Part shown: piece by piece, positions 1 through 64,000 of the stretch
How the letters are laid out: each line of letters begins with the position of its first letter
How positions within the stretch are numbered: position 1 is the stretch's first letter
Source: Candidatus Brocadia pituitae
GTDB lineage: Bacteria > Planctomycetota > Brocadiia > Brocadiales > Brocadiaceae
Length of the DNA: 64,000 bases
Direction: 5' to 3'
Assembly (NCBI GenBank): GCA_017347445.1
Contig: AP021856.1
Coordinates: 1,062,613-1,126,612, forward strand
The notes under the pieces: generated by a model
Seen by the model: only the letters and a program-made list of their open reading frames with translations
Databases searched by the model: none
What the model was told of the DNA's origin: nothing
Made by a program: the position numbers and the translations under genes

Positions 1-301
1 CCTGTTCATAAGCATACTTCAGCAGGTTAAAGCGGCTCATGGAGCGGGTCGGGTGGTTGAGTACGGCTTCGGCCGGAAGCTGGGCGGCAATCTGCTCCCA
101 AACCGGTTCCAGCGCACAGGCCTGTCCGGTTGAAAGCCGCTCAATATCGGCAAAAATACAGGCACCGCGCGGCAGTTCCCGCTTCCGGATCAGTTCACAG
201 TATGGAATGAGTTTAATTGGAGTGCGCAACCGGTCCGGCCACGAGTCGATAAATGGCCGCACGGTGTAGGCGTGTCCAGATGTAAGAAAGAAATGAATCA
301 C
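1..301 (-). CDS. Hypothetical protein, N-terminal 100 residues only
   Basis: Open reading frame running off the left edge, with a GTG start at 301-299 preceded by AGGA five bases upstream, which fixes the start. The visible residues begin VIHFFLTSGHAYTV and contain a conserved-looking stretch LNHPTRSMSRFNLL near residue 90. That kind of motif occurs in putative ATP-grasp/RimK-like or polysaccharide-linked proteins, but I cannot assign a family. It is the first gene of its strand here, with a 450-base empty region upstream. Codon usage and the well-placed ribosome site support real coding; function is unknown. Confidence 0.7.
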   Translation of the reverse strand, partial: MIHFFLTSGHAYTVRPFIDSWPDRLRTPIKLIPYCELIRKRELPRGACIFADIERLSTGQACALEPVWEQIAAQLPAEAVLNHPTRSMSRFNLLKYAYEQ

Positions 302-754
302 GATAATCCTGGTAACTAAGGTATTGTCACGAAATAAGTATTACAACTTTTGTAGTTTTTTACTAGCCATTAATATTTAGTAGCGTTGTCAAGTGGAGAC
401 CTGACAAAAGCCCTCCAGTGTATAGTTGTCATGCATCAAAGCCGTTGTAATACTAGGCAAGCCGTACCTTGGTAACGTTCAGCGCCCTTGCAATACTCCA
501 TTTACTCACGTTTACCCGCATGTTAACCGTTCTCATTGCTCACTCTCCATCTCTTATTTTGTGCCCCCTTCCTCGTCTTTCTCTTTTCCATGCATGCCTC
601 ATGGCAGTCTCGATTTTCTATCTTAACATACTGTCCAGTTTGTGGGGGTACACTATACCTCATACAAGGATTTATTAATTTTGCTTGTATTTAAACAGAT
701 ACACCGTATAATAGCCAATTCATTACCCTTTTATGAGATGAGCAAATTCAACGA
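302..754. other. Intergenic region, no gene seen
   Basis: About 450 bases between the divergent start of the left-edge gene and tRNA-Pro. Short open frames on the + strand are low-complexity (Ser/Pro/Phe-rich) and lack ribosome sites. The tRNA promoter presumably lies in the A/T-rich part around 680-740, but no clear -35/-10 pair was identified. Confidence 0.5.
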
Positions 755-832
<78 letters not shown>

Positions 833-928
833 TTTCAACCGACAGCATCACAACAGTTCAATCCCAAAAATCTGAATTATTTTCGGGTAGATAACAAACT
901 GGATAAAACATCCTGGTAAAATCCATGT

Positions 929-1228
929 CTATTTCTTTGGTTTTTTTGCTTTTCCCACCTTTTTTGGTACCGATTTTCTTACGGCCTTTTTTGCTTTTGG
1001 CAAAGGTGATGGACGGCAGAGCATTTCACGTTTTGAGGCAAGCCGGCCGCAAGAATCACAAATATATTTTAAATTAACAAGCTTGGGCGCACAGACATGT
1101 CTGGGATCACTTGATATCGTTCCGCAAAATTTACAGGTTACAACTTTTTTTGCCGGAATTGGATTACAAAGATGACCTTTCTCTTCCGTTACCAAATCAC
1201 ACGTTTTGCATGTATAAAGATTTGCCAT
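929..1228 (-). CDS. Small multi-Cys zinc-ribbon-like protein with Lys-rich tail
   Basis: 99 residues. Three repeated Cys knuckles are visible: CKTC at residues 7-10, CKFC near 32-35 and CDSC near 57-60. Each is followed about 10-14 residues later by a single Cys in an HLC, HVC or MLC context, so each knuckle plus its trailing Cys could hold one metal ion. The last 25 residues are almost all Lys/Ala/Pro/Val, like the tail of a nucleic-acid-binding protein. No family name is recognised. It sits 15 bases downstream of the polyferredoxin gene on the same strand and may be co-transcribed. A role in DNA or RNA binding is inference only. Confidence 0.65.
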   Translation of the reverse strand: MANLYTCKTCDLVTEEKGHLCNPIPAKKVVTCKFCGTISSDPRHVCAPKLVNLKYICDSCGRLASKREMLCRPSPLPKAKKAVRKSVPKKVGKAKKPKK

Positions 1229-1243
1229 ATATGCCCTCTCTTT

Positions 1244-2779
1244 CTATCCATTTTTTTTCTGATTATTTTTATAAATTAATAGGATATATTGTACCATTTC
1301 ATCTTCATTTTGAAAGACTTTTCTGAGAAAACGAGTTGCTTCTTTAATGTTTCCTTCCTTTAAAAATACCAAACCAATATTGCCGTAAGCTGCATCGAGA
1401 TGCTCGTCTAATGCTATTGCTATTTTGTATTCTTCGATTGCCAAATCGTAATTTTCATTCCGGTAATAAACCGTCCCTAAATTATTATGCAGTTTGGCGT
1501 TGTCCGGATTACCGCTAATGAGGGCCTTGTACTCTGCTATAGCATGCTGATAATCACCCTTTTCCTTATACGTTAATGCAAGGGAAGCACGGATCTCATC
1601 GTGTAACGGATACTCAGTGAGGGCTTGACGATAGGTTGCAATCGCCTTGTCATATTCTCTGTACTCCAGGAATCTGTTGCCTCTGAGCAGAAGGCGAATG
1701 TCGTGAGGGGTGCTGGTTGCCCAACACCAGATAAGAGTGGAAGAGATTATGAGGCCTATGGTCAGAAAGCTTCTTTTTTGGACCGTTTCTGGTGAGGACA
1801 CATATCTCTTCTCTAAGAGCTTTATCATGAAAACGCCAAAACACAATCCCCATGCAGCGCCGAGAAATGTCTGAAAACTTCCCAGCCATCTTTGAGTATA
1901 ATACGCAACCGTTAATCCACAAGCAACCAGCAAAAGGTCGTAATACCAGAGATATCCCGATGCTCCAGGAATTAGCCATCTGAACCGATGAACTGTTGAA
2001 ATTACATTTAAACCCCATCGATAGCGTAACGTTCCATTTTGACATGCGTTTGTGCATGCAAGGCATCGAATGCAGTTTGTGTTTACTACTGCAGCGTGTT
2101 GAGCAATTTCTTCGTGAACTTGAATTCCCATCGTGCAACTCCGCGTGCAACTCATACAACCCAGGCACTTACGAACCTTCCGAATGCGCCAAACGCTTAC
2201 ATTGTCAAAGAATGCAAGCATCGGTGCCCACGGGCATATGTACCGGCAAAATGCCCTCGATCCCATAAGATAGATCAATAAGAAGGCATCAAACAAAAGA
2301 AACAATGCGATTATGGAGGGACTTCTGGGGAGATCCACGGTCATTACCTGCGTGTCTCCGAGACCTATACGGAACTGAGGATAACCGTAGATGAGCCAGA
2401 ATTCATAGATAGCAGTTAGTGTCTTCAGAAGAAAGATATACTGGATAATGGTGGCCTTTGAGTTGACGATCTGCGGAGAGACCCCGAGCTTATTAAGGAT
2501 CTTTAAGGCAGCCTCCTGAAAGAAGGCAAAGTGGCATCCCCAACCGCAAAACAACCTTCCAAATATAGCTGTTATAAATATCGTGATAATAAAAAAAACT
2601 GCTGCGGAATTTAACAATCCCATTCCAAAGAGACTAACGATACCGTTTAAGCTGAGCGTCCCGACTCTTTGATAGCCAAATTGATACCAGAGAATGATAT
2701 GGACTGCAATTACGATATTTGTGAAAAGCAGGACGATGAGTCTTTTTGTGTTGACGTTCATAGCGCAACAGTGCCACAA
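1244..2779 (-). CDS. Membrane polyferredoxin (NapH/NosR-like) fused to TPR domain
   Basis: 511 residues. The N-terminal half has several membrane segments and the paired motifs FCGWGCHF and FCRYICPW typical of NapH/NosR/CcoG-type quinol-linked ferredoxins. Two 4Fe-4S motifs follow: CLGCMSCTRSC near residue 206 and CIRCLACTNAC near 237. Further membrane segments lead into 3-4 TPR units from about residue 375 to the end. The family passes electrons between membrane quinols and soluble or periplasmic partners; the TPR tail suggests docking to a multi-protein complex. The start is a TTG with AGGTGG six bases upstream; an ATG six codons in is the alternative but has no good ribosome site. It is followed by the zinc-ribbon gene. 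The exact electron partner is unknown. Confidence 0.85.
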   Translation of the reverse strand: MWHCCAMNVNTKRLIVLLFTNIVIAVHIILWYQFGYQRVGTLSLNGIVSLFGMGLLNSAAVFFIITIFITAIFGRLFCGWGCHFAFFQEAALKILNKLGVSPQIVNSKATIIQYIFLLKTLTAIYEFWLIYGYPQFRIGLGDTQVMTVDLPRSPSIIALFLLFDAFLLIYLMGSRAFCRYICPWAPMLAFFDNVSVWRIRKVRKCLGCMSCTRSCTMGIQVHEEIAQHAAVVNTNCIRCLACTNACQNGTLRYRWGLNVISTVHRFRWLIPGASGYLWYYDLLLVACGLTVAYYTQRWLGSFQTFLGAAWGLCFGVFMIKLLEKRYVSSPETVQKRSFLTIGLIISSTLIWCWATSTPHDIRLLLRGNRFLEYREYDKAIATYRQALTEYPLHDEIRASLALTYKEKGDYQHAIAEYKALISGNPDNAKLHNNLGTVYYRNENYDLAIEEYKIAIALDEHLDAAYGNIGLVFLKEGNIKEATRFLRKVFQNEDEMVQYILLIYKNNQKKNG

Positions 2780-2862
2780 CCAAATCCACCTGAGAAGTGA
2801 TTTGGGATGAGGTTCAGGAAGATGGTATAGGGTTTAGAACGGAGATGAGAACAAAAGAGCGG

Positions 2863-3369
2863 TTATTCAGTCAGCATTAAGGTTATCTTTGAACTGTTCT
2901 GGTTTTTGATACCTATCTTGTACGTATAAAATCCGGTTCTGCCAAGCGTATCATCAATATAGGCTAAAAAGGTGCTTTCTCCCGGAATGGTAAACTCTGC
3001 ATCTTCTTTTCCGCTTCTGAGACCAGAAAGCTCAAAGGTTATGGTAACATCCTTGTCTTTATCACTCGTATTCACAAGAACAGTGCCTACATAAAACCTG
3101 CTGAATGTTGGAAATTCATAGGTAAGGAGAACGGGTTCTGTTGTAGGTTCATTTACGCTGGCAAAAGCGCCCATGATAATCAGAGCGTCCGATTTCGATT
3201 TTTTTTGGGGGGCCACGTTTTTCAAAGCATATCCCTGAATGTTCCAACGGCTTCCTTCACTCGTTTTACAAAAGACCTCTGGTTGGAGCAAAAAAGAAAG
3301 GGTAACTGAAATTGTCAAAAAAAATGTTTTACAGGGAATGTGTTTTGTTTTCCAAATTCTTGCATGCAT
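2863..3369 (-). CDS. Secreted protein of unknown function
   Basis: 168 residues with a hydrophobic signal-like segment (residues about 14-32). The mature part is predicted to be beta-rich, for example FYVGTVLVNTSDKDKDVTI, suggesting an Ig-like or immunoglobulin-fold periplasmic domain. A strong AAGGAG lies seven bases before the ATG at 3369. It sits 83 bases upstream of the polyferredoxin gene on the same strand, so the two could share a transcript and a periplasmic role. No family recognised. Confidence 0.65.
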   Translation of the reverse strand: MHARIWKTKHIPCKTFFLTISVTLSFLLQPEVFCKTSEGSRWNIQGYALKNVAPQKKSKSDALIIMGAFASVNEPTTEPVLLTYEFPTFSRFYVGTVLVNTSDKDKDVTITFELSGLRSGKEDAEFTIPGESTFLAYIDDTLGRTGFYTYKIGIKNQNSSKITLMLTE

Positions 3370-3500
3370 CTCTTCTCTCCTTTGACTCGCAAGGGATTAT
3401 TGTATGACGGTTTAACTGAATGTTGTTGTAAAGTATGAAAAATCACGTTTTGCAATATGAAAGGAATGACTTTCCTTGTGCGTTATTACCGTTATTTAAG

Positions 3501-3573
3501 TACCCCCAAGGGGATTTGAACCCCTGTCTCCAGGCTGAGAACCTGGCATCCTGGGCCACTAGACGATGGGGGC
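3501..3573 (-). tRNA. tRNA-Glu (CUC)
   Basis: Reads GCCCCCA as the 5' acceptor strand, pairing with TGGGGGT with a G-U first pair. The anticodon stem CCAGG/CCTGG encloses TTCTCAG, giving anticodon CTC. The T arm is GGGGTTCAAATCCCC. CCA is not encoded, unlike the Pro and Gln tRNAs in this window. Confidence 0.95.
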
Positions 3574-3871
3574 CCGGTAAATACAAGGAAAAAGGCACTT
3601 ACGGTGCCTATATAAAATTCGACATAAAAAATACTATATTTATTTTGTTATGTCAATAAAATTTAATCTGGAAATAGTGTTCATGTTCATCCAGTAGTAG
3701 CTATGAGTGAGCGGAAATGACCTTACACCCAAGCCGCAGAACATGATTGCTAACGTATTCTTGAGAAAAGCGTTGCATTTCAACCGCTGATAAGTAAAAA
3801 TTAATACTATCTTATAGCTTGCTCCTGGCTGTTCCAGGAGATTTCCATGTTTTTTTAACAGAGGACGATAT
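3574..3871. other. Intergenic region with one hairpin
   Basis: No convincing gene. A perfect 7-bp stem (CTCCTGG at 3822-3828, CCAGGAG at 3834-3840, loop CTGTT) lies 32 bases before the next gene. It is followed by a T-run at about 3851-3857, so it could act as a terminator or 5'-leader hairpin. An 82-codon frame on the - strand has no ribosome site and unconvincing composition. Confidence 0.45.
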
Positions 3872-4774
3872 ATGGTGAAGATTGCCATGACAGGTTTAAC
3901 GGGTTTTTTAGGACATTATGTGGCCAAAAAACTCTTTGCAAGGGATGTCACGATCCAATCCCTAGTCCGGACTACCAGCAATACCTTGCACCTGAAAGAT
4001 TATGAAAAAAAGATAACCTTTATCAAGGGTGACATGACCGACGAAGAGGACCTGAAGAAATTTGTTCATGGCGCCGATGTGGTCATTCATATGGCCTATG
4101 AAAGAAACGGGGCTTCTTTCCATGAAGCGGCCAATAGAGACGTGAAACGATTTGTTGAGGCAAATCTCCTGGGGAGTGTGGCACTGCTCGATGCATCAAA
4201 GGCGGTTGGTATCAAACAATTCATCTTTATCAGTTCGTGCGCGGTATATGGGCATATCTTTCCCCAAATGAAGCTGGATGAATTGCATCCCTTGATGCCC
4301 GATTCCAATTATGGCGCCTATAAGGCATCGGTTGAGGCATTTTGTCACTCATATTTTCTTTCAAAGGCCTTTGACACGACCATTTTTCGTCCAGTCGGTA
4401 TCTATGGGATAAACCCGCATCTGGCCCATTCTGCCTGGTATAATATCGTCAAGGACATCAAACATGGGGTAAATGTTGAAGTTTCAGGCGGTGGGAAGGT
4501 CGTGCACGTGGAAGACGCAGCTCAGGCTATAGATTTGGCGATCGGCAATAAAGGAGCAGCGGGGAGGATTTATAATCTTTCAGACTTTTATGTGGACAAT
4601 CTAAGCGTTGCTCGTATGGTCAAGGATATCTGTGCTTCTAAAGCAAATATTAGCGGTACACCCAAGCAACCCATGCATACAATTGACAACTCTCAGTCTA
4701 AGGCATTGGGTGTACGTTATGCAGGAATGCAAGGTTTAAAGCAATACCTTCAGGAATTGATTAGCCGTGTTTGA
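3872..4774 (+). CDS. NAD-dependent epimerase/dehydratase (extended SDR)
   Basis: 300 residues. A Rossmann nucleotide-binding motif TGLTGFLG lies at residues 7-14 and the catalytic-type YGAYK motif near residue 150, preceded by the conserved SSCAVYG serine region near 122. This is the normal layout of extended short-chain dehydrogenases acting on nucleotide sugars or similar alcohols. GAGG lies seven bases before the ATG. It is a single gene with an oppositely oriented toxin-antitoxin pair downstream, so context does not reveal the substrate. Length is normal for the family. Confidence 0.88.
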   Translation: MVKIAMTGLTGFLGHYVAKKLFARDVTIQSLVRTTSNTLHLKDYEKKITFIKGDMTDEEDLKKFVHGADVVIHMAYERNGASFHEAANRDVKRFVEANLLGSVALLDASKAVGIKQFIFISSCAVYGHIFPQMKLDELHPLMPDSNYGAYKASVEAFCHSYFLSKAFDTTIFRPVGIYGINPHLAHSAWYNIVKDIKHGVNVEVSGGGKVVHVEDAAQAIDLAIGNKGAAGRIYNLSDFYVDNLSVARMVKDICASKANISGTPKQPMHTIDNSQSKALGVRYAGMQGLKQYLQELISRV

Positions 4775-4794
4775 GATTTTTTGTAAACAGTAAA

Positions 4795-5058
4795 CTAACG
4801 CTTATATACGTCTCCCCTACCTCCGATTGATTTTATTTCAACGATTTTATTTTTGATATCAACTTCGTAAACAACTCTGATATTACCTATCTTATATCTG
4901 TATTTTCCTTCAAGCTTACCATGTAACCTCTTAATATGTGGATCCAAAAGTGGTTCTTTACCAAGATCGTCAATACACTTATTTAGTTTTCGTTTTGTAT
5001 TCCTATTCTGCTTTTTGTAATATTTTTCTGCTTCATGAGAGACAAGGACTTCATACAT
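4795..5058 (-). CDS. RelE/ParE-family toxin
   Basis: 87 residues from the ATG at 5058, beginning MYEVLVSHEAEKYYKK. The C-terminal strand pattern YRYKIGNIRVVYEVD is typical of RelE/ParE folds, with basic residues that in RelE act in mRNA cleavage on the ribosome. A longer reading frame exists upstream, but this ATG overlaps the antitoxin stop by eight bases (ATGTATGA), the normal translational coupling. It forms a toxin-antitoxin operon with the preceding gene. Confidence 0.88.
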   Translation of the reverse strand: MYEVLVSHEAEKYYKKQNRNTKRKLNKCIDDLGKEPLLDPHIKRLHGKLEGKYRYKIGNIRVVYEVDIKNKIVEIKSIGGRGDVYKR

Positions 5059-5287
5059 TTTCTTTGACCTCAGACCACTTTTTAAAGCGACCTTCTTTGA
5101 AGTCTTCGTCACCTTTCATAATGCTTAGAAGAAAATCCTTGTCCTCGAGGATTTCTTTTGTGGCCTCGAGTTCCTCTTTTGCCTTAAGATAAGCAATAAA
5201 ATCAATTACCTCTTTTTTACGTTCTTTTGAAAGCTTCTCAAAATCGGCCAAACCCCTTTCTTCATTGATTGTTATTCCTTTGCTCAT
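5051..5287 (-). CDS. Antitoxin of the RelE-type pair
   Basis: 78 residues, mostly helical and charged, beginning MSKGITINEERGLADFE. It is the first gene of a two-gene operon with the RelE-like toxin and overlaps its start. GGGAGAG stands six bases before the ATG. The C-terminal region is acidic then basic, as expected for a toxin-wrapping tail. No DNA-binding motif is obvious, so the antitoxin class is not assigned. Confidence 0.8.
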   Translation of the reverse strand: MSKGITINEERGLADFEKLSKERKKEVIDFIAYLKAKEELEATKEILEDKDFLLSIMKGDEDFKEGRFKKWSEVKENV

Positions 5288-5605
5288 TTATTTCTCTCCC
5301 ATCGAATAAACACCTGATTTAAAATTCGTGAGTAATGCACATGACTACTCTTGAAATTCCGGGCCACAACGACCACCAATTACTGATGTGTCCTTACATA
5401 TGTGAACCTTCTTCATGATTGTTTTATCGTATCTTCTTCAGAGTTCGTTGCGGATAACATTCTAGATTTGCATCGTCCCGCCCACCCTGTCCATCTTAAT
5501 TTCAATAATAAAGAGGGCGGTATGGAGTAACCACCAGGGATAAAATCTTTTCAAATCATGAAGTTGCCACAAAGCCGTGTGCCATCTGTCATTTCCAGCA
5601 CCATT
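5288..5605. other. Intergenic region, no gene seen
   Basis: About 320 bases without a supported gene, between the toxin-antitoxin promoter side and a headless gene. It probably contains the antitoxin promoter near its left end. The sequence has the look of decayed coding DNA, but no family could be recovered. Confidence 0.4.
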
Positions 5606-6007
5606 CTAATTCTTTATTTCCCATGAAGACTCAAGGCTTATCCAAATAGTAGAAGTATACCGGACACCGTTGAGAAAATTTGGAATATCCGTTTTGCCAC
5701 CTGTTAGCCTATTTAATTCTTTAATCATATCGGTAATACATTGAAAATACTTCATGGCTAATTCTATGTTATTAATCAGATCACCAAAGTATTCTTGAGA
5801 TACCGTTTGACCCGAAAGTTCAATTTCCTTCTTAGGCTTGAAGTGGACTAAGCGATTATTTCTAGTTTTAATGACATCTATAAATGTCTGAAAAGGATAC
5901 TTACCTTTGTCGAATGTTTTAGAAAAGCCCAATAACAGGGGAAGCATAAGCCATTTTGTTTTAAGGGATAAATGTTTATCGTCAGCGATTTTCTTTGTTT
6001 CAGTTTT
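5606..6007 (-). pseudogene. Headless gene fragment, unknown function
   Basis: An open frame of about 133 codons reading towards 5606. It stays open upstream of its first ATG (5947) back to a TAG at 6008-6010, and the upstream part (ADDKHLSLKTKWLMLPLLLG) looks as protein-like as the rest. There is no start codon or ribosome site in that extension. The motif TRNNRLVHFKP is typical of helical HEPN-like or abortive-infection-like proteins. I read it as a 5'-truncated gene, cut at the palindromic region just upstream. An intact short gene starting at 5947 is less likely because its ATG lacks a ribosome site. Confidence 0.55.
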
Positions 6008-6038
6008 CTATTTTTATAAAGTGCCTACAAAGAAAAAT

Positions 6039-6069
6039 AACTTGTTCATAAACGAACAAGTTCGTTTAT
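6039..6069. repeat. Two overlapping perfect inverted repeats
   Basis: AACTTGTTC (6039-6047) and GAACAAGTT (6054-6062) form a 9-bp stem. ATAAACGAAC (6048-6057) and GTTCGTTTAT (6060-6069) form a 10-bp stem. They share bases 6054-6057 and 6060-6062, so only one hairpin can form at a time. They lie just beyond the cut end of the headless gene, which fits a recombination end or a double operator. Confidence 0.7.
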
Positions 6070-6086
6070 ACTCCCAAATCGACGGA

Positions 6087-6108
6087 ATATCCGAAGTACT
6101 TCCGATAT
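6087..6108. repeat. 22-base near-perfect palindrome
   Basis: Centre GAAGTACTTC (6093-6102) flanked by ATATC and GATAT, with a single C opposite C mismatch on each side, so 20 of 22 bases are symmetric. It looks like a protein-binding operator, but no gene follows for more than 500 bases. Confidence 0.55.
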
Positions 6109-6109
6109 A

Positions 6110-6666
6110 GCAACTCAGGCTGAAAGTCCACGATTTTCCCTCTGTTGACAAATTTCGTTACCCATCAACCCCTTTACTTTAGATTTTAATTATACAACGG
6201 ACTTTTAATTTTGCCTATGCTTTTTGTACTAACATGAGTATAAATTTCGGTCGATTTACTATTTTAACGACTTGGAATTTCAAAATAAGGAGTAGGATGG
6301 GTCAAGAGAAGCAAACCCTTCGACTATTAAGGTTATTTTTCATTGATGGGTGCACTATCGCTCCAACCATCCTCCATAATTATCATATCATGGCAGCATA
6401 TGAAAGTCGCCGAGGGTCTAAATTTTTGCAATTTATAGTCTAAATCCATTATTGTGTCAAAAGATTTCTGGAATAACAATCTTTCTTGGAAATTTGAATT
6501 TATAAAAGCTATAACTTTTGTAATAGTAAATAGACAAGTGAATAAAGAAGTGGAAGGGGAGGTTCTCTCTGGATATAATTGCTTTCAGATGCGGTAAGTT
6601 GAAATTTTTACCGCCGAGACACAAAAACAAAAAAGCTGAAAGCTAATAGCTTAAGATACAAAGTGT
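6110..6666. other. Intergenic region, no supported gene
   Basis: About 550 bases of A/T-rich sequence. A 69-codon frame at 6234-6443 has no ribosome site and unprotein-like composition. Near 6606 there is short repeat debris (ACCGCCGAGACACAAAAAC) resembling ACCGCAAAACACGCAAAG near 8223. Confidence 0.45.
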
Positions 6667-7806
6667 ATGCATTTACTTATAAAAGATTTAATACTTGAGG
6701 AAATAAACAAAGAGGGGAAGATTCCCTTTTTTGAGTTTATGCGAATGGCACTCTATCATCCGGAATATGGTTATTACAACTCGGAAAAGGAACGAGTTGG
6801 TAAACAGGGCGATTACTACACAAGCCCTGCCGTCCACAGGATGTTTGGTGAACTCATTGCAAAACAACTGGAAGAGATGTGGATGATTATGGGAAAAGAA
6901 CTATTCACCGTTGTGGAAATGGGTGCGAATAGGGGGTGGTTATGCCACGATATTATTCAATCTGTTGTGCATGAATACCCAGAATTTTATAGTAATTTCC
7001 ATTATATCATTGTTGAATCGAATCCCTATGCAAGGGAAAAACAGAGGTCACTTTTAGAATCTCTTGAAGGAACAGAAGAGAAGGTGTCATGGCATACGTA
7101 CACAGAAGATGGATTTTCGTTTGACAAGATTCGCGGATGTTTTTTATCCAACGAATTTGTAGACGCCCTGCCGGTACACCGGTTAAAGATGAAAAATAAG
7201 GTTTTAAAAGAGACCTATGTGGGTTATAATGGAGTTAATTTTTGTGAAATAGATGACGCGGTATCCGTCCCGGCCTTACAAAAGTATCTTGAAACGAACA
7301 AAATATCTCTTGAAGAAGATCAGGTATGTGAGGTAAATTTAGGTGCAGCAGACTGGCTAAGGCATGTTTCTGAAAAATTAGACAAAGGATTTATTATAAC
7401 GATTGATTATGGTGATACACGAGATGGGTTGTATCATGAAAACATGCGGGAAGGGACACTACGATGTTATTATGACCATACGTTTAACCGGGATTACTTC
7501 GAACAACTGGGAGAACAGGATATTACGGCGCATGTAGACTTTACGAACCTGATAAACGCAGGAAAAGCAGTGCAATTAGAAGTAACGGGTTTTATTAAAC
7601 AATCCCATTTTTTGATTGCTTTGGGTATTCTGGAAAGATTACATGATGCAAGGCATGATACTGGCACCATACTAAAGCTAAAAAATCTGCTTCATCCTGA
7701 GGCGATGGGAGAGGTTTTTAAGGTGTTAATTCAGCATAAAAATATCGAAAATCCTCAGTTGGCTAGTTTAAGACCGTTACAATCAATAACAATGAGTAAC
7801 AGCTAG
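6667..7806 (+). CDS. SAM-dependent methyltransferase, MidA/NDUFAF7 family
   Basis: 379 residues, the usual length for the family. The N-terminal signature MALYHPEYGYYNSE (residues 27-40) and GDYYTSPAVHRMFGELIAKQ are diagnostic. The SAM-binding region VVEMGANRGWLCHDII lies near residue 85, with the later FLSNEFVDALPVHR motif near 160. Eukaryotic NDUFAF7 methylates an arginine of complex I subunit NDUFS2; the role of bacterial members is less clear. The ribosome site is weak. It stands upstream of a half-ferritin and the pyruvate dehydrogenase genes, separated by an inverted repeat, and is probably its own transcript. Confidence 0.9.
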   Translation: MHLLIKDLILEEINKEGKIPFFEFMRMALYHPEYGYYNSEKERVGKQGDYYTSPAVHRMFGELIAKQLEEMWMIMGKELFTVVEMGANRGWLCHDIIQSVVHEYPEFYSNFHYIIVESNPYAREKQRSLLESLEGTEEKVSWHTYTEDGFSFDKIRGCFLSNEFVDALPVHRLKMKNKVLKETYVGYNGVNFCEIDDAVSVPALQKYLETNKISLEEDQVCEVNLGAADWLRHVSEKLDKGFIITIDYGDTRDGLYHENMREGTLRCYYDHTFNRDYFEQLGEQDITAHVDFTNLINAGKAVQLEVTGFIKQSHFLIALGILERLHDARHDTGTILKLKNLLHPEAMGEVFKVLIQHKNIENPQLASLRPLQSITMSNS

Positions 7807-7840
7807 CGCGGCAAAGTCTGAGACCATTAAAAACATTGGG

Positions 7841-7924
7841 AACCACAGATTTTACAGATTACACAGGTTTTAGATTATTAGATTCTACAGATTATTGGGA
7901 TTTTTATCTGTGGAATCTGTGGTT
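7841..7924. repeat. Imperfect inverted repeat of ACAGATT units
   Basis: AACCACAGATTTTACAGATT (7841-7860) matches the reverse complement of the sequence ending at 7924 in about 17 of 20 bases. Further ACAGATTA copies lie between them. It belongs to the short intergenic repeats common in such genomes and could act as a weak terminator after the methyltransferase. Confidence 0.55.
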
Positions 7925-7966
7925 TCAGTGTCGAACATATTTTATTTCCAAGGGAAGGGGGGATGC

Positions 7967-8212
7967 ATGAAGATAAATCAGACATCGGAACCAGGCGCCA
8001 TAATGGATCTGCTCATTGAGGCAATTAAGCGCGAACAGGAATCACATGATTATTATTATCGGGCAGCATTGCAGGCGGCAAAACCTGCTACACGCAAAAT
8101 GCTTCTTACCCTTGCAGAGTGGGAGAAGGGGCATATCGCAGAGCTAACTAATCATGTGCTGGAACTTAAAGCCCAGATTGAGATTGACCGGGCCATTACC
8201 GGCGGTCTATAA
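7967..8212 (+). CDS. Half-size ferritin-like protein (two-helix)
   Basis: 81 residues, about half a normal ferritin/rubrerythrin. It has a carboxylate-rich first helix (KREQESHDYYYRAA, residues 21-34) and a second helix with EWEKGH (E53, H56), the ExxH metal-binding motif. This size and pattern resemble encapsulated ferritins, which build a full di-iron site by dimerisation, or half of a rubrerythrin domain. The ATG at 7967 is chosen because a GGAAGGGGGG ribosome site precedes it; a longer frame upstream runs through repeat DNA. It probably stores or detoxifies iron. No encapsulin gene is visible nearby, so that link is only a possibility. Confidence 0.75.
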   Translation: MKINQTSEPGAIMDLLIEAIKREQESHDYYYRAALQAAKPATRKMLLTLAEWEKGHIAELTNHVLELKAQIEIDRAITGGL

Positions 8213-8290
8213 ATCTCTGATAATTTACCGCAAAACACGCAAAGGGCGCAGGGAAAATCGTATCAGGTTGTGATTTCGGGTGGAGAAACG

Positions 8291-9265
8291 ATGGATATTA
8301 AAAGGGAAGATTTATTACGATTATTTTATTATCTCAAATTGACACGAAGGTTAGAAGATCGTGTAACATCGCTCTATCATCAAGGGAAGATTTTAGGAGG
8401 GGCATGGACAAGCAATGGCACAGAGGCTGTTTCCGTCGGATACGGCTATGCCCTTGAAAAGAATGATATTGCCGCTCCGTACTTTCGGGATATGGGGGTT
8501 TTTTTGATCCGGGGTATTACGGCAAAACGAATTATGGCGCAGTATCTCGGGAAAAAAACGGGTGTCACCGGCGGTAAGGAGGGAAATGTCCACGTGGGGG
8601 ATTTGCAGTATGGTGTATTTGGCTTCCCCAGCCATCTGGCGGATAATTATCCTGTGGGGGCAGGCGCCGCACTTGCCTTTAAAATACGCGGAGAAAAGAG
8701 GGTTGTCGCTGCGTGTACCGGAGATGGGGGGACGAGTCGCGGTGATTTCCATGAAGGTATGAATCTTGCAGCGGTGAGAAAATTGCCGATTGTATTTATC
8801 TGCAATAATAACCAATATGCCTATTCTACTCCGCTAAAACTCCAGATGGCAATAAACAATGTCGCGGAACGCGCCCTGGCTTATGGTATGCCCAGTAAGA
8901 TCGTGAATGGGAATAATGTGATGGAAGTTTACACGGCGGCAAAAGAAGCGTATGAGACAGCTCGAAACGGGGGAGGGCCTACCTTTATCGAATGCAAGAC
9001 CATGAGGATGCATGGTCATTCAGAACACGATAGCGCCAAATATGTTCCCCGCGAACTTCTGGAAGAGTGGAAGAAAAAGGATCCTATTTTGCATATGGAA
9101 ACATATTTAATGGAAAACCAGATTGCTAAAAAAGAGGAACTGGATGGTATCGATTTACAGGTGCAGAAAGAGATTGAAGAGGCCGAGGCATTTGCAGAGG
9201 AAAGCCCCTATCCTGAACCGGAAGAAGTTTTAAAGGGTCTTTACGCAACACCAATAGAGGAATAG
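8291..9265 (+). CDS. pdhA: Pyruvate/acetoin dehydrogenase E1 alpha subunit
   Basis: 324 residues. Thiamine-diphosphate binding motif GDGG at 144-147 runs to NNN at 172-174, in the spacing of the family. The phosphorylation-loop region MRMHGHSEHD lies near 244. E1 alpha and beta decarboxylate the 2-oxo acid and transfer the acyl group to lipoyl-E2. The ATG at 8291 follows GGTGGAG by five bases; an upstream in-frame start seven codons earlier is less well placed. First gene of an operon with E1 beta (five-base gap), E2 and lipB. Acetoin or branched-chain substrates cannot be excluded from sequence alone. Confidence 0.93.
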   Translation: MDIKREDLLRLFYYLKLTRRLEDRVTSLYHQGKILGGAWTSNGTEAVSVGYGYALEKNDIAAPYFRDMGVFLIRGITAKRIMAQYLGKKTGVTGGKEGNVHVGDLQYGVFGFPSHLADNYPVGAGAALAFKIRGEKRVVAACTGDGGTSRGDFHEGMNLAAVRKLPIVFICNNNQYAYSTPLKLQMAINNVAERALAYGMPSKIVNGNNVMEVYTAAKEAYETARNGGGPTFIECKTMRMHGHSEHDSAKYVPRELLEEWKKKDPILHMETYLMENQIAKKEELDGIDLQVQKEIEEAEAFAEESPYPEPEEVLKGLYATPIEE

Positions 9266-9270
9266 ATGTC

Positions 9271-10245
9271 ATGAAGGAAATTACCTATCTTGAGGCAATC
9301 AAAGAGGCTTTGAATGAAGAAATGGCTCGTGATGCCAGTGTCTTTATTTTGGGTGAAGATGTAGGGGTATATGGGGGTGCATTTCGTGCGACAGAAGGTC
9401 TTTCAAATAAGTATGGTGAGTGGCGTATTTTGGATACCCCGTTGTCAGAATCAGGTTTTACCGGTGCTGCTATTGGTGCGGCGCTTGTGGGTATGCGTCC
9501 CATAGTGGAGATGCAGTTTGCAGATTTTATCTCCTGTGCATTTGATCAATTGGTAAATGTAGCAGCAAAGAACCACTATCGTTGGGGTGCTGCTACTCCC
9601 ATTGTTGTGCGGGCGCCATACGGAGGAAATATCCATGGCGGGGCATTTCACTCGCAGTGTATAGAGGGGTTCTTTTTTAATGTTCCTGGACTAAAAATTG
9701 TTGCCCCTTCTACTGCATATGATGCGAAAGGTTTGCTAAAGGCTGCTATTCGTGATAACGACCCTGTTATCTATTGTGAACACAAATATCTTTACCGACG
9801 CATTAAAGATACTGTCCCTGAAGAAGATTACGTTGTTCCAATAGGAAAGGCACGAATTGCTTTGGAAGGCAAGGACGTATCGATTATTACTTATGGAGCA
9901 ATGGTTCATACCGCACTAGAGGCAGCACAGGTACTTAAAGAAAATAGAGTTTCTTGTGAAATTATTGACTTGAGAACAATTCTGCCATTAGATAAAAAAG
10001 CGATCTTTAACACGGTAAAAAAAACAAACAAAGTTGTCGTATTGCATGAACAAACCAAGACGGGTAGTATTGGCGCAGAAGTCTCTGCCTTGATTAACGA
10101 ATATTGCTTTGATTATTTGGATGCACCCATTATCCGCGTTGCAGCACCTGATACGCCCGTCCCATATAGTGCACAGATGGAAGAAGCCTTTATCCCGCAA
10201 GTAAAAGATGTCGTTTCCGCAGTTGAAAAACTAATGCATTATTAA
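9271..10245 (+). CDS. pdhB: Pyruvate/acetoin dehydrogenase E1 beta subunit
   Basis: 324 residues, full length. The N-terminal GEDVGVYGGAFRATEGL and the segment ISCAFDQLVNVAAKNHYRW are characteristic of E1 beta, which supplies half of the thiamine site and the C-terminal transketolase-like domain. It starts five bases after E1 alpha and ends 16 bases before E2, so the three are one operon. It works in the cytoplasm as an alpha2-beta2 E1 with PdhA. Confidence 0.93.
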   Translation: MKEITYLEAIKEALNEEMARDASVFILGEDVGVYGGAFRATEGLSNKYGEWRILDTPLSESGFTGAAIGAALVGMRPIVEMQFADFISCAFDQLVNVAAKNHYRWGAATPIVVRAPYGGNIHGGAFHSQCIEGFFFNVPGLKIVAPSTAYDAKGLLKAAIRDNDPVIYCEHKYLYRRIKDTVPEEDYVVPIGKARIALEGKDVSIITYGAMVHTALEAAQVLKENRVSCEIIDLRTILPLDKKAIFNTVKKTNKVVVLHEQTKTGSIGAEVSALINEYCFDYLDAPIIRVAAPDTPVPYSAQMEEAFIPQVKDVVSAVEKLMHY

Positions 10246-10261
10246 TGATGAGGTTTTCTGT

Positions 10262-11530
10262 ATGCCGGTAAATGTGATTATGCCACAAATGGGTGAAAGT
10301 GTTGCAGAAGGGACCATTACCAGGTGGCTGGTACATGAAGGAGACAGGGTTGAAAAGGAACAGCCCATCGTTGAAATCAGTACCGATAAGATTGATACCG
10401 AGATACCTTCCCCAACAAGAGGCAGGATAAAAAAGATTCTTTATCCTGAAGGAAAGACGATCCCGGTGCAGGAAGTGATTGCTCAAATTGAACCAGTCGA
10501 AGCAAAAGAAGGTGAAAGAAGCACTATTGAGGAGAAGGAACGTTCACCGCTCCCTGAAGCTATAGAGAAGGTGAAAACCCTTGAGATGACAACAGAAATC
10601 GAAAGAGCAGGAGCAAGAGAAAAGAGATATTCACCCTTAGTAAAGAAGTTGGCTAAAGAATACGAAGTGAATTTAGAAGAGATAAAGGGCACGGGTGAAG
10701 GAGGGCGGGTTACGAAAAAGGATATTATGGATTATGTAGCTTTACGGCCAGGTGCCGGCACTGCTCTGCCTGCAGAAGCGGAACAGAAAATTTATGAGAA
10801 AGAAATTTTTATTCCCTTAAGTCCGAAGCGAAAAATTACCGCTGACAGGATGGTTCAGAGCAAACGGACGGCTGCCCATGTGACAACGGTGTTTGAAGTC
10901 GATATGACAAAGATCGCCAAGTATCGTGATTCGAATAAAGAAGGTATGAAACGGGAAGAGATTCATCTTACCTATCTTCCTTTTATAACTCTTGTGACCG
11001 CGCGCGCCCTCAAAGAACATCCTATCCTGAATGCTTCATGGGCAGAAGAAGGCATTGCTCAGAAGAACAATGTCAATATTGGAATTGCGGTATCCCTTGA
11101 GGATGGTTTAATCGTTCCGGTAATAAAAGATGCCGATAAGAAAGATCTCTTACCATTAGCAAAGGATATTCAAGATATTGCCTGGCGTGCACGCTCCAAA
11201 AAATTAAAACCTGAAGATGTACAGGAGGGAACATTTACGATTACGAACTATGGTCTTAATGGAAGCCTGTTTGGCACGCCAGTTATCCTGTTGCCTCAGG
11301 TAGCAATCCTCGGTGTCGGAGCAGTCGTTAAAAGACCAGTCGTAGTAGACGATGCCATTGCAATTCGATCGATGATGTATCTCAGCCTTTCGTTTGATCA
11401 TCGGGTTATGGATGGCGCTCATGCCGATGCGTTTCTTCGCACAATAAAGGATCGATTAGAAAAATGGGAGGCTTCTGCCTATGTCACGAAACGGTCTTCT
11501 CCTCCAACGGGATACGGTGGAGTATGGTGA
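10262..11530 (+). CDS. pdhC: Dihydrolipoamide acyltransferase (E2)
   Basis: 422 residues. A single lipoyl domain occupies residues 1-78 with the lipoylated lysine K43 in STDKIDTE. An E3-binding domain lies at about 121-160 (YSPLVKKLAKEY, then GEGGRVTKKDI). The catalytic acyltransferase domain fills the rest, with the HxxxD active site H380/D384 in SFDHRVMDG. It accepts the acyl group from E1 and passes it to CoA. The last 50 bases overlap the start of lipB in another frame, tying lipoylation to the enzyme that needs it. No E3 gene is present in the window. Confidence 0.94.
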   Translation: MPVNVIMPQMGESVAEGTITRWLVHEGDRVEKEQPIVEISTDKIDTEIPSPTRGRIKKILYPEGKTIPVQEVIAQIEPVEAKEGERSTIEEKERSPLPEAIEKVKTLEMTTEIERAGAREKRYSPLVKKLAKEYEVNLEEIKGTGEGGRVTKKDIMDYVALRPGAGTALPAEAEQKIYEKEIFIPLSPKRKITADRMVQSKRTAAHVTTVFEVDMTKIAKYRDSNKEGMKREEIHLTYLPFITLVTARALKEHPILNASWAEEGIAQKNNVNIGIAVSLEDGLIVPVIKDADKKDLLPLAKDIQDIAWRARSKKLKPEDVQEGTFTITNYGLNGSLFGTPVILLPQVAILGVGAVVKRPVVVDDAIAIRSMMYLSLSFDHRVMDGAHADAFLRTIKDRLEKWEASAYVTKRSSPPTGYGGVW

Positions 11531-12188
11531 CGCATGGGAATTACAAAAGGCTCTGCTTGAGGCGAGAATTTCAGATAGGATAGAAGATTGCCTTGTCTTG
11601 CTTCAACACCCCCCCACGTTTACCTATGGGCGGAGATACAAAGAGGGGGCTTTAATATCAAACCGGCAATATTACGAAAAGAATGGTTTTTCTGTGTACA
11701 AAACTGACCGGGGCGGATTGGCGACCTACCATGGTCCTGGTCAGGTAGTTGGTTATCCCGTGATAAGAATGTTGGCGTACACGAGCGACTACTACTACTA
11801 TCTGCGGATGCTGGAAGAGGTGATGATAAGGACGCTCTTTGGTTTTGATATTGTAGCTGAGCGAAAAGAGGGATATACAGGTGTCTGGGTAAAAGGGGAA
11901 AAGATTGGGTTTATTGGAGTCCGGATGGTTTTGGGCTGCACCATGCACGGATTCTCTTTAAATGTAAACAATGATGTATCTCCGTTTCAGCTCATTACTC
12001 CCTGTGGAATTCAAGGGGTAAGGGTAACTTCGATCGAGGCGATGGCAAGGAAAAATATTCGTGTTGAAACTGTTTGCCGTGAGCTTGTAAATCACTATTC
12101 GGAACTGTTTCGGGTACAGATGGTATCTATCGGAATAAAGGCTATGATGCAGCGGTTAAGGGTTGGGGAAAATATGGTGAAAGGATAG
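11481..12188 (+). CDS. lipB: Octanoyl-[ACP]:protein N-octanoyltransferase
   Basis: 235 residues. The family motif RGGLATYHGPGQ is at 78-89. The catalytic lysine is in GEKIGFIGVR (K141) and the nucleophilic cysteine C175 in TPCGI. LipB moves octanoate from acyl carrier protein to the lipoyl lysine of E2; LipA then inserts sulfur. The gene begins inside the 3' end of E2 (50-base overlap), so translation is probably coupled. lipA follows one gene later. Confidence 0.94.
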   Translation: MSRNGLLLQRDTVEYGDAWELQKALLEARISDRIEDCLVLLQHPPTFTYGRRYKEGALISNRQYYEKNGFSVYKTDRGGLATYHGPGQVVGYPVIRMLAYTSDYYYYLRMLEEVMIRTLFGFDIVAERKEGYTGVWVKGEKIGFIGVRMVLGCTMHGFSLNVNNDVSPFQLITPCGIQGVRVTSIEAMARKNIRVETVCRELVNHYSELFRVQMVSIGIKAMMQRLRVGENMVKG

Positions 12189-12314
12189 TAGGAGTTTCAG
12201 GGAAGAAATTTTTGTGGTGATGCAGATGGTTAATCGAGGTTTCTTCCCTATCCTATTTGATAAAAAGATGAAAATTATATCTCTCTGCGTAACCAAAAAG
12301 GTGCAATAAAGAAT

Positions 12315-13127
12315 ATGATAGAAAAGAGTATATTAGAAAGAGGTACCAAAGAAGGAATCTTTGGCACGATTAAGGACAAGGAGATAGACCATATAGAATA
12401 TGACCGATGGATGGGGGGACCGCGCGGGCCGGAAAAGATTATATTTAAAGATGGAAGTGCCGTAATATTCAAGTGTGATATCCGGCATTACTGGATGGCT
12501 GATAATCCGGATACTGCAATCCGGGAAGCAATTGTTTATCAAATTGATAAGATTGTGGGTTTGGGACTTGTACCTAAAACGATGGTGATTGATGATATGA
12601 TTGGTACTGTGCAGTATGATGGTTCGGTGCAGGATTGGATCAAAAACGCCAAGGATGGGTATCAGATTGATAGATTTCCTGATGAAGTAAAGAAAGATTA
12701 TGAACGATTGAAGGTCTTTGATTTTATCATTGGGAATAGCGACAGGCATTTAGGAAATGTATTATTTACCGACGATGGAAAGATGCGTGCGATCGACCAC
12801 AATGCAACTCTCGTTATTAGTGAAAATGATGATATATTATCTTTTCCGGATGCAGTCATATGGTTTTTCAGTAAGAACGTCATTCATGACATGCCACATA
12901 TCATAGAAATAGTAGAGAAATTTCATGTGAATAAAGAAAAAATATTAGATTTAATAAATACCTACGTGCATGATAACACCGAGATGGCAAAACTCATGGT
13001 AGAGTCGAGGATTAACTATTTGTATAATATGATGAAGAAAGATAGGCCATTTCCCAGAAAATATCTGACGTGGCGAAATGCTTTGGATGAGGAAATCTCT
13101 AATATTCTCAGGAGCAAAAAGGGATAA
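12315..13127 (+). CDS. PI3/PI4-kinase-like small kinase, unknown target
   Basis: 270 residues. The catalytic loop IGNSDRHLGNVLF (residues about 139-151) and the following DFG-like AIDHN (about 159-163) match the phosphatidylinositol 3/4-kinase and HipA-like superfamily. The N-terminal segment GGPRGPEKIIFKDGSAVIFK supplies a plausible nucleotide loop and lysine. These small bacterial members phosphorylate proteins or small molecules; the target is not predictable. It sits between lipB and lipA on the same strand, 126 and 121 bases away, so co-regulation with lipoylation is possible but unproven. No ribosome site stands out. Confidence 0.7.
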   Translation: MIEKSILERGTKEGIFGTIKDKEIDHIEYDRWMGGPRGPEKIIFKDGSAVIFKCDIRHYWMADNPDTAIREAIVYQIDKIVGLGLVPKTMVIDDMIGTVQYDGSVQDWIKNAKDGYQIDRFPDEVKKDYERLKVFDFIIGNSDRHLGNVLFTDDGKMRAIDHNATLVISENDDILSFPDAVIWFFSKNVIHDMPHIIEIVEKFHVNKEKILDLINTYVHDNTEMAKLMVESRINYLYNMMKKDRPFPRKYLTWRNALDEEISNILRSKKG

Positions 13128-13248
13128 CCTGGCAATGTTTCATCATAGTTCATTTTCCCACATTTTTCATTTCTTAATCTTTCATCTGTCAATCATCAAT
13201 TTAAACTACTTCCCGGCATAAGAATAAACAATTGTCACGGAATGTGCC

Positions 13249-14112
13249 ATGCGACCCCCTTGGCTGAAAGTAAAGCTACCGTCAGGGAAAAATTTCAGTG
13301 AGATAAAAAGCATCTTACGGGAAGAAAAACTTCATACCGTATGCGAAGCGGCAATCTGTCCAAATATTGGCGAGTGTTTTGAACAGCGTACTGCAACCTT
13401 TTTAATACTTGGAGACATATGCAGCAGACAATGTGGATTTTGTGCAGTTAAAAAGGGTCGTTCTTCTGAGGTTGATACAGATGAACCGCAACGAATCGCA
13501 GCGGCCATTTTGAAGATGGGACTTGCCTACGTCGTAATAACCTCCGTGACAAGGGACGACCTGCCTGATGGTGGTGCATCTGTTTACTCTGAGACAATTA
13601 CACGCATTCGGAAGCATATCAAAGGCTGTAAAATCGAAGTTTTAATACCAGATTTTGGTGGATCAGCAGATGCATTAGAAACAGTAATTCATGCCAGTCC
13701 TGACATAGTAAATCACAACGTGGAAACGGTATCCCGTCTCTATTCACTGGTCAGACCAATGGCCGATTACCGGCGTTCTCTCGGAATATTGGAGCATGTA
13801 CACAGAAAAAATCCCTCATTAATTATAAAATCAGGATTTATGGTGGGGTTGGGTGAGACCTGGGGTGAAATACTTGATGTTATGGGGGATATAAGGAATG
13901 CACATTGCAATATGCTTACGATTGGTCAATATCTGAGTCCGAAGAGCAATGCCCTGCCCGTTTGCCGCTATTATACACCAGAAGAATTCGAAAGGCTCAG
14001 GCTGGAAGGAGAGCGAATGGGATTTCAATCTATAGAATCAGGACCGCTGGTGCGAAGTTCCTATCACGCGAAAATACAATTCAATAAGAGGTTTACCTCA
14101 GAGACAGAGTAG
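13249..14112 (+). CDS. lipA: Lipoyl synthase
   Basis: 287 residues. The auxiliary-cluster cysteines C32, C37 and C43 (CEAAICPNIGEC) and the radical-SAM cysteines C58, C62 and C65 (CSRQCGFC) are all present, and the C-terminal RSSY motif that supplies the serine ligand is intact. The enzyme inserts two sulfurs into the octanoyl group placed by LipB, here most likely on the E2 encoded upstream. Length and motifs are standard. Confidence 0.95.
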   Translation: MRPPWLKVKLPSGKNFSEIKSILREEKLHTVCEAAICPNIGECFEQRTATFLILGDICSRQCGFCAVKKGRSSEVDTDEPQRIAAAILKMGLAYVVITSVTRDDLPDGGASVYSETITRIRKHIKGCKIEVLIPDFGGSADALETVIHASPDIVNHNVETVSRLYSLVRPMADYRRSLGILEHVHRKNPSLIIKSGFMVGLGETWGEILDVMGDIRNAHCNMLTIGQYLSPKSNALPVCRYYTPEEFERLRLEGERMGFQSIESGPLVRSSYHAKIQFNKRFTSETE

Positions 14113-14186
14113 TATTTTTGAGCCTATGACAGTCTTAACTATTTTCATATTCAGCCGATAATACAAAAACAAAATTACGGTCAATA

Positions 14187-15122
14187 ATGGATAACGAATT
14201 CTTGAAATGTCGGAGAAATAGAAAAATGACAGACGTTGATATCCACAAAAATCTGCTGGATTGCTTATCTGGTGGCATTTGTGCAGTTAACCGCGACAGG
14301 GTAATTACCTACTGGAATAAAAATTCGGAAACTCTTACCGGGTATAAGAAATCTGATGCGGTGGGAAAAAGTTGTAGGGATGACATTTTAATGTATGTAG
14401 ATGAACAGGGACGGGGGGTCTGTGAAAACGAATGCATGGCTATAGGAACAATGAATGATGGTAACCCGCGGAGAATGGAGGTGTATGCTCATCACAGGGA
14501 TGGTTATCGTGTGCCAGTCTTAGTCCGCGTATTACCGTTAAAAAATTTAGAGGGACAGGTTATCGGTGCTATCGAGGAACTTTACGACAATTCTGCTAAG
14601 CTCGAGAATACTTACAAAATTGAAGAACTAGAAAAGTGCGCCTTGCTTGATTCTTTCACGGGATTGATGAAAAGGCGCGGGTTAGAAATGAATTTGCGGA
14701 CTATGTTTGGCGTTATGCATAGGTATGGCTGGTCGTATGGAGTTTTTTTCGTTGATATCGATCAATTGAAAAGAATTAATGATTTGTATGGCCCTAAGAT
14801 TGGGGATACGGTAGTAAAGATGGTTTCAAAGACACTTTTACACTGCGTAAGGGCGTCAGACATGGTAGGCCGGTGGGGGGGGGAAGAATTTATGGTAATT
14901 GCCATGAACGTTACTGAAAATCATCTGCGCACTATTGCGAATAAAATTCGTGTGCTTATTGAACAATCAGGTTTTTTTATGGGGGCCGATGCTATTCGCG
15001 TAACAGTTTCTGTATCGGCTACTGTTGCACGGTCGGATGATACAATGGATTCTTTATTAAAAAGATTAAACCAATTGATGCTCCAGGGAAAGGCTTCCGG
15101 TAAGAATTGCGTATCAGTCTAA
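14187..15122 (+). CDS. PAS-GGDEF diguanylate cyclase
   Basis: 311 residues. An N-terminal PAS domain (about 20-140, ITYWNKNSETLTGYKKSD) is followed by a GGDEF domain with active site RWGGEEF and an inhibitory RxxD site (RASD) five residues before it. It should make c-di-GMP from two GTP and be product-inhibited. No membrane segment, so it senses something in the cytoplasm. An alternative ATG at 14226 has GGAG upstream and may be the true start. The NAD(P)HX epimerase gene converges on it from the other strand. Confidence 0.9.
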   Translation: MDNEFLKCRRNRKMTDVDIHKNLLDCLSGGICAVNRDRVITYWNKNSETLTGYKKSDAVGKSCRDDILMYVDEQGRGVCENECMAIGTMNDGNPRRMEVYAHHRDGYRVPVLVRVLPLKNLEGQVIGAIEELYDNSAKLENTYKIEELEKCALLDSFTGLMKRRGLEMNLRTMFGVMHRYGWSYGVFFVDIDQLKRINDLYGPKIGDTVVKMVSKTLLHCVRASDMVGRWGGEEFMVIAMNVTENHLRTIANKIRVLIEQSGFFMGADAIRVTVSVSATVARSDDTMDSLLKRLNQLMLQGKASGKNCVSV

Positions 15123-15157
15123 AAAGAGGTGTAGTTTCAATCAGAATAGCCGGTAAA

Positions 15158-15832
15158 TTAGAGCACGATTTCTTTTGGGATGCCAATATCCGTTACAATA
15201 ATTTCTCCTGTATGGGTTGGCCCATTTCCCAGATAAAATCCTCTCTTGCTTGCCGCAAATGTTATCGTTTTATTCGCTTTCAGTGCGCTACCTAATACCT
15301 TGCCATCATTGCAGTCTAGTCCCGATGGTACATCCACAGATATAATGGTTTTGTTGAGTCTATTAACGCCACGAATGAGGCTTTTAAACGGCTCCTGTAC
15401 CTCACCAGAGATGCCTGTTCCAAACAGTGCATCAATGATAATATCGTAGCTGTCCAATTCTGGTAAGACGCTGATCGCTGCAGGGATATCAAGCACCTCG
15501 CTTACGGGAATTTTCATATGCAAGAGTATCTGGAGGTTTGTACCTGCATCTCTATCCTTTAAAATAACTGGTATCCGCGCAACGAGAAATATCTTTACGG
15601 AAATGTGATGGTTGTGAAGGTGTCTTGCTACGACAAAACCATCCCCGCCATTATTCCCTTTTCCACACAGGACGGCCACTTTGGTTTTCTGAGGATTAGT
15701 TGTCATTTTTAAAACCTCCTCAGCCACATTCCTGCCGGCATTTTCCATAAGGACAAGCCCTGGAATCTTATATTCTTCAATGGCCTTTCTATCCAACTCC
15801 CGCATTTCATCGCGGGTTACTGTCTTTTCCAT
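15158..15832 (-). CDS. nnrE: NAD(P)H-hydrate epimerase
   Basis: 224 residues, YjeF N-terminal domain only. The motif CGKGNNGGDGFVVARHL (residues about 57-73) and the later DALFGTGISGEVQEP and SVDVPSGLDCNDG are diagnostic. It interconverts R and S forms of hydrated NAD(P)H so that the dehydratase can repair them. The dehydratase domain, often fused C-terminally, is missing here and must be elsewhere. It is preceded on the same strand by the CbiX-CbiC gene 120 bases upstream. Confidence 0.9.
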   Translation of the reverse strand: MEKTVTRDEMRELDRKAIEEYKIPGLVLMENAGRNVAEEVLKMTTNPQKTKVAVLCGKGNNGGDGFVVARHLHNHHISVKIFLVARIPVILKDRDAGTNLQILLHMKIPVSEVLDIPAAISVLPELDSYDIIIDALFGTGISGEVQEPFKSLIRGVNRLNKTIISVDVPSGLDCNDGKVLGSALKANKTITFAASKRGFYLGNGPTHTGEIIVTDIGIPKEIVL

Positions 15833-15953
15833 ACTTTCAGTTCGCTCGCCTGAGATTTACGATCCGCCCAAAATGTTTTGTGTTGTCTGTGGATTACAAT
15901 AAGGTAAAACAAAGATTAACACATCATAAAATATTGAAGAAAAGCGGCGATGA

Positions 15954-16973
15954 TCAATATTTATTGCCTTCTTTTGCTAACTTTATAATAGCATTAACGA
16001 CAGAAACGGCAACGGCGCTGCCTCCTTTCCTGTTGGTGTTGGTTATGTAAGGAACAGCAGTATCCTTCAGTGCGGATTTTGCCTCAACTGCACCAACAAA
16101 ACCCACAGGGATACCGATTACCAGGGCAGGTTGCGCCAACCCTTTTTTTATCAAATCAATCAGTTCAAACAAGGCGGTAGGGGCATTGCCAATGACCACA
16201 ACCCCATCTTTCATCTCGTACGCGGACCGTTGCATGGCCACGATCGCACGGGTCTTTCCTGTTCTTTTTGCCTCGTCAACAACAGATTGGTCTGATATTT
16301 TACAAACGATCTTGCCCCCGAATTTTTCTACCGGACCATTGGTGATCCCTGCCTTTACCATATTCACGTCGGTGATAATGTTTTTACCACTTTTTAATGT
16401 ATGAATACCCGTTTCAACAGCAAGGGGATGAAAGACCAGATTGTACGCATAGTCTGTGTCTCCGGTGGCATGTATCGCACGCTGGATAATTGGCCTGTGC
16501 AATTCGGGCACCGACTCTAAATCAACCAATTTGTCAATAATTTCAAAACTCTCGTCAACAATCGCTTGAGGTTGTTCGATACGTTGGTTGCTTCCATACT
16601 GTTTTTCTATCAGTACTTCATGAATGCGGTCAGCTGCAATGAGGGCAATCCGCTCATCAGCGCCAATATTATTAGAATAGATAAACTCAATCTGCGGATA
16701 TTTCGTCTTCTCAATTTCCAGCATTTCCGGAATGTCTTTATAGACGTGATTCCCTTTAAATAATAGCAGTGGCACTACCACAAGTCGATCCATACCGCTC
16801 TCGACTGTTTTTTTTACAACCTCCGGAAATCCCGGTTCAGCCAGCTGCAGAAAAGCTGCTTCTACCATATTCCATCGGTTCATTGCACGGAGCATGTCTG
16901 CAACCTGAAATAATCCATCATTACCGCTGCTCAGTTTACTGCCGTGAGAAATTAAAATAACACCCGTTTTCAT
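15954..16973 (-). CDS. Fused cobaltochelatase CbiX and precorrin-8 methylmutase CbiC
   Basis: 339 residues with two cobalamin-pathway domains. Residues 1-125 are a short CbiX/SirB-type chelatase with metal-site histidines H10 (ILISHGS) and H76 (KGNHVYKDI). Residues about 145-339 are CbiC/CobH, with the catalytic-type histidine H168 in RAIHATGDTDYA and the TDVNMVKAGI segment. CbiX inserts cobalt into sirohydrochlorin and CbiC shifts a methyl group late in corrin-ring synthesis, so the two steps are not consecutive. Such fusions are known in some anaerobes. No other corrin genes and no clear B12 riboswitch are adjacent. Confidence 0.9.
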   Translation of the reverse strand: MKTGVILISHGSKLSSGNDGLFQVADMLRAMNRWNMVEAAFLQLAEPGFPEVVKKTVESGMDRLVVVPLLLFKGNHVYKDIPEMLEIEKTKYPQIEFIYSNNIGADERIALIAADRIHEVLIEKQYGSNQRIEQPQAIVDESFEIIDKLVDLESVPELHRPIIQRAIHATGDTDYAYNLVFHPLAVETGIHTLKSGKNIITDVNMVKAGITNGPVEKFGGKIVCKISDQSVVDEAKRTGKTRAIVAMQRSAYEMKDGVVVIGNAPTALFELIDLIKKGLAQPALVIGIPVGFVGAVEAKSALKDTAVPYITNTNRKGGSAVAVSVVNAIIKLAKEGNKY

Positions 16974-17106
16974 TTTGATTCCTTGTAAATAAAGATGCAG
17001 GTTTTGTTTATGCCAGCAGGTAGCTTCTTTGGTGCTCCTTCCGCCCTCTTCACTCTATTGAATTGCTTGCATAGAGGCTTTTCCATTGCTTCGTAATGTA
17101 ACGCTA

Positions 17107-18108
17107 TTACGCTGCCACATGCTTTTGAATACAACCATAATGAGAAACAATCAGATCGATAAACTCTTCGGGTCTCTTGCAGGTTACAAGACGCGGGCGC
17201 AATTCTGATGCATTGGGCATACCCATGATATATTTTGTCGCATGTTTCCGGAAAAGGACGATGCCGATATCATGGCCGTAGTATTCCAGCATGAGCGATA
17301 AGTGTCTGCGAATGAGTTCTATCTTGTCGGTCACGGCAACCTGTTCCCTGTCTTTGTACTGGAATATCCAGGGATGGCCTATGGCTGCACGCCCAATCAT
17401 GATTCCATCGCAACCCGTATCCCTCTTGATGCGCGCAATATCAGCCACACATCTCACATCGCCATTCCCAATGACAGGAATTTTCACAGCCTGCTTGACT
17501 TCGGCAATAGCATTCCAGTCAGCCTTGCCATAGAAGAACTGCGCTCTAGTTCTTCCGTGGACAGCAATAAGAGATGCACCGTTATCCTCAAGAATTCTGG
17601 CCACCTCCGGATAATTTCGCGACTTCTCATCCCACCCCAGCCGAATCTTACCCGTTACCGGAACCCGTAAGGCTTTGGTAAGTTTATGAAAAATGCGGCC
17701 GATTTTGGATGGATCTTTCAGAAGCCCTGCGCCTGCCCCTTTGCCTGCGATATCCGATACAGAACAACCCATATTGACATCGATGATGTCCGGCCCCAAG
17801 GGTTCTATCATACGGCAGGCCTCAACAATTTTGTCTTCATCATTGCCGAGGATCTGGAAGATAACGGGTCTTTCTCCTTGCCTGAATTCAAGGAGTTTGC
17901 AGGTTTTCTTGTTCTTCCAGAGTACCCCATCCATCGAAATCACCTCGGTGTAACTCATTGCCATGCCAAGCTCCCTGCAGATAAGCCGAAATGGAATATC
18001 CGAAAACCCGGCCATGGGAGAGAGGATTAATTCCCCGTATATAGGAATATTTCGTACAAAAAAAAGAGGATGCCCCGTATTCATAGTATATTTGTGATTG
18101 AAAGGCAC
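17107..18108 (-). CDS. tRNA-dihydrouridine synthase (DusB-like)
   Basis: 333 residues. The FMN-barrel start LSPMAGFSDIPFR (about 30-42), the catalytic cysteine in VNMGCSVSDIAGKGAGAGLL, the VTGKIRLGW strand and the phosphate-binding GNGDV and MIGRAAIGHPWIF motifs mark the Dus family. The sequence after the cysteine differs from the usual GCPVxKV, so subgroup assignment is tentative. It reduces specific uridines in tRNA. The start may be the GTG at 18108 or the ATG eight codons later; neither has a strong ribosome site. Confidence 0.9.
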   Translation of the reverse strand: MPFNHKYTMNTGHPLFFVRNIPIYGELILSPMAGFSDIPFRLICRELGMAMSYTEVISMDGVLWKNKKTCKLLEFRQGERPVIFQILGNDEDKIVEACRMIEPLGPDIIDVNMGCSVSDIAGKGAGAGLLKDPSKIGRIFHKLTKALRVPVTGKIRLGWDEKSRNYPEVARILEDNGASLIAVHGRTRAQFFYGKADWNAIAEVKQAVKIPVIGNGDVRCVADIARIKRDTGCDGIMIGRAAIGHPWIFQYKDREQVAVTDKIELIRRHLSLMLEYYGHDIGIVLFRKHATKYIMGMPNASELRPRLVTCKRPEEFIDLIVSHYGCIQKHVAA

Positions 18109-18267
18109 TCTATTTCAAACGGCTAAATAATTATAATATACAATAGAAGCTTATTATTATACCATAGATACGATAAATATCATTTGTTTTTTTCCTTATG
18201 ATACGGTATTTTAATAGTGTTTTGTCTCTCTCTGATATCCAGGCTCTGACGGTGAATATTTTTTCAT

Positions 18268-19002
18268 ATGCTTACCCAAACTGATTTATTAACAAAAAAA
18301 GGTGTATATATTCAGCAAATGTTTGGCTCGATTGCAAAGGTATATGACCTTTTAAATACCATTTTAAGTTTTAACTTTGACAAGAGCTGGCGCAAGTTTG
18401 CCGTAAAGATGAGCAACGTCACGCCGGATGCAAAAGTGCTTGATGTCTGTACTGGTACGGGTGATCTGGCAATTGCTTACTCTAAGGTTCTCAGTGGAAC
18501 CGGAAGGGTCATTGGAAGTGACTTTTGTCATGAGATGGTACGGCTGGCAGATCTCAAGCTGAAAAAAAGGAATCTTTCTGACAAAATAAAGGTCATCGAT
18601 GCCGACACCTTGCATTTGCCATTTCAGGATAATTACTTCCAAGTTTCCGCCGTGGCTTTTGGGATCAGGAATGTGTCTGATCTGAGAGCTGGCATTACAG
18701 AAATGATGCGGATAACCACCCCGGGCGGACGTGTGGTAATCTTAGAATTCTCACAACCCACAAATCCTCTCTTTAAGGCGATCTATTATTTTTATTTCAA
18801 AAAGATACTCCCTTTCATTGGAAAACTCATCTCTCGCAGTAAGTACCATGCCTACTCCTATCTTCCGTCCTCTGTACTAAACTTTCCTGACCGGTATAGA
18901 CTGCGTGCGCAGATGGAATCCTGTGGCCTTAAAGAGGTGAAGATCTATTCGAGAACGTTGGGCATCATTACTGTGCATGTTGGCACAAAGCCTGGTAATT
19001 AA
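18268..19002 (+). CDS. ubiE: Demethylmenaquinone/ubiquinone methyltransferase
   Basis: 244 residues. The family signatures YDLLNTILSFNFDKSWRK (about 24-41), VLDVCTGTGDLA for SAM binding and the C-terminal PSSVLNFPDRYRLRAQMES are all clear. It performs the last C-methylation of quinone synthesis; in an anaerobic planctomycete the product would be menaquinone (MenG). Standalone gene, 200 bases before tRNA-Gln. Confidence 0.93.
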   Translation: MLTQTDLLTKKGVYIQQMFGSIAKVYDLLNTILSFNFDKSWRKFAVKMSNVTPDAKVLDVCTGTGDLAIAYSKVLSGTGRVIGSDFCHEMVRLADLKLKKRNLSDKIKVIDADTLHLPFQDNYFQVSAVAFGIRNVSDLRAGITEMMRITTPGGRVVILEFSQPTNPLFKAIYYFYFKKILPFIGKLISRSKYHAYSYLPSSVLNFPDRYRLRAQMESCGLKEVKIYSRTLGIITVHVGTKPGN

Positions 19003-19202
19003 ATAACATCAATAGACTTGACTAGCCTGAGAATATTTTGTATTATGTTGTAGCTAAATTTTGGACGCTGATATGCGCAGATTCTAAGGATTGCTGTGAA
19101 AATCTGTGTCCTGAATAAATTATTAAAAATTCCTCTTTTTCATATCAAATTTCAACACCAAATAAATGGCGCTGAAGTCTGACCGTGCGTCATTCAAAAC
19201 AC

Positions 19203-19276
19203 TGGGGAATAGTGTAACGGTAGCACAAATGACTCTGGATCATTTAGTCTAGGTTCGAATCCTAGTTCCCCAGCCA
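19203..19276 (+). tRNA. tRNA-Gln (CUG)
   Basis: Acceptor TGGGGAA (19203-19209) pairs with TTCCCCA (19266-19272). Anticodon stem AATGA/TCATT encloses CTCTGGA, giving anticodon CTG; CCA is encoded at 19274-19276. Its 3' two thirds is repeated at 21653-21699, marking it as the integration site of the following island. Confidence 0.96.
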
Positions 19277-19278
19277 AT
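19232..19278 (+). repeat. Left attachment repeat (within tRNA-Gln)
   Basis: 47 bases from ACTCTGGATC through CAGCCAAT, covering the anticodon loop to one base past the first A after CCA. It matches 21653-21699 except for one G/A difference in the T stem. Confidence 0.88.
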
Positions 19279-19363
19279 TAAAATCAACAATTTATGGCTC
19301 ATTTTCAAAAAATAATTTTAAAAATTGTTATTCATATATTATCAATACACCGCCAAACCATGA

Positions 19364-20556
19364 ACTTATACAAGATATAACCTATTATTATGGAAAACAA
19401 TTAAAGAGACAGAGAAAATTCAAAATTTAAGTAACGCTGAAATAAAACTAGAGTTAATAGAATACTTTGATAAACATATTCGAGATATTCGCAATTTAGA
19501 AGATAACCTAAAAAGAGATTTTAATCATAAAGTAGAAAAATATAAGAATGAGCTAGATAAGACTATAAAGTGGTATATAACTATATTTGGGAGTATTGTA
19601 ATATTCATTGGTATTGCTGGTTTTGTTGGATTATTAACTTGGAGTAAATCACAAATAGATCTTTTAGAGATCAAACAAAAACTAATTTACAGAGCGATAT
19701 TTCCACATTTAAGGCTCAGATAAAAGAGAGCTTAAATAAAGAGGTAGACTCGATTCGAGGAACAATATTGTCACGCTTAGATCAGGAATTTAAAACAGGA
19801 AATATAACGGGACTTATTGAAGATAAAGCGAAAGAATATACAGCAAAAAAGTCGAAAAAATATATTTCTAATAAATTTAAAGGAGCAATGATTTCTTTTC
19901 GTAAAAGAATGAATGATTCTATTCTTTCGGTAGCTAATGCAGTAAAAGCTTATAATACCTTATTAATCAATGAAAAAATAACTCCCAAAATTGAGGAATC
20001 TGATAATAAACTAAAAGCTATTGACAAACAACTTAACGAAGCTTTAAAGAGAAATGAAGAATTTTCTAATTTTATGCTAACTTGGTTTAAAGCCCAAAGT
20101 GACGATTCTGAGGCTTATGAGCAATTAGCGCGTTGAGGTTATAACGAAGAGTACAAATCTTATCCTTTTCGCGAGATTGCCGTAAATACTTATGATTCAA
20201 TTCGCCGTACTTACATAGAACGAGTAATGCCTACTTTGCGCACCATTATGTGGCATGAGGGAGTAGATCCGAAAACGTTCACTTATGACGATTTTAAATA
20301 TTATTTTAAGAATATGCCACTATCATTTCATGCAGATTTAGTTCGTCTAATTTGGGAAAATAAAGATCTTTCCAAAAAAGAAAAGATGGAATTATTAGTA
20401 GATGTTATAAGTACAAATCTTAGTAATAGCCTGAATGCAAAATACTTTGCAGGAAATTATTTGGCAGATGAAATGAAGATCTCTTGGCAGCCTTTTAATT
20501 ATACACCCATTCAAAAAGAATGGGGGGAAACAAAAGATAAGATTCCCGCAAAATAA
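19364..20556 (+). pseudogene. Disrupted membrane coiled-coil protein gene
   Basis: Reading frames joined end to end encode a plausible protein: a charged coiled-coil region, one membrane span (WYITIFGSIVIFIGIAGFVG near 19570-19640), another coiled coil (19700-20130) and a C-terminal globular part (20140-20556). The frame shifts by one base near 19670-19690 in an A-rich stretch, and a TGA at 20134-20136 interrupts the same frame that continues for 140 more codons. No start codon is in frame at the left end; the ATG at 19391 stops after four codons. At least two lesions plus the missing start argue for a dead gene. No family recognised. Confidence 0.7.
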
Positions 20557-20630
20557 AAAAATCCATGTTTTTATGAACGAGACAGAAAAAGCAAAATAAA
20601 TAAGAAAGTGCGATTGACTTAACTATGAAT

Positions 20631-20921
20631 TTATTTTGATACAAATCTTTCCAGTGAAATCAGGACATCTGAGGCATCAAGGTTTCCTTTTATACCGGCA
20701 TCCAAAAAGAGATTCATGGTCTCAATCTGACTCAATTTAAGTAATCTGGATGCCTCCCTTAATGTCACTTTGCCTTGTTTATAAAGATTTCCAATGTAGG
20801 TTTCAAAACCTATCCTCATAAGCTTTCTCATCGCGGTTGATTCTTCAATCTTCTCCTCCTTCTCAACCAGTTCAATGGCAGCCATCATATCTTTAGGTAT
20901 CCTTATAGATTTTGTTTTCAT
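20631..20921 (-). CDS. UPF0175-like antitoxin
   Basis: 96 residues from the ATG at 20921, which overlaps the toxin stop codon (TAATG) and has GGGG just upstream. The N-terminus MKTKSIRIPKDMMAAIE resembles a ribbon-helix-helix DNA-binding strand. The segment KVTLREASRLLKLS followed by FLDAGIKG is the helix-turn-helix pattern of UPF0175 proteins. These pair with PIN-domain toxins, as here. It probably represses its own operon through the palindrome at 21394-21419. Confidence 0.78.
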   Translation of the reverse strand: MKTKSIRIPKDMMAAIELVEKEEKIEESTAMRKLMRIGFETYIGNLYKQGKVTLREASRLLKLSQIETMNLFLDAGIKGNLDASDVLISLERFVSK

Positions 20922-21388
20922 TACTTCCCCCAATTTTCTAAAAGAGCCTTAATAACATTATACTCTTCGTCACTTACGAATGATGATAAACAATCCAATT
21001 TCTCTTGAGCCTCTTTTATTGTTAGCCTTTTTTTCTTCAATAACAAAGCAATAAATACTGCCGGAGTTATATAGGGAATGCTTAAAATACGCAGTCTCCT
21101 AATAAACCTTTTATCATCACTGCATATTGCATCGTATCCACCCTGTTGAAAAATTGAAAAAATTGCATCTTCGCCCTTTTTTGAGGGAAAAGGCATAGTA
21201 TTTAATGTTATCAATTTGTTCTCTATGTTTTCACTTATAATTACTGCGTCAAGATGTTCATGAGCATTGTAAGTAATTTCTTCTTTCACAAGTTGCGGTA
21301 TAGCAACAGAAAAGTTCTTGCACACGAGTTCCTTTAATTTCGATTTTGTTAATTTGATAAGACAATCAGCATCCATCAATAATTTCAT
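20921..21388 (-). CDS. PIN-like toxin partner of UPF0175
   Basis: 155 residues. Conserved acidic residues are visible at D6 in MDADCLIKL, in GEDAIFSIF near 92 and in CSDDKRF near 108, in the order expected for a PIN ribonuclease site. The gene is first in the operon and the antitoxin starts inside its stop codon. A perfect 11-bp palindrome lies five bases upstream of its ATG. The target RNA is not predictable. Toxin-first order is common for this pairing. Confidence 0.78.
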   Translation of the reverse strand: MKLLMDADCLIKLTKSKLKELVCKNFSVAIPQLVKEEITYNAHEHLDAVIISENIENKLITLNTMPFPSKKGEDAIFSIFQQGGYDAICSDDKRFIRRLRILSIPYITPAVFIALLLKKKRLTIKEAQEKLDCLSSFVSDEEYNVIKALLENWGK

Positions 21389-21393
21389 GCATT

Positions 21394-21419
21394 ACATTGT
21401 AATAATAATATTACAATGT
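21394..21419 (-). promoter_or_regulatory. Perfect operator palindrome of the PIN toxin operon
   Basis: ACATTGTAATA (21394-21404), a four-base spacer and TATTACAATGT (21409-21419). The 11-bp arms are perfect. It stands five bases from the toxin start and includes TATTAC/TATTAT-like -10 material, so binding there would block transcription or initiation. Confidence 0.7.
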
Positions 21420-21652
21420 GTCAAATTTTAATATGATAAATTTTTTAGTTTGAGATAAAGGACAAAATACCTGTAAGGTGTTAATGAAAAGACTGTGACC
21501 AAAATGTGACCGAATGCAATTGAACCAATCGGAATGGAACGGAATTGCCGGAATTAAACTTGTGTTGTAACTTATTACATGTTAAATTATTACAGTCGTA
21601 ACAGACACAAAGTCACAAGGTTGTGAAAAAGTATAAAAATAGCCCAATTAGA

Positions 21653-21699
21653 ACTCTGGATCATTTAGTCTAGATTCGAATCCTAGTTCCCCAGCCAAT
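21653..21699 (+). repeat. Right attachment repeat (displaced tRNA-Gln 3' end)
   Basis: 47 bases matching the tRNA-Gln 3' part with one mismatch. It has no 5' tRNA half, so it cannot give a tRNA. This is the displaced chromosomal copy left at the far junction of the island. Confidence 0.88.
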
Positions 21700-21861
21700 A
21701 AAATTAAGGGTTTCAGGCATTCGACACATTTCTGTTTTCCCAGACAGTGACCAAATTATGACTGACCTCTAAGAACCGGATGCCACCTTCAAGCTTTCCG
21801 GACAATGATGGGTGTACTTCTGTGCTATGCTAAACATGCATTTAAAGAATGGGGTGTAATG

Positions 21862-21969
21862 ATGGAACTTATCTACTTCATTTTGAGCGTGGTATCATTA
21901 ATCGTGGTTGCCTTTCTCTTCTACGGGAAATATCTGTTTAAGCGGAAAAAGGATAACCAAAAACCATGA
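21862..21969 (+). CDS. Tiny single-span membrane protein
   Basis: 35 residues: one hydrophobic helix (LIYFILSVVSLIVVAFLFYG, residues 3-22) followed by a basic tail KYLFKRKKDNQKP. GGGGTG lies just upstream of the ATG. Its stop overlaps the next start as ATGA (21966-21969), the normal sign of translational coupling. It is likely a small anchor or assembly factor for the thioredoxin-NHL protein that follows, by analogy with other short coupled membrane peptides. It matches no family I can name. Confidence 0.68.
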   Translation: MELIYFILSVVSLIVVAFLFYGKYLFKRKKDNQKP

Positions 21970-23969
21970 AACGGATACACCTTTTTGTAAGACTTTTACC
22001 CCGAATGTCACTCTTTCTTATTTTGGCGCTCTCCCTCTTCTACTCCGGAGAAATACCCGTGGCATCGGCACAGAAAAAAAAGACGCCAGCCGCTGAATTC
22101 ACTGGTGGCACGGTATGGCTCAATGTTTCAAGACCCCTGACTCTTGCCGAATTAAAGGGTAAAGTCGTGCTCCTCGATTTTTGGACCTATTGCTGCATTA
22201 ATTGCATGCACATCATCCCTGACCTTAAAAAACTGGAGGCAAAATATCCAAACGAACTCGTGGTTATCGGCGTGCATTCGGCAAAATTTGAAAATGAACG
22301 GGATGCGGATAACATCAGGCAGGCCATCCTCCGGTATGAGATTGAACATGCCGTGGTAAATGACAGCAATTTCACGATCTGGGACTCTTACGGCGTCAGG
22401 GCGTGGCCTACGCTTGTGTTGATCGATCCGGACGGATACGTCGTAGGGTCGGATACCGGTGAGGGCCATTATGAGATCCTCGACAAACTCATTGGCCAAT
22501 TGATCTCCGAGTATCGGTCAAAAAATCTCATACGGGATACTCCTCTACCCCTCGCGCTGGAAAAATACAAATTAGGAGACAGCCCTCTTTCGTTTCCCGG
22601 TAAGGTGCTGGCCGATGAGAAGTCGAATCGTTTATTTATTGCAGATTCCAATCACAATCGAATTGTGATAACGAATTTGGAAGGCGAGATGCTGAACATT
22701 GCTGGCAATGGTAAAGTGGGCAGAAATGATGGTGCCTATGCAGAAGCTGGTTTCAATCATCCGCAAGGAATGGCGCTCCACGGCGATACCCTGTATGTTG
22801 CAGATACGGAGAACCATCTCATACGGAAACTGGATTTGAAGGCAAAGACCGTACAAACAATCGCAGGAACCGGAAAACAGGCTGAATTTATGGCTTCCGG
22901 CGGTATGGGCATATCATCACCGCTGAATTCCCCCTGGGATCTGGCTTATCTGGAAGGACAACTTTATATCGCCATGGCTGGTGCCCACCAGATTTGGGCG
23001 ATGGATTTGGAAACCACCGTTTTCCAGCCCTTTGCCGGTAGCGGCAGGGAGGGACGCGTTGATGGTTCATTTGACAAGGCGGCTCTGGCCCAGCCCAGCG
23101 GGATTACGATCTCCGGCACAAGACTCTATTTTGCCGATAGTGAGGTAAGCTCTGTCCGTTATGCAGACATCGAGAAGAAGGAAGTAAAGACGGTGGTAGG
23201 AAAAGACCTCTTTGTCTTCGGAGACGTTGATGGTCAGGGAGACGAAGTGCGATTACAGCATCCGCTTGGCGTATTTAATCACAATGGTCTTCTTTATATT
23301 GCAGACACTTACAATCACAAGATTAAGGTACTCAACCCCCTGGACAAGACATGCAGGACGTTTTCCGGCAATGGAAAACCTGGGCATACTGACGGTAAGG
23401 AATCTCAATTCTATGAACCCGGCGGTCTCAGTATTGCGAACAATAAGATGTTTGTAGCCGACACGAACAACCACGCCATCCGTATTGTGGACATGAAGAC
23501 AAGAGAGGTGAGCACCTTGCAAATCAAGGGGCTGAAAACCAGGGTTACAGTCAAGGCACCGTCAGCAGGAATACCGCCATTTGCAAAAGCAGTGGAGCTC
23601 CCCATAAAAACCTTGAAAACCGATGCAGACATACAACTAACAATGAACTTAAATCTTCCCAGGGGATATCATTTGAACCCAAATGTCCCACTGGCATATG
23701 CGATTGAGGCAGGTAAAGGTATTCAGCTAGAGCAGGGTAAGCAGGACGTCAAGCTCGAAAACCCCGTACTCCCAATAAGAGTATCCTTTAAAACAGGCAC
23801 CGATGTACAAAACACTGATTTAAAAGTATCTACGAGCTTTTACTATTGCAGGGAAGATAACATAGGTGCATGTCTCATAGATGCGGTAGTCTGGCACCTG
23901 CCGGTCAAGATTGATAAGGATGCTGGAGATACTGCAGTAACGTTGGACTATGATGTAAAATTACCATAA
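21966..23969 (+). CDS. Exported thioredoxin-like/NHL-repeat protein (NHLRC2 type)
   Basis: 667 residues. A signal/anchor segment at about 13-35 is followed by a thioredoxin-like domain (about 45-180) with WTYCCINC, redox cysteines C77 and C80, exactly the CCINC motif of NHLRC2 proteins. NHL-type beta-propeller repeats span about 200-510 (GNGKVGRNDG, GTGKQ, GSGREGRVDG and similar). The C-terminal 120 residues resemble the DsbD N-terminal domain, with a cysteine pair. It likely acts as a periplasmic or paryphoplasmic disulfide oxidoreductase. Translationally coupled to the 35-residue membrane protein upstream. Confidence 0.88.
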   Translation: MKRIHLFVRLLPRMSLFLILALSLFYSGEIPVASAQKKKTPAAEFTGGTVWLNVSRPLTLAELKGKVVLLDFWTYCCINCMHIIPDLKKLEAKYPNELVVIGVHSAKFENERDADNIRQAILRYEIEHAVVNDSNFTIWDSYGVRAWPTLVLIDPDGYVVGSDTGEGHYEILDKLIGQLISEYRSKNLIRDTPLPLALEKYKLGDSPLSFPGKVLADEKSNRLFIADSNHNRIVITNLEGEMLNIAGNGKVGRNDGAYAEAGFNHPQGMALHGDTLYVADTENHLIRKLDLKAKTVQTIAGTGKQAEFMASGGMGISSPLNSPWDLAYLEGQLYIAMAGAHQIWAMDLETTVFQPFAGSGREGRVDGSFDKAALAQPSGITISGTRLYFADSEVSSVRYADIEKKEVKTVVGKDLFVFGDVDGQGDEVRLQHPLGVFNHNGLLYIADTYNHKIKVLNPLDKTCRTFSGNGKPGHTDGKESQFYEPGGLSIANNKMFVADTNNHAIRIVDMKTREVSTLQIKGLKTRVTVKAPSAGIPPFAKAVELPIKTLKTDADIQLTMNLNLPRGYHLNPNVPLAYAIEAGKGIQLEQGKQDVKLENPVLPIRVSFKTGTDVQNTDLKVSTSFYYCREDNIGACLIDAVVWHLPVKIDKDAGDTAVTLDYDVKLP

Positions 23970-24090
23970 AATATCTGAAGGAATGTCTATTGAAGAACTT
24001 TTAGAGGCCTATCCGCTGCTTACAAAAGAGAATATTCTTACGGTCGATTTTATTTTGCAGATGTTATTGCCGGAGAGGAATTGACTGCGC
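23970..24090 (+). pseudogene. Remnant of a DUF433 antitoxin gene
   Basis: Directly after the NHL gene the sequence translates as ISEGMSIEELLEAYPLLTKENIL and then, after a one-base shift, as YFADVIAGEE. Both parts match the typical DUF433 C-terminus (GxSxEEILexYPxLTxEDI...YAAdvia.Ee). No start is present. It is the tail of an antitoxin gene left at the edge of the following cassette array. Confidence 0.65.
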
Positions 24091-24100
24091 CATAAAATTC

Positions 24101-24277
24101 TTACTTTTCAAGTATTTTTATTATGTGTTTTGCTAAATATTCCTTAATTTCTTTGTGCCTTGGCACAGGTTGTGACACTTTTGTTTTAGGGTTTTGGTAC
24201 CAATCGTGTTTTCCACCATGACGGATTAAAATACACCCCATCTTTTCAATCTGCTTTATTAAATCTCTTCTTTTCAT
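24101..24277 (-). CDS. hicA: HicA-family toxin
   Basis: 58 residues beginning MKRRDLIKQIEKMGCILIRHGGKHDWYQ. The glycine-histidine pair in RHGGKHD is the HicA active-site signature, and VPRHKEIKEYLAKHIIKIL completes the double-stranded-RNA-binding-like fold. HicA cleaves mRNA. Its ATG overlaps the hicB stop as ATGA (24274-24277). It is the last gene of the cassette array and has no attC after it. Confidence 0.9.
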   Translation of the reverse strand: MKRRDLIKQIEKMGCILIRHGGKHDWYQNPKTKVSQPVPRHKEIKEYLAKHIIKILEK

Positions 24278-24465
24278 ACAACTTCAAGTTCAGCAACTTT
24301 ACGCACGCAGGGAATAGTACCGCTCGTTAATTCTTGATAAATATCCTTTAAGTTTTCCTTTAATTCTTCAAGGGATTCACCCTGAGTCTTATAGTCTGGA
24401 TATTCTTCAAGGTACCCTATCCACATATCTCCATCTTGCCAATATACATACTTTTTTCTCACCAT
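24274..24465 (-). CDS. hicB: HicB-family antitoxin
   Basis: 63 residues from the ATG at 24465, chosen because CAGGAG stands eight bases upstream; a start ten codons earlier lacks this. The sequence YVYWQDGDMWIGYLEEYPDYKTQGESLEELKENL is the usual HicB partial RNase-H-like domain. It has no C-terminal DNA-binding domain, so repression may be weak. It precedes and overlaps hicA. Confidence 0.9.
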   Translation of the reverse strand: MVRKKYVYWQDGDMWIGYLEEYPDYKTQGESLEELKENLKDIYQELTSGTIPCVRKVAELEVV

Positions 24466-24540
24466 AGTATTGTCTCCTGTATTTTTACTTTCCATCGAAA
24501 TAGGGGGAATCTCATACCCCCTCTCTGCGACAATGATGCC

Positions 24541-24631
24541 GCTTAACGAGCTGCATCACTAGCGGCGCCAATGAATTTCATGCGTCAGGGCCGCTGGACT
24601 CCTCGCTGTCTGGTGCATGTAATTGTTAGAA
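24541..24631 (-). repeat. Integron attC site (cassette end)
   Basis: On the - strand the site begins TCTAACAATT just after the stop of the preceding gene and ends CGTTAAGC, matching the outer attC core boxes (…AAC and GTTRRRY). Inside lie pairable segments TGCA/TGCA and AGCG/CGCT separated by a long variable loop, about 91 bases in total. The stop codon seven bases before the core is the normal cassette arrangement. The stem is less perfect than in the attC at 26262-26320. Confidence 0.72.
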
Positions 24632-24632
24632 T

Positions 24633-25283
24633 TTAATCGTAAAAATCCAAATCAATTCTTTCAAAAGTACCAAGAGTAGTGAGGTTTAGTTTCGAAATTA
24701 CATCAATAAAACATGATGGACATAGGCCAGAAGAATATGCACTTAGATTTATTCCAGATCTTAAGAAGTGAACCCGGAAGTTGTCATTTAAGATGTCAAT
24801 ATATTGAGATAGACTATTGATTTCCCATGGATAATGATATTTCAAATATTCTTTGCCTCGGCATAGAACACATTTTAATCGTCCAGCTACATGATGGAAT
24901 CCATCATACTTATTCCCTTTAATAAGATTCAATATTTGTTCTTTCTTCTTTTCATCAGCGCGACATTTTGACCTAAACTCGTCTTCCTCATTTAAGAAAA
25001 CCTGAGCTTGCGTTGGGCAGGTTTCGCCATCTAGCTTACACTTCCAGATATCGACTGGAAGTAATATCTTTCCTTCAGGACAATTGACAATAGTATGGTT
25101 ACCCTTCCACCTCGACAAATAGTTGCTAGCCTCATAGGTTAGGAACTGTTCGAATTCTTGTTTGATTTTTGACAACGCCTCTTCCTTTGAATTGGATTCA
25201 ACTTGAATCTTAGCAGATGCACATTTCGCAACCCAATTATCTTTTTCAGTTTTCTGTAGATTGACTAGGAATTTCGATTTCAT
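24633..25283 (-). CDS. Cassette-borne protein of unknown function
   Basis: 216 residues from the ATG at 25283. The frame stays open upstream for 28 codons, but those codons are the intron's domain V and VI, so they are not protein. The protein starts MKSKFLVNLQKTEKDNW, which resembles a HicB-like strand pattern, and later has CVLCRGKEY and CPSC, which could bind metal. The gene is followed directly by an attC, so it is the body of an integron cassette. No family recognised. Confidence 0.62.
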   Translation of the reverse strand: MKSKFLVNLQKTEKDNWVAKCASAKIQVESNSKEEALSKIKQEFEQFLTYEASNYLSRWKGNHTIVNCPEGKILLPVDIWKCKLDGETCPTQAQVFLNEEDEFRSKCRADEKKKEQILNLIKGNKYDGFHHVAGRLKCVLCRGKEYLKYHYPWEINSLSQYIDILNDNFRVHFLRSGINLSAYSSGLCPSCFIDVISKLNLTTLGTFERIDLDFYD

Positions 25284-25290
25284 ATTACCG

Positions 25291-26265
25291 GATAGGTCAC
25301 GGGCATTTCTGCCCGATTCCCTCCTAAGAACTGTACGTGATAGTTTCCCATCATACAGCTCAAGCATTTCAATAAGCTGCCCTTGTGGGACAACCCGACT
25401 GTTTTACCTCAAAGCTATCATTGCCTGATATTGGCGATGTGATAGCGCACCAAGCAGACATGCTTCCTTAATGTTTTTCCTTCCTTTACAGCCTTTGCGA
25501 TACGCATTTGCAGTCTTCTGACAGGACGCTTTACAGCATCCCAACTCATGGTATGCCATTTTATTGCGTCACCGGCAGGGGCACCAGGAGAAACTCCCGT
25601 CATTTGCGTTCCTGCCTCCGATGATTCTTCAAATTCTCTCGCAATGAAACACCTGTTGGAAGTGGGCACTCCATTCGGAATCGAGAAATTTGAATCTCGA
25701 ACTTTTAGAGTTGAGTCATGTTTCATACTCTATTCACTCCATTACAAAGTGACCTTTGCTTTTTCCAACCTCTCAATACCGCCCCTTCTTCAGTCTGCCT
25801 CACGGTTGACCTGTCATACATTTCATATGGCGAAGTGACAGCATTCCCCCGTTCTGCATAATTGACCAGTGAATAACTTAGGTGGTGGCTACCTGAACAC
25901 CGGCAGTACTACGATTCCGTACAGGCACGTTAGCGACCTGTATCTTGACTACCCACACAAACACTGGGAAGTGTGTCTTTGACCTGTTAATCCCGGTAGG
26001 TCTGTTGCTCGCTTGACGGTGCGTCTACAGTACTTTGTCTAATCTCACCGTATATCCAGACCCTAGCCCTTAACCAGACGGGATTTCCGGATGGGTTTTC
26101 ACCTCACGGTTTCTACCCCTTTCGGTACATTGTCGAGAGGGCTCCACACCCCATCATCTGCGCAATGGTAGCATGCCTCTCTAGGGTACTGATGGGAATA
26201 CATCAGGTATAACCAAGAAGATAACTCCTTGTTATACAATCAATTATGCAACCTCGGGTCGCAAC
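25291..26265 (-). mobile_element. Group II intron (class C-like), RT mostly deleted
   Basis: Domain V is plain at 25361-25328: 34 nucleotides with the AGC triad, GAGCTGTATG paired to CGTACAGTTC around a GAAA loop. Domain VI follows with a CGGGC/GCCCG stem and the branch-point A in GTGACC. About 530 bases upstream of the truncated reverse transcriptase are the right size for domains I-III. The 5' end (near 26265, GTTGCGACC) lies exactly in the attC at 26262-26320, which is the target preference of class C-attC introns. The boundaries are estimates. The ribozyme may still fold, but it cannot move without a helper protein. Confidence 0.75.
25418..25726 (-). pseudogene. N-terminal stub of a group II intron reverse transcriptase
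   Basis: 102 codons. Residues 44-85 (GVSPGAPAGDAIKWHTMSWD, then AVKRPVRRLQMRIAKAVKEG) match the N-terminal RT0 region of intron-encoded proteins, which normally run beyond 400 residues. The match stops abruptly after AVKEGK; the remainder is unrelated and ends in a stop before domain V. Nearly the whole polymerase, maturase and endonuclease part is missing. Confidence 0.75.
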
Positions 26266-26320
26266 TAACGCCCGGCATCAGCCGCCGAGGTACGAAGTCG
26301 GCTGCATGCCGTTGTTAGCG
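26262..26320 (-). repeat. Integron attC site, textbook fold
   Basis: On the - strand: CTAAC (26318-26314), GGCAT, an extrahelical G, CAGCCG, a loop of 14 bases, CGGCTG, ATGCC and GTTAG (26269-26265). The paired arms are perfect apart from the single bulged base and the unpaired central spacers, which is exactly the attC architecture read by integron integrases. The stop codon of the preceding gene overlaps the first core box. Confidence 0.88.
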
Positions 26321-27151
26321 CTCTCCTTCGAATGAGTCACCCAGAAGCTCTTTGAATATGAAGAGAAGCTCTGTTAAGCATGATTTAACCGTTTCATAAT
26401 CACGGACCACTGCTTTGCCGCGATGAACAGTATTTGAGCGGACTTGGTAATAGTACCGGATTGATTTGTCGGGATCGTCTGGGTCAAGTGTATACTTCTC
26501 CAAATCCGTTGTGCTGTAAACCTCTCTCCTGTTGCGAACGACCTTCTTTAGAGCATCCTGAAAGCATTTCTCACCCGCAATTCTGTATACTTTTTCGTTT
26601 GATCTCTTGCCAAGGTGGTATTTCAACCCCGCGTATCTCTCGATTGCAGACCAGAGTAGGGTATAGGCCATTTGCAGTCTAAGCAAAGCGCGATAGTCCC
26701 AATCGAAACTTGAATTCGCCTCAAGAATAGCCTCAACCTCTGCGATCCCCTGTTTAAAGAAAGGGTCTGCCCTTCCATCCCATTCATCGAGGTGCTCGAT
26801 GTCAGAACTTCCCCGGTCTGCCCGCTTGCCAAGAAGAGCATTTGCATCAGAATCCCCAACTTTGACAATGCTCCAGCGATAGACCTCATCTGGCTCAATG
26901 CCGATGATCCGGTCATAGGCGTCTCCTTCTCGCCCCGCAATGAATTGGATTAGATACCCTTTGATCGGAGGATAATTGTTGCCAAAAACGAGAAGAGGAA
27001 TCCCGTCTCTTTCTTTAAGAATTCCGGAAACCGTACAGCGAGCACTACTTGCCACAAGGTCTTTTATGCGGGAATAGCAAAGCTGTCCTGGTTTAAAAAG
27101 ACCGTAGGCAAAGAAAGGTAGATAGATATCAGGCGGGCGGTTCATCTTCAC
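26315..27151 (-). CDS. GGCT-like/HEPN fusion protein, cassette-borne
   Basis: 278 residues. Residues 10-110 resemble the gamma-glutamylcyclotransferase (AIG2) fold, with the signature FAYGLFKPG at 14-22. Residues about 155-275 are helical with AYTLLWSAIERYAGLKYHLG and RSNTVH (R238, H243), the Rx4H ribonuclease motif of Apea-like HEPN domains. The GTG start at 27151 has AAAGG five bases upstream and overlaps the previous gene by 23 bases, so the two are coupled. The stop lies in the attC core. A nuclease-toxin or defence role is inference from the HEPN motif and the two-gene cassette. Confidence 0.7.
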   Translation of the reverse strand: MKMNRPPDIYLPFFAYGLFKPGQLCYSRIKDLVASSARCTVSGILKERDGIPLLVFGNNYPPIKGYLIQFIAGREGDAYDRIIGIEPDEVYRWSIVKVGDSDANALLGKRADRGSSDIEHLDEWDGRADPFFKQGIAEVEAILEANSSFDWDYRALLRLQMAYTLLWSAIERYAGLKYHLGKRSNEKVYRIAGEKCFQDALKKVVRNRREVYSTTDLEKYTLDPDDPDKSIRYYYQVRSNTVHRGKAVVRDYETVKSCLTELLFIFKELLGDSFEGER

Positions 27152-27557
27152 AAAAACCTTTCGCTGTATTCAAGACAGCAAGAAGCAATGGCTTGGCATC
27201 TTGGGTTTCTTTGCTTTTCGTGATGTGATCAATCGCTGACTGGGCGAGTAGACCATAGAAATCATACTTCGATATGTAATCGATTCTCTCGAAAAAAATG
27301 CCCTTTAGCTGATAAAAGAGCCAGCTCAGTTCCTTGGCGCAGTTCGTAATGACAGCTCTTCGCCGTGGTTCCGTGTTCTGAAGACTAATCACCAATGGCT
27401 GGTTTCCGAGCCAGTTCTTTACATCCCTGTCCAGCCTCTCCTTGATGATCACGTCAGCTCCACCCCACTCCTTCACGGTTCTTGCCTCCGCAGAAATATC
27501 CGTGGTCTTGATTTTCTGTTCTAGCTTTTCTATCTGCGTCAGTAGGCTATCTTTCAT
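27129..27557 (-). CDS. Cassette partner protein of the GGCT-HEPN gene
   Basis: 142 residues from the ATG at 27557, which has GGGGAG four bases upstream; an ATG four codons earlier is possible. The protein is mostly helical and begins MKDSLLTQIEKLEQKIK, a short coiled coil. It has no recognised family. It overlaps the start of the GGCT-HEPN gene, and the two share one cassette between the attI-like region and the attC at 26262. It is a candidate antitoxin or sensor for that protein. Confidence 0.65.
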   Translation of the reverse strand: MKDSLLTQIEKLEQKIKTTDISAEARTVKEWGGADVIIKERLDRDVKNWLGNQPLVISLQNTEPRRRAVITNCAKELSWLFYQLKGIFFERIDYISKYDFYGLLAQSAIDHITKSKETQDAKPLLLAVLNTAKGFCEDEPPA

Positions 27558-27579
27558 TTCACTCCCCATCTCTTGATTG

Positions 27580-27760
27580 CGCTAACATGAATTAGCTGTA
27601 CTAATAGCCGTCTTATTTTACGGCTGTTAGTACATATAATACGTTTACTGTTGCCTTATTATACGGCTACTTGGGCGTATAATAAGGTTCGATAATATTA
27701 TGTCGACAACGGGCAATGTACCTTAAATTATCAAAATATGCCAAGATATTTTTTCCAAGG
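27580..27760 (-). other. attI-like region with two strong hairpins
   Basis: This stretch lies between the integrase stub and the first cassette, where attI and the cassette promoter normally lie. A GTTAGC core box is at 27586-27581. One hairpin has 14-bp arms 27598-27611 and 27620-27633 with one G-T pair. A second has perfect 12-bp arms CCTTATTATACG (27654-27665) and CGTATAATAAGG (27676-27687). Further TATAATACG-like copies surround them. They could be recombinase binding sites or transcription signals. Confidence 0.55.
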
Positions 27761-27775
27761 CGAAAGGTAATTCTT

Positions 27776-27877
27776 ATGTCCAAATCTGAATTATTGGATC
27801 AGGTGCGCGATGCAATCACAGTCTGTCGTTTTGGATTTCACAATTTATTAATATCCAAGGGCGAGGCCTTACCTTGA
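27776..27877 (+). pseudogene. Stub of a tyrosine recombinase (integron-integrase-like)
   Basis: 33 codons beginning MSKSELLDQVRDAI, the opening helix of integron-type and related tyrosine recombinases. The next recognisable piece, RFGFHN, corresponds to the KRFIxFHN segment that normally lies about 25 residues further on, so an internal deletion has joined the two. The frame then ends. AAGG precedes the ATG. Its orientation, divergent from the cassettes, is what an intI gene should have. Confidence 0.68.
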
Positions 27878-27904
27878 TGCAAACTTAATTTCTGTACCGA
27901 TCTT

Positions 27905-28114
27905 TTATGCAAAAACTAATCTGCCTTTTGGTTCAGGAATGGGACGACCTAATCCTTTTGCCGTCTCTATCCACTCTTGAATAATAATCTCAACATGAGC
28001 AAGAGCCTCCTGATATGTGTTTCCATCTGCAGCACAGCCCGGCAATTCTGGAACCTCAGCGACAAAGGCTTTGTCTTCTTCGCTCCAATAAATGATTATC
28101 TCATATTTACTCAT
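27905..28114 (-). CDS. hicB: HicB-family antitoxin (second pair)
   Basis: 69 residues: YEIIIYWSEEDKAFVAEVPELPGCAADG followed by the EALAHVEIIIQEWIETA helix, the standard HicB core. It follows hicA and overlaps its end by eight bases, the reverse gene order to the hicBA pair at 24.1 kb. No DNA-binding tail. Confidence 0.9.
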   Translation of the reverse strand: MSKYEIIIYWSEEDKAFVAEVPELPGCAADGNTYQEALAHVEIIIQEWIETAKGLGRPIPEPKGRLVFA

Positions 28115-28367
28115 GCTCCTCCTCCCCTAATTTATATTTTAATATTACATTTCTTACCTGTTTTACCTGATAAGGTTTTGTCTTGCCATCTTTCGGCTGT
28201 AAGTTGAGTATTTCATCAACACCATCTTTTGTAAATATATGATGACTGCCACGAATCCTTTCGTCAAAGCCTAAATGCTTTAATAAGCTACATAATCCAT
28301 TAAACGGGATGTTCGCATCTGAAGTACCTCTCAAAATTTGGATTAATAGCTTTTCATGTTTGCCCAT
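28107..28367 (-). CDS. hicA: HicA-family toxin (second pair)
   Basis: 86 residues. The core FNGLCSLLKHLGFDERIRGSHHIF carries the conserved glycine-histidine motif (RGSHHIF) of HicA mRNA interferases, followed by VKQVRNVILKYKL. It is longer at the N-terminus than the 58-residue HicA in this window. First gene of the pair; hicB overlaps its end. Confidence 0.88.
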   Translation of the reverse strand: MGKHEKLLIQILRGTSDANIPFNGLCSLLKHLGFDERIRGSHHIFTKDGVDEILNLQPKDGKTKPYQVKQVRNVILKYKLGEEEHE

Positions 28368-28627
28368 GTGATGGTAATTATACTATTGAAAACGATTATT
28401 ATCTAATATTTTTCATAGTATCCTTTGCCAGAGATTCATGAACCACGAAGACTGGAACCGACTATTCTTAATTATCGTCTCTCCATGAACGAACACAGAA
28501 AACCGTATACAGCAACACGCCAGAAATAACCCCCGGCTTGACAACGTATGAGGGCATTCAGTAAAATCCTATGTGATTGCAGAGGAATTTTAAATGCTCT
28601 CCTAATCCTTGTAAATCCGGAGTTTCA

Positions 28628-29674
28628 TTGGAAAAACCAACCAATATAGGCAAAATCATTGTCCGTTCCCCCAATTGGGTGGGTGACGTAGTTATGGCCA
28701 CACCGGCCTTCCGTTGTATCAGGGAAAATTTTCCAGACGCTAAAATAACCCTGCTCTTAAAATCTTATGTTCAGAAGCTCGTTGAAGACGCCCCCTGGTT
28801 TGACGAACTTCTCCTTTTGGATGCAAAAGACCAGGCATTTCGCCAGACACATTTTATTTCTTTGATACAGCGCATTCGTGCCGAAAAATATGATATGGGC
28901 TTTCTCTTTCCCAATTCCTTTAGCTCCGCTTGCATGTTTTGGTTTGGCGGTGTAAGACGGCGTATCGGGTACAGGCGAGACGCCCGTTCATGGCTGCTTA
29001 CCGATGGTATACTCCGGTTATCTGAACATGGACGTTTCCGCCCAACTTACATGGGAGACTATTACCTTCGTTTATGCTCTGCGATTGGCTGTGAAGTGCG
29101 GTCGAAAGACCTGGAACTCTTTGTTTCTGAGACCGCACAGCGTCGTGTAGACGAAATCGGTGAAAAATATCATCTGAACAACGGACGTCCCTTCATTTTG
29201 TTAAACCCGGGAGCCGCGTATGGATCTTCAAAATGCTGGACGGCAGAAGGATTCGCCAGGACGGCAGACATCATAAAAAGCCAATGGGCATGCACGATAG
29301 CCGTCATAGGTGCTCCCCATGAAGCAAAGCTGGCAACCGACATTGAGCAGGCAGCAAAGTCTAAGGTGATCAATCTGGCAAAGGAGGTTATTTCGCTCGA
29401 CGTCCTTAAGGCGCTCATCAAAAGATGTTCCTTATTGCTCACGGTTGACTCAGGTCCCCGGCATATTGCCGTTGCCTTTAAGAGACCGGTCGTAACTCTC
29501 ATGGGACCAAATGACCCGCGGTATACCCATACACCAGCGGAAATAGGTCGGGTAATTCGGGCAGACGTGGACTGCCTCGCCTGTCATTTAAAGATCTGTC
29601 CGAAGGATCATCGCTGCATGACACAGATACAACCGGAAACGGTCGCTGAGAGATGTTTGGAACTACTTCAATAA
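28628..29674 (+). CDS. waaF: ADP-heptose:LPS heptosyltransferase (WaaF type)
   Basis: About 348 residues from a TTG at 28628 that has CGGAG five bases upstream; the frame is open for 17 more codons upstream without support. The N-terminus KIIVRSPNWVGDVVMATPAF is diagnostic of heptosyltransferase II, and the later LTVDSGPRHIAVAF and LMGPNDPRYTHT complete the nucleotide-sugar site. It adds the second heptose to lipid A-core in the cytoplasm, which supports an LPS-bearing outer membrane. It converges with, and overlaps by 12 bases, the exchanger gene on the other strand. Confidence 0.9.
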   Translation: MEKPTNIGKIIVRSPNWVGDVVMATPAFRCIRENFPDAKITLLLKSYVQKLVEDAPWFDELLLLDAKDQAFRQTHFISLIQRIRAEKYDMGFLFPNSFSSACMFWFGGVRRRIGYRRDARSWLLTDGILRLSEHGRFRPTYMGDYYLRLCSAIGCEVRSKDLELFVSETAQRRVDEIGEKYHLNNGRPFILLNPGAAYGSSKCWTAEGFARTADIIKSQWACTIAVIGAPHEAKLATDIEQAAKSKVINLAKEVISLDVLKALIKRCSLLLTVDSGPRHIAVAFKRPVVTLMGPNDPRYTHTPAEIGRVIRADVDCLACHLKICPKDHRCMTQIQPETVAERCLELLQ

Positions 29675-30613
29675 CCAGAGCACATAGATACCATATCCAA
29701 TCAGCAAAATGATTCCCTGTCCCCGGGTAAGCACAAACTTCCAGGTAATGAGAGGTATGAGGAAGATGGCGAAGAACAGCATGACCGGCATATCAACGAT
29801 GAGGGAATTGGCATTGATGGATAACGGCTGGATTATCGAGGAGATGCCGAGCACTGCAAGGATATTAAAGATGTTGCTCCCCAGCACATTCCCAACACTG
29901 ATATCTGATTCCTTACGAATAGCAGCAACCATGGAAGTGGCGAGTTCCGGGAGAGATGTCCCGACGGCAATTACAGTAAGTCCAATAACGAGTTCACTGA
30001 TCCCTATGACCTTGGCGATATAGATTGCAGCATGGACCAGGAAATGCGCCCCTCCCAGGAGTGCTCCGAGTCCGATAAGGATAAGGAATATATTATTTTT
30101 GTTGTTCGTATTCTTTGTTTCAAGAAATTCTTCATACTCATGCACAATAGCGTTGGTTTCCTTCAAGGCAACGCGATACACATAGGACGTATACATTACG
30201 ATACCTCCACAGAGGATACCACCTTCCGTCCGGCTCAAGGTACCATCCCATCCCATGAAATATAAAAGGAATGAGATACCAACCATAATTGGCATTTCGC
30301 GATAGAGGAGTTTCATATCAATCGTGAGCGGACGAACGAGTGCCGACAACCCAAGGATAAGGCCAATATTGGCAATGTTACTCCCAATAACATTCCCCAT
30401 GGCAATATCGCTCAGATGCTTTATGCCAGCGGTTATGCTGGTGACAAGTTCCGGGGCAGAAGTGCCGAAGGCGACGATGGTGAGTCCTATGACGACGGGC
30501 TTGATGTGAAATGATCGGGCGAATCTCGATGCACCTCCGACAAGCCATTCAGCCCCATAATAGAGCCCGGCAAGGCCGGCAAATAACAAGACAATTTGTA
30601 ATAACATGATCAT
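29663..30613 (-). CDS. Calcium/sodium antiporter (YrbG-type CaCA exchanger)
   Basis: 316 residues with about ten membrane helices and the two inverted alpha-repeats of the CaCA family: IGLTIVAFGTSAPELVTSI near 42-60 and IGLTVIAVGTSLPELATSM near 210. Each carries the ion-binding GTSxPE motif. It moves calcium out against sodium at the membrane. Nothing lies downstream on this strand in an operon. Confidence 0.92.
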   Translation of the reverse strand: MIMLLQIVLLFAGLAGLYYGAEWLVGGASRFARSFHIKPVVIGLTIVAFGTSAPELVTSITAGIKHLSDIAMGNVIGSNIANIGLILGLSALVRPLTIDMKLLYREMPIMVGISFLLYFMGWDGTLSRTEGGILCGGIVMYTSYVYRVALKETNAIVHEYEEFLETKNTNNKNNIFLILIGLGALLGGAHFLVHAAIYIAKVIGISELVIGLTVIAVGTSLPELATSMVAAIRKESDISVGNVLGSNIFNILAVLGISSIIQPLSINANSLIVDMPVMLFFAIFLIPLITWKFVLTRGQGIILLIGYGIYVLWLLK

Positions 30614-30712
30614 TCCTTTGAAAAAAATATATGAAAGTACACAACAATTTAGCTTTTTGAGAAAAACAGCGCCGATCCTTCTGGCCTACTGGTAGGCAGG
30701 TGGGGTCGGCTT

Positions 30713-30765
30713 GTGCGGGGGATATCCACCCCCTTAACCCCCCCGCCAGCGGGGGACACCCGCAC
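30713..30765. repeat. GC-rich nested hairpin (REP-like)
   Basis: An outer stem GTGCGGG (30713-30719)/CCCGCAC (30759-30765) encloses an inner CCCCCGC/GCGGGGG palindrome at about 30739-30755. Neither is followed by a T-run. It looks like a mobile intergenic repeat rather than a terminator. Confidence 0.55.
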
Positions 30766-30862
30766 TACGTATGCTGTTTGTGTAGATCTCTATAAGGTCA
30801 TGAAAATTCGCGCACCTCTTGTATGGAAGATAGTCGGGGTGAGGAGTATTTTCGCGCCACTA

Positions 30863-32254
30863 TTATAAAGCCAACACCATATCCTTAAATTGTTTTCCAC
30901 GCTCTTCATAATTCAGGAACATGTCGTAACTGGCGCAGGCGGGAGATAACAGGACAACATCTCTGTATTTTGCTATTGCGATCGCCTGCTGAAATGCATC
31001 CCTGAAGGTATTGTGAGTGAAGATTGACGGTGTTTCTTTTTGTCCCCTCTTCCGGATGATGAGTTCCTGTATCTTCTTCGCCGTTTTCCCGATAAGAATA
31101 ACCGATTTAGTGTGTTTTGTACAGATCTCGGCAAATTCCCCAAAATCGCTTCCCTTATCATAGCCACCAGCAATGAGGATAACAGGTGATTGAAATGCTG
31201 AAACGGCTGCCATGGCAGATTCAGGTGTTGTGGCCTTGGAATCATTATAGTATTGTACGCCATTGATTTGGCGGACAAATTCCAGGCGGTGTTCTAACCC
31301 GGTGAAGGTGGTAATCGTATTTTCAATGGGTTGTTCATGTGCACCGGCGAGATAAGCGGCACATGAGGCAGCCAGGATGTTTTGCAGGTTGTGTACCCCC
31401 GGGATTTTAATTCCGGACACGCACGGTATCGTTGCTGTCTTGCCTATTACCGAAAGTACTATAGAATTCCCATCGATAAAAGCGCCATCTGATAATCTGC
31501 TTTTTGTACTATACCATAGAACGCTACCCTTGCACTCCTTCTCCCACCTTTGTAATTCAGGGTCGTCGTGGTTAAGGATCACATAATCCGACAGTTTTTG
31601 ATATGCAATAATACCTTTTTTTGCCTGGATATATTCAGTCATACCCGGATATCGGTCGAGGTGGTTCGGTGATATATTGGTTACCACACTGATGCGGGGG
31701 CTTGTTTGTGCATTCCGAAGTTCTTCCAGCTGAAAGCTGGAAAGTTCAAGGACTACGATGTCAGATGGTTGTATCTGCTCAAGGTGCAACAACAATGATT
31801 TCCCGATATTTCCTCCAATCCATGTCTTCCGTTGGGTTCGTTGCAATATGTTGCCGGTAAGGGTGGTCGTGGTTGACTTCCCATTGCTGCCCGTAATACC
31901 AATAATAGGGGCCGGACATAATTGAAAGAAGATGTTTATTTCGGAATCCATGGGCACTTGGTTATCCCTTGCAAGGCGTATGAATATTGAATCCTTAGGT
32001 ACAGCGGGGTTGACAATGACCATGTCCGTGTTAACAAAATCTTTCTCGCAATGCCCTCCAAGCTTATAGGAAATGGGGAGGCCTTCAAGCTGTTTTACGG
32101 AAGGGGATAATTCTTGCGCGGTTCGCACGTCTGTTACCGTAACCTGAGCACCTTGTCTTGCAAGAAACTGAGCAACACCCACCCCGCCGCCAAACAGGCC
32201 TAACCCCATAACCGTAATCTTTTTGTTTTTAAAATTGTATTGCATAATTCTCAT
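30863..32254 (-). CDS. murD: UDP-N-acetylmuramoyl-alanine--D-glutamate ligase
   Basis: 463 residues. The N-terminal dinucleotide-like fold begins VMGLGLFGGG. The ATP loop GITGSNGKSTTT lies near 124-135. VTNISPNHLDRYPGM and the HRLEFV and YNDSKATTPESAMAA motifs match MurD. It adds D-glutamate to the peptidoglycan precursor, consistent with planctomycetes that keep a thin wall. It stands alone rather than in a dcw cluster. The start may be the ATG three codons in. Confidence 0.93.
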   Translation of the reverse strand: MRIMQYNFKNKKITVMGLGLFGGGVGVAQFLARQGAQVTVTDVRTAQELSPSVKQLEGLPISYKLGGHCEKDFVNTDMVIVNPAVPKDSIFIRLARDNQVPMDSEINIFFQLCPAPIIGITGSNGKSTTTTLTGNILQRTQRKTWIGGNIGKSLLLHLEQIQPSDIVVLELSSFQLEELRNAQTSPRISVVTNISPNHLDRYPGMTEYIQAKKGIIAYQKLSDYVILNHDDPELQRWEKECKGSVLWYSTKSRLSDGAFIDGNSIVLSVIGKTATIPCVSGIKIPGVHNLQNILAASCAAYLAGAHEQPIENTITTFTGLEHRLEFVRQINGVQYYNDSKATTPESAMAAVSAFQSPVILIAGGYDKGSDFGEFAEICTKHTKSVILIGKTAKKIQELIIRKRGQKETPSIFTHNTFRDAFQQAIAIAKYRDVVLLSPACASYDMFLNYEERGKQFKDMVLAL

Positions 32255-32435
32255 CGCTAACCCAGGTTAAATTTTTTTCAAATTATACTAACTTTGATAT
32301 TTATAGCAATACCTTTCTCTGTCAATGCTTTCACGATACATTTATGCTTCTTGATAGTTTGTTTTTGAGTTTATGCGTAGGCTCTTAAGTATGAAATTTG
32401 AAAAGATGTGGATGCAAAGAGGGTGTCCTGCACTT

Positions 32436-33989
32436 TTAGAGAGGTTGGGAGAGTGAATTCTTCTTCTGGTCATGCACCGTAACTCTGTTACGGCCTGTCT
32501 TTTTAGATTCAAAAAGGGCTGCGTCTGCAAAGGCAATAAGATCTTTATTGGTAAAATCATCGAGCGCTGGCATTATTTCTGCTACCCCAAAACTGGCGGT
32601 TACGTTATACTTGTTATTATGAGCGACAAAAGTATAAGTAGCAATTAATTCTCGCAAACGTTCAGCAATAATTCGGGCATCGCGGTCATCCGTGTCAATA
32701 AGCATAATGGCAAATTCTTCGCCCCCGTACCGAAAAAGCATATCATAATCCCGCAGTGATTTTTTCATTAACGTGCATAATTCCTTTAAAATGGCATCAC
32801 CTGCCTGATGCCCGTAATTATTATTAAAATTTTTGAAATAATCAATGTCTAGCATGATTAAACTCAGTGGTGAAATTTTGCGGGTTGCAATGCTGATTTG
32901 ATTTTGAAGCATTTTTTGAAAGCAACCATGATTATATACTTCCGTCAGGCTATCCAATTGCGCGAGCTTTTCAAGGTGTCTGTTTTTTTCTTCAAGTTCT
33001 TGGGTAAGCTTTTGCAATTGTGCCTTGGCATCAATAAGTTCCCTGTTTATTTGATCATACGTTAAGTTTATACTGCTGAGAGAAGCATTGGCCTCTTGCA
33101 GTATCTCCTCAATTGACTTGAGGTCCTTGACATGAAGGCCAAACAATCCGGCTGTCTGATTGATTTCTTTAACAACATCATCCAGTATTCTGTTAACGAT
33201 TTTCTCGTTGAAACCGAATGTTGACTTTGATACATCGAGAAATTTTTGATGATATTTCTGAGGCCTGTTTGAGTAAAGAATGTTCGTGAATATTCCTGAT
33301 AAGTAGACGACATTGACGGTAAGCCTGAGCTTGTGATCTTCATCCTTATAGTCCTGTGGACTATGATGATAGAGAATAGGAATATTTAACTCCGGAGGGA
33401 ATCCCCACATTTTGGCAACTTCTTGTCCAATACTGGTGTGATCTGCACCAATAATCTGTTCTTCTATGTCAATGGTGTCTTTTTCTCCGCTGGATGTTTC
33501 CGTTAATAATTGCGCATATTTTTGTGAGAAGCAATTAGCCATAATCAACTCACCTATGTCTTGTAAGAGTCCGGCGATGAATACCTCTTCGCCGTCTGAT
33601 TTGCCAACCTCTGCCATGATAAGCTTTGCCGCTACTGCATTCGAAAGGGATTTTTCCCAAAATTTTTCATAATCAAATATGTCCTTATAGTTCTTTGCCT
33701 TAATAGATAAAAACGAAAAGGAAAGCACCATACTGCGAATTGCATTTAAACCAATTCTTGAGGTAGCCTGATGTATGTTGCTTATTTTAACAGGAAAATT
33801 GTAAAGGGCTGAATTGGCAATTTTTAATACCTTTGCAGACAGGGAGGCGTCTTTGGAGACCAGGTTTGCGATTTCCTTCATCCCTATTTCTTCCTGAGAA
33901 GAAATGGAGATGAGTTTACAGGCAACTGCTGGCAGGGTAGGCAGCGACTCGGATTTTAAAACAATTTTTATGACTTCTTCTTTTTTCAT
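32436..33989 (-). CDS. HDOD-GGDEF signalling protein
   Basis: 517 residues. An HDOD domain fills about 10-210 (SLPTLPAVACKLISI, KDASLSAKVLKIANSALY). A coiled coil follows at about 300-345. A C-terminal GGDEF domain has active site RYGGEEF preceded by an RDYD inhibitory site. It should make c-di-GMP under control of the HDOD sensor, in the cytoplasm. Single gene. Confidence 0.92.
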   Translation of the reverse strand: MKKEEVIKIVLKSESLPTLPAVACKLISISSQEEIGMKEIANLVSKDASLSAKVLKIANSALYNFPVKISNIHQATSRIGLNAIRSMVLSFSFLSIKAKNYKDIFDYEKFWEKSLSNAVAAKLIMAEVGKSDGEEVFIAGLLQDIGELIMANCFSQKYAQLLTETSSGEKDTIDIEEQIIGADHTSIGQEVAKMWGFPPELNIPILYHHSPQDYKDEDHKLRLTVNVVYLSGIFTNILYSNRPQKYHQKFLDVSKSTFGFNEKIVNRILDDVVKEINQTAGLFGLHVKDLKSIEEILQEANASLSSINLTYDQINRELIDAKAQLQKLTQELEEKNRHLEKLAQLDSLTEVYNHGCFQKMLQNQISIATRKISPLSLIMLDIDYFKNFNNNYGHQAGDAILKELCTLMKKSLRDYDMLFRYGGEEFAIMLIDTDDRDARIIAERLRELIATYTFVAHNNKYNVTASFGVAEIMPALDDFTNKDLIAFADAALFESKKTGRNRVTVHDQKKNSLSQPL

Positions 33990-34091
33990 AGGATACTATG
34001 CAGGCATCAAACGGAAAATATGGATATTTTTATTTCCTATCTTCCTGAAGCAGCATCAGAGTTATTTTTTCTCCTCTTTATGCGTTTCTGT

Positions 34092-34283
34092 CTATTTTGG
34101 CTTAAACCTGAATTCCTGTTTTAAAGAATTGAGAGATTCAATAATCATTATGCTGCACATAAGGATGATCGTTATTAAGAAGAAGATAAAGGCGTCAATT
34201 TCGCGAAAAGAACCTTTATCCCTTTTTCTTCCAGTACCCAGGAAAAATACAAGGGTATCTATTATGTAGAGAGTTATTCTCAT
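34092..34283 (-). CDS. Possible small membrane protein
   Basis: 63 residues with a likely membrane helix at about 4-15 and a clear one at 33-50 (FIFFLITIILMCSIMII). GGGGGG lies about six bases upstream of the ATG. It sits in a 520-base gap between the HDOD-GGDEF and DCC genes. No family recognised; it may be spurious. Confidence 0.38.
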   Translation of the reverse strand: MRITLYIIDTLVFFLGTGRKRDKGSFREIDAFIFFLITIILMCSIMIIESLNSLKQEFRFKPK

Positions 34284-34515
34284 GGCATACCCCCCTTTCT
34301 TTCATTTGTCGTGTTCCTTAGTAAAAACGATAGTATAAATATCGGCATTTTTTATCATAATATTATGCTCGTAAAATACCAGGTGTTATTCGCGACTGGA
34401 AGCAGATGCTGCGGAATAATTTGGGATACATAACCTTGAGAAAGATAACTGGTGTTGCTTATTCAGGGTATGATATTAGCGCCGAAGGACTGAAATTTAT
34501 TCTGTTTTCGTGATA
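34284..34515. other. Intergenic region, no gene seen
   Basis: A/T-rich spacer of about 230 bases between the small membrane frame and the DCC gene. No gene, tRNA or strong hairpin was found. Confidence 0.4.
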
Positions 34516-34899
34516 TTACTCCTGAATAAGAGGTATTATGGTCTGCGAGATAATGTATCTGTTATTGGAAATCCACCGGTAAGCTGCATACAGACAGGCT
34601 TTACTTCCCGGCAATTGAAATAACAGATGCAACCACCGGTATCCTCGTAACCGGATGAGTATCTCCGGCAATGCTTTATCACTGGCGAGAATCTGTTCAC
34701 GGGAAAGCGCTAATTGAAAGGACTGTATACAGGTCTCATCGCGCATCTCCGGAAATCTGCGTCTTCGTTCGTCTGACCGGCATGGAATAAACTCAAAGAT
34801 GTCTCTTCGGATGGCATGCAACTCAATCCATCTCCTGCATCCACGACACAAGCTGCACGTGTCGTCATAAATGAGCACAACGGTTTCCCGTTTACGCAT
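34516..34899 (-). CDS. DCC-family thiol-disulfide oxidoreductase-like protein
   Basis: 127 residues. The YDDTCSLC motif (residues 11-18) is the DxxCxxC signature that names the family; the later LRGYRWLHLLFQLPGSKACLYAAYRWIS matches its C-terminus. The thioredoxin-like CxxC suggests a redox role, but substrates are unknown. It follows a secreted-protein gene by 13 bases and probably shares its transcript. Confidence 0.85.
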   Translation of the reverse strand: MRKRETVVLIYDDTCSLCRGCRRWIELHAIRRDIFEFIPCRSDERRRRFPEMRDETCIQSFQLALSREQILASDKALPEILIRLRGYRWLHLLFQLPGSKACLYAAYRWISNNRYIISQTIIPLIQE

Positions 34900-34912
34900 A
34901 GGTATGATTCAA

Positions 34913-35425
34913 CTAACGAATTTCAATTTCACATAGTTCAATTCCCGATAAATTGGAAATATCTTTTACCGGTTGACTGCCATCATACCTGCTTTCCAGA
35001 ACAGCATTGCCATTATGGTAAACTGAAACGGGCACGTTATTGATATTCCTTTGGAGGATGAATTTATAATGAAATCGGGTACGGTCGCCGGAATTTCTGG
35101 TAATGACCGATACAACCCTGTTCAGGCCGGGCATCAGTTTGTCCTCTATGGTACAGAATCCCGTTTGCTTTAATTTTGCAGATTTTTGTGTTTCTATAAA
35201 AATCAGGGCAACTTCATCACCCGCCGTCAATTCTGCAAGATAAAACCCCAGGTCTTTACATCCGTCAGGAACGACGACCCGTGTCGGGGTCTTATGAATG
35301 ATTTTTTTTGTATCCCCCCAGGCCTTCGGGTCTTTTAAAAAATAATCCACAATATTGCCCTGCGCAAGGCTTACCGTAGGTAACGAAAAAGGCAAAAATA
35401 TCATGAACAGGTGAATATATTTCAT
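34913..35425 (-). CDS. Secreted protein of unknown function
   Basis: 170 residues from the ATG at 35425, chosen for GGGAG five bases upstream. A signal peptide (MKYIHLFMIFLPFSLPTVSLAQG) is cut near residue 22. The mature part is strand-rich with two or three cysteines and no known motif. It lies between nadD and the DCC gene, with short gaps, on one strand. Confidence 0.65.
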   Translation of the reverse strand: MKYIHLFMIFLPFSLPTVSLAQGNIVDYFLKDPKAWGDTKKIIHKTPTRVVVPDGCKDLGFYLAELTAGDEVALIFIETQKSAKLKQTGFCTIEDKLMPGLNRVVSVITRNSGDRTRFHYKFILQRNINNVPVSVYHNGNAVLESRYDGSQPVKDISNLSGIELCEIEIR

Positions 35426-35466
35426 CTTATCTCCCACAGTGACGCTGTCATTTTCGCATTCTCTTG

Positions 35467-36111
35467 TTACGTCTTTGCATAAATATTATGAGTCCCGATA
35501 TATTCTTCTACACAGCGGGGAACTAAATACCGTATGCCATGTCCACGCTGTAGTCTTCTCCTGATTTCCGTTGATGATATGCCAATATGTGGTATCGTAA
35601 CTTTTAATCGATCAATCTCTGCTTTCTTCTCGTGAGAAAACACCTCAATACCGCGAAGGTTCTCCCTCGGGAAAGGGGGTGGGGAATCATTCCCATTTGT
35701 TATCATAGGGAACCGGTTGACGACAATAAAATGACACATCCGGGAAAGCATATCAATGTCTTTCCATGCGCTTATTTCGCTGATCATATCCGTTCCCATA
35801 ATTAGAAATAAATTATGATTTTTTCCGTAAAGCTCTTGTAAAGCACTTATGGTATCAATGGTATATGATTTCCCAGCCCGTTTTATTTCTAAATCGGACA
35901 CCTCAAAATGTTCATTGTCGCTTATTGCATACTTGACCATCTGATACCGGTGAAAAGCATCAGGCAAGTCTCTTTCATCTTTATGGGGAGATATGCCTGT
36001 TGGAATAAATATAACCTTCGATAAACGCCGCTGTCGATACACTTCTTCCGCAACGATAAGATGCCCGATATGTATTGGGTTAAACGATCCGCCATAGACG
36101 CCAATATCCAT
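35467..36111 (-). CDS. nadD: Nicotinate-nucleotide adenylyltransferase
   Basis: 214 residues. The adenylyltransferase motif [12 protein letters not shown] is at residues 6-17 and the C-terminal [10 protein letters not shown] near 176. It joins ATP and nicotinate mononucleotide to form deamido-NAD. The segment [13 protein letters not shown] binds substrate. It is first in a group with the secreted and DCC genes. Confidence 0.93.
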
Positions 36112-36299
36112 ATTAATCCCAGGTTATTCAACCACCTCAAGACAAAATAAAGAGTACCATGTTCATTTGCATTATATAATCGAATGTGGATAAGTCAATA
36201 AAAATGGGCTGTTTTTCATTGACTCACGATAAAACGTGTGCTAGCATTTGAATCTTTGGACGGCGATCTTAAGCATTCTCTACAAAGGAAAGATGTTAT

Positions 36300-37496
36300 A
36301 TGAAAATTGCATACTTTGACTGCTTCTCGGGTATCAGCGGAGATATGACTCTTGGGGCGTTTGTTGACGCCGGCCTTGATTTTGCCGTGTTACAAGAGCA
36401 ACTTACACGACTCCGCCTCCATGGTTACACACTATCAGCAGAAAAGGTAAAACGAGCCGGAATCAGCGGCACCAGGGTTCATGTACTCATCTCTTCTACG
36501 GATACTAGCAAACATCACCATGACCATCACCCCCATACACATTTAAGGTTTTCTGATATTCAGGCTATCATAGAAAAAAGCACGCTCCATCATGGCGTAA
36601 AAGACGACAGCATCAGGATTTTTCAAAGACTTGCAATGGTTGAAGCGAAAGTCCATAATACTACGATGGAAGAGGTCCATTTTCACGAAGTTGGTGCAAT
36701 TGACTCAATCATTGATATTGTCGGTTCCGTGATTGCAATTAAGCATTTGGAAATCGAAAAGATATATTTTTCTCCTGTCCCTACGGGATATGGATACACG
36801 ACATGCGAGCATGGTTCATTCCCAATCCCTCCTCCTGCAACAGCAGAACTTTTGAAGAACCAGGTAGTAAAATCTGTCGATGTTGCAAAGGAATTAACCA
36901 CACCAACGGGCGCTGCCATAATAACGACACTCGGGGAGGGTTTACGCACAAATCCGGAGATGAAAGTCATGCAGATTGGTTATGGGGCGGGAAGTAATGA
37001 TAATCTAAACATCCCTAATTTATTACGTATCTTTATTGGCGAAACAACGCACCAGGGAACTGACGAAATGTGGATCGTTGAAACCAATATCGACAATATG
37101 ACGGGAGAGGTATTGGGCTACGTTATGGACAAATTATTTGAGGCAGGTGCAGCGGACGCCTATTTTACCCCGATCCAGATGAAAAAAGGCCGGCCGGGAA
37201 CGATCGTCAGCGCCATTGTTTCTGAAATCCATCTCCCTTCCGTTGAATCAGTTTTATTCAATGAAACGATGACATTCGGTATCAGGAAATACAAAGTGCT
37301 TCGCACAATACTTGCCCGTGAATTGAAAGAGTTTGATAGCGCCCTGGGGAAGATTAAAGTAAAGATCGGAAAATGTAACGATGATCTGAAAACTATTTCT
37401 CCTGAATATGAAGATTGCAGGCGCATTGCTGAAGAAAAGGGCATCCCTCTCAGACAAGTTTATAGCGTCATTGCAAAAGAATTAGAACGCATATGA
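36300..37496 (+). CDS. larC: Nickel insertion protein LarC (single frame)
   Basis: 398 residues. The N-terminus FDCFSGISGDMTLGAFVDAG and the His-rich stretch near 75-84 (KHHHDHHPHTH) are typical of LarC, which inserts nickel into the pincer cofactor of lactate racemase-like enzymes. In some lactobacilli the gene is split and needs a programmed frameshift; here both parts are in one uninterrupted frame. No larB, larE or larA is adjacent. Confidence 0.9.
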   Translation: MKIAYFDCFSGISGDMTLGAFVDAGLDFAVLQEQLTRLRLHGYTLSAEKVKRAGISGTRVHVLISSTDTSKHHHDHHPHTHLRFSDIQAIIEKSTLHHGVKDDSIRIFQRLAMVEAKVHNTTMEEVHFHEVGAIDSIIDIVGSVIAIKHLEIEKIYFSPVPTGYGYTTCEHGSFPIPPPATAELLKNQVVKSVDVAKELTTPTGAAIITTLGEGLRTNPEMKVMQIGYGAGSNDNLNIPNLLRIFIGETTHQGTDEMWIVETNIDNMTGEVLGYVMDKLFEAGAADAYFTPIQMKKGRPGTIVSAIVSEIHLPSVESVLFNETMTFGIRKYKVLRTILARELKEFDSALGKIKVKIGKCNDDLKTISPEYEDCRRIAEEKGIPLRQVYSVIAKELERI

Positions 37497-37581
37497 ATTT
37501 TTCTTAAAAATCCCCCCTTTTAAGCCGTTCCGAACATACCTCAGATTTTGCATCAGACACCGCCATAAAGCAAAAGATTGT

Positions 37582-39453
37582 ATGAAAAGCATAAGAAATG
37601 TAGCCCTCTTTTACCCAATTATAATCCTTGTAGCGATAACACAACTTGTTTATTTGAATTCCTTATCAAATAACTTTACCTATGATGATGAGTTCACCAT
37701 CGTCAATAATTATTTCATAAAAACGTGGACCACGGTATCATCACTCTTCAGCAAGGAATATTTTACCTTGTCAGGCGAATTGAGTTACCGGCCGGTTGTT
37801 ACCTTATCCTATTTCATCGATTACGCCCTATGGGGACTGAACCCTTTGGGGTATCATTTCACCAATTCACTGCTCCATACCTTCAATACCGTTACCCTTT
37901 TTTTTCTGTCGCGACGGTTTTTTAAACAGACGGCCATTGCCTTTCTCACAGCACTTTTGTTTGCCTGTCATCCTGTTCTCTCGGAAGCAGTAAATGCCGT
38001 TAGTTATCGGGAAGACCTGCTTGGAACTGCCTTTATGACAGCGGCTTTTCTCCTGTACCTCAAAGGAGAGAAAAAGAAGATGCCGTTCTCCGTATGGTAT
38101 TTCTGTTCCGTCATGTGCTACCTTTTCGGCGTATTTTCTAAAGAGATAACGATTACCCTGCCTCTCCTTATCTTTTTTTACGATATTCTCATTGCAAAAA
38201 GAACGAATTTATCCGATAAGCTTATTCCTTATTCAGGATATTTGTGCATAACTATTTTTTATCTTGCAATACGATTTGTAATCCTTCATAACCCTGTAGA
38301 ATCCCATGTTTCATACCCAGGCGATAGCATCTTGGTAAACTTTCTCACCATGTCCAAGGTGCTCGCTTCGTATGTTAAACTCCTCTTTTTCCCTTTTAAT
38401 CTGTGCGCAGATTATGTCATGCCCCTGTCATATTCTCCCAAAGACATCTCCTTTGTCTTGTCATTTCTTTTACTTTCCTCCGTTGTCGTTATTGTTATCA
38501 GATTGTTTTCGCACTCGAAAACAGCATTTTTCTCGTTCTTGTGGTTTTTTATCAGTCTGTTACCGGCACTCAATATTGTACCCATAGAAAACATTATGGC
38601 CGAGCGATACCTCTATCTGCCCACCCTCGGTTGGTGCATGTTCGCCGGAAACCTTTACGTATTTTCAAGGCATTCCGGATTTTGTGAAAAATCTTTTATG
38701 AGACGGCATCGCAGCAACCAGGACTACAGGAACATGGGGGGATCTTTTTTATGGAATACAGTAGTTATTACCATAGCGGCTCTTGTAGTGACCATTTTTT
38801 CAATCACGTTAGTGAGTAGAAGCCATGTATGGGCTAATCAAATAGTCCTGTGGACAAGTACCACAAAGGTATCCCCGGCGAGTTTCAAAGCCCATAATAA
38901 CTTGGGAAACCTGCACCGGGAAGCCGGGAGGTATGATGAGGCAATCGTTGAGTTAAAACGCGCAATACAACTGTACGACAAGTATGTCGATGCACATAAC
39001 AATCTTGGGGTGACTTACAGGAAAAAGGGCATGCTGAATGATGCCCTTCAGGAATATCAAAGGGCATTGCAGTTAAATCCGCGTTACCCCTATGCCCACA
39101 ATAACCTGGGTGTCTTGTATGCAAGGTCAGGTCGTGTAGATTTGGCTATCGATGCATTCAGGAATGCTATTGAAATTAAGCCCGATTATGCTGATGCCCA
39201 CAACAACCTGGGGGCAGCCTATATCAAACAAGGGTTTTATGAAAAGGCGATAGATGAGTGTCTGGAGGCCATCAGATTTAATCATCACTATAAGGACGCA
39301 TATTATAACTTGAGCGTTGCTTATTTTAGCAGTAAACAATTCGACAAGGCGCTCGATTCATCGAAACGAGTTTTATCCATGGAATCAAATCACCCTGGTG
39401 CCCGTGAAATAATCAGCTTAATCCTTGCGCAAGAAGGGTCGGCAGAAAAGTGA
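37582..39453 (+). CDS. Multi-span membrane protein with C-terminal TPRs (TMTC-like)
   Basis: 623 residues. About ten membrane helices lie between residues 8 and 420, with the sequence IPIENIMAERYLYLPTLGW before the last ones, a hallmark of DUF1736/TMTC-type proteins. Five TPR units follow from about 433 to 615 (NNLGNLHREAGRYDEAIVEL and so on). Eukaryotic TMTCs are O-mannosyltransferases; bacterial relatives are thought to be glycosyltransferases, but this one's donor and target are unknown. Confidence 0.82.
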   Translation: MKSIRNVALFYPIIILVAITQLVYLNSLSNNFTYDDEFTIVNNYFIKTWTTVSSLFSKEYFTLSGELSYRPVVTLSYFIDYALWGLNPLGYHFTNSLLHTFNTVTLFFLSRRFFKQTAIAFLTALLFACHPVLSEAVNAVSYREDLLGTAFMTAAFLLYLKGEKKKMPFSVWYFCSVMCYLFGVFSKEITITLPLLIFFYDILIAKRTNLSDKLIPYSGYLCITIFYLAIRFVILHNPVESHVSYPGDSILVNFLTMSKVLASYVKLLFFPFNLCADYVMPLSYSPKDISFVLSFLLLSSVVVIVIRLFSHSKTAFFSFLWFFISLLPALNIVPIENIMAERYLYLPTLGWCMFAGNLYVFSRHSGFCEKSFMRRHRSNQDYRNMGGSFLWNTVVITIAALVVTIFSITLVSRSHVWANQIVLWTSTTKVSPASFKAHNNLGNLHREAGRYDEAIVELKRAIQLYDKYVDAHNNLGVTYRKKGMLNDALQEYQRALQLNPRYPYAHNNLGVLYARSGRVDLAIDAFRNAIEIKPDYADAHNNLGAAYIKQGFYEKAIDECLEAIRFNHHYKDAYYNLSVAYFSSKQFDKALDSSKRVLSMESNHPGAREIISLILAQEGSAEK

Positions 39454-39886
39454 TCCAATTTACTGGTAAGGTTGAATGCCTCCGTACGAGTACACTTACA
39501 TAAGCTGGGATTTGATACGATATACTGCCTATAGGGGCGGGCTTCTTATCAGTAAATGGTATGAATCTAATGGGTTATATAAATTTCCTTGAACGGCTTG
39601 AAAATACTGATAAAATCAAACAAAAAGGGTGGCTCAACACCATATACGTTACCTTAAGAAAGAACTATAGCATTTTAGAGCAAAATAGCGAATGCAGAAC
39701 AAAGAATATTGAATTTCGAAGGAGAAAACCCCCATAATTCGATATTTTCTGTTTGATAGTTTAGAAACCTTCCTTTTTTCGGCAATTTTTTATAACCCCC
39801 TTTATCCCTGAGGTAGGCCAAACCGTCCCGGTTGACATTATCATGGCAAGCGGGGATGTTTGCCCTGCCGATAAGGGGAGATTGAG
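39454..39886. other. Intergenic region with dispersed repeat
   Basis: About 430 bases. A 100-base repeat copy lies at 39658-39757 (see that entry). Nothing else is gene-like. Confidence 0.5.
39658..39757 (+). repeat. Dispersed 100-base repeat, copy A
   Basis: Matches 61644-61745 at roughly three quarters of positions, including GAATATTGAATTTCGAA and CATAGCATTTTAG-like cores. Rich in TCGAA and GATAT words. No coding sense seen. Confidence 0.7.
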
Positions 39887-41764
39887 TTGCGGGTTTGTTG
39901 TGTCATGAAATTAGACAATAAGCTGAAAAATCTTCCAACTTCGCCAGGTGTCTACCTTATGAAGAATGCTAGGCATAAGGTGATCTACGTTGGCAAGGCC
40001 AAGAATCTCAGGCATCGGGTAAGAAGCTATTTCCAGAGGGAAAGGGGTGACCGGGCCTATACGGAATATCTGGTTCGCCATGTTGTCGATATTGATTTCG
40101 TGCTTACGGAAACCGAAAAAGAGGCGCTCATCCTTGAAAATAACCTCATCAAGCAATTTAAACCGCGGTTTAATATTAACCTGCGCGACGATAAGACCTT
40201 CATAAGCATAAAACTGGAAGTCAATACGAAATTCCCCTATCCAAAAGTGGTAAGACAGATTGCAGACGATGGCGCAAGGTATTTTGGTCCATACGCCTCA
40301 GCCAGGGCTGTGAGAGAGACATTGAGATACATTAACGACATTATTCCTATTCGTAAATGTCCCGATACGGTATTCAAAAACAGGGTAAAGCCGTGCCTGT
40401 ATTATCAAATCCATAAATGTCTGGGTCCCTGTTGCGATCTTGTAGATGAAGTTACCTATCAGGGGCTGATAGATCAGGTAATCCTCATTCTTAAAGGCAA
40501 GCAGGAAGACCTTGTCTGGGTGTTGAAAGAACAGATGTATGAAGAGTCAAAAGCGCTGAGATATGAAAAGGCGGCAAAGATTCGCGATCGTATCCGGGCT
40601 ATTGAAGAAACAGTGGAAAAGCAGAAAATCCATTCCATGACCTTTGTTGATCGCGATGTTTTTGGCTATTACCTGGCGGGCAACGAGGTGTGGATTGAGG
40701 TCATGTTTATCCGGTCCGGGAATATGGAAGATGTTGCTTCGTATCATTTTCCCACAAACTATAACATCATTGAGGAGGTGTTCCGGTCATTCCTGAACCA
40801 ATTTTACAGCCAGACGAGATTTATTCCTGCGGAGGTAATTATCCCTGTGGAATCTGCAGATTCACGCTTGCTTGAAGAATGGCTTGCTGACAAGAAGGGG
40901 AAAAAGGTGGTGGTTATAAATCCGAAACGGGGAGACAAGGTGCGGCTGGTTGAAATGGCACAAAAGAATGCTGAGAATGCCTACCGTGTGTCTCAAACTC
41001 ATGAAGGAGATTTGACAAGGACTTTGATGACACTGAAAGAGACTCTCAAGCTTAAGCATATACCGGAACGTATCGAATGTTTTGATATCTCAAATATCTT
41101 TGGCAAGCATGCGGTGGGATCCATGATAACGTTTGAACAGGGAAAACCCAATAAATCCAGGTATAAAAGATTCAGAATTAAGACGGTAGGACAAATCGAT
41201 GATTATGCGATGATGCATGAAGTGTTATCCCGCAGATATATACGGGCAGTGGAAGAAGGTGATTTGCCAAACCTGGTTATGGTAGACGGCGGAAAGGGCC
41301 AGATGGGAGTCGCTTTAAAAGTATTTGACGAGTTGGCCATCAGTAATGTTGACTTGATTGCATTAGCCAAAGGTAAAAAGGAAAGCCCTGCATTGGATGG
41401 AAAGGGGGAGGAACAGATCTTTGTTCCCTGGATGTCAAATCCTGTTGTGCTGGCTTCATCTTCGCCGGAACTCTTGTTGCTTGATAAGATACGGGACGAG
41501 GCCCACCGGTTTGCGGTTGCTTATCATAGAAAGCTCCGTCGCAGGGAGTATTATGCGTCACCTCTTGATGAAATTCCTGGGATTGGACTTGCGCGCAAAA
41601 AGAGACTTATCAAATGTTTCGGCAGTATTGAAGGTATACGAAATGCCACCATCGGACAATTGACCGAAATTGGTAAATTGCCGGTAAAGTACGCAACGGA
41701 GATATTTCATTCCCTCCATAAGGCAGAGGCGCCAGTTGCTGAGACGGCAAACCAATGCGAATGA
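39887..41764 (+). CDS. uvrC: UvrABC excinuclease subunit C
   Basis: 625 residues. A GIY-YIG nuclease domain (GVYLMKN, then VIYVGKAKNLRHRV) at about 19-45 makes the 3' incision. The UVR motif lies near 205-240, the RNase H-like 5'-incision domain at 395-545 (IECFDISNIFG and VMVDGGKGQ) and helix-hairpin-helix repeats at the end (EIPGIGLARKKRL). The TTG start at 39887 has GGGGAG six bases upstream; an ATG six codons in is the alternative. Confidence 0.95.
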   Translation: MRVCCVMKLDNKLKNLPTSPGVYLMKNARHKVIYVGKAKNLRHRVRSYFQRERGDRAYTEYLVRHVVDIDFVLTETEKEALILENNLIKQFKPRFNINLRDDKTFISIKLEVNTKFPYPKVVRQIADDGARYFGPYASARAVRETLRYINDIIPIRKCPDTVFKNRVKPCLYYQIHKCLGPCCDLVDEVTYQGLIDQVILILKGKQEDLVWVLKEQMYEESKALRYEKAAKIRDRIRAIEETVEKQKIHSMTFVDRDVFGYYLAGNEVWIEVMFIRSGNMEDVASYHFPTNYNIIEEVFRSFLNQFYSQTRFIPAEVIIPVESADSRLLEEWLADKKGKKVVVINPKRGDKVRLVEMAQKNAENAYRVSQTHEGDLTRTLMTLKETLKLKHIPERIECFDISNIFGKHAVGSMITFEQGKPNKSRYKRFRIKTVGQIDDYAMMHEVLSRRYIRAVEEGDLPNLVMVDGGKGQMGVALKVFDELAISNVDLIALAKGKKESPALDGKGEEQIFVPWMSNPVVLASSSPELLLLDKIRDEAHRFAVAYHRKLRRREYYASPLDEIPGIGLARKKRLIKCFGSIEGIRNATIGQLTEIGKLPVKYATEIFHSLHKAEAPVAETANQCE

Positions 41765-41813
41765 AAATGTGCATGCGGCAGGCATGTATGGTTGAAAAAA
41801 CAGGAGGAATGGT

Positions 41814-43061
41814 ATGACAACCGCAGAGATTATAACCATTGGAACTGAAATTATGACGGGGCAGATTGTCGATTGCAATGCCCGGCACATTGCAAACATA
41901 TTAACCGAAAAGGGAATTCGGGTGCTATTTCAGACATCGATCGGTGATGATGAGGAAGTAGTAAAATCTGCCCTGAGAGTTGCAAATGATCGGGTGAGGC
42001 TGATTATTACAACGGGCGGGCTGGGTGCTACCGCAAATGACATAACCAGGGACGCGGTATCGGATTGTTTTTGCATCCCCCTGATACCTGATAAGAAATC
42101 ACGGATGCGTCTTCAAAAATATTTTATGAACCGGCACACGAACAGGAGGAATGAATACCGGCGACAGTGCCTTATTCCCGAAGGTTCGGTTGTGCTTTAT
42201 AATGACTATGGGACGGCGACGGGTTTTGCCGTTCGTCATGAGGGAAAAGAAATTGTCTGTTTGCCCGGAGTTCCCCGAGAAATGCAATTGATGTTGCACA
42301 AGTATTTGGAACGGTATATACAACAACGCAAGGCGGGAAAGAGATGCTCGGTTACAAGAAATTTGCATACCTTCGGTGTTTCTGAGCGAACTGTCGAAGA
42401 TACGGTCAAAGATTGTTGGGCAAATACAGGACAACAGAAGGCAATAACATTGGTGCACGACGGCATGGTAACGATACAGACCCAGGCAACTGCTTCAGAA
42501 AGGAAAAAAGCGGTAGAGCTATTGGATAAGATGGAGCGGGTGCTTCGAAAGGAGTTTGGCCACGCAGTGTTTGGAGCAGGTGAGGAAACGCTTGAATACG
42601 CCGTTTTTACGCTTCTGAAGGAAAAGAATGCCACGATTGCCGTTGCAGAATCGTGTACCGGCGGATTAGTTTCGGATAAACTCACCAATATCCCGGGTAT
42701 CTCCCGGTTTTTTTTGCAGGGTGTCGTTGCCTATAGCAATAAGGCAAAAGAAGATGCACTTGGTGTTCCGGGAAAGCTTGTCATGAAGCATGGCGCGGTA
42801 AGTTCACCGGTGGCGAAAGCGATGGCTGAAGGAATAAAAAAAAGGGCTGCTGCAGATATAGGTGTTGGTATCACAGGAATTGCCGGTCCTGCCGGTGCGA
42901 CACCGGGGAAACCGGTCGGTTTGGTCTACATTGCGGTAGCGGAAAACGGTCTCGTCCGCGTGAAGAAATGCCGGTTTCGTGGTTCGAGGATAGATGTTAA
43001 AAATTTTTCAGCAAATACCGCGTTAAATATGATACGTCTTGCATTACTTGGTGATAGGTAA
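41814..43061 (+). CDS. cinA: CinA family protein (damage-inducible, PncC domain)
   Basis: 415 residues. The N-terminal MoCF-like domain (TIGTEIMTGQIVDCNA, then TTGGLGATANDITRDA) carries ADP-ribose pyrophosphatase activity in relatives. The C-terminal domain (VAESCTGGLVSDKLT, then GVVAYSNKAKEDALGV) is nicotinamide-nucleotide amidase. CAGGAGGA stands just before the ATG, 50 bases after uvrC, so the two form an operon. Confidence 0.93.
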   Translation: MTTAEIITIGTEIMTGQIVDCNARHIANILTEKGIRVLFQTSIGDDEEVVKSALRVANDRVRLIITTGGLGATANDITRDAVSDCFCIPLIPDKKSRMRLQKYFMNRHTNRRNEYRRQCLIPEGSVVLYNDYGTATGFAVRHEGKEIVCLPGVPREMQLMLHKYLERYIQQRKAGKRCSVTRNLHTFGVSERTVEDTVKDCWANTGQQKAITLVHDGMVTIQTQATASERKKAVELLDKMERVLRKEFGHAVFGAGEETLEYAVFTLLKEKNATIAVAESCTGGLVSDKLTNIPGISRFFLQGVVAYSNKAKEDALGVPGKLVMKHGAVSSPVAKAMAEGIKKRAAADIGVGITGIAGPAGATPGKPVGLVYIAVAENGLVRVKKCRFRGSRIDVKNFSANTALNMIRLALLGDR

Positions 43062-43105
43062 ACGCTGGAAGCTGGAAATAGAAAGCCCTTTTACGGAACC
43101 ATTTC

Positions 43106-44371
43106 TTAAAACCGGTACGTGAAATTCATGGCAATGATATGCGTGATGAGATCGTAGTGGCCGTCTATGGGAGTGCCAAAGGCGTCTCCCGCGTTATTGT
43201 TTACCTCTCTGTTTTCATAAAACACGATACCGTAAGCAAAGTCTATCCATTGGTTCAAATTTTTACCCCATCCGTATCCAAATCCCGTATGTAATGAATG
43301 GCGGCTGCTTTGCGGGATAGAGGGCTCAAAGGTTTCAGCCGGAACGGGTGATTCATGAAATGCATAACCGCCTCGCACTTTGAGCGTCTCATGTACACGA
43401 TATTCCCCGCCCAGGGCAAAGCCCCACGTATTGTGCCAGTTTCTGACATCCTCTAATTCAGAGCCAAGCAGAGGGTTTGGTGGTTCTAGGCCAATTTCAA
43501 GGACGTCAAATCTCGACCAGTTCGTCCACTGGGCATCTGCTTCTATACTCCAGGTCTGCCCATGCCGGTATGCATAACCAAAAGAGACCATTTCGGGTAG
43601 TGTGGCAGTGGTACTGGCGTCTGACCTGAAGCGGTCAGACCCGGTTATGGCTTCTGGCAGGCCGCTGAGTTTTAGCTCACCATCAAGGTCTAAGTCTGCC
43701 TTACTTCTGAAAGAAATCCCAATACTATGCTGCGGAGTAAGAGTGCAGAGTATTCCCGCATTGTATCCAAAGCCGTCGCCATCCATTTCAAGCTTGCGGA
43801 ACCCCTCCGGGGTTCCTGAAACGAAAGAAGGAATGCGCCCTTCCTGAGTAGAATCGGCATAATAATAGTTGAGCCCAGTGCCGATTGAGAGAAAAGGAAG
43901 CGGTTTAAAGGTTATGGTTGGGTTAATGTTAATGATGCTTAAATCAAAGTCAGTTATGACAAACCGTGAAAACCCATTTTCGTCCCACTTTCCCTTAAGC
44001 CCGTAAGGGGCTGTTAACCCTATGCCGGCAGCTAATTTGTTTTCGATGATCGGGCTGGCAAAATAGGAATGCGGTATCATGTTTATGCCGGTATCCATAT
44101 CTTCAGAGATACCATTGCCGTGATATTCCACTGAAGGGAGCACAAAGCTCATGCCCGTGGAGATCTGCGGTCTTGTGAGTTGCGTCAGACCAGCCGGATT
44201 GAATGCAATTGCAGATGCGTCGTCTGCACGTGCTACAAAGGCATTTCCCTGGGCAAGGGGCGAAGCGCTAAAAACGGGGTTATGGAAACCTGAAGCGATT
44301 TGTGCAACGGCGTCTGTTTCTTTCAGGTAACTGAGAAGAATGAAAAAACAAATTGCAGCAAATCGTTTCAT
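43106..44371 (-). CDS. FadL/OmpP1-type outer membrane transport protein
   Basis: 421 residues from the ATG at 44371, which has GGAGG nine bases upstream; a frame extending 13 codons upstream is not supported. A signal peptide is followed by NPVFSASPLAQGNAFVARADDASAIAFNPAGLTQL, the FadL N-terminal hatch with the NPAG motif. The rest has strand periodicity ending MNFTYRF, an aromatic last residue as expected of beta-barrels. It likely imports hydrophobic molecules. Six bases separate the raw frame from the HD-GYP gene upstream on the same strand, so they are probably co-transcribed. Confidence 0.88.
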   Translation of the reverse strand: MKRFAAICFFILLSYLKETDAVAQIASGFHNPVFSASPLAQGNAFVARADDASAIAFNPAGLTQLTRPQISTGMSFVLPSVEYHGNGISEDMDTGINMIPHSYFASPIIENKLAAGIGLTAPYGLKGKWDENGFSRFVITDFDLSIININPTITFKPLPFLSIGTGLNYYYADSTQEGRIPSFVSGTPEGFRKLEMDGDGFGYNAGILCTLTPQHSIGISFRSKADLDLDGELKLSGLPEAITGSDRFRSDASTTATLPEMVSFGYAYRHGQTWSIEADAQWTNWSRFDVLEIGLEPPNPLLGSELEDVRNWHNTWGFALGGEYRVHETLKVRGGYAFHESPVPAETFEPSIPQSSRHSLHTGFGYGWGKNLNQWIDFAYGIVFYENREVNNNAGDAFGTPIDGHYDLITHIIAMNFTYRF

Positions 44372-44416
44372 GACAAATATCCTCCGGTCAGGATAGTGCT
44401 TGGGTAACATGAAGTG

Positions 44417-45451
44417 TCAGTGAGCTAAGGATTCTTCTCTCTGTTCACGTTGCTTGCCTGCTTCATGATATCGTTGGATAATGGCGAGTACCTTTTCTGT
44501 CAGGGTTGGCGTAAATTGGGTATGTATTCCCTGGGTAATAATTTCGCAAGCTTTCTGGTGAGGATATTTTTTATGGTAATGCCTGTCTGTAGTGAGGGCA
44601 TCATACGCATCTATGATGGAAAGAATGCTGGCTTCAAAAGGAATATCAGACCCCTGCAAACCATCAGGATAACCTTTGCCATTATACCATTCGTGATGGT
44701 GCCTCACGATTGGTAAACATTTTTCCATAAATTTTATTGGCGCGATAATTTTATAGCCAATCTCAGAATGGCGTTTCATTAAATAAAATTCTTCCTGAGT
44801 AAGGTAACTGGGTTTTGTTAGTACGAGATCGCCTACCCCAATTTTCCCGATATCATGGAGATAGGCGCCATATCGCAAGACCTCAATTTCTGACTCATTT
44901 CTGTCTAATTCTTTGGCGACAAAGGCTGAAAGTTCCGATACCCGCTTCGAGTGGCCGGCAGTATAAGCGTCTTTCGCGTCTATGGCTTGCAACAGCGCCT
45001 CTGTGGTTGAAAAGAAATGTTGTTGCGCCGCCTTCCTTAGGTTATTCACCAACATATCTCTTTCCCACAGTTCGTTGCTATAGTGCAAGGCCTTTTCTGC
45101 TACCTGGAGGATTTCTTCCGGTTGAAAGGGTTTCACGATAAAATCGAATGCGCCGTTTCGTAAGGAGGTAATGGTGTTTTCGATGGAAGGGTGGGCGGTA
45201 ATCATAATTACAGGGATAGTAGAGTTTGCAGAACGCATCTGTTTGAGAAAATCCAGACCATTTGACTTGGGCATTTTTATGTCAAGGAAGATCATTTCTG
45301 GCTTTATGCTATCCATACTGACAAGGGCTTCATCAATATTCGATGTTATGGAAACAGCATATTTGTCCCTTAGAATGATTCGTAATGATTCCCTTACGCC
45401 AAGGTCGTCATCGATTACCAGGATATTAGCCGATTTCGTTAATTGTTCCAT
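44417..45451 (-). CDS. REC-HD-GYP response regulator
   Basis: 344 residues. A receiver domain has phospho-acceptor D57 (MIFLDIKMPKSNG). The C-terminal HD-GYP domain has AGHSKRV, LHDIGKIGV and HHEWYNGKGYPDGL, all catalytic metal ligands intact. It should hydrolyse c-di-GMP on phosphorylation. The gene is upstream of the FadL-like gene; its own start is divergent from the 660-base control region to the right. Confidence 0.93.
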   Translation of the reverse strand: MEQLTKSANILVIDDDLGVRESLRIILRDKYAVSITSNIDEALVSMDSIKPEMIFLDIKMPKSNGLDFLKQMRSANSTIPVIMITAHPSIENTITSLRNGAFDFIVKPFQPEEILQVAEKALHYSNELWERDMLVNNLRKAAQQHFFSTTEALLQAIDAKDAYTAGHSKRVSELSAFVAKELDRNESEIEVLRYGAYLHDIGKIGVGDLVLTKPSYLTQEEFYLMKRHSEIGYKIIAPIKFMEKCLPIVRHHHEWYNGKGYPDGLQGSDIPFEASILSIIDAYDALTTDRHYHKKYPHQKACEIITQGIHTQFTPTLTEKVLAIIQRYHEAGKQREQREESLAH

Positions 45452-45604
45452 ATCTTAACCTCGAAGGCGTGTTTATAAAACATTTCTTGTGCCAAATCAA
45501 AAGAAGGAATTCAAAAAAATATTTGTAAGTTATTTATATCCAGTGGATAAGAACTATTTTCATTCAATCGGTAAAAAATGACACCCTGTAGAGAATTAAT
45601 TTAC

Positions 45605-45639
45605 AATATTGTTCAATATTTCATTTTTTGTGAACAAAA
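45605..45639. promoter_or_regulatory. Two adjacent perfect palindromes
   Basis: AATATTG-TT-CAATATT (45605-45620) and TTTTGT-GA-ACAAAA (45626-45639). They lie about 155-190 bases upstream of the HD-GYP start and about 480 before the REC-GAF-PAS gene, as operators might. No regulator is assigned. Confidence 0.45.
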
Positions 45640-45989
45640 TTCATGGTTTTATGTGCACAATAATCTCTTTGAAGTATAGGTAATTTCAATTACCGCTCCA
45701 TAATCCCTCCCGTTTGCAGGGAGTGGGAAAACGGGGAGAAGTAGCCAAAGGCATGATTTAACAAAAATGATCGCTCCGTTCTGATTTTTTGTATCTTCAG
45801 ACAAGTAACTCTTTTGGATAACTTCGTAGTCTTATACCTGAAAAGGAAGAATATTGCAACAGAATATGCCGAAAAAATGAACATATTTTCCGTATTGTCT
45901 TTGGGTTAAGAATTTCATTCAAAGGTTTATCAGTCTTAAGTATCTTAAAACAAACAACTTTCATCAATATTGCGGTATTTGTTGTGTAG

Positions 45990-46006
45990 TTGGTACTAAA
46001 ATTGCG
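45990..46006 (+). promoter_or_regulatory. Probable sigma-54 promoter
   Basis: TTGGTAC-TAAAA-TTGCG places GG at 45992-45993 and GC at 46004-46005, exactly ten bases apart, as in the -24/-12 element. It points to the REC-GAF-PAS gene about 115 bases downstream, which is followed by an NtrC-type activator gene. The T in GGTAC deviates from the preferred GGCAC. Confidence 0.55.
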
Positions 46007-46119
46007 AAGTGGTCATAATTGTTCAGGTGATTCTAAGTGCAATTGTTTAAAAAGCTTATAAACATGTTTATTTAATCTACATTTTTCTTGACCAAAAGAT
46101 TTTTGAAAAGGAGATGGTT

Positions 46120-47574
46120 ATGTACTCTATTTTGATCGTATCGGATGATGGTTCCGTTAATAACCTTTTTAAAAAGTCTTTAAATGGAGATTATGTAATT
46201 CACTATGCAAAGACCCCCGATGATGCGTTACAGATATTATTTAACAAAGACATCGATATAACCTTTTTAGACGTCCTCCTGAATAACGAAGGGGCAACCA
46301 AATTATTGGAAAAATTCCGGCAAATCAGTATTGATCCGACGGTCGTTTTGGTGATTCCGGAGTCTCAACCGATGCTATCTGAAGATGCCTTGAGGATAGG
46401 TGCCTATGAACTGCTTGAAAAACCATTAACGAACGATGCGATACAGCATGCATCAAGACGGGCTTTGGAAAAACAATCGCTGAAAAAAGAACTGGGTTTT
46501 ATTCAATCTCACATGAAAAATTTGCAGCCGGTAAATAAAGATATGGGTCTTTCGGAGCCCGTAGTGCACAGGCGGCCGGGTGCGGGAGAAATGCATCTGA
46601 AATATAAAGAGGTCTTTCAGAAATTCTCGAAAGTGTTAGCGCGGGTGCAAGACCTTGGAAGACTTGCGGACCTGACGGTTGAGTCAATATCAGAAATATT
46701 TGGTGTGGGTAAGGTGATTTTTATGTTGGTATACAAAAAGGAGGGACTCAGCCGGCCTTACCGGTACATGGGTTTTGATGAAGGAGTTGCTAACAAGGTG
46801 TGTTTTAATAATAATCAGAGCATCATGCTCTGGTTGGCTAAAAAGCATCAAATATTGACGAAAGAGGTTATCGAAAAAGAAGTTGCCGGTAATACCCTGG
46901 GTATTCGTGAGGCGATCAACATCCAGAGAGAAATCAATCTGTTACAAGCCCATCTGTGTATTCCTGTCCTGGCTTACGGGAGTCTCAGTAGCGTGATAAC
47001 CTTGGGGAACAAGATTACGGGAAAGGCCTTCTTTGATGACGATATTGAATTGCTGTCCATGCTGGCCGGGTACATCGGTATGGCAGTTGAAAATGCATTT
47101 TTGTACCGCGAGGCGAATCTCCGGAAGATTCAAAATGAAAATATCCTGGAGAATATCCCGTGCGGTGTTATTGCCATTAACGGCAATGGAAAGATTAATG
47201 CCTTTAACAAAAATGCAGCAAGGATGTTGGATGTTTCTTCGCACGATATCCTTGGAAAGGATGTCAAGCATGTTGGTTCTCTCTTTACTGATATTCTCTT
47301 GAGAACATTAAAAGACAAGAAAACCTATGAGATGAGTGATGTGATACATCCTGTTACTCATGCAGTATACACGGTCAGTACTTCTTTGTTGGAAGCCGGG
47401 GGTGAGTTGGGCGCAATCATGATATTTTCAGATGTAAGTGAGATTCGGAAATTACAATCGAGTTTAAGCGCCGTTGGAGAATTAGAGAACAAACTAAAGA
47501 GTTTGGAAAACCGAACGGCCTCATCCGGCATCACTGCTGATTTGGGTAATATGCTTATTACTCAGGCAGACTGA
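46120..47574 (+). CDS. REC-GAF-PAS signalling protein without output domain
   Basis: 484 residues from the second ATG (46120), chosen because AAGGAG is six bases upstream of it but touches the first. A receiver domain (residues about 1-118, TFLDVLLNNEGA) is followed by a linker, a GAF domain (about 170-335) and a PAS domain (about 345-460, ILENIPCGVIAINGNGKINAFN). No kinase, cyclase or DNA-binding domain is present, so it probably works by binding a partner such as the histidine kinase or NtrC-type regulator encoded next. The sigma-54-like promoter lies upstream. Confidence 0.82.
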   Translation: MYSILIVSDDGSVNNLFKKSLNGDYVIHYAKTPDDALQILFNKDIDITFLDVLLNNEGATKLLEKFRQISIDPTVVLVIPESQPMLSEDALRIGAYELLEKPLTNDAIQHASRRALEKQSLKKELGFIQSHMKNLQPVNKDMGLSEPVVHRRPGAGEMHLKYKEVFQKFSKVLARVQDLGRLADLTVESISEIFGVGKVIFMLVYKKEGLSRPYRYMGFDEGVANKVCFNNNQSIMLWLAKKHQILTKEVIEKEVAGNTLGIREAINIQREINLLQAHLCIPVLAYGSLSSVITLGNKITGKAFFDDDIELLSMLAGYIGMAVENAFLYREANLRKIQNENILENIPCGVIAINGNGKINAFNKNAARMLDVSSHDILGKDVKHVGSLFTDILLRTLKDKKTYEMSDVIHPVTHAVYTVSTSLLEAGGELGAIMIFSDVSEIRKLQSSLSAVGELENKLKSLENRTASSGITADLGNMLITQAD

Positions 47575-47860
47575 TTATCAAAACACGTTTTTAGAAAAAA
47601 CTTTTCTCCCCCTTTCCACCGCAGGCGTTCATGATAAAAATGCTTTAAGAACCGTCCAAAGAGTAGTTTCGTCGAAATAGATTATGCAACCACTGGCCAT
47701 CCTCGTATAAGAACAGCAGAATGGCATTTATTCTGCAAATGCAATAACGGCGAGAAGGGTTTTATCGGGCACATAAGAAAAATATACTATATAGGATGTC
47801 GGAATATTTTAACGAGAGGAAAAGGAGCATTCTGTCTTTCCTGATTCTTGCGAATATTTT
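47575..47860. other. Intergenic region, no gene seen
   Basis: About 285 bases between the REC-GAF-PAS gene and the NtrC-type regulator. No clear promoter or hairpin was recognised. Confidence 0.4.
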
Positions 47861-49240
47861 ATGAAAACGCTTTTACTTGTAGATGATGAATCCAGTGTTG
47901 TTGAATCCCTAAGGCTTATCTTAAAGGATAATTATAAAGTACTCAGCACACTCAGTGGAAAAGAGGCCTTAAAGATGCTGGAAAAAGAGCATGTAGATCT
48001 TATCCTTCTTGATTTAAAAATGCATGAGCTGGATGGTTTGGAATTTCTGAGGAGATTACAACCCTTTGGTTATGAGGCCGGCGTCATAGTATTAACTGCA
48101 GTAACTGACGTTAAAACTGTTGTTGAGGCAGTTAAGCTGGGTGCGTTGGATTATATCGTCAAGCCTTTTGGAGTTGAGGAAATCAGGATAACCATTGAAA
48201 AGGCCCTGCAGTTAAGAAGATTAACCCGTGAAATTCACTATCTTCGTTCAGAATATAAATACCATGCACTTGATAGACTCATCCAGGGACGAAGCCGCAT
48301 TATGGAGGAAATTCTTGATATCGTCTCTCGTGTGTCTCGGGTTGATTCAACCGTTCTTCTGCGCGGTGAAAGCGGAACCGGCAAGGAATTAGTAGCGCGT
48401 GCAATCCATTTTCATAGTAACCGGCGGGAGGAGCCCTTTGTTGTGGTAAGTTGTCCGAATCTGGCAGGCGATCTGCTTGAAGCAGAACTGTTTGGTTATG
48501 AAAAGGGATCGTTTACCGGTGCATATGAGAGACGGTTAGGGAAGTTTGAGATTGCCGAAGGGGGCACCATATTTCTTGATGAAATTAGTGAGATAAACCT
48601 TCCGTTGCAGGCAAAGCTTCTGCGCATTTTACAGGAGAAAGAATTCTCTCGTTTAGGCAGCCATGTGGTTATCAAGACCGATGTGCGTATTGTTGCTGCA
48701 ACAAACAAAGATTTGGAATCCATGATCAGGGATGGCCGGTTCCGGGAGGACTTGTACTATCGTATCAATGTCGTTCCCATCTATCTTCCGACGCTGCGGG
48801 AAAGGCAGGAGGATATTCCTCAATTAGTGGAACACTACTTTGATGCGTTTAGAAAAGAGTGTCATGCAAAGATTGAATTTATTTCAAAAGAAGCTATGGA
48901 AGCATTGTTAAAATATCACTGGCCTGGAAACGTAAGAGAACTGAAAAATATTATGGAGAGAACGGTTGCACTCTATGGCAATGAGCCGACTCTTTTCCCT
49001 GAACACCTGCCTATGGAAATCACTGGTATTTCTTCCCGGAATCTGCAATGGGTAAAATCGGGCAAAAACTGGCAAATGTGTTTAGAAGATGAAGTAGCTC
49101 GGGTTGAAAAGAAGCTCATTGAGCAGGCCATTCAGCAATCGGGCGGTGTGAAATCAAAGGCGGCGAAGCTCCTCGGAACTACCCGCCGCATTATTAACTA
49201 CAAGATGCAAAAATACGGAATCACGGACATCGGGAACTAA
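47861..49240 (+). CDS. NtrC-family sigma-54 response regulator
   Basis: 459 residues. The receiver domain has D51 (LILLDLKMHELDG). The AAA+ domain has Walker A GESGTGKE at 169-176, the sigma-54-contact loop as GSFTGA at 216-221 (a common variant of GAFTGA) and Walker B GGTIFLDEI. A Fis-type helix-turn-helix is at the end (SGGVKSKAAKLLGTTRRIINYKM). It would activate sigma-54 promoters when phosphorylated. It precedes the radical-SAM/ketosynthase/histidine-kinase genes on the same strand, 64 bases away. Confidence 0.94.
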   Translation: MKTLLLVDDESSVVESLRLILKDNYKVLSTLSGKEALKMLEKEHVDLILLDLKMHELDGLEFLRRLQPFGYEAGVIVLTAVTDVKTVVEAVKLGALDYIVKPFGVEEIRITIEKALQLRRLTREIHYLRSEYKYHALDRLIQGRSRIMEEILDIVSRVSRVDSTVLLRGESGTGKELVARAIHFHSNRREEPFVVVSCPNLAGDLLEAELFGYEKGSFTGAYERRLGKFEIAEGGTIFLDEISEINLPLQAKLLRILQEKEFSRLGSHVVIKTDVRIVAATNKDLESMIRDGRFREDLYYRINVVPIYLPTLRERQEDIPQLVEHYFDAFRKECHAKIEFISKEAMEALLKYHWPGNVRELKNIMERTVALYGNEPTLFPEHLPMEITGISSRNLQWVKSGKNWQMCLEDEVARVEKKLIEQAIQQSGGVKSKAAKLLGTTRRIINYKMQKYGITDIGN

Positions 49241-49304
49241 ATCTGTACAGATGATATTTTATCTTCTGCGACAATAGTCGCCAGATCTTTTTAGGATATC
49301 GGTT

Positions 49305-51131
49305 ATGCAGACAGCAGATGGAATCGATCTTATGCTATGGAATTCCTTTATGGGAAAGGCTTATTCCGTGAGTGATTGCTTTCGGGAAAATGGTATTGGA
49401 ATACTCTCCAGGGCATGCAGGGATGCAGGTTTTACGGTTACTATTGAAGACCCGGCGGGCATTGAATTCTATTCCACGTTTACAAAAAATGACCTTACCC
49501 CGCGATTGTCAGAACTCTCTCTTCTCATTTTTGATGCGAAATCTGGAGAAGATATGGCGTCATTCAGGAAGGAGTGGAACCTGTTGCAGGATGCCCTTGG
49601 TGGAATTATCCAGGAAAAAATGGAGAGATACCTTATCTCTCTGGCCCACAAGGTGCATAAAAATCACGTTAAAGTGCTCGGAATAAAGACCTGGCTTGGT
49701 GACAGGTTTCGCTACTCCGAAAAACTTGCACAGAAGGTGAAGGAACACAGTCCGGATACTTTGGTAATTGCCGGCGGGCCACAGGTTAATCAATTTAAGA
49801 GACATGCACTGGAAAGAAGCCCTTTTGATTTTTGCATTGATGTTGAGGGAGAAACAACTCTGGTGCAGATACTTACCATCGCGCGGGAAATCTATACCTT
49901 GAGCGGCACGAAATCCGAAATAATAAGGAGGGTTACTGAACTCGCAGAAACGGGCAAGATCAGTAACTTGTTGTATAGGGATGCCGGCGGTGTCGTAAAA
50001 AACACGCCGGTCAGGAGACTTTCTTTAAACGCAAAACCTTTTCCCTGGTATGAAAAAGAGGATGGGAAGGTAAACATAGCCGTAATAAATGAATCTTCCG
50101 GATGTTATTACGGAAGATGTAATTTTTGCACCCATCCCAACATTACCGGTAGATATCAGGCCAGAGACGTTGCCCTGACGATACGAGAAATAAAAAATAC
50201 CATAGAGGAAACGGGTATCGGACTCTTTCGTTTTGCAGGTTCTTCAACGCCTATTTCGCTGAGTAAGCGAATCGCTGATGCTCTATTGTCGGATGGTTTA
50301 CACATTGAGTACTCAATGTTCATCCGGGCCGAGACCACGGCAAAGACGAAGGCGGGAGAATTGGTAGCAGCCTATGAAAAAATAATACGTTCCGGACTGA
50401 GGGCAGTCTTTCTCGGCGTTGAGGTTGCAAACAACAATATCCTTTCCAATATTATGCAGAAAGGAAATTCCACAGAAGATTTTTATTTTACGATTAAGGC
50501 CATAAAGCAAGCCGCCCACAACGAAAGAAAACATCTTGATGTAGGAATAAGTATGATTTATCCTTGCCCACTACCTCCGGGAAGTGGTATAACACATGAG
50601 CAGATTTTGGAAGATAATCTCTCTTTACTTCAGAAATTAAAAAATGCACATTGCATGCCGGATTCGGTTTTGATAACTCCGGCCGCACCCTTGCCTGGTA
50701 CGGCATGGCAAACAGAGCCGGAAAGATTTGGGTTTGATCTGCCTGAAGATTATTTCCAGACTATCTTGCGTTATGAATATGAACTGACGAAGGACCCCAG
50801 TACATGGCCTGAGCTGGATATCTCCTTGCAGGGGCTAAAGTTTCTGGATATGCTTAAAATGTCAGGACTCATGGAGAAAAAGGTCAGAGAAATGGGTTAT
50901 ACCGTAAACGTCTCCGATGAACACTGCCTTGCGGCAAGGAGTGCTGGTTTTATCGGGCAGAAGGGATTAGAGGAATTTAAGACGAAAAGTGATTTGGCTT
51001 TATTAACGACAGACTACTCCTTCTTGAGAAATGTTTATCAGAAAATAAATGTATACAGTCGTACCCTGGCAGAGAAAAATTTCTCTTCGTCAAATAGGGG
51101 TGTTTCTGAGAGTGGAAAAGTTCTATGCTAA
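49305..51131 (+). CDS. B12-type radical SAM enzyme
   Basis: 608 residues. The N-terminal 170 residues resemble a cobalamin-binding fold (VKVLGIKTWLGDRF, then LVIAGGPQVNQF). The radical-SAM cysteines are C267, C272 and C275 in GCYYGRCNFC, the C-x4-C-x2-C spacing seen in many B12-dependent radical SAM proteins. The C-terminal third is unassigned. The last seven bases overlap the ketosynthase start (ATGCTAA), so the two are translated together and may act on a fatty-acyl or related chain. The substrate is unknown. Confidence 0.85.
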   Translation: MQTADGIDLMLWNSFMGKAYSVSDCFRENGIGILSRACRDAGFTVTIEDPAGIEFYSTFTKNDLTPRLSELSLLIFDAKSGEDMASFRKEWNLLQDALGGIIQEKMERYLISLAHKVHKNHVKVLGIKTWLGDRFRYSEKLAQKVKEHSPDTLVIAGGPQVNQFKRHALERSPFDFCIDVEGETTLVQILTIAREIYTLSGTKSEIIRRVTELAETGKISNLLYRDAGGVVKNTPVRRLSLNAKPFPWYEKEDGKVNIAVINESSGCYYGRCNFCTHPNITGRYQARDVALTIREIKNTIEETGIGLFRFAGSSTPISLSKRIADALLSDGLHIEYSMFIRAETTAKTKAGELVAAYEKIIRSGLRAVFLGVEVANNNILSNIMQKGNSTEDFYFTIKAIKQAAHNERKHLDVGISMIYPCPLPPGSGITHEQILEDNLSLLQKLKNAHCMPDSVLITPAAPLPGTAWQTEPERFGFDLPEDYFQTILRYEYELTKDPSTWPELDISLQGLKFLDMLKMSGLMEKKVREMGYTVNVSDEHCLAARSAGFIGQKGLEEFKTKSDLALLTTDYSFLRNVYQKINVYSRTLAEKNFSSSNRGVSESGKVLC

Positions 51132-52369
51132 CCAGAAGAGTTGTTATCACCGGTTTGGGCATATTAGCGCCTAATGGCAATGGGAAAGACGCATACTGGA
51201 AGGCGCTTATCAATGGCCAATCAGGTATAAAAAGGATTGCCTCCTTTGATCCATCCCCATTCAGTACTCAGATTGCAGGTGAGGTAAAAGATTTTAATCC
51301 GAGCGATTATTTTGATCAAAAATTAGTCAAAAGAAGCGGAAGATTCACCCACTTTGGTGTTGCAGCATCAAAGATGGCGGTTGCAGATTCCGGCATTAAC
51401 CTCAACAATGAAAATCGATTCCGGTGCGGTGTATGTTTTGGAACAACGATCGGTGCTGAAAATGATATCTACGAAGGCCAGCACAGGAGATTCTTAGAGA
51501 ATGGGCCGAAAGCGGTTAGCCGTTTTACCGCTCCCGAGTTTACGCCGCATGTAACAACGGGTTATATCTGTTCAGAATTAGGAATTTCCGGGCCGAATTC
51601 AACCTTGTCATCGGGATGCTCTACCGGGCTTGAAGTTGTGAACTGGGGCTATACGATGGTAAAGCGGGGAGAGGTAGATGTGGCAATTGTGGGAAGCTCT
51701 GATGCTCCCATCTTTCCGTTTGCTATGTCCACATTCTGTGCCCTAGGAATTCTGTCGAAAAGGAATGATGCACCTGAGAAGGCCTCACGGCCATACGATA
51801 AGGATCGTGATGGTATGGTAATTAGTGAAGGGGGAGCTGCTGTAGTGATCGAGGAACTGAATCACGCCTTAGGGAGAGGGGCAACTATCTATGCAGAGAT
51901 TGTATCTTATGCATCTACCTGTGATGCGCAGGACGTTGTTCGGGTTGACGTCAGTGGACAGGCGCTGGTTTCTGCGTTGGGACAAGCGCTGATATCTGGT
52001 AAGATGAAAAAAGAAGAAATCGACTATGTCTGCGCTCATGGGAATGCTATTCCCAGCTATGACATATCAGAAACAAACGCATTTAAAACATTCTTTGGAA
52101 CTCATGCGTATAAAATTCCCGTAAGTTCAATTAAGTCCATGACAGGCCAGGCATATGCAGCTGGCGGCGGCTTCCAGGTAGTTGCAGCGAGCCTCTGCCT
52201 CAAGAACGGCTTTGTTATTCCAACCGTTAACCTTGACATGCCTGATCCTCTCTGTGACCTTGACTATGTCCCTCTCCATGCCAGGCGTTTCTCCATGGAT
52301 ACAGCACTGATAAACAGCCATAGCGTTGGTGGGACACATGCCGTTCTCGTGCTAAGGAAATATCCTTAG
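51125..52369 (+). CDS. KAS II-like ketosynthase lacking second catalytic His
   Basis: 414 residues, full length for FabF. The nucleophile C165 is in LSSGCSTGLE and the first histidine H305 in CAHGNAIP. The conserved lysine K337 is in SIKSMTG, but the second histidine, normally next in MTGH, is Q342 (MTGQAYAAGGG). The C-terminal glycine motif reads SVGGTHA. KAS I/II enzymes use the C-H-H triad for decarboxylative condensation, so this one is probably specialised or altered in chemistry. It overlaps the radical-SAM gene and is 11 bases from the kinase gene. Confidence 0.85.
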   Translation: MLTRRVVITGLGILAPNGNGKDAYWKALINGQSGIKRIASFDPSPFSTQIAGEVKDFNPSDYFDQKLVKRSGRFTHFGVAASKMAVADSGINLNNENRFRCGVCFGTTIGAENDIYEGQHRRFLENGPKAVSRFTAPEFTPHVTTGYICSELGISGPNSTLSSGCSTGLEVVNWGYTMVKRGEVDVAIVGSSDAPIFPFAMSTFCALGILSKRNDAPEKASRPYDKDRDGMVISEGGAAVVIEELNHALGRGATIYAEIVSYASTCDAQDVVRVDVSGQALVSALGQALISGKMKKEEIDYVCAHGNAIPSYDISETNAFKTFFGTHAYKIPVSSIKSMTGQAYAAGGGFQVVAASLCLKNGFVIPTVNLDMPDPLCDLDYVPLHARRFSMDTALINSHSVGGTHAVLVLRKYP

Positions 52370-52380
52370 GAATGTAGCTT

Positions 52381-54933
52381 ATGCTTGCAAGCCAGTCAAT
52401 ATTCATTTTTATATTCCTGCTGATTGCTGGAATTGGAGTCCTTGTACTCTTTAAAAATCCGGCAAACGTCATCAATAAGAGATTTTGTATCTTCGCACAA
52501 GTCATAGCGGTCTGGATCTTTCTTATCTTTTTTTTGCTTCAGACCACAGATCCCGCATTGGCTACTTTCAGACTTCGTCTGGTTTTTTGTGCCGCGATCT
52601 TTATTCCCCCCGCCTTTTTCTCCTTTTCGTCCGTTTTCCCTACCCAGGAGGAAAGGTCTTTTGACCGATATTTGAACATCTCCTTTTTTGCCATAAGTGT
52701 TCTTCTTGTATTTTTTTCTTCCCATATTGTTCAGTCTGTGTACTTCGTGGAACAATTTCCCCAGGCTACGTATAATCCATTATTTCCTCTCTTCTGGCTC
52801 TATTTTATTGCTTGTATGACGTACTCCTTATATTCCCTTTACCGAAAAAGTATACGCTTTTATGGCATAAAGAGATTACAAGTCCAATATTTATACTTCG
52901 GGGTAGCGGTGTCTGTGTTTCTGGGCATCATCACAAATTTTCTCTTACCAATGTTTGGTGTATGGCAAGTTGAAGTGTTTGTCCCACTTGTGGCCGTTCC
53001 CATTCCGATTGCTGTCGCTTACGCTATTGTAAAGTACCATCTCATGGACATCAGCTTAGTAATCAAGCGAAGTACCGTTTACGCTGCTCTCTCCGTTACT
53101 CTCAGTATCATCTATTTTGCAGTTGGTTTTATCATGAGCAGGATACTGCCAGTATCAGAGTATACAGAGACGATCACGAACGTAGTTTCTATTATTGTAA
53201 TGATCTTAACCTTTGTGCCTGTCAGAGAATTAATTCAACATTTTATTGAGAATAGCTTATTCCGTACCAAGTACAGCTATCCGAAGATACTGAGTGGCTC
53301 TACGCTCATGTTTTCATCAATCCACGACTTAAACAGAATGCTCCGTTTTGCCATCCAATATTTATATGATTCCGTAGGTATCGAGAAAATAGGCATATTG
53401 ATACGGGATGAAAAAACCAACCGGTACCAAATGCAAGCAGCACTTAACATTCCTTCTCATAACACCATATTCCTTGACAGCCAGGATGCTGTAGTCGTTT
53501 GGCTCTGTAAAAATCGAACCGTTCTTTCCAAAGAGCAATTGAGCCGTTTTCGGCACACTGAGTATGACCGTTTGCTGGAAGAAACGTTGACGTCTCTGGA
53601 TGTTGATAGCTGCCTGCCGGTCCTTTTGGGGAACGATCTCTTTGGAATAATTCTTCTGGGGAGAAAAGTGAACAAAAAAGTATTTACCCAGGAAGATATT
53701 CAGATGTTTCTTGCGTTTTCCGGCCAATTGGCAATGGCTGCTCATAATGCCCGTCTCTATTCAGGATTGGATGAAGCGAAGACCTACCAGGACAATATCC
53801 TCCAAAGTTTACAATGCGGTGTGATTGCTGTAGATACTCATGAAGAAGTCACGATGATCAATCATGAGGCAAAAATAATCCTTGGTATGGAAAGTATTGG
53901 TTCTGATGGAACGATACTCACCGCCCTCAATAAGGATACGCACTATCTCCTGCAACATACCCTCAAGAATAATATAGACTATCGTGACATAGAAACATCT
54001 ATTGAGAGAGATGATAAAAAAATCCCGTGCGGAATAACCATAACTCAGCTAAAAACCGAGGCAGGAGAAAAACTTGGCGCGCTCATGATTCTAACTGACC
54101 TGACGGAACTGAAATTGCTCCAGGCAGAAAAGCAACATGCCGACCGACTAGCATTTCTTGGCGGACTCGCCTCGAATATCGCCCATGAGATAAAAAATCC
54201 CCTCGTAGCTATAAACACCTATTTTCAACTCCTCCCGTACAAAAAAGACGACGTGGAGTTTCACACCAACTTCCGTGAAATTGCAATAAAGGAGATCGGA
54301 AGGATCAACAGGATTATCGAAGATATGCTCAATCTGGCAAAACCTTCTCAGCCGGTCATACGGTATATAGATCCCCATTGCTGTGTTATGGACACCATAA
54401 ACCTGCTCCGGCACACGGCTGCAGACAAAGGTGTTGAGATAACTGTGGCGCTAGAAGAGAAACGATGCCAGATCATTGCAGATGAGGACAAGATAAAGCA
54501 AGTGCTCCTCAATATTATGCAAAATAGTCTGGACGCTTTATCGGAAAACGGCTGTGTTCAGGTGAGTACCCGTATTATAGACACGATTTCTGAATTCAGA
54601 ACAATGACAAAAGAACATCCATGCAGTATGTTCTTTTCCTTTGCCTCTCATCAGTTAGATCAATTCAATAGGCAATATTTTGTGGTAAAGGTCTCTGATA
54701 ACGGCACGGGGATCCCTGCAGAAAAGATTGCACACATCTTTGAGCCGTTTACTACGAATAAAGAAAAAGGCACAGGCCTTGGTCTTGCTATTGTGTATCG
54801 TATCATAAAGGATCATGAGGGATGTATCTATGTAAAAAGCAAAGAAGGAGCGGGAACAGATTTTTACATTAGTCTTCCGTTATGTAGCCTGAATCCTCTG
54901 GATGATATGAATCCTGGACAAAAAAGTGCGTAA
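52381..54933 (+). CDS. Multi-span sensor histidine kinase with GAF and PAS
   Basis: 850 residues. Eight or nine membrane helices (about 5-285) form a 7TM-type input domain. A GAF domain (about 330-455) and a PAS domain (about 470-580) follow. The HisKA motif is ASNIAHEIKNPLVAINTY near 600, and the ATPase has DNGTGIP and GTGLGLAIV. The layout resembles PrsK-type kinases of exosortase systems, but the match is not certain. It closes a same-strand run regulator-radical SAM-ketosynthase-kinase, so the NtrC-type protein may be its partner. Confidence 0.9.
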   Translation: MLASQSIFIFIFLLIAGIGVLVLFKNPANVINKRFCIFAQVIAVWIFLIFFLLQTTDPALATFRLRLVFCAAIFIPPAFFSFSSVFPTQEERSFDRYLNISFFAISVLLVFFSSHIVQSVYFVEQFPQATYNPLFPLFWLYFIACMTYSLYSLYRKSIRFYGIKRLQVQYLYFGVAVSVFLGIITNFLLPMFGVWQVEVFVPLVAVPIPIAVAYAIVKYHLMDISLVIKRSTVYAALSVTLSIIYFAVGFIMSRILPVSEYTETITNVVSIIVMILTFVPVRELIQHFIENSLFRTKYSYPKILSGSTLMFSSIHDLNRMLRFAIQYLYDSVGIEKIGILIRDEKTNRYQMQAALNIPSHNTIFLDSQDAVVVWLCKNRTVLSKEQLSRFRHTEYDRLLEETLTSLDVDSCLPVLLGNDLFGIILLGRKVNKKVFTQEDIQMFLAFSGQLAMAAHNARLYSGLDEAKTYQDNILQSLQCGVIAVDTHEEVTMINHEAKIILGMESIGSDGTILTALNKDTHYLLQHTLKNNIDYRDIETSIERDDKKIPCGITITQLKTEAGEKLGALMILTDLTELKLLQAEKQHADRLAFLGGLASNIAHEIKNPLVAINTYFQLLPYKKDDVEFHTNFREIAIKEIGRINRIIEDMLNLAKPSQPVIRYIDPHCCVMDTINLLRHTAADKGVEITVALEEKRCQIIADEDKIKQVLLNIMQNSLDALSENGCVQVSTRIIDTISEFRTMTKEHPCSMFFSFASHQLDQFNRQYFVVKVSDNGTGIPAEKIAHIFEPFTTNKEKGTGLGLAIVYRIIKDHEGCIYVKSKEGAGTDFYISLPLCSLNPLDDMNPGQKSA

Positions 54934-55068
54934 TAAGGTAGTTTTTGAAAAATAATACCCACAGATCATTGATATTGTGGTAGGGGTAGGTTTCAAACCT
55001 GCCCTTACAAAGCGACGGTATACTATTGCCGCTATTAAAATTTTTCTAAAAAGTAGATGATAACATTT

Positions 55069-57141
55069 TTATAAGTGTTTCCTTAAGGCAGCGATATCAG
55101 TCAGGAACCGTTCGTTGGAATACTTTCCCTTTTTTACCACCAGGGAGACACAGTGGTTTAACTTTTTCTTGTCTGCCTGAGTCAAATCCTTTGCAGTAAT
55201 CACGATGATGGGAATGGTGTTCGTCTCCGGTGATGTTTTTAATTTATCCACAACATCAAAACCATTTACCTCCGGCATCATCAGATCCAGGAGAATCATG
55301 TCCGGTTTGTGGAGAAAGGCCTTGTCAATCCCCTCCTTGCCTCCGGAAGCCTGCAATACCTCATATCCTTCTGCGCTGAGGAGGGTATTGAGTAATTCGA
55401 CCGACTTGGGGTCGTCGTCAACAATCAATATCTTCGAGTGTGAGTTGTTAACCCTGGGGAGCAATCCATATGAAGAGAGTTTTGACAAGAGTTCGTTTCT
55501 GCTTACCGGTTTGCTGAGATAATCTGTTGCACCCAGCCCAAAGCCAATATCCTTATTATCTACCAGAGAAATGACCAAGACAGGGATATCTTTCACCTCG
55601 GTATCCTCTTTCAGTTCTTTTAGTACCTCCCATCCGTCCTTTTTGGGAAGCATGATGTCCAGGGTAATGGCAAATGGTTTGAATTTTCTTGCCTTTTGCA
55701 GTGCGTCCTCCCCGTCGAATGCAGTAATGGTCTGATACCCTGATTTGTTTAAAAAGACGCACAATAGCTCGCTCGTCTTAGGGTCGTCTTCTACCACCAG
55801 AATCGTCTCATGGCTTGCAGGTCTCTCTGATAAAGAATGGATGCGTCCCTTTTCTGTTCTGGCGTCTCTGTTTACCGGGAGGGTGAAGAAAAAGACGCTG
55901 CCGGCTCCCACCGTACTCTGAAAGCCTATGGTGCCGCCATGCATCTCAACCAATTTCTTTGTGAGGGCAAGGCCCAGCCCTGTTCCTTCATATTTGCGGG
56001 AGTAAGAGCTGTCGACCTGCGAAAATTCCACAAATATTTTCGGATAATGCTCGGAAGCTATCCCGATGCCCGTATCGGTAACTTTAACTTCGATACCGTT
56101 GTTTTCTTTTTTCAGGGACGTGGTCTGAAGCGTAATCTTTCCTTTTTCCGGGGTAAATTTAATGGCGTTGGAAAGCAGATTATACAATATTTGTTTGAAC
56201 TTGGTAGGGTCGGCAACAAGGCGGTCGCCGGGGTCGTGTATCGTGGTTTCAATGGTGAGCGACTTTTTACTTGCAAGACCTTTCAGGGTGATTAAGACGG
56301 CATCTATCGCCTTGCCGAGCTCAAATTCTTCATATTTTAATTCTAGTTTGCCCGACTCCACTTTTGAGAGATCCAGGATGTCATTGATCATCTGTAACAG
56401 GTGCTGGCCACTGCTATGAATGTCTATAACGAAATCCGACTGCTCTTCATTTAAATCACCGCACAGTTTGTCCCGAAGGACTTCGGCAAAACCAATAATT
56501 GCATTTAATGGAGTGCGCAGCTCGTGTGACATATTGGCGAGAAACTCGCTTTTGGCCTTGTTTGCCGCCTCGATCTTTTTGTTTTGCAGCTCGGTAAGTC
56601 TGACCTTTTCCTCAAGTGCGGCGTGATAACTGTGGATGTAGGCATCCATAGCCAGTTGCATATCCAGGTTCATAATCTTGTCCATGACCAGGATATAGTC
56701 CGTCATCTTCTCTGGCTGGCCTTTATAGGTTTCAATGATAAGCGGGAAGATCAGCCGGTGGTAGAGGCAGTATGCGCCGATATACCAGTTGGGATGCAGG
56801 TCTATGCGATCATGAGTTTTTCCCACGTTTAAACGATGTTCAAAGTATTGTTTGTCATAATTTCCCGCGGTTAGCATTAGGAGATATTCCTTCTGCGTGC
56901 GTTTAACCTCCTTGATCGTATCGTCATCAGATAAAAAAGCCCGGGTTTTTTCGAATCGGAGGAGGTGATGGTAAAACTTGCTTATAATAGTGTCTGCATG
57001 CTGATGAATAAGGTCGTTTAATTCCTTTAACAAAACGACATCTCTCTCGGTAAAATCCAGATACTCTTTACGGGTTTGACGTTCCTGTTCACTCAGGCTT
57101 ACGTCATTCATAGGCATGATATGTTCTTCCATAAGCAACAC
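55069..57141 (-). CDS. Globin-coupled hybrid histidine kinase with two receivers
   Basis: 690 residues. Residues about 20-175 are a globin-coupled-sensor (protoglobin-like) domain with proximal histidine H110 in [19 protein letters not shown]. HisKA carries H206 in [17 protein letters not shown], and HATPase contains TDTGIGIA and [12 protein letters not shown]. Two receiver domains follow, with acceptor aspartates in [13 protein letters not shown] and [13 protein letters not shown]. It likely senses O2, NO or another heme ligand and passes phosphate through the receivers. Soluble. Single gene. Confidence 0.92.
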
Positions 57142-58451
57142 CGATACAATTAAATTTTCCGTTTTTCTTGGTTACCCAAACAGAGACGTTACTTCTGCCT
57201 CTTCGAAACACTGATCTGCGGCATGATGATTATTTTCTCAGTTGTCCATTTCCAAATACTACAAATTTGTACGTGGTGAGCTCTGCAAGCCCCATGGGTC
57301 CGCGGGCATGGAGTTTGTCTGTGCTGATGCCAATCTCCGCACCCATACCAAATTCATAGCCGTCGGTGAAACGTGTTGAGGCATTGACGTACACGGCTGC
57401 CGAATCAACCTCTTTGGCGAATTTCAGGGCATGATTGACATGGTCGGTGACAATGGCATCGGAATGACTTGATCCATATTGAGTTATATGAGCGATGGCA
57501 TCGTCAATCGTAGTCACCACTTTTACGTTGAGGTTCAGGTCAAGGTATTCATGGTAATAATCGTCTTCGCTGGCATGTTGTATATTGTCTAACATGCTGC
57601 ATGTCTTGTTGCAACCCCTGATTTCTACACCGGCATCGTGCAGTTTTTTTGCCACGTGTGGCAAAAAAACTGATGCAATCTTTTCATGCACCAGCATCGT
57701 CTCCATGGCGTTACAGGTAGCGGGGCGTTGTACCTTTGCGTTGAAGCAGATCTCCCCGGCCATGGTGATATTGGCAAATTCATCCACATAGGTATGACAC
57801 ACCCCTTTGTAATGCTTGATGACGGGTATGGTTGATTTATCCACTACCGTGCGGATAAGCGCCTCGCCGCCTCTGGGAATAACGACGTCCACGTACCGGT
57901 CTGCCTTGAGTAAAAAGTCGATGGCTTCACGCCCGGTAACCTCCACAAGCTGGATGCACCGCGGGTCCAATCCCGCTTTTTCCAGAGCAGAGGTGAGGAT
58001 CTTGTAAATGGCAATATTTGAATGGATTGATTCCTTCCCGCCGCGCAGGATAACGGCATTTCCCGCTTTTAAACACAACGATGCTGCATCAGCGGTAACG
58101 TTGGGGCGGGATTCATAAATAATGGCAATGACACCGAGAGGCACCCGTACTTTCTGAATTTGCAACCCGTTTGGACGGGTGTGTCCCCCCAGGAGTTCAC
58201 CAACAGGATCGGCAAGCTGGATGATTTGCCGGACGCCTTCTGCCATGCCCTGAATACGGCTGTCGGTGAGGCGGAGGCGGTCGATCATGGCCGCAGACAG
58301 CCCGGTTTTTTGCGCCGCTAAAATATCCTTTTCATTTTCTGCCTTGAGTACAGATGCTGAAGAAAGAATACCTTCGGAAATAGAGTGAAGTGCAGTGTTT
58401 TTTGTGGTGGTGCTTGCTGAGGCAATGGATCGTGATGCGGTCTTTGCATGT

Positions 58452-60541
<2,090 letters not shown>

Positions 60542-60603
60542 TCAATTACCTTGTGTCTCAGTGTTTCTGAGATCATGTTGTCAAACAAATGTCGGAGAAC
60601 AAA

Positions 60604-61593
60604 ATGAGGATAAAGATAACCCTCTCAGCAGAGAAGTCCGGCATCATCGACTTCAATTACCAGCACCAGATACAGGCCGTCATTTATGGTTTTTTGTATC
60701 GATCGAACCCTGACTATGCCCAGTGGCTTCACCAGCAGGGTTTTGTTTACAAAAAAGACAAGCGGTTCAAGCTCTTTGTCTTTTCGGGTATCATATTCAA
60801 CGGCAAGATCAAAAGCATCAGTTCAAACCGTTCAAACGGCCTAAACAACTTAAACCGTTCAAACCGTTTAAACAGCTTAAACGGTTTAAACGGCTCAAAC
60901 GGCTTGAGCGGCTTCTCTTTCAGCGGCTCTAAAAACTCCCCCTTCACCTTCTCCTTTCAGATCGCATCGCCGGTTGATCAATTCATTCAACATCTGATAG
61001 ACGGCATATTCCGTGAAGGGAATGAAATAACACTGGGGCGGCAGCAGGTAATCATTGATCGCGTAGAAACCCTCCCGGATCCTTTAAACGGCTCAAACGA
61101 CTCAAACAGCTCAAACAGTTCAAACAGCTTGAACAGCTTGAACAGCTTGAACGGCTTAAACGGCTTCAACGGTTTAAGCGGCTTGAACTGTTCATTATTA
61201 AAACCCTTAGAATCCCCCATCTTCATCAAAAAACCTATGCCTGCAGGGCAACGGGATATCTACTTATTTCCGGGTGATGCGGGTTATGAAGAACTCCTCA
61301 ATCAAAACCTCTTGCACAAGTTCGAAACCCTTTACGGCAAGCCCTTTGAAGGCGAACCGGTAAAATTCAATTTTCAGCCTGAGCAACTTGAGCGGTTTGA
61401 ACGGCTTAAACCGCTTAAACCTAAGGTAGTTAAATCCTTCAAAATCTTTAAAAACGGAAAGATAACCGGCGAAATAAAAGGCACACTACATCCCTTTACA
61501 GTAACAGGCCCAAACAAATTAATCAGGATTGGCCTGGAATGTGGCTTTGGGCAAAATAACAGCATGGGATGCGGATATGTAGAAGTCATTTAA
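60604..61593 (+). CDS. cas6: Cas6 crRNA endoribonuclease with repeat-encoded insertions
   Basis: 329 residues from the ATG at 60604 (GGAG seven bases upstream; the ATG five codons earlier is less well placed). The N-terminal ferredoxin-like fold (MRIKITLSAEKSG, then YQHQIQAVIYGFLYRSN) and the glycine-rich C-terminal ECGFGQNNSMGCGYVEV identify Cas6, which cuts CRISPR transcripts. Typical relatives have about 250 residues. The surplus is two Ser/Gly/Arg-Leu/Ser-Asn triplet tracts (residues about 73-102 and 160-195) encoded by 9-bp DNA repeats. A third repeat tract (about 261-273) is read in another frame as QLERFERLKPLKP. All fall where loops are expected, so the enzyme may still fold. Confidence 0.88.
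   Translation: MRIKITLSAEKSGIIDFNYQHQIQAVIYGFLYRSNPDYAQWLHQQGFVYKKDKRFKLFVFSGIIFNGKIKSISSNRSNGLNNLNRSNRLNSLNGLNGSNGLSGFSFSGSKNSPFTFSFQIASPVDQFIQHLIDGIFREGNEITLGRQQVIIDRVETLPDPLNGSNDSNSSNSSNSLNSLNSLNGLNGFNGLSGLNCSLLKPLESPIFIKKPMPAGQRDIYLFPGDAGYEELLNQNLLHKFETLYGKPFEGEPVKFNFQPEQLERFERLKPLKPKVVKSFKIFKNGKITGEIKGTLHPFTVTGPNKLIRIGLECGFGQNNSMGCGYVEVI
60820..60909 (+). repeat. 9-bp tandem array 1, inside cas6
   Basis: Ten units in exact 9-base register, for example CGTTCAAAC, AGCTTAAAC, GGTTTAAAC and GGCTCAAAC. Each encodes a three-residue unit ending in Asn (the last in Ser). Confidence 0.92.
61081..61188 (+). repeat. 9-bp tandem array 2, inside cas6
   Basis: Twelve units in exact register and in the same codon phase as array 1. 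Three identical AGCTTGAAC units in a row suggest recent slippage or unequal exchange. Confidence 0.92.
61385..61420 (+). repeat. 9-bp tandem array 3, inside cas6, other codon phase
   Basis: Four units (AACTTGAGC, GGTTTGAAC, GGCTTAAAC, CGCTTAAAC) shifted by one base against the codons, so the protein reads Leu-Glu-Arg/Leu-Lys-Pro type triplets. Confidence 0.85.
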
Positions 61594-61643
61594 GCGGGAT
61601 TCCCCTCTATCAAGAGAAGCGAGGGGTATAAGGGTTGACTTTG

Positions 61644-61745
61644 GAAAGAATCATAGCATTTTAGGGCAAGATATCGAATGTAGAACAAGGAATATTGAAT
61701 TTCGAAAGGTAAAAACTTAATAATTCGACATTTTTTGTTCGATAT
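61644..61745 (+). repeat. Dispersed 100-base repeat, copy B
   Basis: Counterpart of 39658-39757 in the same orientation, with matching blocks GAATATTGAATTTCGAA and ATAATTCGA. It lies just downstream of cas6. Confidence 0.7.
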
Positions 61746-61835
61746 TCGATATTTAATTACATTCAAATTGAATTAACTTCTTAAGTTAACGCCTATGGGG
61801 GTTAGGGATGTGCTACAGGATGTTTTTGCAGATGA

Positions 61836-61915
61836 TGCCCGAAGGGCAGAAAGAGCATAGCCAGGGGTGAAGCCCCTGGAAAAAAACATATTACAAGACA
61901 TAGCCCCAAAGGGGC
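61836..61915. repeat. REP-like cluster of three short hairpins
   Basis: TGCCC-GAA-GGGCA (61836-61848), CCAGGGG-TGAAG-CCCCTGG (61861-61879) and GCCCC-AAA-GGGGC (61903-61915). This triple arrangement, with ACATATTACAAGACAT between the second and third, resembles mobile intergenic repeats of many environmental bacteria. Confidence 0.65.
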
Positions 61916-61977
61916 GAAAGGAAAAGGGAATTCGTGTGGCTGGTACATGCATGTATTGTTAATGACACGAGGTAGTT

Positions 61978-62193
61978 ATGAGACTGGATAAAGGACAGAT
62001 TGAAGTAGTGGACGATAAGGTTGCAGAAATACTCCGGAAAAAGACGGGTCAGGAGCGTTTAGAAATGGTATGGGACTCCTGGAATTTTTTTTATCGGGTG
62101 GTTGTGGCTTCCTTAAAGAATAGCCATCCTGAATGGACGCAGGAACAGATTCAAAAAGAGATAGCAAGACGGGTATTGTATGGAACAAAGTGA
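61978..62193 (+). CDS. Small protein, likely partner of the nucleotidyltransferase
   Basis: 71 residues, helical, with MVWDSWNFFYRVVVASLKNS and WTQEQIQKEIARRVLYG. Small proteins of this kind regularly sit directly upstream of nucleotidyltransferase-fold genes as in toxin-antitoxin-like pairs. It overlaps the next start by 14 bases, so the two are coupled. It lies within the cas operon, after cas6. Confidence 0.72.
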   Translation: MRLDKGQIEVVDDKVAEILRKKTGQERLEMVWDSWNFFYRVVVASLKNSHPEWTQEQIQKEIARRVLYGTK

Positions 62194-62743
62194 ACTCATG
62201 AGATTAATGGTACAGGCATTAGCATCCCTGGAAATACCGTATATGATTACCGGTTCCATGGCATCGGCATACTATGGCGAACCTCGTTTTACCAGAGACA
62301 TTGATGTCGTCGCTGAATTGAAAGAAGATCAGGTTGACGAGTTTGTAAAATTTTTCCCGGAGGATCAATTCTATTGCGATAAAGATATGATAAAGACAGA
62401 GATAAAAAGACGCGGTCAATTTAATATTATTCATTCCATTTCAGGATTAAAAATAGACATTATCTTAACAAAAGAAACTCCTTTTTCTAAAACTGAATTT
62501 TCCAGGAGAAAAAGAGAGCCCCTCTTTTCAGATACAGAAGCGCACTTTGCTGCACCAGAGGATGTGATCATCAAAAAGATGGATTTCTACAGGCAGGGCG
62601 GTTCTGAAAAACACCTCCGGGACATTACTGGCATCCTCAAGATATCGGGCGACATCATAGACATGGATTACATTACCCAATGGGCAGATAGATTAGGCCT
62701 TCATGAAATCTGGGATGCGGTAGTAAAACGGGTAAAGGAGTGA
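62180..62743 (+). CDS. Nucleotidyltransferase-fold protein (possible toxin)
   Basis: 187 residues. The motif TGSMASAYYGEPRFTRDIDVV (the GS...DID nucleotidyltransferase core) lies at about 21-41, with a third acidic residue likely in LKIDIILTKE. This matches the DUF6036-like/AbiEii-related group, some of which act as toxins or defence proteins by transferring nucleotides. It overlaps the small gene upstream. The position between cas6 and cas8 suggests insertion of a module into the cas operon. Confidence 0.8.
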   Translation: MEQSELMRLMVQALASLEIPYMITGSMASAYYGEPRFTRDIDVVAELKEDQVDEFVKFFPEDQFYCDKDMIKTEIKRRGQFNIIHSISGLKIDIILTKETPFSKTEFSRRKREPLFSDTEAHFAAPEDVIIKKMDFYRQGGSEKHLRDITGILKISGDIIDMDYITQWADRLGLHEIWDAVVKRVKE

Positions 62744-62823
62744 TAGTTTCGCCACGAATGAACCCGAATAGGCACGAATAGAGCTGTAGGGACAGGGTTA
62801 GAACAGGGATGAGCACAGGAGGA

Positions 62824-62849
62824 CAGGATAAAATATCCCGTTTATCCTG
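62824..62849. repeat. Short inverted repeat CAGGATAAA/TTTATCCTG
   Basis: CAGGATAAA (62824-62832) and TTTATCCTG (62841-62849), with an eight-base loop. One of the common intergenic CAGGAT-type repeats, related in style to the ACAGATT repeat at 7841. Confidence 0.5.
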
Positions 62850-62957
62850 CACATCCATGTTCGAAAAGATCGCTGAAATAAAATACCCTTTCATGTAATT
62901 CAAAGTATGTTTTTGTATAGGGAATATTTACACAAAAGGTAACAGGAAAGGCTTTAT

Positions 62958-63140
62958 TGATAAAGGAGAATCTCCCAATCATCCAGATTGTCGGCTTACC
63001 TGGCGCCGGGACACCACTCTGGGAAAAAGATTATCAAAGAAGTTGAATTTGCCGATATTAGGATTGATACAACAAAGTTCACCCAGGATGAAGTCTGTAA
63101 AACGATTATGAGAAAATTAAAGTTGTATACACTCAAATAA
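62958..63140 (+). pseudogene. Dead P-loop kinase fragment
   Basis: Three overlapping pieces in three frames: IQIVGLPGAGT, then TTLGKRLSKKLNLPILGL, then DTTKFTQDEVCKTIMRKLKLYTLK ending at a TAA. Together they look like a small nucleotide-kinase or AAA-type P-loop protein with the Walker lysine region out of frame. At least two shifts are needed, so it is not functional. Confidence 0.55.
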
Positions 63141-63150
63141 TTTTATTCAC

Positions 63151-63228
63151 GGTTTGAACCGTTTGAACTGTTTCCCAGGCATAAACTGCTTGAACTGCTT
63201 GAACGGTTTAAACGGCTTAAACGGTTTA
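63151..63228 (+). repeat. 9-bp tandem array 4, intergenic
   Basis: Six clear units (GGTTTGAAC, CGTTTGAAC, TGCTTGAAC twice, GGTTTAAAC, GGCTTAAAC), interrupted by a degenerate stretch at 63169-63186. It lies directly between the dead kinase and the four-helix-bundle gene. Confidence 0.88.
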
Positions 63229-63244
63229 TTATAAGGAGCCAACC

Positions 63245-63688
63245 ATGTACTTTGAAGATCTTGAAGTCTGGAAATTAGCAAGAGGATTGACGAATAAGAT
63301 TTACAAGATCACATCTACCGGCGCATTTTCAAAAGATTATGGACTAAGAGACCAAATCCGCCGTGCCTCTGTTTCAGTCATGTCAAACATATCTGAAGGA
63401 CACGAACGAGGAGGCAATCAGGAGTTCATTCAATTTTTATCAATTGCAAAAGGGTCAAGTGGAGAAGTGCGCAGTCAGATATACGTTGCTTCTGATCAAG
63501 GCTATATTGATCAGAATGAAAGTGAGCGATTACTTGATGACTTTAAAAAACTGTCAATTATGATAAACAACTTCATGGCTCACCTGAAAGGGAGCCGGTA
63601 CAAAGGCTCAAAGTACAAAATGCCAGAGCGAAAGAGTACGAAAGAAACATTAGATGAAATAATGAAGAAGATAAATAAGAAAGATTAA
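63245..63688 (+). CDS. Four-helix bundle protein (23S rRNA IVP family)
   Basis: 147 residues. The opening FEDLEVWKLARGLTNKIYKI, then LRDQIRRASVSVMSNISEGHERG and FIQFLSIAKGSSGEVRSQIYVA, match the four-helix-bundle family first seen in 23S rRNA intervening sequences. Function is unknown, but such genes often travel between other loci. The last 30 residues are Lys/Ser-rich. AAGGAG precedes the ATG by seven bases. It is bracketed by 9-bp repeat arrays 4 and 5. Confidence 0.9.
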   Translation: MYFEDLEVWKLARGLTNKIYKITSTGAFSKDYGLRDQIRRASVSVMSNISEGHERGGNQEFIQFLSIAKGSSGEVRSQIYVASDQGYIDQNESERLLDDFKKLSIMINNFMAHLKGSRYKGSKYKMPERKSTKETLDEIMKKINKKD

Positions 63689-63708
63689 TTCGTTCAATTA
63701 GTTTAACC

Positions 63709-63780
63709 CGTTTAAACGGCTTAAACAGTTTGAACAGTTTGAACCGCTTTTTCGGCTTGAACGGTTTAAACGGCTTGAAC
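63709..63780 (+). repeat. 9-bp tandem array 5, intergenic
   Basis: Eight units (CGTTTAAAC, GGCTTAAAC, AGTTTGAAC twice, CGCTTTTTC, GGCTTGAAC, GGTTTAAAC, GGCTTGAAC), with weaker copies upstream from 63691. It ends 24 bases before a short cas8-like start. Confidence 0.9.
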
Positions 63781-63803
63781 CATTATTTTTACCGGAGGTA
63801 CTC

Positions 63804-63848
63804 ATGCCATTATTCAATTGGACAGGGAATCCGTGGGTGGGATTTTGA
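63804..63848 (+). pseudogene. Fourteen-codon remnant with a cas8-like start
   Basis: MPLFNWTGNPWVGF then TGA. CGGAGG stands five bases upstream, so it should be translated. The WTGNPWV start is like that of a Cas8-type subunit (Cst1/Csx8 kind, WTGxPxVDAG). It probably marks a gene deleted to its first codons, or serves as a leader peptide for the gene 12 bases downstream. Confidence 0.45.
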
Positions 63849-63860
63849 AAGGAAGGATTT

Positions 63861-64000
63861 ATGCTTGAAACAGTTTTGAAAATTGGAAAGGCTTTTCGTG
63901 AATCGCCGACGGGATTAAAGCATCATCGCTATGTAAAGCAATGTCCGCAAGATACAGACAAACGAAAAATCTTGCGGCTTTCGCTTCCTGTAAATGAGGA
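63861..64000 (+). CDS. Probable Cas8b-type protein (TM1802-like), start only
   Basis: 46 codons to the window edge, beginning MLETVLKIGKAFRESPTGL and KHHRYVKQCPQD, then KRKILRLSLPV. This resembles the N-terminus of the TM1802/Cas8b large subunit of type I-B Cascade, and its position after cas6 fits. GGAAGG lies just before the ATG. The rest of the gene is outside the window, so the subtype is provisional. Confidence 0.62.
   Translation, partial: MLETVLKIGKAFRESPTGLKHHRYVKQCPQDTDKRKILRLSLPVNE

Follow-up and report, generated by a model that had tools for sequence, protein, structure and literature searches.

A ketosynthase with a Cys-His-Gln triad and a remodelled active site, encoded beside a B12-radical-SAM enzyme and a sensor kinase in anammox bacteria

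The 64,000-nucleotide stretch of the Candidatus Brocadia pituitae genome analysed here (the window) encodes, at 51125..52369 on the forward strand, a FabF-fold beta-ketoacyl synthase with the triad Cys165-His305-Gln342, in which Lys337 is kept. We favour the reading, to which we give a probability of about 0.45, that this is an active ketosynthase with a remodelled gate, whose substrate would be an unusual acyl group and whose pathway, shared with a B12-dependent radical SAM enzyme, would be controlled by a sensor. If so, anammox bacteria would possess a regulated acyl pathway that has so far gone undescribed, marked by this locus and separate from the better-studied ladderane clusters.

The frame and coordinates of this open reading frame of 414 codons were verified, and a Pfam search matched both ketoacyl-synthase domains. 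Among NCBIfam models, the protein passes the cut-off of the FabF subfamily PRK07314 (404.3 against 387) and falls below that of the fabF equivalog TIGR03150 (425.7 against 493.75 bits); its Pfam and NCBIfam matches included no KAS III model. It is 38-42% identical to solved FabF proteins, in an alignment that is ungapped around the motifs, and its AlphaFold model (pLDDT 86) has the full FabF fold (TM 0.95 and Z of about 64 to FabF), so that the residue register with FabF is not in doubt. C165, H305, K337 and Q342 are equivalent to Cys163, His303, Lys335 and His340 of FabF; the codon of the nucleophile Cys165 is at 51617..51619 (+), and the stretch K337-S-M-T-G-Q342 is at 52133..52150 (+), with the Gln codon CAG at 52148-52150. 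The first-pass annotation of this DNA had described C165 and H305 as intact, K337 as kept and the second triad histidine as replaced by Q342 in the motif MTGQ, and alignment with the solved FabF proteins agrees with it on every one of these residues, as does the structure model on the replacement; neither alignment nor model revealed another histidine in the aligned motif. An alignment shift concealing the triad histidine was ruled out by the ungapped alignment and the FabF-fold model. A pseudogene or a sequencing error was likewise ruled out, by family-wide conservation and by a low dN/dS of about 0.055 (0.043/0.777) against the nearest orthologue, and the family is under strong purifying selection.

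Orthologues, 60-91% identical, are found in Brocadia, Jettenia, Kuenenia hertensis, Loosdrechtia, related Brocadiaceae and one genome of a sister family (G200). Cys165, His305, Lys337, Asp313 and Glu316 are present in every family member that covers the site, and of the 27 family sequences from the Brocadiaceae and the sister-family genome, 20 have Gln at position 342 and 7 have His. A DNA pattern for KSMTGQ gave 11 matches in 294 Planctomycetota genomes, all within this family, and its KSMTG-His version gave 16 matches in 59 genomes, the pattern picking up only part of all ketosynthases. The replacement by Gln342 is genuine and heritable, and among the Planctomycetota sampled it is rare; a search of the available literature for 'Cys-His-Gln' together with ketosynthase returned no match. 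In the family tree, in which the order of the middle forks is poorly resolved, G200 and G223 stand at the base, both with Gln342, and the seven His342 sequences form a single Brocadia clade nested among Gln sequences. Given this nesting and the basal Gln, the simplest history would run from the His of FabF to Gln and then, once, back to His.

The likeness to FabF / KAS II proteins (E. coli; B. subtilis, 4LS5) covers the full-length fold, the Cys, the first His, the Lys, the Asp and the Glu, whereas His340 is replaced by Gln, Thr305 by Asn, Thr307 by Ile or Met, Glu349 by Gln, Phe400 by Val and Asn404 by His. Comparison with FabF-type paralogues extended the set of changes beyond those in the first-pass annotation: N307, Q351, S400-V401 (Gly399-Phe400 in FabF) and H405 are invariant throughout the family, and position 309, equivalent to Thr307, is Ile or Met; H399 and the His342 clade likewise go beyond that annotation. 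The segment H305-G-N307-A-I309 (52037..52051, +) keeps the His and replaces both threonines. Gln351 (52175..52177, +) stands in place of FabF Glu349 (FabB Glu342), at the partner position of the kept Lys337. In H399-S-V401-G-G-T-H405 (52319..52339, +), SVGG and His405 replace the GFGG gating loop with its Asn404; in loop 2, the Pro-Pro hinge is lost and the Asp is Glu in some members of the family. FabB Glu342 has been listed as tuning the catalytic His, and Gln at this position is also found in two chain-length-factor-like (CLF-like) Kuenenia paralogues (PMC2649909). The gate of elongating ketosynthases is formed by Phe400 and Asn404 with Asp265, and in those DEBS ketosynthases that accept branched units the gate residue is Val or Ile (PMC7138838). 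The His342 clade keeps N307, Q351, V401 and H405 unchanged and has additional clade-specific changes at positions 134, 139, 195, 272 and others, so that its substrate may differ a little. Because the other changes are family-wide and without reversion while position 342 varies, Q342 is not by itself what sets the chemistry, and these constant changes are stronger evidence for an altered function than the variable Q342. The switch between Gln and His amid an otherwise fixed, remodelled active site is in effect a natural experiment on the third triad residue.

The first-pass annotation had also suggested an enzyme other than a standard KAS I/II and, from the lost histidine, the possible use of a pre-decarboxylated or different nucleophile or a non-condensing step. 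The former is supported, mainly by changes that it had omitted; the latter does not follow from loss of the second His alone, given Cys-His-Asn decarboxylation by FabH, the hydrogen bond that Gln can still donate, and the nested His342 clade. Type III PKSs have Asn at the third triad position and still decarboxylate malonyl. Work on E. coli FabB reportedly describes the second His as a hydrogen-bond donor held by the Lys, a role that the amide of Gln could take over. With a Cys-His-Asn triad, enzymes of the FabH type decarboxylate malonyl (PMC7645780, PMC12664062), whereas the Cys-His-Asn ketosynthase domain of TAS1 carries out a cyclisation and no condensation (PMC4640141), and with these precedents opposed Gln342 permits either a condensing or a non-condensing reading. 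FabH and type III PKSs resemble the window enzyme in the amide side chain at the third triad position and differ in belonging to their own subfamily, in active-site layout and in having Asn rather than Gln. The TAS1 domain is a Type I-like ketosynthase in which an amide likewise replaces the second His, and differs in being part of a fungal NRPS-PKS, in having Asn and in its tetramic acid product.

In the reading that we favour, Cys165 would load an acyl group with the help of His305 and Lys337, and the reaction would most likely still be a condensation, on an unusual and possibly methyl-branched acyl chain. The hydrogen-bond donor that is His340 in FabF and Asn in FabH may here be Gln342, replaced by His342 in one clade, and the Val401 gate and altered loops may widen or retime substrate entry. 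In favour of this reading are the retention of Cys165, His305, Lys337, Asp313 and Glu316, the low dN/dS, FabH Cys-His-Asn decarboxylation, the interchange of Gln and His with a constant remainder, and the Val or Ile gate of DEBS ketosynthases (PMC7138838). As a counter-point, the equivalents of Thr305, Thr307, Glu349, Phe400 and Asn404 are all changed, and with them several contacts for condensation are lost together. The same family-wide loss favours a non-decarboxylative ketosynthase, in which an acyl or beta-ketoacyl chain on Cys165 would be transferred, cyclised or released without malonyl-ACP, a tentative alternative to which we give well under even odds. Its precedents are the tetramic acid cyclisation by the Cys-His-Asn domain of TAS1 and the C-N bond formed by the CalA3 ketosynthase, though the latter has an ordinary triad. 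It is also favoured by eight loci (6/6 His342 loci with sufficient flanking sequence, and two with Gln342) that carry, upstream of the radical SAM gene, an additional canonical Cys-His-His ketosynthase together with a CLF-like partner, as condensation could be the job of the canonical enzyme there. However, most Gln342 loci, including the window, have no canonical partner, and His305 and Lys337 are strictly kept. The loci with the extra pair are L014, L053, L055, L060, L086, L087, L126 and L127, and their CLF-like member is without the His residues. A strict link between His342 and the extra pair was ruled out by the two Gln342 loci that have it.

Directly upstream of the ketosynthase gene is that of the B12-binding radical SAM protein (49305..51131, +; assigned from the open reading frame with Pfam and NCBIfam), which has the iron-sulphur motif CYYGRCNFC (CX4CX2C). 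In the window, the two genes overlap by 7 nt, the ketosynthase start codon falling within the 3' end of the radical SAM gene, and they are adjacent in this order in 24/24 loci counted with enough flank. The radical SAM motif, at residue 267, has the form CX4CX2C (C[YH]YG[RK]CxFC) rather than the usual CX3CX2C in all orthologues that cover it; a distant homologue in G362 has it as CTWGQCNFC. A 7TM-GAF-PAS histidine kinase (52381..54933, +) begins 11 nt 3' of the ketosynthase gene and is directly 3' of it in all loci but one: in G200 it is placed about 7 kb further on. Domain searches identified an NtrC-type sigma-54 response regulator (47861..49240, +) and a receiver-GAF-PAS protein (46114..47574, +), and locus comparison a divergent receiver-HD domain response regulator (44417..45451, -) and a FadL/OmpP1 outer-membrane transporter (43106..44410, -). 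FadL, the HD-domain regulator and the receiver-GAF-PAS protein are close to the ketosynthase loci; the NtrC-type activator is near the ketosynthase in roughly half of the loci, and its absence from the neighbourhood in about ten genomes is a point against our reading. Also near the locus is a hybrid histidine kinase with an N-terminal protoglobin (haem sensor) domain (55069-57141, -).

A putative sigma-54 promoter, TTGGTACTAAAATTGCG, was located by motif search and conservation across loci at 45990..46006 (+). Sites of this -24/-12 type scoring at least 17/20, which is reached by about 1% of shuffles or fewer, occur in 10/18 upstream regions, 74-200 bp before the first open reading frame. Over the whole window the motif is not in excess (24 found against 30 expected), so that it is position and conservation across loci that argue for the site at 45990. 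A second sigma-54-like site, TGGCATTTATTCTGCA, at 47722-47737 (+) between the GAF-PAS gene and NtrC, does not reach the same strength in the relatives compared. The ketosynthase may work in one pathway with the B12-radical-SAM enzyme, to which it would be translationally coupled, and the switching of this pathway would depend on the neighbouring histidine kinase and on the NtrC-type activator acting through sigma-54. The setting of the ketosynthase gene, with a B12 enzyme and a sensor kinase, suggests a side pathway under regulation rather than a dead enzyme.

Unlikely is the further proposal of an acyl signal, diffusible or in the membrane, that the ketosynthase would produce jointly with the B12-radical-SAM enzyme and the 7TM kinase would sense, with passage through FadL and operon feedback through NtrC and sigma-54. 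The gene order would fit a quorum-sensing-like layout, in which a signal synthase stands beside its sensor kinase; if the proposal is true, anammox bacteria would have a self-inducing system of lipid signalling with a Cys-His-Gln ketosynthase at its base. Locus L058 in G055, from another planctomycete family, is similar in having FadL, an HD regulator, a kinase, a GAF protein and NtrC. In contrast to the window, its ketosynthase has a canonical Cys-His-His triad and a GFGG loop, and an ICMT/PEMT-type methyltransferase (L058:2664-4534) takes the place of the radical SAM gene. When the L058 ketosynthase was used to search for distant homologues of the whole locus, only G055 stood out from ordinary FabF. 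A search with TIGR04072 was unspecific at scores under the cut-off of that model.

We regard as still less probable that the protein serves another ketosynthase as a regulatory or chain-length-factor-like partner subunit and is itself in the course of losing catalysis. The family groups weakly (86/76, long branches) with the CLF-like paralogues L005 and L006, which are without the triad, has Gln351 in common with them and resembles them in the motif MTG[QE]-x-[YF]; the grouping and the common Gln351 count against a live enzyme. A KS/CLF-like pair from an anammox bacterium has moreover been solved (PDB 9S5H), chain C being a near-identical orthologue of L005 from the genome of the window. However, Cys and His are lost in the CLF-like paralogues and never in the ketosynthase family, Cys165 being kept in all orthologues covering the site where chain length factors have lost the catalytic Cys, and most genomes have no adjacent ketosynthase partner. 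Pairs from ladderane clusters (kuste3606/kuste2805 type; PDB 9S5H) occur in the same genomes and include a CLF-like member with Gln351, but their CLF-like members are without Cys and His and they lie in other loci; one such cluster has ACP, dehydratase-like and desaturase-like genes.

Genomes checked for both the ketosynthase and the kinase have either the two together or neither; neither is present in a K. stuttgartiensis-like genome (G088) or in three f2 (Scalinduaceae-like) genomes. A core role in ladderane-lipid synthesis, suggested by the multiple fabF paralogues of anammox hosts and by radical SAM genes within their fatty-acid clusters (PMC2649909), is very improbable and largely refuted by this absence, and the ketosynthase locus is separate from the two KS/CLF clusters of its own genome. 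A hydrazine synthase domain was present in 8/8 genomes tested, including the f2 genomes tested. The ketosynthase unit comes and goes as one block and is dispensable for anammox and, we infer, for ladderanes. The genome of the window has two hydrazine synthase alpha domains with identical scores (G000:C1:857532 and 3029406).

What the first reader, a model, noticed from the sequence alone, without database searches (positions are those of the whole stretch)
60820..63780. Five arrays of a 9-bp unit cluster around cas6, three inside the gene
Units of consensus RGYTTRAAC occur in exact 9-base register as arrays of 10, 12, 4, 6 and 8 copies within 3 kb: three in cas6 and two on either side of the four-helix-bundle gene. 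None was seen elsewhere in the 64 kb. Because the period is three codons they can expand in a gene without shifting its frame. This may be a mobile or self-expanding repeat that colonises cas loci, or a binding site for a protein. Units contain near-palindromes such as GTTTAAAC.
Basis: seen in the sequence. Interest (0 to 1): 0.82.

Follow-up and report, generated by a model that had tools for sequence, protein, structure and literature searches.

The report
Nine-base repeat in cas6 and riboswitches
A nine-letter DNA repeat of ammonium-oxidising (anammox) bacteria varies in copy number in places where a genome tolerates extra letters, such as gaps between genes, floppy loops of the CRISPR enzyme Cas6 and the tips of riboswitch hairpins, and it is strikingly concentrated in CRISPR-cas operons.

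Summary
The five arrays are real and part of a larger pattern. The unit is an 8-bp degenerate palindrome plus one spacer base (GYTYRARC+N), here mostly GYTYRAACV. The single-contig 4.08-Mb genome holds 22 arrays of three or more units. Seven lie in the type I-B cas operon. By a slightly different threshold 13 lie in c-di-GMP-I riboswitches, 3 in cobalamin riboswitches, 1 beside a tRNA. Counting the own genome, 36 of 59 genomes have arrays. In 11 genomes 38 of 114 arrays lie within 15 kb of cas6 (1.1 expected). Most Cas6 orthologues carry arrays at one or both of the same two loops, in one codon phase, with varying unit numbers; the predicted structure is disordered there. Other arrays mostly avoid genes and often begin near a stop codon, also in a broad genome scan. 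Riboswitch arrays mostly fold into one long hairpin; cas6 arrays show no such ordering. The four-helix-bundle gene is not the driver: 5 of 37 loci are flanked. Best reading: a short dispersed satellite of the STRR/TAACTGA kind growing in tolerant sites. How one unit reached so many sites, why four of its positions hardly vary, and why cas operons are favoured, stay unexplained.

The parts
60821..60910 (+). Array 1: 10 units inside cas6 (Cas6 loop 1); reads (S/G/R)(L/S)N
61082..61189 (+). Array 2: 12 units inside cas6 (Cas6 loop 2)
61377..61421 (+). Array 3: 4 good units (5 with a degenerate first) inside cas6, in another reading frame (LERFERLKPLKP)
63152..63223 (+). Array 4: 2 + 5 units, upstream of the four-helix-bundle gene
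63683..63781 (+). Array 5: up to 11 units, several degenerate, between the four-helix-bundle gene and the gene called cas8 by position
60589..61593 (+). cas6 (conserved start at 60604)
   Evidence: Pfam PF01881/PF21350, NCBIfam TIGR01877; fold match to solved Cas6
63245..63688 (+). four-helix-bundle (23S_rRNA_IVP, PF05635) gene flanked by arrays 4 and 5
   Evidence: same arrangement in relatives

Best explanation
The arrays are copies of one short dispersed satellite: a 9-bp unit (degenerate 8-bp palindrome GYTYRARC plus a free spacer base) that gains and loses units, most likely by slipped-strand or hairpin-assisted copying, and survives where extra bases are tolerated. Those places are gaps between genes, often beginning right at a stop codon, apical loops of structured RNAs (where the arrays mostly form an extended hairpin), and disordered loops of Cas6 (where three-codon steps and a stop-free frame keep the gene open). 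The cas operon is the main reservoir in Brocadiaceae. SHOWN: positions, shared unit, orthologous Cas6 sites with different unit numbers, avoidance of ORFs, hairpin folding in riboswitches, cas enrichment. INFERRED: slippage as the cause of copy-number change, absence of a function, and whatever carried the unit between sites.
For: Similar unit profile in coding and non-coding arrays. Cas6 arrays at the same two loops in the same codon phase with different unit numbers (array 1: 10, 10, 10, 4, 4; array 2: 12, 12, 11, 9, 9, 7, 5, 5, 5, 3, among 18 sequences), absent in both homologues of the more distant G039. The Cas6 model has pLDDT below 50 and no helix or strand in the segments 75-99, 163-205 and 261-273 that hold the arrays, while the core matches solved Cas6 (5yi6, E 3e-12). 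Arrays avoid ORFs: 14 of 64 inside versus 78% of random placements in 20 Brocadiales regions, 43 of 64 in same-direction gene gaps versus 13%; 21 of those 43 begin no later than 30 bp past the stop codon, 10 of them overlapping the gene's end. In the broad scan (114 stretches, mostly other phyla) 13 of 62 arrays (random 81%) and 30 of 71 (random 87%) are in ORFs, for GC below and above 55%. Thirteen arrays lie in c-di-GMP-I and three in cobalamin riboswitches; 12 of 13 folds have negative z, 9 of 13 at or below -2.4. Other c-di-GMP-I apical loops carry 0, 1 or 2 units or unrelated inserts, so that loop tolerates insertions.
Against: Slippage within a site does not explain the same unit at dozens of sites and in several phyla. 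Positions 1, 3, 6 and 8 keep one base in 85-98% of units while 2, 4, 5 and 7 vary mostly by transitions, in coding and non-coding arrays alike (the detection rule builds in part of this); neutral drift should touch all positions. The 34-fold cas enrichment is more than tolerance alone predicts. No polymorphism within a strain was examined. The ordering test for hairpins in riboswitches is modest (mean z -0.96 for 12 arrays, 4 of 12 at p<=0.1), and one riboswitch (L041) does not fold as a hairpin (z 0.97).
Confidence: 0.55

Rival explanations
1. Functional intercistronic RNA element: arrays between genes form hairpins or a protein-binding track that tunes translation or mRNA stability of the neighbouring gene, comparable to what was proposed for TAACTGA repeats; the copies in Cas6 and riboswitches are by-products.
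For: 43 of 64 Brocadiales arrays lie in same-direction gene gaps; 21 of 43 begin no later than 30 bp past a stop and 14 of 43 end within 30 bp before (or just past) a start; arrays sit at several junctions of one operon (cas, prophage); riboswitch arrays fold as hairpins.
Against: Arrays outside riboswitches are little or not ordered to fold better than permuted units (mean z -0.03 for 16 cas6 arrays, 0.01 for 19 in relatives' cas gaps, -0.32 for 5 in own cas gaps, -0.15 for 107 of the broad scan; only the 12 prophage-region arrays reach -0.67); the arrays flanking the four-helix-bundle gene differ in size between genomes; cas6 loops and the tRNA leader are not intercistronic.
Confidence: 0.2
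2. Tandem operator: each GYTYRARC palindrome binds a dimeric protein (nucleoid protein or regulator), which explains why the palindrome positions are constrained.
For: Positions 1, 3, 6, 8 at 85-98% one base and mostly transitions at 2, 4, 5, 7 in all four contexts counted.
Against: Sites lie near stops, inside a gene and inside riboswitch hairpins, with no common gene set evident among those seen; 9-bp spacing does not match the DNA helical repeat (recalled); I did not search for a candidate protein.
Confidence: 0.12
3. Mobile element carried by the four-helix-bundle gene that it flanks.
For: Array-4HB-array near cas6 in the own genome and in G003, G004, G018, G020, G022, G024, G026 and, in another family, G041 and G055; G002.
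Against: Only 5 of 37 PF05635 loci examined (one best match in each of 29 genomes plus the own genome's 8) have arrays beside them, and those five are near cas6 (places); array and 4HB counts correlate weakly (rho 0.30, p 0.022 over 59 genomes; 0.16, p 0.36 in the family); only 1 of 114 stretches of the broad scan has a 4HB gene by my own profile, which itself found 6 of the 8 own-genome loci.
Confidence: 0.04
4. Selected Cas6 insertions: the Asn-rich loops serve Cas6.
For: Loops kept in frame in the aligned orthologues.
Against: G009, G013 and the second Cas6 group (G015b, G026b, first G022 copy) lack arrays in these loops; unit profile is similar in non-coding DNA; loops predicted disordered.
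Confidence: 0.05
5. Assembly artefact.
For: None found.
Against: Present in 36 of 59 genomes, own included, among them one whose contig length equals a 419x SMRT-closed genome.
Confidence: 0.01

Closest known systems
TAACTGA heptamer direct repeats of Beggiatoaceae, cyanobacteria and Bacteroidetes (PMC4679880; abstract and two sections read)
   Same: Short tandem direct repeats dispersed at many loci, mostly between genes and near gene boundaries, a minority inside ORFs at tolerated places, patchy spread over distant phyla, mechanism unknown.
   Different: 7-bp unit with stops in all three forward frames; mostly just upstream of start codons. A riboswitch or cas link was not mentioned in the parts I read.
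Heptanucleotide (STRR-type) repeats of cyanobacteria, e.g. the P6b stem-loop of the Nostoc tRNA-Leu intron (PMC4476775, passages seen; the name STRR and the rnpB case are recalled)
   Same: Repeat units build the variable apical stem of a structured RNA and change its length by whole units.
   Different: 7-nt motifs of other sequence, in a group I intron; here 9 nt, in c-di-GMP-I and cobalamin riboswitches, and also in coding DNA.
Tandem repeats of Borg elements (PMC9879509; passages seen)
   Same: In-frame repeats create disordered segments; also present between genes.
   Different: Borg repeats arise independently at each locus and are near-perfect; here one degenerate unit is shared by the sites.
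REP palindromes (PMC3733652; only title and start of abstract seen in a listing)
   Same: Palindromic and extragenic.
   Different: No GTAG/CGTC tag and no single 20-40 bp palindrome; tandem 9-bp units instead.

Membership tests
Short tandemly repeated repetitive sequences / long simple sequence repeats (kind) | Direct tandem repeats of 5-11 nt longer than chance allows | tested here: met
   40 matches vs 0.02 expected in the window; 164 vs 0 control genome-wide; definition from the introduction of PMC4679880
Short tandemly repeated repetitive sequences / long simple sequence repeats (kind) | Same unit dispersed at many loci, mainly outside genes | tested here: met
TAACTGA repeats | Unit TAACTGA | tested here: not met
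   unit is GYTYRAACV
REP/BIME | 20-40 bp palindrome with GTAG or CGTC tag | tested here: not met
   units shown lack both tags; definition from the listing of PMC3733652
REP/BIME | Partner RAYT transposase (recalled) | not tested
   not searched
CRISPR array | Repeats separated by unique spacers | tested here: not met
   units abut with one spacer base; the CRISPR repeat here is a different 29-mer, 53 copies in the stretch searched
Borg-type aaTR | Unit length in ORFs divisible by three | tested here: met
   9 bp
Borg-type aaTR | Independent, near-perfect unit at each locus | tested here: not met
   one degenerate unit shared across loci
Cas6 | Cas6 sequence and fold | tested here: met

The most novel reading that the evidence does not exclude
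The 9-bp palindromic unit is a self-propagating satellite that spreads by a dedicated, possibly RNA- or hairpin-templated, process into the loops of structured RNAs and the junctions of mobile operons, with CRISPR-cas operons as its preferred home; the hardly varying positions 1, 3, 6 and 8 would be the recognition code of the copying machinery.
Probability: 0.15. Interest if true: 0.82.

Novelty: new variant of a known kind. Interest (0 to 1): 0.55.

Why it matters
It joins three things usually seen apart (tandem repeats growing in riboswitch hairpins, in a CRISPR enzyme and in operon gaps) in one repeat whose copies can be compared across 36 genomes. That makes the old question of how short bacterial repeats spread and stay uniform testable, and warns that length changes in Cas6 loops and riboswitch apical stems of anammox bacteria may come from a repeat and not from selection on the protein or RNA core. 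The cas enrichment asks whether defence operons attract or merely tolerate such repeats.

Tried and rejected
Four-helix-bundle gene as carrier: 5 of 37 loci flanked, those five near cas6 (with 17, 70); rejected as driver, though the flanked gene beside cas6 recurs in several genomes. Intra-unit palindrome correction (C2 with G7): C2 in 64 but G7 in only 11 of 122 cas6 units, which speaks against it. CRISPR repeat as source: 29-mer CTTTCATTGAACCTATAAGGAATTGAAAC; by eye it shares little beyond TTGAAC. Phages as vectors: 55 IMG/VR stretches match, but 92 of 109 arrays there are inside ORFs (random 76%), so they look like ordinary coding repeats; no support, although one relative's prophage operon is full of arrays. 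Riboswitch habit as a general rule: 18 of the 114 stretches of the broad scan gave no Rfam match (one of the 18 is a Scalindua and one another planctomycete); the other 96 were not searched. The broad-scan set I treated as 'other phyla' also holds a few anammox and other planctomycete stretches, and 34 of its 114 members are not named in the listing. One array I first counted as a c-di-GMP-I case (genome 3049273) does not overlap the Rfam hit in its locus and only resembles the 5' half by eye; it is left out of the thirteen. Cas6 protein selection as cause of the unit pattern: similar profile in non-coding arrays. Literature: nine searches of the PMC open library showed no title or abstract start describing this repeat in anammox bacteria; each listing shows only the top rows. 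PMC5854607 counts 260 short tandem repeats in K. stuttgartiensis without describing them in the passages and section I read.
Full report
What is there. The window's end carries five arrays of a 9-bp unit, three in cas6 and two around a PF05635 four-helix-bundle gene. The window is G000:C1:1062613-1126612 of a single 4,075,302-bp contig. In one orientation the unit is GYTYRAACV; over the contexts counted it is the 8-bp degenerate palindrome GYTYRARC plus a free ninth base. Read as VGY-TYR-AAC it has no stop codon, which is how arrays 1 and 2 are read in Cas6; array 3 uses another open frame.

Where else in the genome. The three-unit pattern with up to 3 mismatches has 90+74 matches and the reversed control none. 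Merged at up to 1 mismatch there are 22 arrays, 7 within 15 kb of cas6. Two of these lie downstream of the window, between cas4 and cas1 and between cas1 and cas2 (gene names). A CRISPR array follows, with 53 repeats in the stretch searched. NCBIfam names Cas7/Csh2, Cas5 (type I-B model just below its cut-off, general Cas5 model above), Cas3, Cas4, Cas1b and Cas2, a type I-B system; the 664-aa gene I call cas8 has no family match and is named by position only. Outside the cas operon, Rfam places 13 arrays in c-di-GMP-I riboswitches and 3 in three of four neighbouring cobalamin riboswitches (against positions); one more lies 10 bp upstream of a tRNA (L049). One array (3049273) only resembles a riboswitch half by eye. 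The genome has 45 c-di-GMP-I hits, 44 over the cut-off; of the 38 whose sequence I read, 14 carry three or more units by my reading, others 1-2 units, no insert, or unrelated inserts (7 not read).

Relatives. With at most one mismatch, arrays occur in 36 of 59 genomes and 12 of 22 genera, the own genome included. Cas6 matches were found in 18 of 59, again including the own. The family is Brocadiaceae as far as contig lengths tell: G020 equals K. stuttgartiensis MBR1 (4,406,153 bp; PMC5854607, section read), and a 54,559-bp contig of G012 equals a record titled Candidatus Brocadiaceae. Among 18 Cas6 sequences aligned, ten carry arrays after the segment FxGPIKII and/or after ETLPDPL, all in the same codon phase, with 3 to 12 units; eight have none by that scan: both homologues of the more distant G039, G001, G009, G013, and the second group (G015b, G026b, first G022 copy). 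G001 has only two short runs. Not in that alignment: a partial G011 gene with a short array, and the frameshifted G003 gene with an 18-unit array. G009 lacks arrays in Cas6 but has two beside its four-helix-bundle gene.

Cas enrichment. In 11 genomes with this cas6 (own included), 38 of 114 arrays lie within 15 kb of it, 1.1 expected; without the own genome 31 of 92, 0.94 expected; 10 of 11 genomes have at least one and G001 none. Arrays of one locus are not independent, so the binomial p there is only indicative, and loci that share descent are not either. Family genomes with this cas6 have more pattern matches than those without (4 to 70 against 0 to 11), which is partly circular because the cas locus holds many of them, and phylogeny and completeness were not removed. 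All 7 arrays of G020 are in the cas locus.

Other homes in relatives. G015 has arrays at successive junctions, and inside some ORFs, of a prophage structural operon with terminase, portal, scaffold and tape-measure matches. G015 and G022 have arrays between TadE and TadG-like genes (the G022 genes recognised by near-identical sequence starts); G041 has 24 units between nuoH and a nuoI-like gene. c-di-GMP-I riboswitches of G018 (two) and G003 (two, one overlapping only partly) and cobalamin riboswitches of G015 and G022 (two each, one of them with 2 units) also carry arrays.

Position rule. In 20 Brocadiales regions 14 of 64 arrays are inside ORFs (random 78%), 43 are in same-direction gaps (random 13%); 21 of the 43 begin no later than 30 bp past the stop (10 of them overlap the gene's end, by up to 33 bp) and 14 end within 30 bp of the next start, the rest lie farther away, up to several hundred bp. 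In the own genome 6 of 25 are in ORFs (random 71%). For the broad scan the figures are 13 of 62 (random 81%) and 30 of 71 (random 87%). These regions were chosen because they hold arrays and the ORF caller is simple, but the random placements share both limits. Viral contigs do not show it (92 of 109, random 76%).

Spread. Some genomes appear repeatedly; high-GC single hits may be ordinary coding repeats. Nine deltaproteobacterial or unlisted loci that I looked at show two facing arrays about 55-120 bp apart.

RNA and protein effects. Folding the 13 array-bearing c-di-GMP-I riboswitches, 12 have negative z and 9 are at or below -2.4; two have stems of about 20 bp; L041 does not fold so. Riboswitch arrays fold better than their own permuted units (mean z -0.96, 4 of 12 at p<=0.1), prophage-region arrays somewhat (-0.67, 12 arrays), own cas gaps slightly (-0.32, 5), cas6 arrays (-0.03, 16), relatives' cas gaps (0.01, 19) and the broad scan (-0.15, 107) hardly or not. 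So the hairpin order belongs mainly to the RNA setting. The AlphaFold model of Cas6 is of middling quality (pLDDT 61, pTM 0.54); the array segments are among its least certain and have no helix or strand. Its core matches solved Cas6 proteins of about 240 residues.

Unit constraint. In 122 Cas6 units, 60 riboswitch units, 38 own intergenic units and 62 prophage-region units, positions 1, 3, 6 and 8 hold one base in 85-98% of units, and 2, 4, 5, 7 vary mostly by transitions. The detection rule itself favours such units and treats those transitions as matches, so part of this is built in, though it admitted up to two departures per unit. Because coding and non-coding units agree, the constraint or copying bias, if real, is on DNA or RNA and not on Cas6.

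Verdict. The pattern is a new variant of a known kind, short dispersed tandem repeats, with an unusual set of habitats and an unexplained concentration in cas operons. Slippage could explain copy-number change; it does not explain dispersal, fixity or cas preference.

Noticed in passing
L096, L097, L102 (Cas6 loop 1 of G001, G009, G003): The same Cas6 loop carries a different in-frame insert there (segments like SPRLAKEG / SPFLTNEG), so this loop may be a general insertion hotspot.
   Followed up: no
own genome 837198-837344 and 1832125-1832237: c-di-GMP-I apical loops with unrelated repeat-like inserts (cagtgtacagtgccagttgacag; gttgagagtcgagagt).
   Followed up: no
L122, L129, L145, L162, L169, L175, L186, L204, L125: Loci, mostly deltaproteobacterial by title, with facing array pairs about 55-120 bp apart, shaped like a long hairpin element.
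   Followed up: partly
L364 5769-5984: 24-unit array between nuoH and a nuoI-like gene in G041.
   Followed up: partly
window 61978-62743: Small Rv0078B-like antitoxin (below the Pfam cut-off) and AbiEii-like nucleotidyltransferase pair between cas6 and the four-helix-bundle gene; a 57% relative of the second lies in the G004 cas locus.
   Followed up: partly
window 25287-26207: Group II intron pieces (Rfam RF02012, RF00029).
   Followed up: no
own genome: 45 c-di-GMP-I riboswitch hits in one genome, and 20 to 56 in each of the ten other same-genus genomes.
   Followed up: no
L363: cas6, cas4, cas1 and the four-helix-bundle gene of G003 appear split by frameshifts, possibly long-read errors; cas6 there holds an 18-unit array.
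   Followed up: no
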